Source: a virus. Taken from it: a stretch of 36,258 nt of DNA. Of this stretch, positions 1 to 36,258 are shown one piece after another. The first letter of the stretch is position 1. Each line of letters starts with the position of its first letter. The stretch spans positions 1 to 36,258 of the IMG/VR virus record IMGVR_UViG_3300032046_000105. One strand, 5' to 3'. The position numbers were made by a program, and so were the translations under genes. The notes beneath the pieces were generated by a model. It worked only from the letters and a program-made list of their open reading frames with translations. It did no database searches and was not told the DNA's origin.

Positions 1-38
1 GTCTGAAATTATTGTGTACGGGTTTGTAGGAATCTCTT

Positions 39-482
39 ATGCCAGGGCCATTACCTAAAAATCCATTGCTCAAGCAGCGTAGAAACCGGGTGGCTACGCG
101 TGCGCTGCTGCCCGCGGAGTCGGCGCCGATCGTGGGTATGCCTGCGCTGCCAGATAATCCGCTGGGGAAGTGGCACAAACTCACGGAGACGTGGTGGGGT
201 GACGTTTGGGCATCGCCGTTATGTCACGAGTACATGCGGGCCGACCTGGGATCGCTGTATCGGTTGGCGGTGTTGGTCAATGCGTTTTGGGAAACCGGAA
301 AATTGGCTGTGGCAGCGGAGATCAGGCTGCTCGAACGGGAGTTTGGACTCACCCCACTAGCCCGCAGGCGGCTCGAATGGACGGTGGCGCAGACCGAGGA
401 GGCCGTGGATCGGCACGAGAGCGCCAGGGCCAGGCGCGCAATAATCGTCGATGCGGCTGATCCGCGGGGAGCGTTGAGATGA
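39..482 (+). CDS. terS: Terminase small subunit
   Basis: This 147-residue protein is the likely DNA-recognition subunit of the packaging motor. The N-terminus MPGPLPK and the later WWGDVWASPLCHEY-like stretch (about residues 52-65) are typical of small terminase subunits from HK97-type phages. It lies directly before the large subunit and overlaps it by four bases (ATGA), which indicates translational coupling. The MPGP start is preferred because it matches the family start; the upstream ribosome binding site is weak (TAGGAATCTCTT). The subfamily assignment is from memory of motifs, and the context makes the role fairly certain. Confidence 0.85.
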   Translation: MPGPLPKNPLLKQRRNRVATRALLPAESAPIVGMPALPDNPLGKWHKLTETWWGDVWASPLCHEYMRADLGSLYRLAVLVNAFWETGKLAVAAEIRLLEREFGLTPLARRRLEWTVAQTEEAVDRHESARARRAIIVDAADPRGALR

Positions 483-2107
483 CCATATTGACAATCCCGG
501 CGCTCGACACGGAGCGATTTCCATCGCTTGGCGGCCAGGTGTGCGACTTCATCGAGAGCTATCTGGTCCACGGGCCAGGCGATCTACGCGGGTCGCCGGT
601 CAAACTGGACGAGGAAAAACGCGCTCTGATCTGGCGGATGTACGAAGTGTATCCCCAGGGGCACGAACATGCCGGGAGGCGTAGATTCAAACGGGCGGCG
701 ATCAGCCTGCGGAAGGGCAGCGCCAAAACGGAGCTGGGGGCGCTGATCACGGCGGTGGAGCTGCACCCGGAGGGGCCGGTGCGCTGCGATGGGTTCGACG
801 CCAAAGGGCAGCCGGTGGGCATTGGGGTTGTGGATGCCTACATCCCGATGGTGGCATACACCGAGGAGCAATCGGACGAGCTGGCCTACAACGCGCTGAA
901 GGTGATCCTGGAGTACAGCCAGGTGGCGGACGCGTTCGACATCGGCCTGGCGCGGATCATGCGGACCGGGGGAGACGGCAAGGCGGTGAGTCTCTCGGCG
1001 GCGCCGGATGCACGCGATGGGGCACGCACGACCTTCCAGTTGTTCGACGAGACGCACCGCATGAACACGCCGCGGCTGCGCCAGGCGCACACGACGATGC
1101 TGGCGAACATCCCGAAGCGCTATCTCTCGGATGCCTGGACGCTGGAGATCACTACGGCGCCGGCGCCAGGTGAGAACTCGGTGGCCGAGGCGACGATGGA
1201 ATACGCCCGGCAGGTAGCCGACGGGAAGATCGAGGACAGCCGGCTATTCTTCTTCCACCGGCAGGCCAGCGACCAACATAATTTGACGACTCCAGAGGGC
1301 GTGCGGGCGGCAGTGCTCGAGGCGAGCGGACCGGTAGCCGAATGGAGCGACATCGATGGCATCTGCGAACAGTGGCGCGACCCGACGACTGACAAATCAT
1401 ACCTGGAGCGCGTCTGGCTCAACCGGTTGGTGCGCTCCTCGGAGCGAGCATTCGACATCCTGGCGTTCGATAAATTGGCGGACGCCGACTACATGCCGCC
1501 CAACGGCGACATGATCACCCTGGGTTTTGACGGGGCGCGCTGGCACGATGCAACGGCAGTCGTCGGCACGCACGTCGAGACGGGATTCCAGATGCTGCTG
1601 GGTCTATGGGAGCGTCCGGAGTCGGCAACGGATGGAGAATGGGAAGTGCCGGCGGATGATGTGGACGGCGTGGTGGCGGAGGCCTTCGAGCGCTGGAACG
1701 TGTGGCGGATGTACTGCGATCCACCGTATTGGGAGAGCACGGTGGCGGGGTGGGCGGGGAAGTACGGCGAGAAACGGGTGTTCGAGTGGTGGACGAACCG
1801 CCAAAAACCGATGGCCTACGCGATCAAGTCGTACGCCAATGCGATCGCGACCGGCGAGCTGCTGCATGACGGAAATCCGCACCTGAGACGGCATCTGGGA
1901 GCGGCCGTGCGCCGAAATCTGCGCATCCGGGACGAGGAAGGCTTGCCATTATGGACGATTTATAAGGAGCGGCCCGATTCGCCGTTCAAAATCGATGCGG
2001 CGATGGCCGGGATTTTGAGCTGGGAAGCGCGCAATGACGCGCTCACGGCGGGAGTCAAGACCCGAAAGACCAGCGTATACGAGGCCAGAGGAGTTGTGGC
2101 AGCATGA
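479..2107 (+). CDS. terL: Terminase large subunit (ATPase and nuclease)
   Basis: This 542-residue protein is the packaging motor that translocates and cuts phage DNA. The N-terminal ATPase has a Walker A-type loop RKGSAKTE (residues 78-85) and a Walker B LFDE (188-191). The C-terminal RNase H-like nuclease is marked by acidic positions in FDGARWHD (D351), YCDPPYW (D414) and KIDAAMAG (D506). The length fits the HK97-like group. It is coupled to the small subunit upstream (ATGA) and overlaps the next small ORF by four bases. No intein or truncation is visible here, unlike the downstream portal. Confidence 0.95.
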   Translation: MTILTIPALDTERFPSLGGQVCDFIESYLVHGPGDLRGSPVKLDEEKRALIWRMYEVYPQGHEHAGRRRFKRAAISLRKGSAKTELGALITAVELHPEGPVRCDGFDAKGQPVGIGVVDAYIPMVAYTEEQSDELAYNALKVILEYSQVADAFDIGLARIMRTGGDGKAVSLSAAPDARDGARTTFQLFDETHRMNTPRLRQAHTTMLANIPKRYLSDAWTLEITTAPAPGENSVAEATMEYARQVADGKIEDSRLFFFHRQASDQHNLTTPEGVRAAVLEASGPVAEWSDIDGICEQWRDPTTDKSYLERVWLNRLVRSSERAFDILAFDKLADADYMPPNGDMITLGFDGARWHDATAVVGTHVETGFQMLLGLWERPESATDGEWEVPADDVDGVVAEAFERWNVWRMYCDPPYWESTVAGWAGKYGEKRVFEWWTNRQKPMAYAIKSYANAIATGELLHDGNPHLRRHLGAAVRRNLRIRDEEGLPLWTIYKERPDSPFKIDAAMAGILSWEARNDALTAGVKTRKTSVYEARGVVAA

Positions 2108-2322
2108 ATTTCTTGCAAAAATACCCCGAATTAAGGCAAGTTTTGGTCAATTTGAAGTCGGGAACAGCCTTCAAAGGCGTCGTTTTCCAACGAAAAAGCG
2201 ATTATCTGGTGCTAAAAAGCGCAGAAATCATTCAGGACCGGGGCCAGGCGGCCAAGAAACAGCCGGTGGATGGCGAGGTGCTGATCTTCCGGGCAGATAT
2301 TGACTTCATACAGGTGATTTGA
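2104..2322 (+). CDS. Small conserved phage protein between terminase and portal
   Basis: This 72-residue protein has a predicted beta-rich core (GTAFKGVVFQRKSDYLVLKS, residues 20-39) and ends in ADIDFIQVI. Proteins of this size and pattern often sit between the large terminase and portal in HK97-like phages; the pattern faintly recalls a small-barrel Sm/Lsm-like fold, which is inference only. It overlaps the terminase stop (ATGA) and the portal start (TGATG), so it is translated as part of the packaging operon. No function is assigned. Confidence 0.75.
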   Translation: MNFLQKYPELRQVLVNLKSGTAFKGVVFQRKSDYLVLKSAEIIQDRGQAAKKQPVDGEVLIFRADIDFIQVI

Positions 2323-5300
2323 TGGCTGCAATCCAGACTCTCGGTACTATCGCAGCGCTGCAACCGTCCTGGTCGCCGGGGAGGACCTACATGGGCGTGC
2401 GCCTGTACGATTCGTTCAATTACGACTACGCGGCGTTGTACCGGATGCAGCCCAACGTGCGCACGTGCGTCGATTTTCTGGCCCGAAACGTGGCGCAGTT
2501 GGGCCTGCACTCCTACCGGAGGGTGGATGATACCGACCGGGTGCGACTGATGCCGGGCGATCATGGGCTGCCGCAGGTGCTCTCCAGGCCGCTGCCGGCT
2601 GACTACAAGATGACGAGTTACCGCCTGATCGAGGCGCTGATGGCGGATTTAGGGGTATATTTCAACGGTTACTGGCTCAAATTGCGCAGTGGAAGGGATT
2701 TAACCGGACTTTTGCGCATCCCGCCGATGTATATGACGGTGAAGGGCGGGTTGATCCCCACCCAATATACGATCACGGCTAGTGGGCAGCTCTGGAAGCT
2801 GCAACCTGATGAAATCGTGCACTTCCGGGGTTATAACCCGGAGAATGCGGTCAGCGGGCTATCGCCGCTAGAAACTCTGCGGCGGGTACTGGCCGAGGAG
2901 CAGGCCGCCGGCAAATATCGGGAGGAATTTTGGCAGAACGCGGCGCGGATGCGGGGGATCATCGAGCGACCGGCTGAAGCGCCGGAGTGGAGCGACCCGG
3001 CGCGCGAGCGCTTCATGGCCGAGTTCGCGGCGCTGTATGCGGGCGAAGAGACCGGCGGCAAGACGGCGGTGCTGGAAGAGGGCATGAAATTCACGGAAGG
3101 GAGCTTCAACCCGCAGGAGAGCGAGTACCTGGGCGGGCGGAAGTTGACGCGGGAGGAATGTGCCCGCGCTTATCATATCCCGCTGCCGATGGTGGGCATT
3201 TTGGAGCATGCCACGTTCTGTCTACCTGCTCATGTACCGGTGTTTACGGCAGAGGGACCACGCCCTATCGCTGAGATACGAGTGGGAGATCAAGTCTGGA
3301 GTCATAGTGGTGATGGATTCATTTTGAAGCAGGTTACGCGGTCAGGTCAAACGGGCATCAATCCGATCCTGCGTATTAAGACACAAAATCGGACGTTGGA
3401 CGTGAATCCAACACATCCAATTCTAGTTCGACGTTTAGCTAAAGTGGAGGGTATACCGGATCCGGATGCGGGCGCAAAGGTGCGAGCCGGTCAATCTCGG
3501 TGGCATTATGAAGTGCAACATATTTATATGCCGGCAAATGAGATCAAATGTGGCGATATTCTGGTGGTGCTGAAGAAATTACCAGAGGGAAAATCTTGTC
3601 AAGCGATAGAGCGGATGGAATTCTTTGGTCTCTTGATAGGTGATGGGAATATCTATCCCAAGACCGGAAGCGTTTCTATCGCGAGGGCAAACGATGCGCT
3701 ATATATGGATCACTATCGGAATATTATGCGCAAGGAGTTCAAGTCTTTTGGCCGTCGCGGGAACGGTAAGATGAGAGATGTGCCCATGCAGCCTGTGGCT
3801 CTGGTGGAAGGGGATCGGCAGACTCGTTTCGCGTCCGTGATGGTTGTAGAGGAGCTAACAAAACTTGGCCTATCTGGAACGGCGCATACCAAGCGCGTTC
3901 CTGGCTGGGTATTCGGCGCAAGTCATGCTGAGCAGTTTGCGTTCTTGCGTGGCTACTTGGACGCTGATGGATCGGTTGATAAGCGCGGCAAAATCAGCTA
4001 TTCTTCTTGCAATCCTTTACTCATCGAAGATATCCGCCATCTGTGCATGAGCCTGGGAGTGGCCGTCAACAATGTTTATCACCGAGTTGGACGGACGGTG
4101 CTGCCGACCGGCGACAACGGGGACGTCGATCAATGGACTATTGTTTGTTCGGATCCCAAAGCGAATCTGATGATCGGTTCATATGATCCGCGCTATCAGG
4201 AGCGATGGGCCAATGCGCGCAGCTGGGGCAAGAAAGCCAAGAATTACCCGTTTGCGAGAGGTAGAAATTCCGAGCCTCCGGTCGGTTGTGAATATTCGCG
4301 TGTAGTTTCTATCGAAGACCTTCCGGCAGAGCCAGTCTATGACATTGAAGTCGAAGGCAGTCATAATTTTATTGCGGCGGGTATCGTAGTTCACAATTCG
4401 AATATTACCGAGCAACATAAAAACTTGTATCAGGATTCGCTGGGGCCGTGGCTGGTGATGATCGAGCAGGACATCGAGCTGCAGCTGCTGCCAGAATTCG
4501 CCGACAGCGACGATGTTTACGTCGAGTTCAACATCATGGAAAAATTGGCCGGGTCATTCGAGGATCAGATCAAATCTTTCCAGGCGGCAGTAGGGCGACC
4601 GTGGATGACGCCCAACGAGGCGCGCGCCCGGATGAACATGCCGAGCATGGACGGCGATGCGGATGAGCTGGCTACCCCATTGAATGTGATCGTCGGGGGT
4701 CAGGCCTCGCCGCGTGACAGCGCCCCGCCCGGAAAATCGGCAGCGGCTGGAGAATGGCAGACCGGGTCTGCGCCGCAATTCTCGAAGGCACGGCGGTTCG
4801 ACAGCCATTTCCCGGAGCTGCGCGCCCGGTATGCGGAGAAATGGACGAGCGTGCTGACCACGTTCTATAAACGGCAGGAGCGATCGATCGTCAGCCGGGT
4901 ACCGGCAACCATCCAGGACGGCAAAAGTGTGATCGGCGGCTCGGTGTGGTGGGACGATGAGCGCTGGAACAACGAATTAGGCGTCGATCTGTTGAAGCTG
5001 AACCGGGCCACGACGCTGGCCTACGCCGAGGCAATGGCGCAAAAGCTGGGGGCGGAGATCGAGGATTGGGACATGTTCGAGGCGCTCATGCTGCCCTGGC
5101 TGGCCGAACACTCGAGGATCCAGGCGGAGAGCATCAATAACCACACCAAAACGGCGCTGGATGAGGCTTTGATGCAGCCGGAGGCGCTGGAGGCGGTGAA
5201 AAATGTATTCGTGGTGGCGCTGAGCGCCTGGGTGGGACGGGAAGTGATCGGGGCGATCACCTCTGCGGCTAATTTCGGCTCGATGGAGGCGGCCAGGGCC

Positions 5301-5486
5301 TCGGGCAGCGTGGGGAGCAAGACCTGGCACGTCAACAGCGGCAACCCACGACCCAGCCACGCAGCGATGGACGGCGAGACGGTGGGGATCCGGGACAATT
5401 TCAGCAACGGACTGCGCTGGCCGGGCGATCCGCAGGGAAGCGCGGACGAAAACGCAAATTGCCAATGCAGTGTGGAATTTTCGTGA
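2322..5486 (+). CDS. Portal protein fused to Mu gpF-like minor head protein, interrupted by an intein
   Basis: The precursor is 1054 residues. Residues 1-299 and 693 onward form an HK97-type portal, the dodecameric DNA gate at the capsid vertex. After the portal (to about residue 780) the chain continues into a helical region and a Mu gpF-like head morphogenesis domain, whose signature (RPSHAAMDGE, LRWPGDP, ENANCQCS) lies in the last 55 residues. Residues 300-692 are an intein placed inside the conserved portal motif HATF/SNITEQ. The start is the ATG at 2322, overlapping the previous stop (TGATG); a TTG three bases upstream is unlikely. Without the intein the mature protein would be about 661 residues, long for a lone portal and consistent with a portal-MuF fusion. 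Confidence 0.92.
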   Translation: MAAIQTLGTIAALQPSWSPGRTYMGVRLYDSFNYDYAALYRMQPNVRTCVDFLARNVAQLGLHSYRRVDDTDRVRLMPGDHGLPQVLSRPLPADYKMTSYRLIEALMADLGVYFNGYWLKLRSGRDLTGLLRIPPMYMTVKGGLIPTQYTITASGQLWKLQPDEIVHFRGYNPENAVSGLSPLETLRRVLAEEQAAGKYREEFWQNAARMRGIIERPAEAPEWSDPARERFMAEFAALYAGEETGGKTAVLEEGMKFTEGSFNPQESEYLGGRKLTREECARAYHIPLPMVGILEHATFCLPAHVPVFTAEGPRPIAEIRVGDQVWSHSGDGFILKQVTRSGQTGINPILRIKTQNRTLDVNPTHPILVRRLAKVEGIPDPDAGAKVRAGQSRWHYEVQHIYMPANEIKCGDILVVLKKLPEGKSCQAIERMEFFGLLIGDGNIYPKTGSVSIARANDALYMDHYRNIMRKEFKSFGRRGNGKMRDVPMQPVALVEGDRQTRFASVMVVEELTKLGLSGTAHTKRVPGWVFGASHAEQFAFLRGYLDADGSVDKRGKISYSSCNPLLIEDIRHLCMSLGVAVNNVYHRVGRTVLPTGDNGDVDQWTIVCSDPKANLMIGSYDPRYQERWANARSWGKKAKNYPFARGRNSEPPVGCEYSRVVSIEDLPAEPVYDIEVEGSHNFIAAGIVVHNSNITEQHKNLYQDSLGPWLVMIEQDIELQLLPEFADSDDVYVEFNIMEKLAGSFEDQIKSFQAAVGRPWMTPNEARARMNMPSMDGDADELATPLNVIVGGQASPRDSAPPGKSAAAGEWQTGSAPQFSKARRFDSHFPELRARYAEKWTSVLTTFYKRQERSIVSRVPATIQDGKSVIGGSVWWDDERWNNELGVDLLKLNRATTLAYAEAMAQKLGAEIEDWDMFEALMLPWLAEHSRIQAESINNHTKTALDEALMQPEALEAVKNVFVVALSAWVGREVIGAITSAANFGSMEAARASGSVGSKTWHVNSGNPRPSHAAMDGETVGIRDNFSNGLRWPGDPQGSADENANCQCSVEFS
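3219..4397 (+). mobile_element. Intein with LAGLIDADG homing endonuclease, in the portal gene
   Basis: This is a 393-residue in-frame insertion. It begins with Cys (CLPAHVPVFTAEGPRPI) and ends with the splice motif GIVVHN followed by Ser as the first C-extein residue. The N-terminal splicing block and the C-terminal block (VYDIEVEGSHNFIAAG) frame two LAGLIDADG motifs, FGLLIGDGN (intein residue about 135) and LRGYLDADGS (about 243). All catalytic positions visible by eye are intact, so splicing and homing activity are both plausible. Base composition is visibly more AT-rich than the flanking portal sequence, which fits independent transfer. Confidence 0.93.
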
Positions 5487-5489
5487 TTG

Positions 5490-5506
5490 CGGATTGCCGC
5501 AATCCG
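5490..5506. repeat. 17-bp palindrome CGGATTGCCGCAATCCG, copy 1
   Basis: This is an exact inverted repeat with a 7-bp stem and CCG spacer in the portal-protease gap. Identical copies occur at 22054-22070 and 27349-27365. Confidence 0.8.
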
Positions 5507-5518
5507 ATTGAGGTGTGA

Positions 5519-5564
5519 GATGACGGAAAACAGGAGTTTTCGATGACGGAAAACAGGAGTTTTC
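5519..5564 (+). repeat. Tandem duplication of a 23-bp unit carrying the ribosome binding site
   Basis: Two perfect 23-bp copies (5519-5541 and 5542-5564), each containing GATGACGGAAAACAGGAG, lie head to tail just before the protease start. The second supplies the working CAGGAG site. The first contains an ATG with no long frame. Confidence 0.9.
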
Positions 5565-5565
5565 A

Positions 5566-6402
5566 ATGAAACAAAAAATTTATACCGGGCTGATCCAACT
5601 GAAGGCGGATGGCAAGGAAGGTGAGTTCATGGCCGAGTTTGCCACGCTCAACGTGATCGACCACGACAAGGACGTGACGTTACCTGGGGCGTTCCACGAT
5701 GGGCAAGGGACGCTGATCGAGCCATGGAATCATAGCTACGGCATGCTGCCGGTCGGGAAGGGCGTGATTCATGAAAAGGAGAACAAGGCCATCATAGAAG
5801 GCCAATTTTTCCTGGATGTTCAATCCGGCCTGGAGCATTACCGGGTGGTCAAGGCGCTCGGTCCGCTTCAGGAATGGTCGTACACTTTCGAGATCGAAAA
5901 GGCCAGCCAGGGGAAATTCGAGGATCAGGATGTACGATTCCTGGAGGGATTGGATGTTTGGGGCGTGGCCCCGGTCACGCGCGGAGCAGGGATCGACACC
6001 CGAACCACGGACATCAAGGGCGCAAAGCCCTTCCCTAATGAACATTCATGCCGGCTTCGTCCGCCAGGCGATTTCCAGGCGGACAGCTTCCGGCGCACGA
6101 CGCGGGCGCACGAGGGAAAGAAATATGATGTCATCATGGGAAAACTGAAAGACGAAGATACCATGACCGAGCAGGCCTATCGCTATCCCAAAGAAACCTG
6201 GGAGGCAGCCGATGCCCGCGCGCATTGCAAAGGTCATGATGGTAGTTTCGAGCCTGCAAAGGCTCTTAATGCTCAGGGCGACGGCGAAGACGAGGCTGGC
6301 GAACGGGGACGTTCGCAGGGTAAGTCGAGCGGCATCGAACTGATACGGACCCGATTAGATATTCTAGAAATTGAAACCGGCGTAGAACCGGAGGAGGAAT
6401 AA
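5566..6402 (+). CDS. Prohead protease (HK97 family, peptidase S78-like)
   Basis: This 278-residue protein is the likely capsid maturation protease. The catalytic residues appear as H56 in EPWNHSYGMLPVG and S105 in LQEWSYTFEI, the two signature motifs of the herpesvirus-like HK97 prohead proteases. The family core occupies roughly residues 1-160. The C-terminal part holds a YRYPKETWEAADARAHCKGH motif that often trails phage proteases and may bind the scaffold or substrate (inference). The major capsid gene follows with no gap, as expected for head assembly genes. Confidence 0.93.
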   Translation: MKQKIYTGLIQLKADGKEGEFMAEFATLNVIDHDKDVTLPGAFHDGQGTLIEPWNHSYGMLPVGKGVIHEKENKAIIEGQFFLDVQSGLEHYRVVKALGPLQEWSYTFEIEKASQGKFEDQDVRFLEGLDVWGVAPVTRGAGIDTRTTDIKGAKPFPNEHSCRLRPPGDFQADSFRRTTRAHEGKKYDVIMGKLKDEDTMTEQAYRYPKETWEAADARAHCKGHDGSFEPAKALNAQGDGEDEAGERGRSQGKSSGIELIRTRLDILEIETGVEPEEE

Positions 6403-7695
6403 ATGTTCATTCTCAAGGAATTACATGAGAAATATCAAAAGGCGCTGCTGGCAGCGCGCGACTTGTGCGACCTGGTGGAAAAGGAAAAGCGCGATTTCAC
6501 CGAGGACGAGCGCGGCAAGGTGTCCGCGGCGCTGAAAGAGGCGAATGATCTGAAGACGCAGATCAAACAGGCCGAGGACGATCAGGCGATGCGCAAGCAG
6601 ATCGAGGCCTTGGGCGAGTTCGGCGAACGCCAGACCAGCGATGGTGGAAACACTCAGCCCAAGGGCGCGAAGACCCTGGGGCAGCGGTTCCTGGATAGCC
6701 CGGAATGGCAGGCCTGGTTCAAGCAGATTGCTCCAGATGGGCATATCTCGGAGAGTCGCAAAGGAATCAGCAGCCCGGCGGTGATGATCAAAGACTTCGG
6801 CATCTTCCCCCAGCGCAAGGAGCTGATCACCGGGTTGGCCGATAACAGCGCCGGGGCGTTCGTGGTGACGGAGGATACCGGGATCTATGAGCCGATCGGG
6901 CGCTACCCGGTGACACTGCGTGACCTGATCAGCGTGCGCACGACCACCAGCGACACGGTGGAGTTCGTGCGCCAAACCAAACAGATCACGGAGGCGGCGC
7001 CCACGCCGGAGTCCAATGTCAAATATGTGACCGGCTACCCGGGTGAGATCGACGGCAAGAAGCCCCAGGGCGAAGTCCATTGGGAGCGGGTGCACGAGAC
7101 GGTCAAGACGATCGCCGTGTACGTGGGCGCAACCAAGCGCGCCCTGGCGGACGTGGGGCAGCTACGCGGCTTGATCGACCAGGAGCTGCGCGACGACCTG
7201 GTGGACGCGCTAGAAAACCAGCTCTTCAACGGCAACGGCATCGGCGAGAACTTCCTGGGGATCAACAACCAACCCGGCACACTGGTGCAGGCGTTCAATA
7301 CGAACGCGCTGATCACGGCGCGCCAGGCGATCACCACGCTGTTGGTGATCGGACGGCAAATGCCGACGGCGTTCGTGTTCAATCCGCAGGACTGGGAGAC
7401 GATCGACCTGCTGCGGGATCTCAATGGGAACTTTCTGCGGGGCAATCCGTTTGGAGCAGGGCCGAACACGCTGTGGGGCGTGCCGGTGGTGCAATCGTTC
7501 CACACCGCCCAGGGCGCGGCCTGGCTGGCCAACTGGCGCAAAGCGGTACTTTGGGACCGCCAACAGGCGACGATCAGCGCAACTGACAGCCACGAGGACT
7601 GGTTCATCCGAAATATGATCGCCATTTTGGCCGAACTCCGCGCGGCGTGGGGTTTGATCAGACCCCAGGCATTCGTTCAGGTTCTGATGGCATAA
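6403..7695 (+). CDS. Major capsid protein (HK97 fold)
   Basis: This is a 430-residue HK97-type capsid protein. Residues 1-75 are charged and helical (KEKRDFTEDERGKVSAALKE), matching the delta/scaffold domain that the upstream protease would remove. From about residue 130 the body contains typical elements such as ADNSAGAFVVTEDTG, an HE(T)VKTIAVYVGATKRAL segment and the C-terminal ILAELRAAWGLIRPQAFV. A strong GGAGGA site sits in the end of the protease gene immediately before the ATG. A perfect hairpin follows the stop. Confidence 0.95.
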   Translation: MFILKELHEKYQKALLAARDLCDLVEKEKRDFTEDERGKVSAALKEANDLKTQIKQAEDDQAMRKQIEALGEFGERQTSDGGNTQPKGAKTLGQRFLDSPEWQAWFKQIAPDGHISESRKGISSPAVMIKDFGIFPQRKELITGLADNSAGAFVVTEDTGIYEPIGRYPVTLRDLISVRTTTSDTVEFVRQTKQITEAAPTPESNVKYVTGYPGEIDGKKPQGEVHWERVHETVKTIAVYVGATKRALADVGQLRGLIDQELRDDLVDALENQLFNGNGIGENFLGINNQPGTLVQAFNTNALITARQAITTLLVIGRQMPTAFVFNPQDWETIDLLRDLNGNFLRGNPFGAGPNTLWGVPVVQSFHTAQGAAWLANWRKAVLWDRQQATISATDSHEDWFIRNMIAILAELRAAWGLIRPQAFVQVLMA

Positions 7696-7720
7696 GCCGG
7701 GCAATTTGCGTCGGTTTATG

Positions 7721-7752
7721 CGGGGGATGTGGAGTCATCTCCACATCCCCCG
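7721..7752 (+). terminator. Perfect 14-bp hairpin after the capsid gene
   Basis: An inverted repeat with 14 paired bases on each side (7721-7734 and 7739-7752) encloses a TCAT loop, 25 bp after the capsid stop. There is no U-run, so it is not a classical terminator. It is better read as an mRNA-stabilising or partial-termination structure that sets capsid levels above the cassette behind it (inference). It also argues that the GTG at 7729, buried in the stem, is not the start of the next gene. Confidence 0.7.
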
Positions 7753-7764
7753 AGTGGAGAGCTC

Positions 7765-8436
7765 ATGGTCGAACAGCAGAGCATTATCGCAGAGCGAGGT
7801 GTGTTATACGTAGCTTACGGCGAGAAAGCGCGGGAGCAGGCGGGCGTAAGCATCCGCACGGCGCGCAAACAGGCCAAGGGGCTGCCGATCGCCGTGGTGA
7901 GCGATACGCCGATGACAGGTGTGGAGCATAACATCTACCACCCGGAAGCCGACCGGGGAGCGCGCACGCAAAAGACGCAGATGTACAGGCTCAGCCCGTT
8001 CGAGCAGACTCTGTTCCTGGACGCTGACACCGAGATGCTGAGCAGCCCGGCGGGGGGCTGGGAGCTGTTGAAATATGTGGACCTGGTGCTGACGCAGGAT
8101 GTAACACGGATTTTCGCTGAAAACCACTGGCCGCATCTCAATAAAGACGAGGTGGCGGCGACGACGAAGCTGCTCGGAACCGGGCAGCACCTATATTACA
8201 ACAGCGGTGTGATCTTCTTCCGGCGCAACGATCGGACGGCAGCAATGATGGACGCCTGGTACGCGGAATGGCTGCGCTGGAATCTGCACGACCAAATGGC
8301 GCTGCTGCGGGCCATCCACCAGCACCCGGTGCGGATCGCGCCGATGCGGGCGCCCTGGAACACGCACCACCAAAAAGAAGCGCAGTTCATCTACCACAAG
8401 CACCGCCAGGCGCGGCGGGAGGGTGCGCCGCAATGA
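7765..8436 (+). CDS. Glycosyltransferase-like protein (GT-A fold, DxD)
   Basis: This 223-residue protein begins GVLYVAYGEKA after a short lead and carries a metal-binding DxD-type motif in TLFLDADTEML (D86-A87-D88). Later segments LYYNSGVIFFRRND and HDQMALLRAIHQHPV match the acceptor and catalytic half of GT8-like or nucleotide-diphospho-sugar transferases. It would move a sugar from a nucleotide donor to an unknown acceptor in the cytoplasm. The start at 7765 follows GGAGAG and the hairpin; an upstream in-frame GTG (7729) lies inside the stem. A clear paralogue is at 10048-10902. The gene overlaps the next one (ATGA). Confidence 0.8.
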   Translation: MVEQQSIIAERGVLYVAYGEKAREQAGVSIRTARKQAKGLPIAVVSDTPMTGVEHNIYHPEADRGARTQKTQMYRLSPFEQTLFLDADTEMLSSPAGGWELLKYVDLVLTQDVTRIFAENHWPHLNKDEVAATTKLLGTGQHLYYNSGVIFFRRNDRTAAMMDAWYAEWLRWNLHDQMALLRAIHQHPVRIAPMRAPWNTHHQKEAQFIYHKHRQARREGAPQ

Positions 8437-9008
8437 TCGTACCTTCCGCAGAAATCAAGCGAGCATTGGCGATTGCCCATCAAATTCCGGGCTTGTACCG
8501 CCAGAGCGAGGCCGCATTTCTCTACCGACTGGCGCGGCGACGTGGAAACCTGGTCGAATTGGGCTGCTGGATGGGCCGGACGACGGCCATCATGCTGCAG
8601 GCGGCGGCGATCTGGGGCGCAGAGCTGACCACTGTGGACGCTTTCACGGCGATGCCGAACCAGCGGAAACGCGCAACGCCAGAACGATGGCGAGCTAATC
8701 TCAAAGATATTGGATTAATACCGCCCAATTTGCTGGCTATGACCACCAATGAAGCTGCAGAAGTCTACTCGAACGAGCAGATAATCTCACTGCTTTTCAT
8801 CGATGCGAACCACACACGCGAGCAGGTTAGCCGCGACCTGGCCAATTGGACACCTCGCATCAAAATTGGCGGCGTTGTAGCCCTCCACGATATGTTTTAT
8901 TCCTCCATCACCGGCGTTTGCCTGGCGGTAGTGAATTGGTGGAGTACCGCGCGGTGGGAATATATTGGGCAGAGAGATTACACGATTGCATTTCGGAGGA
9001 TGCGCTGA
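8433..9008 (+). CDS. SAM-dependent methyltransferase (class I, small-molecule or glycan type)
   Basis: This 191-residue protein has a motif I, VELGCWMGRTT (about residues 42-52), an acidic strand end TTVDAFT, and LLFIDANHTREQVSRDL followed by IGGVVALHDM. This order matches class I methyltransferases of the Methyltransf_24 type, which often methylate sugars or small molecules. No DNA-methyltransferase catalytic motif (DPPY or PCQ) is present. It is coupled to the glycosyltransferase by ATGA and to the next gene by TGATG, so it probably modifies the same product (inference). Confidence 0.8.
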   Translation: MIVPSAEIKRALAIAHQIPGLYRQSEAAFLYRLARRRGNLVELGCWMGRTTAIMLQAAAIWGAELTTVDAFTAMPNQRKRATPERWRANLKDIGLIPPNLLAMTTNEAAEVYSNEQIISLLFIDANHTREQVSRDLANWTPRIKIGGVVALHDMFYSSITGVCLAVVNWWSTARWEYIGQRDYTIAFRRMR

Positions 9009-10051
9009 TGACAACGAGAACCGCCACGGTTCGACAGTCGACGATGACAATCCGCTTACAATCCTACCCGATGATGGACGAGGCGGAGATCGCCGCGCTG
9101 CGAAAATTATTGTTTGCGCGCAAACCAAAACGCGTGCTGGAGTGGGGTTCGGGCGGCTCGACCCTATACTGGCCCCGAATGTTTCCGGCGATGGATTGGG
9201 TTTCGGTGGAGCATAACCCGGATTACGCGTGGGCGCTGAAAGGCAAAATAACACCCAACGTAACCCTGCTGCGATTGGATTACCCCGAATATCATGAGCT
9301 GACCCCTGAGCAAGTTGGTATGTACGACCTGATCATCGTGGATGGGCGTCACCGGGTACGCTGCCTGGACATCGGGCGTGATCTGCTGGCGCATGGCGGC
9401 GCGGTCGTGCTGCACGATGCCGGTCGGGAACGGTACGCCCCGTGCCGAAAATTCTACCGGACGATCGTCGTTCTGCATCCGCCCAAAAAAGCCAGAGACC
9501 CGCGCGGCCTGTGGCTCCTGACCGAACCGCGGCCAACCAAGGTATTCGGAGTTGGTCTATCCAAGACCGGCACCAACTCGCTCAATGCAGCCCTGGAGCG
9601 CCTGGGATATAAGGCCCTCCACTACCCAAGCCCACGCCAGGTGATGGAATTGGCGCAGGATTACGACGCCCTGACGGATACACCCGTGCTCGCCTGTCTG
9701 GAAGCACTCGACCAGCACTATCCCGGCGCCGTCTTCGTACTGACCACCCGCGCAGAGGAAAGCTGGCTCGAATCTTGCCGGAGTCATTGGGAACGGGTCA
9801 AGCCATCGGACGTGGGCGCCTGGAACCGGCGAAATGTGTATGGGATCGTGGAGTTTGACGAAGCTACCTTCCGCCGCGTTTACCACGAGCATAACCGGCG
9901 GATCAGGGACTATTTTGCCGGGCGACCCTGGAAACTGGTCGAGATGGATATTGTCGCCGGGGACGGATACTCCAAATTATGCCCGGCCTTGGGACTGGAG
10001 GCGCTGGATGAGCCATTCCCACATGCCAGCGCTGCAAAGGAACTTTCATGA
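9008..10051 (+). CDS. Methyltransferase-sulfotransferase fusion protein
   Basis: This 347-residue protein appears to have two domains. Residues about 20-165 form a class I methyltransferase-like domain with VLEWGSGGSTLYW (motif I), VSVEHNPDYA, YDLIIVDGRHR and GGAVVLHDAGRERY. From about 176 a second domain begins TKVFGVGLSKTGTNSLNAAL, with a P-loop-like PAPS-binding loop (183-191), then LGYKALHYPSPR, AVFVLTTRAEESWLESCRSHW and a C-terminal KLVEMDIVAGDGYSKLCPAL. This matches Sulfotransfer_4-type proteins. The start at 9008 overlaps the previous stop (TGATG); a longer frame to 8846 lies within the preceding gene. The acceptor is unknown. Confidence is high for the two domains and low for the substrate. 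Confidence 0.8.
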   Translation: MTTRTATVRQSTMTIRLQSYPMMDEAEIAALRKLLFARKPKRVLEWGSGGSTLYWPRMFPAMDWVSVEHNPDYAWALKGKITPNVTLLRLDYPEYHELTPEQVGMYDLIIVDGRHRVRCLDIGRDLLAHGGAVVLHDAGRERYAPCRKFYRTIVVLHPPKKARDPRGLWLLTEPRPTKVFGVGLSKTGTNSLNAALERLGYKALHYPSPRQVMELAQDYDALTDTPVLACLEALDQHYPGAVFVLTTRAEESWLESCRSHWERVKPSDVGAWNRRNVYGIVEFDEATFRRVYHEHNRRIRDYFAGRPWKLVEMDIVAGDGYSKLCPALGLEALDEPFPHASAAKELS

Positions 10052-10902
10052 TCGAGCGAGGAGTCGTTTACATGTGCTGGGGCGAACCGGCGATGAAAGA
10101 GGCTGAGGCTTCGATGCGCTCTTTGTGGAAAAAGGAGCCGGACATGCCGGTGCTGGTCGTGGGAGATGGGGAGACGTGCGATCGGGTCGCCGCGCATTTC
10201 GCCGGGCGAGAGCAGGTTTCGACGCACAAATGCTACGTGGACCCGTTCACCAGCCAGACAGCATTCGGATTCAAAGCTGGCAGGATCAAGCCGCTGCTGG
10301 CCGGGATCAGCCCGTTCGAGCAGAGTCTGTACGTGGACGCGGAGACGGAGTTCAAGATTTCACCTAAGATCGGGTTCGATTTACTGGAGCACTGGGATTT
10401 CGTGGTGGCGGAGGCTGAGATCCGCAGCCTGGCTAACTCGTTCCTGGATCATACCGAGGCGGACCGGACGGCGGCCTGGCTCAAGACCCCGTACATCTTG
10501 TACCACAATTCCGGGATGCTATTCTGGCGAAAAAATGATGCTACTGCACATTTGTTCGAGCTATGGGCATCGGAGTGGCTGAGATTCAAGGGCTGGGATG
10601 AGCAGGTGGCGCTGCTGCGGGCGCTGTTGAAATCGGATGCGCTTTTTTTGAACGTGCCCTTTACCTGGAACTGCCGCGGGCCGAAGGGCGCCTATCTGCT
10701 CTATCATCGCTTCGCGTCCAAAACCGCCCGGAAATTCCAGGGCGGGCGCTACGCCTCACCCCGTCTCGAAGTCCATACGCCGGCGCGATCGGTGGTGCGG
10801 GTGGAGCTGGCGCCGGGGCGTTTCGTGAAATGTCACGCCGGCGACGAGGAGCAGGTGCTGGCGCATTTCAGGCAGATGATGGCGGGGCACCGGAAAAAAT
10901 AA
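10048..10902 (+). CDS. Second glycosyltransferase-like protein with C-terminal extension
   Basis: This 284-residue protein is a paralogue of the product of 7765-8436: GVVYMCWGEPA, SPFEQSLYVDAETEF, YHNSGMLFWRKND and DEQVALLRALLK align by eye. The metal motif is D97-A98-E99, so the second Asp of DxD is Glu. Residues about 235-284 form an extension (SVVRVELAPGRFVKCHAGDE) that resembles the N-terminus of the next gene's product. It overlaps the sulfotransferase fusion by four bases (ATGA) and closes the four-gene transfer cassette between capsid and connector genes. Confidence 0.78.
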   Translation: MIERGVVYMCWGEPAMKEAEASMRSLWKKEPDMPVLVVGDGETCDRVAAHFAGREQVSTHKCYVDPFTSQTAFGFKAGRIKPLLAGISPFEQSLYVDAETEFKISPKIGFDLLEHWDFVVAEAEIRSLANSFLDHTEADRTAAWLKTPYILYHNSGMLFWRKNDATAHLFELWASEWLRFKGWDEQVALLRALLKSDALFLNVPFTWNCRGPKGAYLLYHRFASKTARKFQGGRYASPRLEVHTPARSVVRVELAPGRFVKCHAGDEEQVLAHFRQMMAGHRKK

Positions 10903-10951
10903 CATGATCATCAATCCGAAGCAATGGAAATTGATCAACCAGGAGGCGCGT

Positions 10952-11458
10952 ATGAGCAAGGGCAAATTGATCAACGTGGAGATTTCCAGGGGGAGATATG
11001 TCAAAATGTACGAGAGCGACGCTATCGCCCAGGGGCTGGTGAAACCCCCACCGGTGACAGAGAAAAAGCTGCTGAAAAAGCCGCAGGATAAGATGCGGAA
11101 GCCGTCGACCGGGTCGCAGATGCCGGCGAACAAGGCCGGTCAACGGATCGAAACGGATGAACGGATAGAGATCGTCGACCCGAGCGCAGTTGAGCAACAA
11201 GCTATTATGGTGGAAATCGCCAAACTGGTGGATGGGGTTCCACCACCCGAGGAGCCGATGACCGGATCACAGCCGATTGATGATATCGCCACAATTCCCG
11301 GCGTCGGAAAGGCATCGGTGAGGGCATTGCAAGCGCATGGGGTGGAGACGTTCGAGCAGCTCAAGCTGGCGCAGGACCTGGACTATCTGCCGGCAAAAGT
11401 GCTGGCGGCGATTGCAGAATGGAGGCTGGTCGCTTGCGACCAGACGGAACGTGGCTGA
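10952..11458 (+). CDS. Helix-hairpin-helix protein in the head-tail region
   Basis: This 168-residue protein has an N-terminal LINVEISRGRYVKMYESDAI segment, a charged Lys/Pro linker, and a C-terminal helix-hairpin-helix motif (DIATIPGVGKASVRALQAHG, about residues 109-128) of the kind that binds DNA non-specifically. Proteins with this layout often sit just before the gp6-like connector in phages. The ATG at 10952 follows AGGAGG; an ATG at 10904 would add 16 residues without a good site. Three AACGGAT-type units (11142-11166) are read through in-frame here as GQRIETDERIE. Confidence 0.7.
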   Translation: MSKGKLINVEISRGRYVKMYESDAIAQGLVKPPPVTEKKLLKKPQDKMRKPSTGSQMPANKAGQRIETDERIEIVDPSAVEQQAIMVEIAKLVDGVPPPEEPMTGSQPIDDIATIPGVGKASVRALQAHGVETFEQLKLAQDLDYLPAKVLAAIAEWRLVACDQTERG

Positions 11459-12050
11459 TTTTGCGAATGTAACGGACATGGAGAATTTCCTGCAGGTGGC
11501 GATCACGACTCCCGAGCAGATTGCGGCGGCCGGCCGGGCGCTGAGCGAGGCAAGCGCGGCGATCCGCGGGTACTGCCACCAGTATCTTTCGCGGGTGTCC
11601 AACGAGAAATTCATCCTGGACTGCTTCGGCGGCAACGTGGTGTTCCTGCCGGAGCTGCCAGCGATCTCGGTATCGAAAGTAGTTGTGGACGGCGCCGCCC
11701 TGGCCAGCACGGCCTATAAATTGGGCAAATACGGGTTTCTGCACCGCCTGAACAGCCAGGTATGGCCGAAAGGCGTGCAAAACATCGAGATCACCTACAC
11801 GCACGGGTACAACCCGATCCCGGACGACATTCGAGGAGTGTGCGCACGCGCCGCCAGCCGGGCGTACCAGGCGGGGCTGCGCGCAGCAGACAGCGACGCC
11901 GTGTCAGGCGTGGCGTCGAAGAGCCTGGGCGATTTCTCGGTGGCGTACGGCGGCGAGGGCGGCGAGGGCGTGATGGGCGCCAGCGCGGCGCGTATGCTGC
12001 TGCTCTCGGAAAAAGACATTTTAGATAGCTACAGGATCGTGGGCCCATGA
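11451..12050 (+). CDS. Head-tail connector (gp6-like adaptor)
   Basis: This 199-residue protein begins at a GTG within the end of the previous gene (eight-base overlap). ADFANVTDMENFLQV at the N-terminus, followed by ASAAIRGYCHQYLS and PELPAISVSKVVVDG, fits the gp6/YqbG family of adaptor proteins that join the portal ring. The middle carries ITYTHGYNPIPDDIRGVCARAASR, a common element of the family. The frame is open further upstream, but that part is out of phase with the HHH gene it overlaps. Order and position fit a connector. Confidence 0.82.
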   Translation: MADFANVTDMENFLQVAITTPEQIAAAGRALSEASAAIRGYCHQYLSRVSNEKFILDCFGGNVVFLPELPAISVSKVVVDGAALASTAYKLGKYGFLHRLNSQVWPKGVQNIEITYTHGYNPIPDDIRGVCARAASRAYQAGLRAADSDAVSGVASKSLGDFSVAYGGEGGEGVMGASAARMLLLSEKDILDSYRIVGP

Positions 12051-12436
12051 CTATGAGCGTGTTCCACTCTCTGCTCAACCGCACCTTCCAGATCGCTCGC
12101 AGGCGGCGCACCTCGGATGGGCGCGGCGGGTGGCCGATCGATTATGTGCTGATCGGCAGTGTGGAGGGGCGCATGCGACCGGCGACGAGCAGCGAGCGGG
12201 AGGCCGGGAAACGGGAGGAAAGAGAGATCACGCACGTGCTGTATGTGGTGGCCGGGACGGATATCCGCAGGGGAGACCTGATCAGCCCTGGGGTGTTGAA
12301 CATTACATCGGATGGTGTGACGGCCAGCGATGTGCTGGTGGAGGTGATGGCGCGGCGTGAGCCATCGCACGCGGGAGAGCACTATGAATATGACTGCCTG
12401 GAACGGCAGCGCGAGTCACAGGATGATGGGAGCTGA
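12047..12436 (+). CDS. Head closure / head-tail joining protein
   Basis: This 129-residue protein sits where HK97-type phages place the head-closure (gp16 or H_T_join) protein. It has the pattern of an Arg-rich start (IARRRRTSDGRGGW), a SVEGRMRPATSSERE segment and DIRRGDLIS..VLNITSDGV strands. It is coupled to the connector by an ATGA overlap. The role is by family pattern and gene order. Confidence 0.72.
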   Translation: MTMSVFHSLLNRTFQIARRRRTSDGRGGWPIDYVLIGSVEGRMRPATSSEREAGKREEREITHVLYVVAGTDIRRGDLISPGVLNITSDGVTASDVLVEVMARREPSHAGEHYEYDCLERQRESQDDGS

Positions 12437-12437
12437 T

Positions 12438-12794
12438 ATGCCGCTCGATTGGAATGCCAAGGATTTGAAAACTGCCATCCGGCAGCGCCTGCTCGAAAAC
12501 GCCGAGACGGTCGGGAAGTTCGTCGAGGAGGATGCCCGGCGGCGGCTGCTGGCGATCAACGATCCGGAGTGGGGGCAGGCGTACCGCGAGAAGGTGGTGA
12601 GTCGACTGCTTACCAACCAGGTTACGGCGTCAACGGACGAAATCGAGATCCTGGTGGGCGTGGCGAAGAGCGGGAAGGGCGAGCATCACGGTTTCTACAT
12701 CGAGCTGGGATCGAGCACGGCCCCGGCGCACCCGTTCCTGCGGCCGGCGGTGTTCGAGAATGCGAAACGGATCGTGGAGATGTTGACCGGATGA
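12438..12794 (+). CDS. HK97 gp10-like neck / minor tail protein
   Basis: This 118-residue protein starts at the ATG at 12438 after GGGAGC. It has an N-terminal helix (LKTAIRQRLLENAETVGKFVEEDARRRL) and a C-terminal GFYIELGSSTAPAHPFLRPAVFENAKRIVEML motif typical of the HK97 gp10 family, which shapes the neck of siphoviruses. An upstream ATG pair (12423 and 12426) is possible but has no better site. The next gene overlaps by four bases (ATGA). Confidence 0.8.
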   Translation: MPLDWNAKDLKTAIRQRLLENAETVGKFVEEDARRRLLAINDPEWGQAYREKVVSRLLTNQVTASTDEIEILVGVAKSGKGEHHGFYIELGSSTAPAHPFLRPAVFENAKRIVEMLTG

Positions 12795-13204
12795 GCATCC
12801 TGACGCTGGCGATCTACGACGTACTGGCGGGCGACGCCACACTGACCGGGCTGCTGGCCCAATATAACGGCCTGCCGGCGGTGTTTACGGCCGATCCCGC
12901 GCCGGGAGACGCCGAGCCGCCCTACATCGTTTCAGCAGGCGATGTGGCGCAGACGGCGTGGGACACCAAGACCACGCGAGGACGCGAGATCGTGCGCGAC
13001 GTGCGCTGCTACACCGACGCGGAGGGCGGCGCGGTGGTGATCGAGGCGATCGCAGAGCGGGTGAGGTTTTTGCTGCACCGGCGGGCGCTCATTATCGGAG
13101 GACATACATGGATTTTATCGGAGTGCGGCGGACCGGTGGCTGCCGATGAACCTGACTATTATGGCAGGATATTGACGATACGGGCAATCGCCCAGGAGAA
13201 TTAA
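12791..13204 (+). CDS. Tail completion / tail terminator-like protein (DUF3168 type)
   Basis: This 137-residue protein begins MSILTLAIYDVLAGDATLTGLLA, followed by LPAVFTADPAPGDAEPPYIV, a layout found in DUF3168-like tail completion proteins. It lies between the gp10-like and tail tube genes, the usual place for the tail terminator. The correct start is at 12791 (ATGA overlap); the same frame is open upstream to 12449, but that region encodes the gp10-like protein in another frame. Confidence 0.75.
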   Translation: MSILTLAIYDVLAGDATLTGLLAQYNGLPAVFTADPAPGDAEPPYIVSAGDVAQTAWDTKTTRGREIVRDVRCYTDAEGGAVVIEAIAERVRFLLHRRALIIGGHTWILSECGGPVAADEPDYYGRILTIRAIAQEN

Positions 13205-13206
13205 CC

Positions 13207-13614
13207 ATGGCTATGAACGGTACAGATTTGCTTATCCTCTGCAATACCGGGATCCCGCCGACTATCATGTACGAGGCGGTGGGCAGTCAACGGGATGCAA
13301 CCATCGAGGAGACATCGGATACGATCGATGTGTCTTCGAAGGACAGCCGGGCGCAGCGGGTGCTGGCCGGGCGTTATTCGAGCTCGGTCTCGCTCGATGC
13401 GCTGTACGTGCCGACGGATGCGGCCTACCAGGCGCTCAAGGCGGCCAACCGAAACGGCGACCTGATCCTGATCGCGCGCCAGGAGCTGGGCGTGGTGACG
13501 GAGATCGTCACCGCCAAGGTCGACAGCATGAGCGAGGCCTTCCCGGACCAGGGTGAGGCTACCATCTCGATCTCGATGACGGTGGACGGCTGGTGGGTAG
13601 CGGTGGGCACATGA
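13207..13614 (+). CDS. Major tail (tube) protein
   Basis: This 135-residue protein shows the tail tube signature ATIEETSDTIDVSSKDSRAQRVLAGRYS and a C-terminal EATISISMTVDG, matching the TP901-1-like major tail proteins that polymerise round the tape measure. A CAGGAGA site precedes the ATG. It is shorter than many tube proteins and carries no extra Ig-like domain. It overlaps the chaperone gene by four bases. Confidence 0.85.
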   Translation: MAMNGTDLLILCNTGIPPTIMYEAVGSQRDATIEETSDTIDVSSKDSRAQRVLAGRYSSSVSLDALYVPTDAAYQALKAANRNGDLILIARQELGVVTEIVTAKVDSMSEAFPDQGEATISISMTVDGWWVAVGT

Positions 13615-13961
13615 GAGGCCAGGCGACGATCGTATCTGGCGAAAGTGAGATCCACGTGCTGTACAACAACCGGGCGCTGGCGGAAGCTGAGAAGATGCTG
13701 GGTCGCGGCATTCTTACGGCGCTCGGCGGTTTCAGCAAGGGTGAGTTCAGCGTGGGCGACGCGGCCATCCTGCTGCAAGTCGGGATGGAGCACGACCGGC
13801 GGGCGGCGAGAGTCAATGGCCGCCGAGTGACGATTGATGACGCTTATACGCTGATGGACAAGTGCGGCCTGATGACGGTGGCTAAGCCGATCTTCGAGGC
13901 CATCGCCGAGGTGCTGAGCTACGATGGCGACGGCGATCAGGAAATCGCACACCCAAACTGA
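13611..13961 (+). CDS. Tail assembly chaperone gpG
   Basis: This 116-residue protein is the short product of the tail chaperone pair that binds the tape measure during assembly. Position, size, the ATGA overlap with the tube gene and the slip site at its 3' end identify it. The last codons (CAC CCA AAC TGA) contain the heptamer CCCAAAC directly before the stop, in the correct phase for -1 slippage. Confidence 0.88.
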   Translation: MRGQATIVSGESEIHVLYNNRALAEAEKMLGRGILTALGGFSKGEFSVGDAAILLQVGMEHDRRAARVNGRRVTIDDAYTLMDKCGLMTVAKPIFEAIAEVLSYDGDGDQEIAHPN

Positions 13962-14377
13962 GCGCCGATCCCGCAGCCGAAGAATGCGACCCGGTCGCCC
14001 TCGAAATAAATTTCGAGGAACTGCTGGTCAAGGCGCTGCGCTGCGGGATCGGAGTCGGCGAGTTTTGGGAGATGACGCCGCGCGAGACGTGGCAGGCCAT
14101 CGAGGCGGCGATCGGCGACCGAGTCGCACGTGACCGGCGTGAGCAGGATCGCGAGACGCGGCTGGCCTGGCTGACGGCTACATTGAGCCGGGCCAAACAT
14201 ATACCCTCGCTGAAGCGGCTGCTGACCGAGAAGAAAACGGCGCAGCGACTGAAGCCGGAGGAAGCCGAACGGCGGCGGACTGAGTATCGTGAGATGGTGA
14301 AGGCAGTTGATTTCGACAAACTCAATCAGCAAATAGCTGATCTAGGCAAAGTCGATCTAAGCAAGCTCAAACTATAA
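13611..14377 (+). CDS. Tail assembly chaperone gpGT (made by -1 frameshift)
   Basis: Slippage on CCCAAAC at 13952-13958 moves ribosomes from the gpG frame to the -1 frame, which stays open to 14377. The fusion is about 255 residues: 116 of gpG plus 139 read as LSADPAAEECDPVALEINFE onward. The T part carries GVGEFWEMTPRETWQAIEAA and a Lys/Arg-rich C-terminus (KSLRKL-like basic patches). An ATG at 14072 exists inside it but has no ribosome binding site, so a stand-alone ORF is unlikely. The arrangement matches the lambda-like G/GT system. The ratio of products is not predictable from sequence. Confidence 0.85.
13952..13958 (+). promoter_or_regulatory. -1 ribosomal slip site CCCAAAC
   Basis: It has exact X_XXY_YYZ phasing: C CCA AAC in the gpG frame, with the TGA stop immediately after. 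Possible downstream structures are a GCGAC..GTCGC hairpin (13986-13998) and a 9-bp palindrome (13999-14018); both are further away than usual for stimulatory elements. Confidence 0.85.
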
Positions 14378-14393
14378 GTGACGGAGGCGATCC

Positions 14394-17099
14394 GTGGGCA
14401 TCACGTCAGAGCTGGGACAGGCGCTGATCCCGATCCGGGCGACGCTGGATAAACTGGATGGGGACATGGCCGAGGCGCGTGGCAAGGTGGAAGGCGCGCT
14501 GGGGAAGATCGACGAGAGCGTCCAGAAGCTCGGTAAATTTGCGCTGACCGGTCTGGTGGCGGGTGTGGCGGCGCTGGCGACGGCGTTTGTGGCGCTGGGG
14601 GCGTTCGCGTTCAACGCCGGAGAGGTGGTGGACAAGGCTTACGACACCATCCAGGTGCAGACCGGGGCCACGGGCGCGCGCCTGGCGGAATTGCAAGGCA
14701 CGTTCCGGACGGTCTTTGCGAATGTCCCAACCAGCGCACAGGCGGTGACGGACGTGATCGCCGCGCTGGGAGCGCGCACCGACCTGACCGGGAAGAGCCT
14801 GACCGGCCTGGCAACCAACCTGGCCGAGCTGGCGCAACTGACCGGGGGCGACGCCAAGACGCAGACCGAGCTGTTCACACGCCTGATGGGGGATTGGAGC
14901 GTGGCCAACGAGGATGCGGCCAGAACACTGGATAAAGTGTTCGTCGCCAGCCAGCTGAGCGGGACAGGCGTGGATCAATTGATGCAGCAGGTGGTGCAGT
15001 TCGGGGCGCCGCTGCGGTTGATGGGTTTCAGCCTGGACGAGTCGATTGCGCTGTTTGGAAAATGGGAGAAGGAGGGGGTGAATGCCGAGCTGGTGATGGG
15101 GAGTCTCAGGATCGCGGCGGGTAAATTTGCAGACGCCGGCAAGCCGCTCAAAGAGAGCCTGATGGCGACATTCGACGCCATCAAGAATAACAAGGATGAG
15201 AGCAAAGCGCTGGCGCTGGCGATGGACGTATTCGGGGCGCGCGCCGGGCCGGACATGGCGGCGGCGATCCGGGAGGGCCGCTTCGAAATAGAAGATTTCG
15301 GGTATGCTCTATTTACTAGCCGCGGCGCGATCGATGAGGCCACCTGGGCCACGGCGGACTGGGGCGAGAAACTCACGCTGCTAAAGAACCGGGCGACGCT
15401 GGCGCTGGAGCCGATCGGCACGGCGCTGATGGATGCAGCCGGGAAAGTGCTGGATCTGGCGCTGCCGGCGTTCGACGCATTCCTGGCAACGCTCGAGCCG
15501 CTATCGGGGATCATCAGCGCGATCGTGGAGGCGGTGACCACATTCGTCACGGCGATCCTGGGCGGCTCCGAGCCGCTGGCGGCGTTCGATACGATGATCT
15601 TAAACATTGCTACGACGCTGGGGCTGAGCCAGACCGAGGCGGGAAACCTGGTCACCCAGATCAATGGCATCATTCTGTCGGTGCAGGGGGCGATTGCGGC
15701 GGTCACCGAATTCCTGACGCCGATCATTACGGCGATCAGCAGTTTCGTGAGTTGGCAGGACGTGCTGATGGCGGTCGGGGTGGTGATCGCGGCGGTGGTG
15801 ATCCCGGCCATCGCAGGAGTCATTGCCAGCATGCTGCCGCTGATCCTGACGGCGGCGGCGATCATCGGGGCGATTGCGCTGCTCAGAAACGCCTGGGAGA
15901 GCGATTGGGGCGGGATCAGGACGGCGATCACCACGTGGTGGACGGAGACCGGCAGCCCGATCTTCGAGCAACTCAAGGCCTGGCTGGGCGTTGCATTGCC
16001 AGCAGCGATCAAGTTTGTATCTGATTATTTCACAACTGTATGGCTGCCGGCAGTTATGAAATTATGGGACGCATTCCAGGTAAATATTTTACCCTTGTTG
16101 GCAGAATTATTTACCTGGTTCCAAACCAATTTGCCGGTTGCAATTCAGTTCCTGTCTAATTTCTGGACCAACATACTCCTTCCAGCAATCAACCAGGTTT
16201 GGACGTTTTTTACCACCTACATCATCCCCCTATTTATAGATTTGGCAGTGTGGCTGATGGAGACAATTCCCGTTGCTATCGGGGTGCTGGCGAATTTTTG
16301 GACGAACACGCTCCAGCCGGCGATCCTGGCGGTGTGGTCGTGGATCAGCACGGTGCTGATGCCTCTGCTCTCGACCCTATGGACGTGGCTCGGCACAACG
16401 CTGACGGCGGCGATAACGACGCTGAGCGATTTCTGGACGAACACGTTGTACCCGGCGATCCTGGCGGTATACAACTGGATCAACGATAATTTGGTGCCGT
16501 TGTTCAAAGCGCTTGCGGAGCTGTTCAATGTGGCTCTGACCCTGGCACTGACGGCGCTGGCCGGGCTATGGGAGAAAGTGCTGCAGCCGGCGCTGGAGGC
16601 GGTGTGGAAATTCATCCAGGATAAACTGATGCCGATTTTCGAAGATGTGCGCAAATTTATCGTGGATACGCTGGGGCCGATCATCCAGGGGCTGGTGGAT
16701 GGGGCGATCGGGGCGCTGAAGGGGGCGTTCGAAGGGATCAGCAAGGCGATCCAGGACGTCATCGGATGGATCGATAGCGTGATCAAGAAACTGAAAGAAA
16801 TTAAGTTGCCGGATTTCCTGACGCCGGGCAGTCCGACGCCGTTCGAGGTTGGATTGCGCGGCATCGCACAGGCGATGAAGAGCGTGAATGCGCAACTTGA
16901 TCAGAGCGCGCTGTTCAACCCGCCCAGCCTGACGTTCGAGCCGGTGGCAGCCAGCGCTCCGACGCTGAGCGGGCTGGAGCTGGCGGAGGCGGGCAGCCAG
17001 GTGAATTACAGCTCGACCACGACCGTCAATACCAACCGCGATCCGATGAGCGTGCTGCGGGCGTCGCGGCACCTGGATAAATTGGGAGAGATTCGATGA
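14394..17099 (+). CDS. Tape measure protein
   Basis: This 901-residue protein sets the tail length. It starts at GTG after GGAGG. The N-terminal part has the PhageMin_Tail-like core (LTGLVAGVAALATAFVALGAF membrane-like helix; ARLAELQGTFRTVF; LGARTDLTGKSL). The central part is hydrophobic and repetitive: five 45-residue units at residues 549-773 share the frame [x]LxPAIxxVWxxI..LxPL..LxxWLxxTL..AIxxLxxFWTN. A roughly 230-bp AT-rich patch covers the first two units (about 16010-16260). The product sits between the chaperones and Dit, as expected. Confidence 0.93.
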   Translation: MGITSELGQALIPIRATLDKLDGDMAEARGKVEGALGKIDESVQKLGKFALTGLVAGVAALATAFVALGAFAFNAGEVVDKAYDTIQVQTGATGARLAELQGTFRTVFANVPTSAQAVTDVIAALGARTDLTGKSLTGLATNLAELAQLTGGDAKTQTELFTRLMGDWSVANEDAARTLDKVFVASQLSGTGVDQLMQQVVQFGAPLRLMGFSLDESIALFGKWEKEGVNAELVMGSLRIAAGKFADAGKPLKESLMATFDAIKNNKDESKALALAMDVFGARAGPDMAAAIREGRFEIEDFGYALFTSRGAIDEATWATADWGEKLTLLKNRATLALEPIGTALMDAAGKVLDLALPAFDAFLATLEPLSGIISAIVEAVTTFVTAILGGSEPLAAFDTMILNIATTLGLSQTEAGNLVTQINGIILSVQGAIAAVTEFLTPIITAISSFVSWQDVLMAVGVVIAAVVIPAIAGVIASMLPLILTAAAIIGAIALLRNAWESDWGGIRTAITTWWTETGSPIFEQLKAWLGVALPAAIKFVSDYFTTVWLPAVMKLWDAFQVNILPLLAELFTWFQTNLPVAIQFLSNFWTNILLPAINQVWTFFTTYIIPLFIDLAVWLMETIPVAIGVLANFWTNTLQPAILAVWSWISTVLMPLLSTLWTWLGTTLTAAITTLSDFWTNTLYPAILAVYNWINDNLVPLFKALAELFNVALTLALTALAGLWEKVLQPALEAVWKFIQDKLMPIFEDVRKFIVDTLGPIIQGLVDGAIGALKGAFEGISKAIQDVIGWIDSVIKKLKEIKLPDFLTPGSPTPFEVGLRGIAQAMKSVNAQLDQSALFNPPSLTFEPVAASAPTLSGLELAEAGSQVNYSSTTTVNTNRDPMSVLRASRHLDKLGEIR
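16038..16712 (+). repeat. Five tandem 45-residue (135-bp) repeats in the tape measure
   Basis: The units start at residues 549, 594, 639, 684 and 729, with a shared PA[IVL]..[VL]W and FWTN or LWEK boundary. Protein similarity is clear; DNA identity is moderate. Units 1 and 2 are more AT-rich than 3 to 5. Confidence 0.85.
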
Positions 17100-18028
17100 C
17101 TGCTCCGACGCCCCTATTGACCGCCACCAGCGCCGGGCTGAGTTATGACCTGAACGACGGCGAAGAAATCCGGCTGCTGGCCTATGACCTGGGACTGGCG
17201 GCGGTGCGACGCCTTGCGCAGCGCGCCCCGGCGCAGAACGGCGACTCGGATTTAGGCTATCGAACGGATCCCCGCTATCTCGATCTGTTCTTCGCCATCC
17301 ACGGGGTGGACGTCGACGATTATCGCGATATCCGCGAGCGGTTTCTGACCATCTTCCAGCCCAGGGACGACGATCCGGTGCAGCTGATCTTCGATTTCGG
17401 CGGCCTGGTGCGGGCGGTGGATGTGAACCTGACGAGCGAGCTGGCCTGGAAAGATCGCATCGAGCGCACCGAGAAAGTGAGCGGGGTGTTCAAGGCCAGC
17501 GACTGGCGGCTGTACGATCCAGAGATCCGCACGGTGGAATTCAGTCTGAGCGCGGGTGGGGCGGAACCCACCGGCTGGCCGATCCCCTGGCCGATCCCCT
17601 GGGCCATCGGGACGGACGTGCTGGATATGGTTGTGGATATCAACTACGCCGGTCTGAGCCGCCTGGGAGCGCCGGAATATCCGCTGTTTCACATTGGCGG
17701 CCCGGTCACGGACCCGGTGTTGACCAACAAGACCACCGGCGAGGTAATCGACCTGAGCGATAACGGCGGCATCGTGCTGGCCGACCCGACCGAATGGATT
17801 GACGTTGACCTGACCGAGAAAACGCTGCTCGACCAGGACGGGAACAGCGTGGATCAGTATCTCACCGTAGCAAGCGACCTGGCGACCTGGCACCTGGCCG
17901 CGGCGGGCGAGAGGCTGCCATCAGGCGCTTATTGTACAGGCGTCAACTCGATCCGGGTGACGGGCAGCGGGATCAATTCAGAGACACTTGTAACGATGAA
18001 TTATTACGACCGGTACCAAGGTATTTGA
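17096..18028 (+). CDS. Distal tail protein (Dit-like)
   Basis: This 310-residue protein overlaps the tape measure by four bases (ATGA). Its N-terminal half has RTDPRYLDLFFAIHG, RERFLTIFQPR and QLIFDFGGLVRAVDVNL, features of siphovirus Dit proteins, which form the hub below the tape measure. The C-terminal domain, with LYDPEIRTVEFSL and a TKTTGEVIDL-like strand, fits the galectin-like domain. The stretch AEPTGWPIPWPIPWAIGT contains a small internal WPIP repeat. Confidence 0.82.
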   Translation: MTAPTPLLTATSAGLSYDLNDGEEIRLLAYDLGLAAVRRLAQRAPAQNGDSDLGYRTDPRYLDLFFAIHGVDVDDYRDIRERFLTIFQPRDDDPVQLIFDFGGLVRAVDVNLTSELAWKDRIERTEKVSGVFKASDWRLYDPEIRTVEFSLSAGGAEPTGWPIPWPIPWAIGTDVLDMVVDINYAGLSRLGAPEYPLFHIGGPVTDPVLTNKTTGEVIDLSDNGGIVLADPTEWIDVDLTEKTLLDQDGNSVDQYLTVASDLATWHLAAAGERLPSGAYCTGVNSIRVTGSGINSETLVTMNYYDRYQGI

Positions 18029-18128
18029 AAAATTACCACAAAGACATGAAGGGCACGAAGAAGAGAAGAATTTTCACGCGAAGGCGCGAAGGGCGCGAAG
18101 AAGAGAAGAAAGTTTGGAGGATTGAATT
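18029..18128 (+). repeat. ACGAAG-type simple repeat array upstream of the fibre gene
   Basis: Repeated purine-rich units (gggcACGAAG, ggCGCGAAGG, AAGAAGAGAAGAA appearing twice) lie in the noncoding gap between Dit and the fibre, followed by GGAGG and the fibre start. A related array lies on the opposite strand at 23360-23403. Confidence 0.75.
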
Positions 18129-19418
18129 ATGACGCAAAGATCATGGCCATGGGATACAGTAGTGGGTTTGGGGGATGGCGCGGCTGAATTGGCCGAGGGC
18201 GGGGCACGCGACTTTTTGAGCGCCTGGTTCAGCGTGCAGAATTTCGCCGTGGAGGGCGTGAGCAAGGGGGTGGGGGGTGAGCTGGCGGTGAGCGGAAACG
18301 CCTCGCCGCTGACGGTGCAGACCGGATCGGGGATTTGTTATGGATTGTACATCAATGACGCACTGGTCAACAACCTGACGGTGACGAAGCCAAGCGTTGG
18401 CACCACGGGCGGGCGAGTGGTGCTGCAAACCAACTGGGCCGGGACGGGGGGGGCCGGACTGGAGGCGCGCACGCGCCTGGCGGTACACCTGAACGCGGAT
18501 GGCAATCCGGCGATCCCGGCGCTGACGCAAAATTATGGCACTACCTGGGAGATCAGCCTGGCGACGTTCACGATCACGACGGGGGGCGCGATCACGCTGA
18601 CGGACGATCGCACCTTCCGAAAATCCACGATGATGGTGGATACGGCCGAGATCTACGCCCTGGCGGTGGAAACGGCGAAGCTCGACAACCTGGCGGTGAC
18701 GGCCGGGAAGATCGGCGCGCTGGCAGTGGAAACGGCGAAGCTCGACAACCTGGCGGTGACGGCCGGGAAGATCGGCGCGCTGGCGGTGGAAACGGCGAAG
18801 ATCGATAACCTGGCGGTGACGGCCGGGAAGATCGGCGCCCTGGCGGTGGAGACGGCGAAGATCCAAAATAATGCGGTGACGGATGCCAAGCTGCGGGACA
18901 GCGGGGCGTTGACGGTGATCGGGAGGGCAGTCAACAGCGTGGGCGACCCGGCAGACATCGAGGCGGGAAATGAGGACACGGTGCTATCGCGGGCGGCATC
19001 CGCGCTGGCCTTTACGAAGATATCCACGGCCATGATCGCCAACGATGCTGTGGATGATACCAAGGCCGGAAATCGGGTGCCGCAGTTCTACCGTCGGCAG
19101 GGGGGCAGCGCTACCGTTTGGGCCACACCCGGCACAAACAACTATACGCCTACAGCGGTGCGGATGCAGGAAGGTGTTTTTTCTGTGTCCCTCACCGGTG
19201 GAGCATTATCTAGCACTGTAACCATCACGTTCCCGGTGGCATTCGCCTATCGCCCCATCCTGGCGTTGGCTATATCCAGCGACGTTCCCACGCAATGGTG
19301 GGTCGTCCTGGTGGAGACATTTCTCAGCGCATCCACGTTTCGGGTGGCATACTCGCGGCTTAGCGCACCCGGGGACGAGACTATATATGTCCATTGGAAG
19401 GCGAGCGGACCGGAGTAG
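18129..19418 (+). CDS. Tail fibre protein with tandem repeats
   Basis: This 429-residue protein is a probable receptor-contacting fibre. The N-terminal part holds a beta-rich region (QTGSGICYGLYINDALVN, GGAITLTDDRTFRK). Residues 178 to about 250 are 20-residue repeats LAVETAKLDNLAVTAGKIGA: three good copies and one degenerate, encoded by exact 60-bp units. The C-terminus is a beta-structured tip (TVTITFPVAFAYRPILALAI). It starts after TTTGGAGG. Such KxxNLAVTxxKI repeats are typical of trimeric phage fibres, and repeat number may vary. Confidence 0.8.
   Translation: MTQRSWPWDTVVGLGDGAAELAEGGARDFLSAWFSVQNFAVEGVSKGVGGELAVSGNASPLTVQTGSGICYGLYINDALVNNLTVTKPSVGTTGGRVVLQTNWAGTGGAGLEARTRLAVHLNADGNPAIPALTQNYGTTWEISLATFTITTGGAITLTDDRTFRKSTMMVDTAEIYALAVETAKLDNLAVTAGKIGALAVETAKLDNLAVTAGKIGALAVETAKIDNLAVTAGKIGALAVETAKIQNNAVTDAKLRDSGALTVIGRAVNSVGDPADIEAGNEDTVLSRAASALAFTKISTAMIANDAVDDTKAGNRVPQFYRRQGGSATVWATPGTNNYTPTAVRMQEGVFSVSLTGGALSSTVTITFPVAFAYRPILALAISSDVPTQWWVVLVETFLSASTFRVAYSRLSAPGDETIYVHWKASGPE
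18660..18875 (+). repeat. 60-bp tandem repeat encoding the fibre repeats
   Basis: Three full units (18660-18719, 18720-18779, 18780-18839) and a diverged fourth repeat with a strict 60-bp period. The first two differ at one clear position. Each unit holds two related 30-bp halves. Confidence 0.9.
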
Positions 19419-19459
19419 GTCAACGGGTCAACGGATATGAAACGGATCAACGGATAAAA
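19419..19459 (+). repeat. AACGGAT repeat array between fibre and Gp37-like genes
   Basis: Four or so units of (TC)AACGGAT/AACGGGT-type motif fill the whole 41-bp gap. No separate ribosome binding site is seen. Confidence 0.75.
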
Positions 19460-20611
19460 ATGTATGAGCTACACCTGAGGCATTATGATCGGGCGGGCGT
19501 GCTGCAGCGGACGGTGCTGGAGCCTCTGTGGGCGCGCTACACCGATCAGGTCAACGACGCGCTGCCGCTGGTGTTTGCACTGAACGCGGACGACCCGGAA
19601 GCGGCGGTGATGGCGGAGATGGACATCTTCGAGGTAATGCTGCGCAACAAAATACTGGGTATCCAGGATGTGGATGGCGGCTTCGTGCGGGTGTACGTGG
19701 GAATCTTACGGGATTGGGACATGTCCACAAACGACGACGGCATCACCACGATGGAGTACCGCTGCCCAGGCGAGAATCACATCCTGAGCTGGCGGAGCGT
19801 GTTGTACCCGGCCAACACCAACAACCGCAGCAGCTTCAGCGCGGCAGCCGCCGAGACGCTGTATAAAACGCTGGTGCAGTACAACCTGACGAGCGACGCC
19901 TCCGTCGCGAACGGACGGCAGCGCAACGGCGATCTGCTGCCGGGGATGGGCTACGACGTCACCAACGCTGCGCCTGGCGGGCTGGGCAACCCGATCAGCG
20001 CGGCGTTCATGGGCGGCAACGTGCTGGGAGTGATGCAGAAGCTGGCCGAGCAGGCGGGCGGCGATTTTGCGCTGCGCTGGCAGGGCGGCGACGCGTGGGA
20101 GTTCGAATTCTACCTGGGACAGCTGGGGCAGGATAAATCGAGCGGCGCCGAGCGGGTGCTGTTCTCGATGAACACGGACACGATGAGCAAGCCGCGCTTG
20201 CAGCGGCGTGGGGCCAGGGCCACGGCGGCGACAGCGGCCGGGCAGGGCGAGGATGACTTGCGCATGATCGAGGTGGTGACCGGGCCGGATTACGCGGCGG
20301 ATTACGATTTCGAGATGTTCGTGGATGCGCGCAACGAAAAAACCGCGGCAGGAGTCGCTTTCCGGGGAGAGCAGAAACTGGAGGAGACCAGGATCGAGGA
20401 GGCTCTATCATTCGGGGTGCTACAAACGTCCAGGCAATTCTACTCGCCGGTCCCGGTGATTGGCCGGAAAACATATAAAACCGGAGACCTGGTATTGGTG
20501 GACTACGGCGGCGAGAGCGTGAGGAAGATCGAGAGCGTTACGGTGAACTGGAAAGCGCCGGGGAACGGAGACGCGTTCCTGGTGGATGTGGAGACGCGCG
20601 AGGTGGTGTGA
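19460..20611 (+). CDS. Gp37-like siphovirus tail protein (ReqiPepy6 Gp37 type)
   Basis: This 383-residue protein begins MYELHLRHYDRAGVLQRTVLEPLWARY, then DIFEVMLRNKIL, FVRVYVGILRDWD and later RGEQKLEETRIEEALSF and TGDLVLVDYGGESVRKIESV. This order resembles the ReqiPepy6 Gp37 / Sipho_Gp37 tail proteins at the baseplate. The start at 19460 follows a repeat-filled gap; the in-frame upstream part from 19394 overlaps the fibre stop and AACGGAT repeats and is not expected to be coding. Confidence 0.78.
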   Translation: MYELHLRHYDRAGVLQRTVLEPLWARYTDQVNDALPLVFALNADDPEAAVMAEMDIFEVMLRNKILGIQDVDGGFVRVYVGILRDWDMSTNDDGITTMEYRCPGENHILSWRSVLYPANTNNRSSFSAAAAETLYKTLVQYNLTSDASVANGRQRNGDLLPGMGYDVTNAAPGGLGNPISAAFMGGNVLGVMQKLAEQAGGDFALRWQGGDAWEFEFYLGQLGQDKSSGAERVLFSMNTDTMSKPRLQRRGARATAATAAGQGEDDLRMIEVVTGPDYAADYDFEMFVDARNEKTAAGVAFRGEQKLEETRIEEALSFGVLQTSRQFYSPVPVIGRKTYKTGDLVLVDYGGESVRKIESVTVNWKAPGNGDAFLVDVETREVV

Positions 20612-20612
20612 T

Positions 20613-21536
20613 ATGCGGGATCTTGACGATTTGTTGGCCGAGCTGGTGAGCCAGATCAAAACGCTGAATGAGCGCATCGACGAGCTGGAACGGCAGCCGG
20701 CGCCGATGTTCGCGTTCAAAAATTTGGCTTTTGGCCAGATGCGCTCGAACAGCGGGGATGCGGCGCGCTGGCTAAGGATTGCCAGCCTGCCGGCCAGCAC
20801 AGCCGCGACGGGCGACAGCCTGTTGATCCATTTCATCGGCGGGCAGGTATCGTCGAGCCAACAATTCCACATGCTGATCCGCGCTGGAAACCGGGCAGCT
20901 TTCAATGCCTATATCCAGGAGAGCAGTGGAGATCTGACGCAGATCACTCATGCGCGCCTGGTGGCCTATAGTAATGGCGGCGTGGCAACATTCTACCTGA
21001 CCCTACCCGGCACGACCTGGGCATTTGTCGCTGCGACGGTGATGACCAGCGGATGGGGGACGCAGCCGACGCTCTACCCGGGCGAGCAGGAAACGACCAG
21101 CACGCCGGCGGGGGCGCTGGTGTTCGACAGCGCGACGGCGACGAGCTTGCTGAGCCAGAGCAACGCGGGGGATCTATACTCGGTTGCCTGGACGGATTAC
21201 AGCGCGACGAGCACGATCACCGGCTGGTCCGGTTTTACCGTCAAAATCATCCGATATAAAAAAATCGGGAAACTGATGTGGGTGGCGTTCCAGATAGCGG
21301 GGCCGAGCGACGCCGCCACGGTCAGTTTTACGCTGCCCTACACGGCGGCGGCATCCGGTTTATTCGAATTCCCGATCCTGGTGGTCGACAACGGCGTGAC
21401 TGCCGCCACACCTGGCCGAGGGCTGCTGTTGGTGGGCGCGTCGACCGTCAATTGTTACAAAGATTATACCGGCGCGGCCTGGACGGCATCAGGAACGAAA
21501 CAGGCGCGCGGGGAATTTTGGTACGAGGCAACTTGA
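20613..21536 (+). CDS. Tail fibre-like protein with N-terminal coiled coil
   Basis: This 307-residue protein starts at 20613, one base after the previous stop. It opens with a coiled coil (MRDLDDLLAELVSQIKTLNERIDELERQ, read in two halves) followed by FAFKNLAFGQ and beta-rich, Thr/Ser/Ala-rich stretches (TTWAFVAATVMTSGWG; VVDNGVTAATPGRGLLLV). No catalytic motif is recognised. It is probably a fibre or fibre tip. The frame open from 20586 lies in the previous gene's end and is ignored. Confidence 0.68.
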   Translation: MRDLDDLLAELVSQIKTLNERIDELERQPAPMFAFKNLAFGQMRSNSGDAARWLRIASLPASTAATGDSLLIHFIGGQVSSSQQFHMLIRAGNRAAFNAYIQESSGDLTQITHARLVAYSNGGVATFYLTLPGTTWAFVAATVMTSGWGTQPTLYPGEQETTSTPAGALVFDSATATSLLSQSNAGDLYSVAWTDYSATSTITGWSGFTVKIIRYKKIGKLMWVAFQIAGPSDAATVSFTLPYTAAASGLFEFPILVVDNGVTAATPGRGLLLVGASTVNCYKDYTGAAWTASGTKQARGEFWYEAT

Positions 21537-21546
21537 TGGCTAAAGC

Positions 21547-21577
21547 AAAAGGCTCTCAATGAGGTGAGAGCCTTTTA
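21547..21577. terminator. Bidirectional rho-independent terminator after the tail operon
   Basis: An 11-bp stem AAAAGGCTCTC / GAGAGCCTTTT (21547-21557 and 21566-21576) with an 8-nt loop. The A and T ends make it usable on both strands, which suits the convergent tail and integrase operons. Confidence 0.88.
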
Positions 21578-21601
21578 TGCGAGGGAGAAACCGGTAAATG
21601 A

Positions 21602-21676
21602 CGAACGCTTGGCGTTCGCAGGACCCGGGCGCCAGGTGGGAGTCGCTCCCGTTTTGCGGGCATAGGTGCCCGTTTT
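21602..21676. terminator. Three hairpins in the gap between the tail operon and the integrase
   Basis: Stem CGAACGC/GCGTTCG (21602-21618), then GGGAG/CTCCC (21638-21650) followed by GTTTT, then CGGGC/GCCCG (21657-21672) followed by TTTT. They look like extra terminators between convergent operons, though a structured RNA or an attachment site region is possible. No gene was found between 21537 and 21786. Confidence 0.5.
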
Positions 21677-21786
21677 CGGCCTGTGACAGATGACGACGGA
21701 GGTTCGACCCGGAAAGCTCGCATGTAGGAATTATAGCATAAATGATGGGAAATTGCAATAATGATTGATGGAGGGATGGGGTAAAA

Positions 21787-23454
21787 TTAGAGGGAGAAGA
21801 GGAGAGAGGTTGTGCGTATGGAGAGGTACTCCGAGGAGTTTTGATCCATACGCATGAAGGGAGGGAGGAGATAGGAGATTTCGCCATTGATGACGCCGTT
21901 TTGACGATGGACGGTGATGCGATGGATGATACCGTGCAGAATGGGGCGGAGTCGTTCGGGGTCACGGCTGGCGAGGGTGCGCAGGAGATCTTCGAGGGTG
22001 AGGCGGATATCGTCGAGGGTGGGGATGGGTTGGGTGTTGAGGATGGCGAGCGACGGATTGCCGCAATCCGCGATGAGCAGCTCGCTTTTTCGTTTCTCGA
22101 GCTGGGCGAGCTGGGCTAATAAGGTAGGGCTGTGACCGGCGGCGGAAATGGCGGAGGCGAGGCGATGCAGGCGAGCATCCAGGTCGGTGAGCTGGGCCTG
22201 GTATTCCTGGAGGCGCTGGTGGTTGGATGCCTGGCGATCGTGGGCAGCAGCCAGGTATTGCTCCTGGATGGGGAGGACGTTTTCGGGGGTGAGGATACGC
22301 TCGGCGAGGATCCGAAGCACAGCGTCTTCGAGCAATTTGCGGGGACATTGGAAGATGGGCTTGGGATGGTCCAATTGGCGGTGACCGCTGGCGCAGCGGT
22401 AATAATAATAGGTGTGGGGACCTTTGCGACAGGTGAAGCCGGTGAGGAGGCTGAGGCAATTGGCGCAGTAGATGAGGCCGGAGAGCAGGTAGGAGCTGGA
22501 GCGGCGGCGCGGGTGCAGACTGCCAGACTGGGCGTCGGGGCGATAGAGGCGGGAGGCGGCTTGATTGATACGCTGGACGGCATCCCAGGTGGGGCGGTCA
22601 ATCAAGGGTTCGGTGAAATCGGGGATGGAATCATTGCCATAGACGTGGAGGCCGATATAGATGGGATTACGGAACATGTAGGTGTAGCCGGTGCTGTTGG
22701 CGTAGAGACACGTGGCGCGCTGGATGGATTTGATGGATGCGCCGGCGGCGCGCAGCTCGAAGGCCTGGCGGACAAGAGGCGCTCTGAGGGGATCGGGGAT
22801 CCAACGGGAGGCGATGTGGGGACGGCCGTCGCGGCGGGCGCCGATTACCAACGGGGAGGGAAGATAACCCACGGGGACGGGTCCGGGGGCGCAGCGGTGG
22901 ACCCGGGCGAGGTGGTGCAGGCCGCGGGATACATCCGCGCTCAGATCCAGTAAAAAGCGCTCATTCTTCCAATCGAGGATGGCTTCGAACAGTCGGCCTT
23001 CGGCGCCGGGGGGGATGTTGTCGTTGAGGGAATAGAACTCGAGGCCGCGGCGGCGGAGATCGGCGCGGTGGAATTGGGCGTCGTCTATGTTGCGGGCGAA
23101 GCGGGACCAGTTCCAGATGATCACGCCCTGGACGGGCTGATCGGGGCTGCGCAGGTCCTGGAGCATGGCTTCGAAGGCGAGGCGGCCTACGACGCTGGAG
23201 GCGGTGCGGGAGTCCTGGTAGATGTGATGGAGGATGTAGTCATGATCACGGCACCAGGCGGAAATGACAGCCTGCTGCTGCTCGAGGGAGAGGTCTTGAT
23301 CATTACCGCCGGAGTCACGCAGATAGGCGACGAGGAGGGAACCAGAGGGAAAAGGAATTTGGAACACGAAGAACACGAAGAGGACGAAAGACGCGAAAGG
23401 GGAAGAAACGACTGACGTCGTTATTATGGGCCAACATATTCCCAGGCGCCGCAA
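21787..23454 (-). CDS. int: Large serine recombinase (phage integrase)
   Basis: This frame is up to 555 residues. The catalytic serine is S48 in AYLRDSGGNDQDLSLEQQ, with QGVIIWNWSRFARN completing the resolvase domain. The middle has VRQAFELRAAGASIKSIQ and NPIYIGLHVYGND of the recombinase domain, then a zinc ribbon (YCANC, YYYRCASGH, FQCPRK) and a coiled coil with C-terminal LEKRKSELLIADCG. It integrates or excises the genome at an unseen att site. The start is uncertain: the first 40 codons (VLFVFFVFQ-type) are translated from an ACGAAG repeat, and the first good motif is AYLRDSG, so a GTG within or near the repeat may be the real start. Confidence 0.9.
   Translation of the reverse strand: MRRLGICWPIITTSVVSSPFASFVLFVFFVFQIPFPSGSLLVAYLRDSGGNDQDLSLEQQQAVISAWCRDHDYILHHIYQDSRTASSVVGRLAFEAMLQDLRSPDQPVQGVIIWNWSRFARNIDDAQFHRADLRRRGLEFYSLNDNIPPGAEGRLFEAILDWKNERFLLDLSADVSRGLHHLARVHRCAPGPVPVGYLPSPLVIGARRDGRPHIASRWIPDPLRAPLVRQAFELRAAGASIKSIQRATCLYANSTGYTYMFRNPIYIGLHVYGNDSIPDFTEPLIDRPTWDAVQRINQAASRLYRPDAQSGSLHPRRRSSSYLLSGLIYCANCLSLLTGFTCRKGPHTYYYYRCASGHRQLDHPKPIFQCPRKLLEDAVLRILAERILTPENVLPIQEQYLAAAHDRQASNHQRLQEYQAQLTDLDARLHRLASAISAAGHSPTLLAQLAQLEKRKSELLIADCGNPSLAILNTQPIPTLDDIRLTLEDLLRTLASRDPERLRPILHGIIHRITVHRQNGVINGEISYLLPPFMRMDQNSSEYLSIRTTSLLFSL
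22054..22070. repeat. 17-bp palindrome CGGATTGCCGCAATCCG, copy 2
   Basis: An exact copy of the element at 5490-5506, here inside the 3' part of the integrase gene, where it encodes part of the ADCGNPS segment. Confidence 0.8.
23360..23403 (-). repeat. ACGAAG-type repeat at the integrase start
   Basis: The + strand reads AACACGAAGAACACGAAGAGGACGAAAGACGCGAAAGG in pieces. It is the same class as the 18029-18128 array and falls in the 5' end of the integrase frame, where it yields the improbable VLFVFFVFQ peptide. Confidence 0.7.
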
Positions 23455-24347
23455 TCGTTAAAGGAAACTTCGTAATCGGTTGTACGGATCGTAACCGTTC
23501 CGCCTGCGTTTCCAAAATGGTTTCCCAATGTTTTCTGATTTCCATCCAGCCTTGCCCAATAGCAACTATCTCCAGCGCCGGTGGATTTCCATTTTCCTGG
23601 AGCAATCTCCAGACCGACCGTATAAAAACCATCTTCTTTCGGATCTTTGGCGGACGGTAATAAAACCAGGATTTCATTTTCGACATAAATCCAGGTACCG
23701 CAGCGATTGAATTCGATCTCGTAATCTGTTTTCAGGATGTTGACCGTGCCGCCGGCCAAGCCGAAATGATTGTCGATAATTTCTTGATTTTCATCCATGC
23801 GTTTCCAATAACAGTTATTGCCTTCTCCGGTGGAGCGCCATTTACCGGGCAGAATATCAACACCGACCGTATAAAAGCCATCGCCTTTTGGCTCAGCCAG
23901 GATGCCATAGGCCTGGATGGTCTGGGTGGCAGCCAGGTTGGGGGTGGCTGTTGGCGGCAGGGTATGTGTGGGAGTCGGTGTGATGGAAGGAGTTGGCGTG
24001 ATCGTGGGAGTAGGAGTAATGGTTGGCGTGGGTGTGATGGTGGGGGTTGGAGTGATCGTAGGAGATGGACTGGCGGTTGGCGAATTGGGAGGCGTAGAGG
24101 TAGACGACCGGGTCGGCAGAGTTGGAAGGGGAGTGACGGAAGGGGATGGGCTGGCAGTGGGCGATGCAGTCGGCGTTTTGGTGGGAAATATATGGAGCGC
24201 ATTGCCTATCCAAGTGTAAGCAATGCAGCACAGGCAGATCAAGGTCACCAGGGCCAGGATAGCCAGGGGAATCAGTAATTTTCGGTTTTTCATGATCCTT
24301 TTCATGATCCCTCCAGACTTATTGAGAACGACTTACGTCGTTATTAC
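23407..24347. repeat. Near-identical 20-bp direct repeats bracketing the surface-protein gene
   Basis: AACGACTGACGTCGTTATTA (23407-23426) and AACGACTTACGTCGTTATTA (24327-24346) differ at one base. Each contains an inverted AACGAC-4-GTCGTT. Together they enclose the gene at 23424-24305, whose stop falls within the first copy. Confidence 0.75.
23424..24305 (-). CDS. Membrane-anchored two-domain surface protein (likely lysogenic-conversion gene)
   Basis: This 293-residue protein has an N-terminal membrane segment (LLIPLAILALVTLICLCCIAY), a Thr/Pro/Ser-rich linker (TPTPTITPTPTITPTPT, about residues 45-120) and two tandem copies of a roughly 75-residue domain. The repeats share DGFYTVGVDILPGKW, CYWKRMDENQ, AGGTVNI and a final CGTWIYV/CGAWEYV, with conserved Cys and Trp. 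Similar domains occur in bacterial surface proteins, but I do not know a reliable family name. The start follows GGAGGG. It sits between integrase and repressor, a typical place for a gene expressed in the lysogen. Confidence 0.72.
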   Translation of the reverse strand: MKRIMKNRKLLIPLAILALVTLICLCCIAYTWIGNALHIFPTKTPTASPTASPSPSVTPLPTLPTRSSTSTPPNSPTASPSPTITPTPTITPTPTITPTPTITPTPSITPTPTHTLPPTATPNLAATQTIQAYGILAEPKGDGFYTVGVDILPGKWRSTGEGNNCYWKRMDENQEIIDNHFGLAGGTVNILKTDYEIEFNRCGTWIYVENEILVLLPSAKDPKEDGFYTVGLEIAPGKWKSTGAGDSCYWARLDGNQKTLGNHFGNAGGTVTIRTTDYEVSFNDCGAWEYVGP

Positions 24348-24352
24348 GAACT

Positions 24353-24694
24353 TTAGCCGCGCTTGCGGGTTCGATATTCGATGTCTGATTCCATTATGCG
24401 GCGATAGCGTTGGCGGTTTTCGGGGGTGAATTGGGAAAGCAAATCTTTCCAGATTTTCCAGTCGGCAGCTTCATTCAATTCAGTTCCATCCATCCAGGAG
24501 ATTATCTCAGCCAGGGGAATATCAAAGGCTTGGGATAGGCCTTTTAGGAATTTGACACCTGGCTCCCGGCGACCTGAAATCACGTCACCGACGGCTGTTC
24601 GGCTAAGATCAGCTCTTCGAGAGAGTGTGGAAAGCGACCAATCCCTAAGTTCGACTTCATAAAGTATCCGTTCTGCGAAAGATTTGTTAGCCAT
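24353..24694 (-). CDS. XRE-family repressor
   Basis: This 113-residue protein has a helix-turn-helix at about residues 20-50 (STLSRRADLSRTAVGDVISGRREP) and continues KFLKGLSQAFDIPLAEIISW. It probably represses the divergent rightward promoter, like a lambda cI-type lysogeny regulator. No autocleavage or metallopeptidase domain follows. Its ATG has no clear ribosome binding site (upstream AATATACGCA), so the transcript may be leaderless or nearly so. Confidence 0.82.
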   Translation of the reverse strand: MANKSFAERILYEVELRDWSLSTLSRRADLSRTAVGDVISGRREPGVKFLKGLSQAFDIPLAEIISWMDGTELNEAADWKIWKDLLSQFTPENRQRYRRIMESDIEYRTRKRG

Positions 24695-24695
24695 T

Positions 24696-24815
24696 GCGTA
24701 TATTATTGCTCATTTCATTTGCGCTTTGGCGTTATTTATTCACGCAACACTTGACAATTATCTATATTCAATTATAATCTAATTACGCAAATGCGCAACA
24801 AAATCACGCAAAAGG
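24696..24815 (+). promoter_or_regulatory. Divergent control region with near-consensus promoter and candidate operators
   Basis: TTGACA (24751-24756) and TATAAT (24773-24778), 16 bp apart, form a near-ideal sigma70 promoter towards the ribbon-helix-helix gene. Repeated ACGCAA/TTGCGT and GCGCAAAT/ATTTGCGC half-sites flank and overlap it (near 24696, 24714, 24742, 24784-24798 and 24806), candidate binding sites for the adjacent repressor. Confidence 0.78.
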
Positions 24816-24821
24816 AAACTT

Positions 24822-25049
24822 ATGACCGAGAACAATTTGCAAGTGAACGTGAGTTTTCGATACGATCCAGAGCTTTTGGAGGCTTTGGACCGGATGGTGA
24901 AGGAAGACGATAGCGACCGCAGCAAGTTTGTGAGGCGGTTGATCTTGCTGGAGAGCCAGCGAAGGGTGAGGGCGGCGGAGGTGCGGGAGATGGGGGGACA
25001 TGCGCCGCTCGAACCAGAATTCACACCGATCGTACAAATCCAAAGATGA
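24822..25049 (+). CDS. Ribbon-helix-helix DNA-binding protein
   Basis: This 75-residue protein has the CopG-like order VNVSFRYDPELLEALDRMVKEDDSDRSKFVRRLILLE at residues 8-44. It is the first gene after the rightward promoter, occupying the place of a Cro-like early regulator. It follows AAAGGAAAC and couples to the next gene by ATGA. Confidence 0.78.
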   Translation: MTENNLQVNVSFRYDPELLEALDRMVKEDDSDRSKFVRRLILLESQRRVRAAEVREMGGHAPLEPEFTPIVQIQR

Positions 25050-25339
25050 GCCAACTTCAGGCGGTCTATCTGACGGCGAATTATTACGCGGCGGACGATC
25101 TGCAGCAGCGGATGCACCGGCGGGCGGTGGGGTTGTTGTGCGAGTTGCTGCTGGAGGAGGTCGAGGGGCCGGTGGCGGATCTGGGGAAGCGGGTGCAGAC
25201 GCTGGCGGATGAGGTGACGGAACTAGAGAGGGCGCTGAAGATCTCGCTGACGGTGGCGTCAACGGATGGGAGGAGGATGTATGGAAAAAGGAAACAAAGT
25301 ATCCGTGGATGGCGACAAAAAATGTCGCTCAGCGGATGA
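25046..25339 (+). CDS. Unknown protein with coiled coil
   Basis: This 97-residue protein begins MSQLQAVYLTANYYAADDLQQRMHRR. The middle VADLGKRVQTLADEVTELERALKI is a likely coiled coil and the C-terminus is basic. ATGA overlap with the RHH gene puts it in the same transcript. No function is recognised. Confidence 0.55.
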   Translation: MSQLQAVYLTANYYAADDLQQRMHRRAVGLLCELLLEEVEGPVADLGKRVQTLADEVTELERALKISLTVASTDGRRMYGKRKQSIRGWRQKMSLSG

Positions 25340-25354
25340 AGATAGGAGGCTGAG

Positions 25355-25621
25355 ATGAGGAAGAAATTGGCGGCGACGGTGATCATGCTGGTGGTGTTGT
25401 TTGGCCTGGCGCTGGCGGGGTGCGGGCCGCAGAAGGAGCGCCCCAATCGTATCGAAACTCAGACGTTCCTGCTGGTCGGGGTGATGTATGAAATCCGAGG
25501 CCAGAATTTCGAGGTGGTGGATAGCCAATTTTGTTTTTTGTGGGATGAGGTTTGCATGGGCAACCCGTGGGGGTTCGCACCGAGCGCTCTCCCTGAGGGG
25601 TTGCCGATCCCGGAGGAATGA
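25355..25621 (+). CDS. Small lipoprotein
   Basis: This 88-residue protein has a signal peptide (MRKKLAATVIMLVVLFGLALAGC) ending in the lipobox LALAGC, so it should be anchored in a membrane. The mature part, about 66 residues, has two further Cys (FCFLWDEVCMG). Its promoter-proximal position and surface location are compatible with superinfection exclusion or host alteration, which is inference only. Confidence 0.6.
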   Translation: MRKKLAATVIMLVVLFGLALAGCGPQKERPNRIETQTFLLVGVMYEIRGQNFEVVDSQFCFLWDEVCMGNPWGFAPSALPEGLPIPEE

Positions 25622-25714
25622 ATGGTCATTGTTACATTGACGCTGGCCTGGTTGTTGATCTTGATTATTTTGTGCCTAATCGTAGTCCTGTTTCCCGGCG
25701 TGATCCATTTTTGA
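25622..25714 (+). CDS. 30-residue membrane peptide
   Basis: ATG at 25622 directly follows the lipoprotein stop. The peptide MVIVTLTLAWLLILIILCLI continues VVLFPGVIHF, a single transmembrane helix. GGAGG (25613-25617) serves as its ribosome binding site inside the preceding gene. A real micro-protein is plausible. Confidence 0.5.
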   Translation: MVIVTLTLAWLLILIILCLIVVLFPGVIHF

Positions 25715-25780
25715 GAGGCAGGTAATCCGCGGATTGGACGGATTAGGTGGATTGGATCAATGAATAAGAAGTTAAACAAA

Positions 25781-25817
25781 TTCCCGACGGTGGGCTGAGG
25801 GGCTGCACCATCGGGAA
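25781..25817 (+). promoter_or_regulatory. Leader hairpin next to the ribosome binding site of 25829
   Basis: TTCCCGACGGTG (25781-25792) pairs with CACCATCGGGAA (25806-25817) with one mismatch. AAGGAG follows at once, so the stem can influence translation or stability. Confidence 0.6.
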
Positions 25818-25828
25818 AAGGAGAAACT

Positions 25829-26068
25829 ATGGCTGATTGTACCATACCCCAAAAAACCAAGAAAAAATTGATCTGGCTGAGCCGGAGCGGGCCGGCGTTC
25901 GAAGTCCCTGAATATCAGGGAGTCAATGCGCTGGCGTTCGTGCAGGCGCTGTTTGGCGCGGCGTGGGCGGCGGAGTTTGCCGGCCAGGGCGGGAGCGTGA
26001 CGCTGCTGGCGGGGCAGATCCGGTATGAGGCGCGGCGGCGTGTGGCAATATTGGTGGAAGAAGAATAA
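25829..26068 (+). CDS. Unknown small protein
   Basis: This 79-residue protein (MADCTIPQKTKKKLIWLSRSG, then NALAFVQALFGAAWAAEFA) has a good AAGGAG site after a stem-loop. No family is recognised. The length and charge pattern suggest a small cytoplasmic protein. Confidence 0.5.
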   Translation: MADCTIPQKTKKKLIWLSRSGPAFEVPEYQGVNALAFVQALFGAAWAAEFAGQGGSVTLLAGQIRYEARRRVAILVEEE

Positions 26069-26069
26069 T

Positions 26070-26100
26070 CCGCGGATTGAACGGATTGAACGGATGAAGA
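26070..26100 (+). repeat. AACGGAT/GATTGAACGGATTGAACGG repeat
   Basis: Short units of GATTGAACGG lie between the 25829 and 26115 genes, related to the other AACGGAT arrays. Confidence 0.6.
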
Positions 26101-26114
26101 GAAAGGAAGAAAAA

Positions 26115-26750
26115 ATGAAAGCGAAACTTGTGAGTTATTGGAAGAATTTGCCCAGGTGGGTATGTCTGGCCGGGGTGATGTTGCTGGGGTTGTTTCCGGT
26201 GGGGGGCTGTGGGGGGCAGCAGGAGCCAGATGGACAGGAGTCGGCGGCGCTGCTGTTGAGCGCGGCGACGACGATGAAAATTGCAGATGGGGTGGTGTAT
26301 GGGACGGGGGTGGGGACGAATATCTGGGCGACGCAGCGGGTGCTTTCGAGCGCGCCGAATGCGTTTGCGATTATGGATGCGACCAAAACCTACGTGATCT
26401 TTGCCACGCCGACGGCGAATATGGGGAATGGAAATTATAGCTGGTGGTTTGCATTAGCAGATATCCGAAAATTCCAGCTGACGAGCCAGGCGATTGCACG
26501 ATTGCCGCAGTTTGGGAATATGGCGAACAACTCGACATTCTCCGGATTGGTGAATACGGCGGACCGCATGGGTTGGAGGGTGGTGCCTCCCAAGGATTTG
26601 CCGTGGGAGTTTCGGTTAAGCCTTCAGTCGGCGATCACGTGGCTGGCTACGAGCTGTGGGCAGGCGCTGACGGATTTCCTGGTGGTACCTATTTTTTCAG
26701 TGGATGGTTGGAAAGAGCCGTTGATCGAGTATTTGCCGACGGACTCGTGA
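26115..26750 (+). CDS. Lipoprotein of unknown function
   Basis: This 211-residue protein has a signal peptide (WVCLAGVMLLGLFPVGGC) with a Gly-Gly-Cys lipobox. The mature part begins GGQQEPDGQESAALLL, followed by a folded-looking region (NAFAIMDATKTYVIFATP; WWFALADIRKF). ATG at 26115 is preceded by A-rich sequence; 26094 is an alternative start. It is the second lipoprotein in the early operon. No domain is recognised. Confidence 0.6.
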   Translation: MKAKLVSYWKNLPRWVCLAGVMLLGLFPVGGCGGQQEPDGQESAALLLSAATTMKIADGVVYGTGVGTNIWATQRVLSSAPNAFAIMDATKTYVIFATPTANMGNGNYSWWFALADIRKFQLTSQAIARLPQFGNMANNSTFSGLVNTADRMGWRVVPPKDLPWEFRLSLQSAITWLATSCGQALTDFLVVPIFSVDGWKEPLIEYLPTDS

Positions 26751-26764
26751 AAGCGATGTCAAAG

Positions 26765-26810
26765 GGATTGCTTCGGGCCGGGAAGATCATCCGGCCCTCG
26801 CAATGACATG
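26765..26810. repeat. REP-like hairpin
   Basis: Nested stems ATTGC/GCAAT and GGGCCGG/CCGGCCC enclose a 9-nt loop. The outer ATTGCTTCGGG and CCTCGCAATGACA match a REP-type element widespread in bacterial chromosomes. It lies between the lipoprotein and zinc-ribbon genes. Confidence 0.65.
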
Positions 26811-26812
26811 AG

Positions 26813-26849
26813 CCTGGCCGGGCGGAATGCCTTCGCCCGCCTGGCCAGG
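26813..26849. repeat. Second stem-loop before the zinc-ribbon gene
   Basis: CCTGGCC / GGCCAGG outer stem with inner GGGCG / CGCCC, loop of nine. It comes just before AGAGGA and the ATG at 26869. No T-run, so not a standard terminator. Confidence 0.55.
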
Positions 26850-26868
26850 TCAATCAGAGGAATTGATT

Positions 26869-27288
26869 ATGGATGTTTACACGATTGAAAATCCTAATGC
26901 AAATTACTTGGAATTATTGGCCGGTCTAAGAGATAAGGGTTTAATCGAGATGGAAATTCATGTGATTGTGAGAATTCGTGATGCTGACCAAAAAAAAGGT
27001 ACAGACCGGGTTATTGATAGATCTAAGCCCCAATATCATAGACCGGATAATCTTCAGTTCAAATGCCCCAAGTGCGGGATGAATCAGAGGAAATCCAAGC
27101 ACGGGGATTTGTGCTGGCGTTGCCAGAAGAAGGCTGATGCTATCAACCAGGTTCATGCACCGATTAGCATTACTCCATCAGGCAATCCACCGCAGGCAAG
27201 AGAGCATGAGTCAAATCCGTTGTTCGCAAAAACAGAAGGATTCCGTACTCAGTCGGACGGAGTGATTAGAGCTAAAAAGTTGGGATGA
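26869..27288 (+). CDS. Small zinc-ribbon protein
   Basis: This 139-residue protein has a CPKCG ... CWRCQKK pair (two CxxC about 14 residues apart, near residues 65-85) in a basic context, a probable zinc ribbon. The frame starts at 26869 after AGAGGA; the upstream in-frame part lies in a hairpin. Codon use is more AT-rich than its neighbours, suggesting separate acquisition. Function unknown. Confidence 0.65.
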   Translation: MDVYTIENPNANYLELLAGLRDKGLIEMEIHVIVRIRDADQKKGTDRVIDRSKPQYHRPDNLQFKCPKCGMNQRKSKHGDLCWRCQKKADAINQVHAPISITPSGNPPQAREHESNPLFAKTEGFRTQSDGVIRAKKLG

Positions 27289-27290
27289 CG

Positions 27291-27412
27291 GTCAACGGTT
27301 CGCTGAGAGCGCTCTCCGCGAACGGATAAGAAACGGATCAGCGACTGACGGATTGCCGCAATCCGCGTCGATGTCAACAAGTCAACGGATCAGAAACGGA
27401 TCAACGGATGAA
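27291..27412 (+). repeat. Repeat cluster: palindrome, AACGGAT units and 17-bp palindrome copy 3
   Basis: A 26-bp palindrome with one mismatch (27298-27323) is followed by several AACGGAT units, then the exact CGGATTGCCGCAATCCG (27349-27365), then more AACGGAT units up to the next start. No gene is seen. Confidence 0.75.
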
Positions 27413-27791
27413 TAACACCGAAGATAACAATGCGAAGAAACCGAAACCGGTAAAGCGGAAAACAGGTAGACAGGTGAGGGAGCGAGATCTGCCGATCCGG
27501 TTGGAGGTGGATGGGATGCCGGATGCGGAGGGGGAGCTGAGGACGCTGAAGGCCACCGATTTAGTGGAGTTCAACCGGATTGCGGAGTGTGAGTTCGTGA
27601 CGATCGTGCTGGGTCTGATGGGGGAGTATGGGGCGGTGCGGGTGCGGGAGGTGTGCATCGAGGCGGCGTTCCGGCTGGATATCTCGATCGAGACGGCGAA
27701 GAGGTATTTGCTGAAGCATAGCGCGTTTTCGGCGGAGTTCGAAATCGAGAAGGGTTGGGTGCGGGAGCGCGTAAAAAATAAGCGGAAATGA
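27408..27791 (+). CDS. Unknown protein with possible DNA-binding helices
   Basis: This 127-residue protein has a Lys/Arg-rich N-terminus (KKPKPVKRKTGRQVRERD), then VREVCIEAAFRLDISIETAKRYLLKHSA, which reads like a winged-helix recognition region. Part of the start codes for the ACAGGTAGACAGG repeat. No family is assigned. Confidence 0.5.
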   Translation: MNNTEDNNAKKPKPVKRKTGRQVRERDLPIRLEVDGMPDAEGELRTLKATDLVEFNRIAECEFVTIVLGLMGEYGAVRVREVCIEAAFRLDISIETAKRYLLKHSAFSAEFEIEKGWVRERVKNKRK

Positions 27792-27823
27792 GCGCTTTTT
27801 GCGGTCCCCTCTATTTAAAAGAG

Positions 27824-27860
<37 letters not shown>

Positions 27861-27924
27861 ATCTGTCAACGGATTATGAGAGCGGATTGAACGGATGAGA
27901 AACGGATAGGAATTGAAGAGTGAT

Positions 27925-28449
27925 ATGTTGATCGGTGATTGGAACGATTTGGAGCGACATTTGAGCATGGGGCTGAAGATCATCTCTGTGGAGGTGGGGG
28001 AGGGGGCGGAGACGATCATTATGGCGGAGATCCCGGAGGAAGTCAGGATGGAGATGGAATCGAAAACGAAGAAGCGGAAACCTAGCCTGGTGGAGGTGAT
28101 GAGGACGCTGGCGGGGCGGGCGGAGCTGGAAAGAGGGCAGGTGCAGCGGATGGAGCTGTCGGGGGGGCTGGGGATCGATATGATGTGTGGGATCGATGGA
28201 AAGCGGCGATTGCAGATCTGGCGGGAGGGAGTCTCTCCGGCGGCGAGGGAGTGGGGGATCGTGGTGGGGGTCTGCCCTGGGGCGCCGAAGAGGGTGGAGT
28301 ATACGCAGTTTACGAGTAAGGGGAGGTGGTATTTGAGGGGGGAATGGAAGGAAACAGGTAGACAGGTAGAGAAGGAAACAGGTAGACAGGTGGAGAAGAA
28401 AACAGGGAAACAGGTAGACAGGAAGGAAGGGGATGATGAGCAAGAATAG
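27925..28449 (+). CDS. Unknown protein with duplicated N-terminal segment
   Basis: This 174-residue protein opens MLIGDWNDLERHLSMGLKII and its first roughly 40 residues reappear in the small ORF at 28734-28856. The C-terminal 30 residues (KETGRQVEKETGRQVEKK) are a direct reading of the ACAGGTAG DNA repeat, so this tail may be non-functional. No family recognised; middle GLGIDMMCGIDGKRRLQIW. Confidence 0.55.
   Translation: MLIGDWNDLERHLSMGLKIISVEVGEGAETIIMAEIPEEVRMEMESKTKKRKPSLVEVMRTLAGRAELERGQVQRMELSGGLGIDMMCGIDGKRRLQIWREGVSPAAREWGIVVGVCPGAPKRVEYTQFTSKGRWYLRGEWKETGRQVEKETGRQVEKKTGKQVDRKEGDDEQE
28351..28424 (+). repeat. ACAGGTAGACAGGTAG repeat
   Basis: Several purine-rich, near-perfect units of GAAACAGGTAGACAGGTAGAG type are read as the C-terminal ETGRQVEK repeats. 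Related pieces lie at 27461-27478 and 28708-28725. Confidence 0.75.
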
Positions 28450-28675
28450 CAGGATTTGCCTGGTGCAGTTGGTGGAGGAGCGGGTGAATGTTTTGATGCG
28501 CAGCGATCGGATGCAGGCGAATATACTGACCGTGGATTATCCACGGGTGACGGTGATCGGGGTGTACCGCGAGAGGGAGGGGGAGTTGGAGAGCCGGAGA
28601 TACCGGCCATATCACTACCGGTCCGGGCTGAGACACCGACGGTATTTAAGAATATTGGGAAGGCATGAGGAATAG
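28436..28675 (+). CDS. Unknown small protein
   Basis: This protein of about 79 residues starts MSKNSRICLVQLVEERVNVL (or one codon earlier), overlaps the previous gene by 14 bases and ends in an Arg/Tyr-rich stretch (YRPYHYRSGLRHRRYL). Possibly nucleic-acid binding by charge; no family recognised. Confidence 0.5.
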   Translation: MSKNSRICLVQLVEERVNVLMRSDRMQANILTVDYPRVTVIGVYREREGELESRRYRPYHYRSGLRHRRYLRILGRHEE

Positions 28676-28733
28676 TCTGCTGGTCGGCTAGTCGGCTGGT
28701 CAAGATAGAGGAGCAGGTAGACAAGGAGAATGT

Positions 28734-28856
28734 ATGTTGATCGGTGATTGGAACGATTTGGAGCGGCATTTGAGCCTGGGGCTGAGGATCGTTGGCGTGG
28801 AGGTGGGGAGGGATGGGACGCCGATCATTACGGCGGAGATTCCGGAGGAGGAGTGA
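28734..28856 (+). CDS. 40-residue partial paralogue of the 27925 product
   Basis: MLIGDWNDLERHLSLGLRIV, then GVEVGRDGTPIITAEIPEEE, is nearly the same at DNA and protein level as the first 40 codons of 27925-28449. AAGGAG precedes it and its stop overlaps the methyltransferase start (TGATGA). It could be a real mini-protein or a translational lead for the methyltransferase. Confidence 0.55.
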   Translation: MLIGDWNDLERHLSLGLRIVGVEVGRDGTPIITAEIPEEE

Positions 28857-29743
28857 TGAATGAGCTGGCTCTATTTGCCGGAGCGGGCGGCGGATTGCTT
28901 GGCAGCAGGTTGCTCGGATGGCGAGCGGTCTGTTATGTCGAATGCAACAAATACTGTGTTGAAGTGCTCAAGGCTCGCATTCAGGATGGATGTCTCGATG
29001 ATGCTCCCATCTGGGACGATGTTCGAACCTTCGACGGGTGTCCCTGGGCTGGATCAGTGGATATTGTCACTGCGGGATTCCCGTGCCAGCCGTTCAGTGG
29101 AGCGGGCAGGCAGCTCGGAGAGCATGACTCCCGCAACCTTTGGCCGGACACCCTTCGCATTATTCGAGAAGTCAGGCCCGAATGGGTTTTACTGGAGAAT
29201 GTCTCAAGGCTGCTTTCCAGCGCTTATGTTCGACGAATTTTCGGAGACCTGGCCGAGAGCGGGTACGATGCGGAATGGGATTGCATACCGGCGTGCGCCA
29301 TTGGCGCCCCTCACATCCGAGATCGGGTCTGGATTGTGGCCCACGCCTGTGGTCAGCCGGGGGGACTATGTTTACAGCCACGGGTGGAAGGCGTTGAAGC
29401 TGGCGGGGGCGGTCAAGATGTTTCCGACGCCGACCGCCAACGATGCCAGACAGAGATTCAACACATCGCCGGGATCGAACCATCCGCGCCCGAATTTGGC
29501 GGCGATGGCGAAGTACGATATGTTCCCGACTCCAGTGGCGACGAACTGGAAGAATCGGACGACCTGCGAGCATTCGAGGGACTTGCAAAAGGCGGTTGGT
29601 GGGATGCTGAACCCGGATTGGGAAGAGTGGTTGATGGGATGGCCCATCGGGTGGACCGCGTTACAGCCATTGGAAACGGGCAAGTTCCGGCAGTGGTTAG
29701 AGTTGCATGGGAATACCTGTTAAGACAAGTATATGAGAAATAG
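28856..29743 (+). CDS. C5-cytosine DNA methyltransferase
   Basis: This 295-residue protein has the ordered motifs of the Dcm/HhaI family: FAGAGG (residues 7-12), PCQPFSGAG with the catalytic C77, ENV (114-116), the motif VIII-like HIRDRVW (153-159) and the late GNGQVP (273-278). It would methylate host or phage DNA, usually as protection from restriction. The start overlaps the preceding ORF (TGATG) behind GGAGGAGG. It lacks a companion restriction gene. A second, fully open frame of 287 codons runs through the same DNA. Confidence 0.9.
   Translation: MNELALFAGAGGGLLGSRLLGWRAVCYVECNKYCVEVLKARIQDGCLDDAPIWDDVRTFDGCPWAGSVDIVTAGFPCQPFSGAGRQLGEHDSRNLWPDTLRIIREVRPEWVLLENVSRLLSSAYVRRIFGDLAESGYDAEWDCIPACAIGAPHIRDRVWIVAHACGQPGGLCLQPRVEGVEAGGGGQDVSDADRQRCQTEIQHIAGIEPSAPEFGGDGEVRYVPDSSGDELEESDDLRAFEGLAKGGWWDAEPGLGRVVDGMAHRVDRVTAIGNGQVPAVVRVAWEYLLRQVYEK
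28860..29723 (+). CDS. Overlapping +1-frame ORF inside the cytosine methyltransferase gene
   Basis: This 287-codon frame starts at an ATG four bases after the methyltransferase start and ends 20 bases before its stop. The translated text contains ETWPRAGTMRNGIAYR, GSGLWPTPVV, MFPTPTANDA, MFPTPVATNW and LNPDWEEWLMGWPIGW, which I recognise from memory as a recurrent phage protein family often found near such methyltransferases. I cannot decide by eye whether it is translated. The methyltransferase motif RVWIVAHA is read here as SGLWPTP, so similarity could simply follow methyltransferase conservation. Function unknown. Confidence 0.4.
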   Translation: MSWLYLPERAADCLAAGCSDGERSVMSNATNTVLKCSRLAFRMDVSMMLPSGTMFEPSTGVPGLDQWILSLRDSRASRSVERAGSSESMTPATFGRTPFALFEKSGPNGFYWRMSQGCFPALMFDEFSETWPRAGTMRNGIAYRRAPLAPLTSEIGSGLWPTPVVSRGDYVYSHGWKALKLAGAVKMFPTPTANDARQRFNTSPGSNHPRPNLAAMAKYDMFPTPVATNWKNRTTCEHSRDLQKAVGGMLNPDWEEWLMGWPIGWTALQPLETGKFRQWLELHGNTC

Positions 29744-29768
29744 TTGGAGCCAATCAGTCCGAGGAAGT

Positions 29769-29793
29769 CGAAGGGCTTCCCGCCCTTAGGAGG
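29769..29793 (+). promoter_or_regulatory. Small hairpin and strong Shine-Dalgarno for the 29798 gene
   Basis: AAGGGC / GCCCTT forms a short stem just before TTAGGAGGT, deciding the GTG start at 29798. Confidence 0.5.
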
Positions 29794-29797
29794 TACC

Positions 29798-30052
29798 GTG
29801 AAACATAAATTACAAAAACTCCCAATCCAGCCTGCGCACAAATTCAACAAGGGCGATCTGGCGATCACGCAAGTGCCGCTCAATGCTGCCTTCCCACGCT
29901 ACTTCATCCCCCTGGGCAGCCGGGTAACAGTAGCGGATGTATATCCTGCCAACGGTCACATTACCTATCTGGTGCTGGACGATCAGGATCATTCCGCCCT
30001 GGTGGACGAGACCGCGCTGGAGAGGACGGATGAATGCCTGAATATAGTCTGA
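29798..30052 (+). CDS. Unknown small protein
   Basis: This 84-residue protein begins at GTG (MKHKLQKLPIQPAHKFNKGDL) behind TTAGGAGGT; an in-frame TTG at 29744 is less likely. GSRVTVADVYPANGHITYLVLDD suggests a small beta-barrel-like fold. No function is recognised. Confidence 0.55.
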   Translation: MKHKLQKLPIQPAHKFNKGDLAITQVPLNAAFPRYFIPLGSRVTVADVYPANGHITYLVLDDQDHSALVDETALERTDECLNIV

Positions 30053-30366
30053 CCTGGACTGAATTTGCGGAGATCGCGGCGTTGGGGATGGAGTGCGACC
30101 ACGTGATCCTGCGGGATGGTATCCCGGAGATCCACGGGAATGCGACGGAGGCGGCGATGGCGGAACTCGAAAAGCGCAAGAAGAAAAAGCCTGGCATGAC
30201 AGCCAGGCTGAGCGATCTGTTTACACGAGCGACCCAAAACCAGGGTAGGCCGCAGCGGATCGAGAACCTGGGCGGCGGGCTGGGGATCTGGAGGAGGGAA
30301 GGCCAGGAGCGTTCTATGGGAGTGCGCATGGTTATTTATACCCAAAACATGAGGAGCTGGAGCTGA
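30034..30366 (+). CDS. Unknown small protein
   Basis: This 110-residue protein overlaps the previous gene by 19 bases. It begins MPEYSLTWTEFAEIAALGME and has a basic middle (ELEKRKKKKPGMTARLSDLFTR). Unknown; the size and charge resemble small phage DNA-associated proteins. Confidence 0.5.
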   Translation: MPEYSLTWTEFAEIAALGMECDHVILRDGIPEIHGNATEAAMAELEKRKKKKPGMTARLSDLFTRATQNQGRPQRIENLGGGLGIWRREGQERSMGVRMVIYTQNMRSWS

Positions 30367-30383
30367 GGAAAATCTATCGCTAC

Positions 30384-30614
30384 ATGGCTCATCAATTAGC
30401 AAATCATATCGTACCCGATTATCCACCGGATAGTGTATATAAGCTGGAGAAGAGAATCAATGATCATTTGGAGAGTTTGGAGTTGGAGCCGATCTATCTG
30501 ACGAATAAACCGCTGATGGAAGTGATGTCAATGGGGTCAACATCACAATCGACGATGCCCGCAGACATCATCGTAGTCGGCGATGTGGTCACCGATCGGT
30601 CACACAAGAAATGA
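30384..30614 (+). CDS. Unknown small protein
   Basis: This 76-residue protein (MAHQLANHIVPDYPPDSVYK) has no clear ribosome binding site and no recognised motif. It precedes a possible 27-codon ORF and the adenine methyltransferase. Base composition is more AT-rich than the early genes on its left. Confidence 0.45.
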   Translation: MAHQLANHIVPDYPPDSVYKLEKRINDHLESLELEPIYLTNKPLMEVMSMGSTSQSTMPADIIVVGDVVTDRSHKK

Positions 30615-30694
30615 TGATGCTCCAGCGAATTTTCCACCTGGTGGACTCGTTGGAAATGGCGATGGGATATCTAAATGACTTATACAGGCGGTAA
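30611..30694 (+). CDS. Possible 27-residue micro-ORF before the adenine methyltransferase
   Basis: MMMLQRIFHLVDSLEMAMGY continues LNDLYRR. It overlaps the previous stop and the next start, which may serve translational coupling. Translation is uncertain. Confidence 0.3.
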   Translation: MMMLQRIFHLVDSLEMAMGYLNDLYRR

Positions 30695-31397
30695 GAACGG
30701 TTCTGGTGTCTACCAGATCATCATCAACCAAATGCCCCCACATCGTATCTATGTCGAAGCGTTCCTCGGCAGTGGGGCGATCTTGCGAAACAAGCGTCCG
30801 GCCCCGATCGCCAACATCGGCATAGATAGAGATGACGACGTGATCAAAAATTTTTATCCCCGCGATATACCCGGTCTGGAGTTGCGTTGCGTCGATGCGT
30901 TGGAGTGGATGACTGACGATATTCGGGGTGTCTTGCGTAATCCCGACACCCTACTTTATCTCGACCCGCCCTATCTCATGGAGACTCGCAGTTCACAGCA
31001 GCGATATTATCGATGGGAAATGACCCGTATTGATCATGTCCGTTTACTTGACATTATCCGGTTTTTGCCTTGTCTGGTGATGTTGTCTGGATATTATAGT
31101 GATCTCTACGTTAATGGTCTGGCCGGTTGGCGATCATTACAATATCCGTCTCGCACTCGCGGCGGGAAGATTGCTACCGAATGGCTCTGGATGAATTACC
31201 CTGAGCCGTTCGAGCTGCACGATTATCATTATTTGGGGAAAAACTTTCGGGAGCGAGAGCGCATCAAACGCAAGAAGGCTCGCTGGCTCGATAAATTACA
31301 GTGCATGTCCCTGCTCGAGCGTTACGCTATCCTGGATGCGATTCGGGGTTTACAGCACCATGATGAAGTTATTCAAAAGGAGGCATATAGGCAATGA
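30675..31397 (+). CDS. D12-class adenine-N6 DNA methyltransferase
   Basis: This 240-residue protein has motif I FLGSGA (residues 30-35) and the catalytic DPPY (97-100), in the order of D12 class adenine methyltransferases such as Dam. It would methylate adenine in a short site that cannot be predicted here. It is AT-richer than its neighbours, which suggests recent acquisition. The next gene overlaps by ATGA. No partner nuclease is visible. Confidence 0.85.
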   Translation: MTYTGGKNGSGVYQIIINQMPPHRIYVEAFLGSGAILRNKRPAPIANIGIDRDDDVIKNFYPRDIPGLELRCVDALEWMTDDIRGVLRNPDTLLYLDPPYLMETRSSQQRYYRWEMTRIDHVRLLDIIRFLPCLVMLSGYYSDLYVNGLAGWRSLQYPSRTRGGKIATEWLWMNYPEPFELHDYHYLGKNFRERERIKRKKARWLDKLQCMSLLERYAILDAIRGLQHHDEVIQKEAYRQ

Positions 31398-31639
31398 TTC
31401 AAAACAATGAGAGTGCCGGTCGCAGGCGATCGGTCGAGGCTTTCCGGGTCATTGGAGCATTGAGGCGGAGGGTGGCGGCGCTGGAGGCGGAGCTGATCGA
31501 GGAGCGGGTGCTGACGGCGGAGTTGACGGACCGGCTGGAGATCTGCCGGGAGTGCCCAGCGGGGATGATTCAGACGGCAGTTTGCTGCGCGGCCCTCGGG
31601 GAGAGCGCTCGGGCGAACCCTCTGCAAGTAGATGAATGA
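31394..31639 (+). CDS. Unknown coiled-coil protein
   Basis: This 81-residue protein has an extended helix (IGALRRRVAALEAELIEERVLTAELTDRLE) and a Cys-containing tail (CRECPAGMIQTAVCC). ATGA overlap with the adenine methyltransferase. Unknown function. Confidence 0.5.
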   Translation: MIQNNESAGRRRSVEAFRVIGALRRRVAALEAELIEERVLTAELTDRLEICRECPAGMIQTAVCCAALGESARANPLQVDE

Positions 31640-31647
31640 GGATTAAC

Positions 31648-31905
31648 ATGGATGCTGAATTGCAGGTGGAGGGCGATAAAGACCATCGCGGCGATAAAGA
31701 CCATCGCGGCGATAAAGACCATCGCGGCGATAAAGACCATCGTTTAGTGGTGAGGAGGCTGGCGGAGCTGCTGGGGGAGGAGCGGCTGCGGCAGTTGGTG
31801 GAGCTGATCGAGGAGGTGGAGGGGGATACGAGATGGGGGGATGTGAAGATTGTGATTGCGGAGGGGCGGGTGCAGAGGCTGAAGGCGGAGAAAAGTTATG
31901 AATAA
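31648..31905 (+). CDS. Small protein with four GDKDHR repeats
   Basis: This 85-residue protein (start at 31648 after GAGGA, or 31636) contains GDKDHR four times in a row at residues 9-32, encoded by four 18-bp units, then a helical part (LAELLGEERLRQLVELIEEVEG). The repeats are acidic/basic and unstructured in appearance. Unknown. Confidence 0.5.
   Translation: MDAELQVEGDKDHRGDKDHRGDKDHRGDKDHRLVVRRLAELLGEERLRQLVELIEEVEGDTRWGDVKIVIAEGRVQRLKAEKSYE
31672..31743 (+). repeat. Four 18-bp tandem repeats (GDKDHR)
   Basis: GGCGATAAAGACCATCGC repeated four times with one change at the last base; in-frame. Confidence 0.92.
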
Positions 31906-32377
31906 GCCGGCGGAATGCCCGTTTTTTCGGTAAAAAGGCCCAAAAGCCATTTTTTAGCGGATTTATCACAACTGTTTTATCCCCAATCTGTGGGGGGTAA
32001 AACAGGTGATTATAGCGAAAAGGCCCGAAAATACCCCTACAGGTAGACCGGGTGTTTTGGAGGCATCGAACTGCCGCTACGATGCTCTGGGCTAGAAAAA
32101 CCTAGCGATAGGTATTCTGATACCTGTATATTCACCCCAATTTCCCCAAACATACCCCCACCCCTGGCGAATAACGCCAAATTCAGCCACCACCCCCCAA
32201 GCCTATCCCCAAAAACACTGGATTTCCGCCGCGACTTCGGCGAGTTGCGCTCGCCACAAGCGATCCTGGCGGGAGTTTGAACGGGCAAGAGAATCACAAT
32301 TAATCGGTACCTTAGTACTATTGCTAATACCTAACGATAGGATATAATATAATCATAATCAATAAGGAGATGACAAG
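31906..32377. promoter_or_regulatory. Gene-free regulatory region with inverted repeats, terminator-like hairpin and promoter
   Basis: About 470 bp without a convincing gene. It holds a terminator-like AAAAAGGC..GCCATTTTTT (31932-31955), a CTGTTTTA / TAAAACAG inverted repeat (31972-32005), GCTAG / CTAGC (32091-32106), and AGGTAT / ATACCT (32110-32125). CCTAGCGATAGG (32101-32112) recurs as CCTAACGATAGG (32331-32342). A promoter TTGCTA (32321-32326) to TATAAT (32343-32348), spaced 16 bp, precedes AAGGAG and the gene at 32378. Confidence 0.65.
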
Positions 32378-32836
32378 ATGACAACCAAAACAATCACAAC
32401 CCAGACCGGCAAGACAATCACAGTAGAGATGGTACGCAAGGTGCAGGACAAGATCAATTACGCGGACGGATACAACATCACCACCGGGCGCGAAATCGTT
32501 GATTACACCAACATTACGCTGCGGGATGTAGCCGGAAAAATAATTGTGACTGGAAAAGAATTGAACAGTGTCAACCCAAAATTTGACGTCAAGGGCATCG
32601 CCGGCGGCGCAATTGGAAAACTTGACAATGTGTATCTACGGCAAGATATGTATGACCTGGTCGCTGGGTTGATCGCCGCAGTCGCGGCCGAGACGCCCAA
32701 ATCGGATGAGCAGATCGCAATCGAGATCGCAAAAGCGCAGGCCGAAGCAACTCATGACGCCTGGTACAACTCCCCCGAACAGGTAGCCGCTCGCGAGTTC
32801 GAGCACGAAATGGACCGCTCCGATAGCAATTATTAG
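32378..32836 (+). CDS. Unknown protein
   Basis: This 152-residue protein begins MTTKTITTQTGKTITVEMVR behind AAGGAG and its own promoter. The N-terminal part looks beta-rich and the C-terminal part is acidic helical (EQIAIEIAKAQAEATHDAWY). No family recognised. A short hairpin-containing leader follows its stop and precedes the next gene. Confidence 0.6.
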   Translation: MTTKTITTQTGKTITVEMVRKVQDKINYADGYNITTGREIVDYTNITLRDVAGKIIVTGKELNSVNPKFDVKGIAGGAIGKLDNVYLRQDMYDLVAGLIAAVAAETPKSDEQIAIEIAKAQAEATHDAWYNSPEQVAAREFEHEMDRSDSNY

Positions 32837-32851
32837 ACTAACCCAATCAAC

Positions 32852-32901
32852 CCCCACCGGGGCGCGCCAACCCCGCGCCCCACAAAAAAAGGAACCCTGC
32901 C
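32852..32901 (+). promoter_or_regulatory. Duplicated hairpin leader, copy 1
   Basis: GGGGCGC / GCGCCCC stem (32859-32865, 32875-32881), an A-run, then GGAACCCTGCC and ATG. A near-identical copy is at 33331-33382. Confidence 0.75.
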
Positions 32902-33297
32902 ATGAAGACCCAAACTATCCAAATCTACATCAAAGCCACATCCAACTACCCCGCTGGGATGCCCCTGCAAACCTTCCAAACGCTCTCCCCCATATGGACG
33001 GGCGACAAGATCCACCTGCCCTTCGGGGAGTCGGACAAAAAAAAGACAGTGGTCGGCTGGACCGATCTTTTCAATGGTCGCCCCTGCCCCGTCAGCGTCG
33101 CAAAAGTGCAAGCAGGCGACGCAATCGGATACCTGGTTTGGGGAGGAAATTCAGGCCTGCGCGTCCTGGACCCCACAGCCCCCATAACCCAGGGACTAGA
33201 CGATCACCTGCCACCTGGCTATGGCAAACCCATCATATGGGTAGAGGATATCCAAGATTTCCCGGCCAAGGTCACAAAGACCCTCACAGAAATCTGA
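32902..33297 (+). CDS. Unknown protein
   Basis: This 131-residue protein begins MKTQTIQIYIKATSNYPAGM and is beta-rich, with WTGDKIHLPFGESDKKKTVVGW and VAKVQAGDAIGYLVW. No known motif. Its leader is shared with the next gene. Confidence 0.55.
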   Translation: MKTQTIQIYIKATSNYPAGMPLQTFQTLSPIWTGDKIHLPFGESDKKKTVVGWTDLFNGRPCPVSVAKVQAGDAIGYLVWGGNSGLRVLDPTAPITQGLDDHLPPGYGKPIIWVEDIQDFPAKVTKTLTEI

Positions 33298-33330
33298 TCA
33301 TTCCCACAAAGTGAATAGATACCCCTCACC

Positions 33331-33382
33331 CACCGGGGCGCGCCAACCACGCGCCCCCACAAAAAAAAAAGGAACCCTGCCC
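33331..33382 (+). promoter_or_regulatory. Duplicated hairpin leader, copy 2
   Basis: GGGGCGC / GCGCCCC (33335-33341, 33351-33357), longer A-run and GGAACCCTGCCC before the ATG. Confidence 0.75.
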
Positions 33383-33625
33383 ATGAACGACAAATGCACG
33401 TACAAATTAATCCGCAAGGCGCTCAAAAAACTCGGCATAGCCAAAGCCATTGTCAGTAACTCAACATATGATAATACTCCATGTGTGTTGCTCCGTTGGA
33501 ACGGCCAGGAAGAGTATGTCTCTGGAACTCATTTGGCGCTTGGGCCCGAAGACATAATGGGCGTCCGCGATGACGAGTACACCGAGTGGTTAACATCCAT
33601 CTATGCGGATGCAAATCTGAAATAA
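33383..33625 (+). CDS. Unknown small protein
   Basis: This 80-residue protein (MNDKCTYKLIRKALKKLGIAK) starts after the second leader copy; an in-frame extension to 33311 runs through that leader and is rejected. Its C-terminus is acidic. Unknown function. Confidence 0.55.
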   Translation: MNDKCTYKLIRKALKKLGIAKAIVSNSTYDNTPCVLLRWNGQEEYVSGTHLALGPEDIMGVRDDEYTEWLTSIYADANLK

Positions 33626-33678
33626 CCCCCACAACCCCCGGCTAACCCCCAGGGGCTTCGTTAGCGAAGGAAAAAACC

Positions 33679-34323
33679 ATGAAACCGAATTACTGCTCCC
33701 GACCCGATGTCCCCGAATGTTGGCTCTGCAGCCTGGTCAATTATGGCCTGGATTGCAATAACAATCCGATCCCCCGCCAGCCGGAAGGCGAGCCATCCAA
33801 ATATCAACTGGTCTACGATCATCCTGTCCTCCGCCATTATGTCCCCTCCGAAAAGGCCCCCCATCTCGATGTGCTCGAAAAAGTCGGTCTACTCGATGCC
33901 TTGACACCTGACCAGCTCGCCGCCATTGTCATCATCGCGCAATCTGCATTTCGCACCGGCCAGGCATCCATGCAGGCCGAAAAGCTGGACAACGACGCGG
34001 TATGGATAGATGGCGTCGGCATGCTGGAGCGCCAGCCAGATGGCAACTGGAAAGTTACCGGGGTTAGCGCCGGCGCCGATGCCGCTAAAATCCGCGCCCG
34101 CGAAGCCGAGCTTGGCATAAGTTATACCGCTGAGCAATACGCGGTCTGGGAAGCTGCCTATGACGCCAGGGTCAAAATATCCGCAGCCGCCACCCTGGGC
34201 TCCATCCGCTCGGAGCGCAAAACTGCATCCAGCCGGGCCAATGCCGGCAAGCCGCCCAGACCTGGCAGCCGGCCACGCGGAAGGCCCGGACGAAGAAAAA
34301 ATAATGCTATAATAGGGATGTAG
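33679..34323 (+). CDS. Unknown protein with basic C-terminus
   Basis: This 214-residue protein has a Cys-containing N-terminus (YCSRPDVPECWLCSLVNYG), an acidic middle and a strongly basic tail (SRANAGKPPRPGSRPRGRPG), which suggests nucleic-acid contact. A CTTCG-TTAG-CGAAG hairpin lies just upstream. Family unknown. Confidence 0.55.
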   Translation: MKPNYCSRPDVPECWLCSLVNYGLDCNNNPIPRQPEGEPSKYQLVYDHPVLRHYVPSEKAPHLDVLEKVGLLDALTPDQLAAIVIIAQSAFRTGQASMQAEKLDNDAVWIDGVGMLERQPDGNWKVTGVSAGADAAKIRAREAELGISYTAEQYAVWEAAYDARVKISAAATLGSIRSERKTASSRANAGKPPRPGSRPRGRPGRRKNNAIIGM

Positions 34324-34346
34324 GCCCTAGAGTACTGGGTATCCAG

Positions 34347-34394
34347 CGGGGTCACTCGTTTTGCCATATGTGGCGCGAGCGACCCCGTTTTTTT
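34347..34394 (+). terminator. Rho-independent terminator before the lysis genes
   Basis: CGGGGTCACTCG / CGAGCGACCCCG (one mismatch) followed by seven T, ending 18 bp before the next start. It separates the unknown genes from the lysis module. Confidence 0.88.
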
Positions 34395-34411
34395 GTTAAC
34401 TGGAGGCAGAT

Positions 34412-34768
34412 ATGAATATCGGGATGATTGCGGTTTTGATTGCGGTGGCGTTTGCGCTGGCGTTTTTAACCGAGTCGCTGGTGGAGTATCTGTTGGGGAC
34501 GCCGATGAGCAAGTTCGAGTCGCTAAAACCCTGGACGTGGCTGCTGATGTATGTGGCGGCAGGCGTCGGGGTTTTTTTGGCGCTATATTGGGAGATAGAC
34601 CTGATCGCGGTGATCGCCAATGGAATTGCTCAGATGTCGGGAGTTCCAATCACCTGGCAAGTTTCGCCCGTGGGCCAGGTGCTGAGCGGGCTGGTGATCG
34701 GGCGCGGGTCGAACTTTCTGCATGATTTTCTGTCGAAGACGCTGCGAAAGCCGGACATGCCGGCCTGA
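34412..34768 (+). CDS. Membrane protein, possible holin
   Basis: This 118-residue protein has an N-terminal membrane segment (MIAVLIAVAFALAFLTESLV) and a second (WLLMYVAAGVGVFLALYW), followed by a less hydrophobic half ending in a charged tail. It sits before the muramidase with a GGAGG site, so a holin or related lysis role is likely; no holin family motif is identified. Confidence 0.6.
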   Translation: MNIGMIAVLIAVAFALAFLTESLVEYLLGTPMSKFESLKPWTWLLMYVAAGVGVFLALYWEIDLIAVIANGIAQMSGVPITWQVSPVGQVLSGLVIGRGSNFLHDFLSKTLRKPDMPA

Positions 34769-35142
34769 TGACTTTTATGACTGACCCTATCACATTGCCG
34801 CCAGCGTTGACCGAACAATATGTGGTGACCGGGATTGTCGTTTTTGTGATCATCCTGGCTGCGCTTGCATTTTGGGCCGTGTTCCGTAATCAGCAAGGCT
34901 GGTATTCACAGCAAGCAGAAATTGGACGCAAGTGGCAAGAAAGCCAGCAGGAAAATTTGCTGGATTGGCAGCAAAAGGAAAACCGGGCGTTTTTCGAGAC
35001 GCTGACGGGAATCGTAAAAGCGACGGATTGCCTGACAGTTAATGTTTCGAAACTGACAGAGCGGATCGAGGTCGGATTTGCGAAAGTGGAGGAACGGATC
35101 AGCGCACATGATGAAAAATCAGATTTGCGAACCAGGCTATGA
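34768..35142 (+). CDS. Single-pass membrane protein with coiled coil, possible lysis accessory
   Basis: This 124-residue protein has one membrane segment (VVTGIVVFVIILAALAFWAVF) and a helical C-terminal domain (VSKLTERIEVGFAKVEERI). It overlaps the previous gene by one base and lies before the muramidase. A second holin or spanin-like part is possible. Unproven. Confidence 0.55.
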   Translation: MTFMTDPITLPPALTEQYVVTGIVVFVIILAALAFWAVFRNQQGWYSQQAEIGRKWQESQQENLLDWQQKENRAFFETLTGIVKATDCLTVNVSKLTERIEVGFAKVEERISAHDEKSDLRTRL

Positions 35143-35154
35143 GGAAAATTAATT

Positions 35155-35865
35155 ATGGAACAGGCCAGAGTCGTTGACATCAATCGTTATTACCGCCTCG
35201 GGGGAGCGGATTGGGATAAGATCGCGCTCAATTTCGACGCGGTGGGGATTTGCGCTGGGGTTGGGATCGAGATGGATTATCTCCTTCCCGATCATATTAC
35301 ATTATGCAAGGCCATTCATAAGCCATATTTCACCTATCACATTCCGGACCGGGCGTACTCGATAGTGAGGAATGCCGATTTCTATTCGTCGTTGCCCGGC
35401 GTGAAAAATGCAGTGATGGTAGCGGATATCGAAAGCCCGAAAAACGGGAGCAAATGCGTAACATCGTTGGAGGCCCAGGTGTATGTCAATCGCCTGGCCA
35501 CGCTGACGCAGCGTCATCCGTGGCACTACACCAATCCGGCTACACTGGATATATTGAGCTGGCCGGCGTGGATCGGGAGCGCGCCGATATGGATCGCTCA
35601 ATATCCCTGGCAGCCGTACACGATTTTGAAATACACGGGATATGAGGCTTTCCTGAAACGGTGGAGTGGATTGATGCCGACACGGTTGGCAAAGTCTATT
35701 TACAAGAACGCGGTGGTGCTGTGGCAGTTTACGGATAAGGGCGAAGCGCCGAAACTGTGCTCCAAAAAGCCAGGCGATCCGCGCTACCCAAAGGCGATCC
35801 AAGGATGCGATCTAAATGTATCCACGATCGAGCGAGATTTGTTTTTGACGATGTTGAAGGTGTGA
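35155..35865 (+). CDS. GH25 muramidase (endolysin)
   Basis: This 236-residue protein has the GH25 lysozyme order: VVDINRYY near the start with D8, VADIES (D91, E93), then WIAQYPW and VVLWQFTDKG, ending DLNVST. It hydrolyses the glycan strand of peptidoglycan for lysis. No cell-wall binding repeat or signal peptide is seen, so export likely depends on the holin. Confidence 0.85.
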   Translation: MEQARVVDINRYYRLGGADWDKIALNFDAVGICAGVGIEMDYLLPDHITLCKAIHKPYFTYHIPDRAYSIVRNADFYSSLPGVKNAVMVADIESPKNGSKCVTSLEAQVYVNRLATLTQRHPWHYTNPATLDILSWPAWIGSAPIWIAQYPWQPYTILKYTGYEAFLKRWSGLMPTRLAKSIYKNAVVLWQFTDKGEAPKLCSKKPGDPRYPKAIQGCDLNVSTIERDLFLTMLKV

Positions 35866-35877
35866 TATGGAGGCTAT

Positions 35878-36216
35878 GTGCGCGCAGCCAGAATATGTTC
35901 AACGCCAGGATGCATCATGATTGTTGTCAATGGTGGTATATGTGATGCGCATTATCAGCAGTACCAGGCTAGATATACGGGTGAGACCAAACGTTCGACC
36001 AGGTTGTATGACCGAAACTGGCAAAAGATCAGGGCAAGGTGGCTGAAACTCAATCCATTTTGCGTGTTTTGCGGAAATGAAGCCACGGAGGTCGATCATA
36101 TTGTTAATCTGAGAGATGGAGGCACACACGATTTTTCTAACCTGCGTTCATTATGCAAATCGCACCATAGCACACGCACAGCGAGTAGTGGTGGAGGATT
36201 TGGTAATCCAAAATAA
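35878..36216 (+). CDS. HNH endonuclease (packaging associated)
   Basis: This 112-residue protein has an N-terminal CSTPGC...GGICDAH zinc-type segment and a C-terminal HNH core (FCVFCGNEATEVDHIVNL, then SNLRSLCKSHH). The GTG start follows GGAGG by four bases. HNH nucleases beside the small terminase gene are a common part of HK97-type packaging; here it is the last gene and faces the terminase if the ends are joined. Confidence 0.85.
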   Translation: MRAARICSTPGCIMIVVNGGICDAHYQQYQARYTGETKRSTRLYDRNWQKIRARWLKLNPFCVFCGNEATEVDHIVNLRDGGTHDFSNLRSLCKSHHSTRTASSGGGFGNPK

Positions 36217-36258
36217 GGATATGGGCATCAAAATCGCTATGCCAAATAAATTGTCGAG

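Follow-up and report, generated by a model that had tools for sequence, protein, structure and literature searches.

A candidate virion-glycosylation island between the capsid and head-tail adaptor genes of an uncultured phage

We analyzed a virus record of 36,258 bp (the whole stretch of DNA is called the window). Four overlapping genes at positions 7765-10902, encoded on the same strand between the capsid and connector genes, probably form a virion-glycosylation island. Judged from sequence comparisons, its enzymes would be docked through GT2 and would put a methylated, sulfated sugar on a head protein during assembly.

In the proposed mechanism, while the particle is assembled, the two glycosyltransferases (GT1 and GT2) would move sugars from host nucleotide-sugars to a head protein, which could be either the major capsid protein or the product of the post-capsid gene. 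The methyltransferase (MT) and the methyltransferase half of a methyltransferase-sulfotransferase fusion (MT-ST) would O-methylate the sugar, and the sulfotransferase (ST) half would sulfate it with PAPS as the donor. A module at the C-terminus of GT2, copied from the one at the N-terminus of the post-capsid protein, would recruit this enzyme to the head under assembly. The module presumably binds a head component, and the acceptor is presumably a virion protein. The reaction order, the chemical nature of the product and the benefit to the phage (shielding, adhesion or a more stable particle) are likewise inferred.

Results and Discussion

Locus and Gene Calls

The window carries, in this order, the genes for terminase, portal (with an intein) and protease, the capsid gene, the cassette, a small protein gene, the head-tail adaptor gene and the tail genes. 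The features of the island and its borders are as follows.

6403-7695, plus strand: major capsid protein, HK97 type (PF05065 2e-35, phrog_10 3e-51), upstream border of the island
7721-7752, plus strand: perfect 14-bp hairpin without a T run, in the gap between the capsid gene and the island
7765-8436, plus strand: GT1, GT-A-type glycosyltransferase with LDADTE (DxD) and NSG motifs (PF03407 3e-8)
8433-9008, plus strand: MT, class I O-methyltransferase, Methyltransf_24 (PF13578 4e-17; PDB 6g7d 1e-8 over a short stretch)
9008-10051, plus strand: MT-ST, methyltransferase (residues ~20-175) and putative sulfotransferase (~177-345) (PF17784 7e-32, PF13578 1e-4, Cpz8)
10048-10902, plus strand: GT2, GT-A-type core (residues 1-215), disordered linker and C-terminal module (PF03407 6e-5, model, fold)
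10786-10893, plus strand: C-terminal hairpin-helix module of GT2 (VVRVELAPGRFVKCHAGDEEQV...), the proposed dock
10904-11458, plus strand: post-capsid protein, with the N-terminal module (~20-46), a basic linker and a C-terminal helix-hairpin-helix (HHH) domain
11451-12050, plus strand: head-tail adaptor Ad1 (phrog_442 2e-36), downstream border; the start near 11451 was inferred from relatives, and the longest ORF begins at 11337

The GT1 and MT genes meet at an ATGA joint, MT and MT-ST at TGATG, and MT-ST and GT2 at ATGA. Thus, the four overlapping genes, their families and their joints, as described in an earlier note on this DNA, were borne out by Pfam and by the coordinates. The note had also placed the cassette directly after the capsid gene, between it and the connector genes. 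The cassette does lie between the two. However, it starts 69 nt past the capsid stop, behind the 14-bp hairpin, and the gene at 10904-11458 separates GT2 from Ad1.

Among the window and three relatives, the dN/dS ratio was 0.04-0.19 for each of the four cassette genes wherever it was computable. Such values indicate purifying selection on every one of them, and they are therefore real genes. Chance ORFs were ruled out by the profile matches together with dN/dS.

Several other features were observed in the window. The portal gene (2319-5486) contains an intein with a LAGLIDADG endonuclease (residues ~302-693), and its C-terminal end is a Mu-F-like domain. The intein is missing in the close relatives L001 and L002, which align to both halves. 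A large serine recombinase with Resolvase, Recombinase and Zn-ribbon domains is encoded at 21787-23454 on the minus strand, and from this the phage may be temperate. C5-cytosine and D12-class N6-adenine DNA methyltransferases are encoded at 28748-29743 and 30675-31397.

Enzyme Identities

GT1 and GT2 are homologous (37% identity, 9e-31). Their scores against PF03407 (Nucleotid_trans) were 34.3 and 23.6 bits, respectively, with a curated cut-off of 22. The metal-binding motif is LDADTE in GT1. At the same place GT2 of the window has VDAETE (DAE), many relatives have VDADT (DAD), and the motif is gone in all 19 relatives of the A7 type described below. The DxD motif claimed earlier is thus present in GT1, but not in GT2 of the window phage. 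Because of the DAE motif, the activity of GT2 is not assured, which is a counterpoint to the proposed mechanism.

AlphaFold models were used for GT2 and MT-ST. The GT2 core was predicted to adopt a GT-A fold, and the best structural match was VIA (Z 15.1, rmsd 3.3 over 193 residues). It resembles the GT-A enzymes glycogenin, LARGE1 and LgtC in fold (Z 13-15) and in the DxD-like and NSG motifs. However, the identity to these enzymes is 11-16%, and no match covers the C-terminal module.

The C-terminal part of MT-ST scored 111.5 bits against PF17784 (Sulfotransfer_4; cut-off 22.8). The N-terminal part matched PF13578 at 1e-4, slightly under the curated cut-off, and this is the weakest Pfam assignment of the cassette. 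The predicted structure of MT-ST matches the sulfotransferase Cpz8 with PAP (2e-7) and O-methyltransferases. Furthermore, a 5' motif (GLSKTGTNSL) and the R-8-S motif of PAPS binding can be read in the ST half. By family profile and predicted fold, the ST half is a putative PAPS-dependent sulfotransferase. Cpz8 of caprazamycin synthesis (9kf1, 9kf2), the solved member of Sulfotransfer_4, is like the ST half in sequence and fold, whereas the ST of the window shares its chain with a methyltransferase, and its gene belongs to a phage head operon. This fusion is preserved in L001-L003, L045 and L080. Structure prediction, a check proposed in the earlier note, agreed with the transferase assignments of GT2 and MT-ST.

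Same-Site Islands in Relatives

Relatives were gathered by scans with GT2 and the capsid protein, and 91 distinct capsid-bearing loci were obtained (numbered with L). They are metagenomic contig fragments, and their ORFs were called mechanically. The whole capsid-to-adaptor stretch was present in 39 loci. As in the window, phage-encoded glycosyltransferases were found within the structural operon in 35 of these, as an island of 2,368-6,314 bp; the other four (L108, L116, L119 and L124) have 273-378 bp there instead. When only covered loci fetched through the capsid alone were counted, which avoids the bias of fetching with GT2, islands were found in 25 of 29. In addition, a GT or MT homologue was detected in 57 of the 61 capsid-fetched loci that extend 1.2 kb or more beyond the capsid gene. 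Absence or scattering of the cassette in close relatives, named earlier as a refutation, was looked for, and the islands were found at one site. A moron at a random site was ruled out by this fixed position.

The nearest isolate by capsid, Arthrobacter phage Galaxy (45% identity), is without the island. In tblastn searches of 50,697 phage records of isolates, no match was obtained with MT-ST, GT1 or GT2, nor with the long GT-B-GT1 protein, the second sulfotransferase and two post-capsid proteins. The generic MT was the sole cassette protein matched. Capsid relatives were found in MAGs of Anaerolineae (three), Zixibacteria, Sideroxydans and Bacillota and in one Corynebacterium-like draft, although these contigs may be misbinned.

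Variable Island Contents

Islands of the window type have the order GT1, MT, MT-ST, GT2. Those of L008, L023 and L032 have an MT-GT1 fusion, MT and GT2, and those of L016 and L017 have GT1, MT and an MT-GT2 fusion. In L049, L054, L083 and many more, a GT-B-GT1 fusion of ~580 residues comes first, the genes in the middle vary, and the last gene is short and GT-like. The middle genes of relatives encode GT2-family transferases, Methyltransf_11 proteins, epimerases and a second sulfotransferase group, in which all 11 aligned members match PF13469 under its curated cut-off. Counted as HMM matches at 1e-5, sulfotransferases of the two groups are present in 24 of the 91 loci and in 15 of the 39 covered loci.

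On a quick capsid tree, in which several end branches are long, the sulfotransferase state changes at least 14 times (52 rows) and the type of the last gene at least 8 times (44 rows). GT2 of L016, L017 and L020 is 68-70% identical to that of the window, yet their capsids belong to a different clade. L048 has a capsid nearer to that of the window, yet the other type of last gene. Since these likenesses cross the capsid clades, islands appear to have been exchanged between capsid lineages.

Three further observations concern individual islands. L001 and L002 are 71% identical in MT compared with 84-92% in the other island genes, and the window and L002 are 85% identical in MT; this mosaic suggests gene-level recombination within the island. 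The linker between MT and GT1 in L008 (6014-7411) is made of SPQPSPEGEGDF repeats and is apparently a translated repeat element. A more distant island, in L039, encodes at 4670-5860 a protein that by sequence resembles a B12-binding radical SAM enzyme (SRGCPHRCAFCS).

A Module Shared by the Last Enzyme and the Post-Capsid Protein

In the AlphaFold model, the C-terminal ~30 residues of GT2 form a beta hairpin and a helix after a disordered linker (residues 208-245, pLDDT <50). A profile of this module matched the last enzyme in all 35 covered islands, and 43 distinct ORFs altogether. It was never found on GT1 by the profile search. The same module forms the N-terminus of the small post-capsid protein encoded next, and it is also present there in the island-less phages. 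Among 7,546 six-frame ORFs, the GT2-module profile found post-capsid proteins down to 3e-6. The reverse profile, from the post-capsid protein, found GT C-termini down to 2e-5, and profile-profile comparison of the two modules gave 9.5e-9 and 8e-7. By these comparisons, we regard the GT2 module as homologous to the N-terminal module of the post-capsid protein. No Pfam or PHROGs name was found for it.

In L048, L054 and L068, the last enzyme carries, besides the module, the basic tail (EDKM type) of the post-capsid protein. These loci have no separate post-capsid gene, and the gene of the last enzyme overlaps the adaptor gene by 8 nt. In L032 and L034, the enzyme, a second module and the HHH domain are one ORF.

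The last enzymes form two families that are related to each other (profile E 3e-31). All 19 aligned members of one of them, A7, have lost the DxD, NSG and W-N motifs but retain the module. On the simplest reading, the conserved job of the last gene would be attachment to a head component. As a counterpoint, the module could instead hold the enzymes together, or bind DNA or substrate.

L038-L040, which have a GT2 homologue without the module, were considered as a negative control. In these loci, too, the island is flanked by a capsid fragment and an adaptor gene, and the last enzyme has a basic C-terminal tail, RKPRKAARNK, so the control is not clean.

Target of the Enzymes

No clear membrane segment was found in 219 island ORFs, in which the maximal 19-residue hydropathy was below 2.0. 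A cytosolic protein acceptor therefore fits better than lipid-linked surface-glycan assembly. The enzyme fusions (MT-ST, MT-GT2, MT-GT1 and GT-B-GT1) suggest consecutive steps on one shared acceptor or substrate. Because of these fusions and the lack of clear membrane segments, we favour modification of a head protein with a docked GT2 over the other readings. The shared module, and the chains in which the last enzyme is joined to the post-capsid protein, likewise point to a virion protein associated with the head rather than to host glycans.

The enzymes might alter envelope glycans of the infected or lysogenic host, leading to superinfection exclusion or serotype conversion. Surface polysaccharides are also tailored by glycosyl-, methyl- and sulfotransferases, the serine recombinase is compatible with a temperate phage, and some enzymes that act on surface glycans, namely TarS, RmlT and LgtC, are among the structural neighbours of GT2. 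However, we consider this explanation unlikely. gtr-type serotype-conversion clusters have a membrane flippase and membrane-bound glycosyltransferases, whereas the 219 island ORFs include no clear membrane segment, flippase or polymerase. The fixed site within the head operon and the module that joins the last enzyme to the post-capsid protein, in some phages within one chain, also argue against it. Virion decoration, which the earlier note preferred to a host glycan, is thus the better supported of the two.

A target outside the head, such as the tail tube or a fibre, would also be a form of virion decoration. Alternatively, the last enzyme could be packaged by means of the module and act at the next infection. 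Where the last enzyme is fused to the post-capsid protein, it would travel wherever that protein goes, and PMC12363180 describes modification of both capsid and tail tube in Che8-type phages. Nevertheless, a tail target is without evidence, and many last enzymes look catalytically dead, which fits poorly to a delivered effector. Both variants together seem to us improbable.

Hypermodification of the phage DNA, with modified bases that are glycosylated, methylated or sulfated, is very improbable. A passage of PMC10829341 mentions phage nucleotide modification systems based on glycosyl- and sulfotransferases, MT matches phrog_2675, which is labelled DNA methyltransferase, and the post-capsid protein has an HHH domain. 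In contrast, a base oxidase, a thymidylate-synthase-like protein and a nucleotide kinase were all missing from the Pfam matches of 20 island proteins of relatives and 30 window proteins; one island (L063) has sugar epimerases instead. The position in the head operon also speaks against a DNA target.

Capsid-Island Hairpin and Expression

A perfect stem of at least 9 bp within 100 nt of the capsid stop was found in 22 of 80 distinct capsid loci, compared with 0.2% of mononucleotide shuffles, which preserve base composition and not dinucleotides. Across relatives, the island-less L124 included, the stem is kept and the sequences are unlike. A scan of 6300-12100 detected no promoter- or terminator-like site on the sense strand; one promoter-like and six terminator-like sites, at chance level, were all antisense. 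The co-expression with the capsid suggested earlier is plausible, given the common strand and the lack of a sense-strand terminator-like site. However, the strong hairpin lies between the genes and may keep the enzymes at a lower expression level than the capsid. It could also decouple the two, a further counterpoint to the head-protein proposal.

Comparison with Known Systems

Virion proteins of the mycobacteriophages Corndog, Che8 and Myrna are reported to be glycosylated (Freeman et al. 2023, as cited in PMC12363180). As a Corndog-type genome, we compared Firecracker (JN698993), which has the order portal, O-methyltransferase, unnamed protein, polypeptide GalNAc-transferase, glycosyltransferase, protease and capsid. 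Like the window, it has glycosyltransferases and an O-methyltransferase inside the head-gene operon. However, its cassette lies between portal and protease and not between capsid and adaptor, no sulfotransferase is annotated there, and no shared module was found. BLASTP of the window enzymes against Firecracker gp33-gp36 gave no significant similarity.

According to a passage of PMC7019647, A064R of chlorovirus PBCV-1 has two glycosyltransferase domains and a methyltransferase, and acts on the glycan of the major capsid protein. PBCV-1 and the window share virus-encoded cytosolic enzymes with GT and MT activities, predicted in the window, on one chain. In contrast to the window, PBCV-1 is a eukaryotic algal virus with unrelated genes, and that passage reports no sulfotransferase.

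Virion glycosylation is already known, with few cases in phages; the predicted sulfation, the hypervariable fixed-site island and the proposed docking module appear to be new. Open-access papers on phage sulfotransferases acting on virions were not found, and the matches were auxiliary-gene lists or PAPS reductase. The recurrent sulfotransferases predict sulfated phage particles, for which we found no description in open-access papers. The shared module would provide a concrete explanation, open to testing, of how the enzymes locate the particle. If the proposal is true, a hypervariable one-site island would resemble an O-antigen locus, except that it serves the virus particle, and would imply that particle surfaces in uncultured phages are under diversifying selection.

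A broader proposal is possible, and we hold it tentatively. Between the capsid and connector genes, a large group of uncultured siphophages may maintain a glycan-tailoring island that can be exchanged, so that each lineage would bear its own virion glycan, in many cases with sulfate and methyl groups. A module derived from the post-capsid protein would tether the enzymes to the growing head, and many lineages would use as the tether a catalytically dead glycosyltransferase that serves only as a scaffold.

Additional Genes in L001 and L002

L001 has four extra genes at 9888-12730, between the adaptor gene and the next connector gene. One of them encodes 456 residues of ~20-residue QHNHLV-rich repeats and is possibly a head fibre. 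In L002, an ORF that resembles GIY-YIG endonucleases in sequence lies at 2939-3577, between the portal and protease genes.
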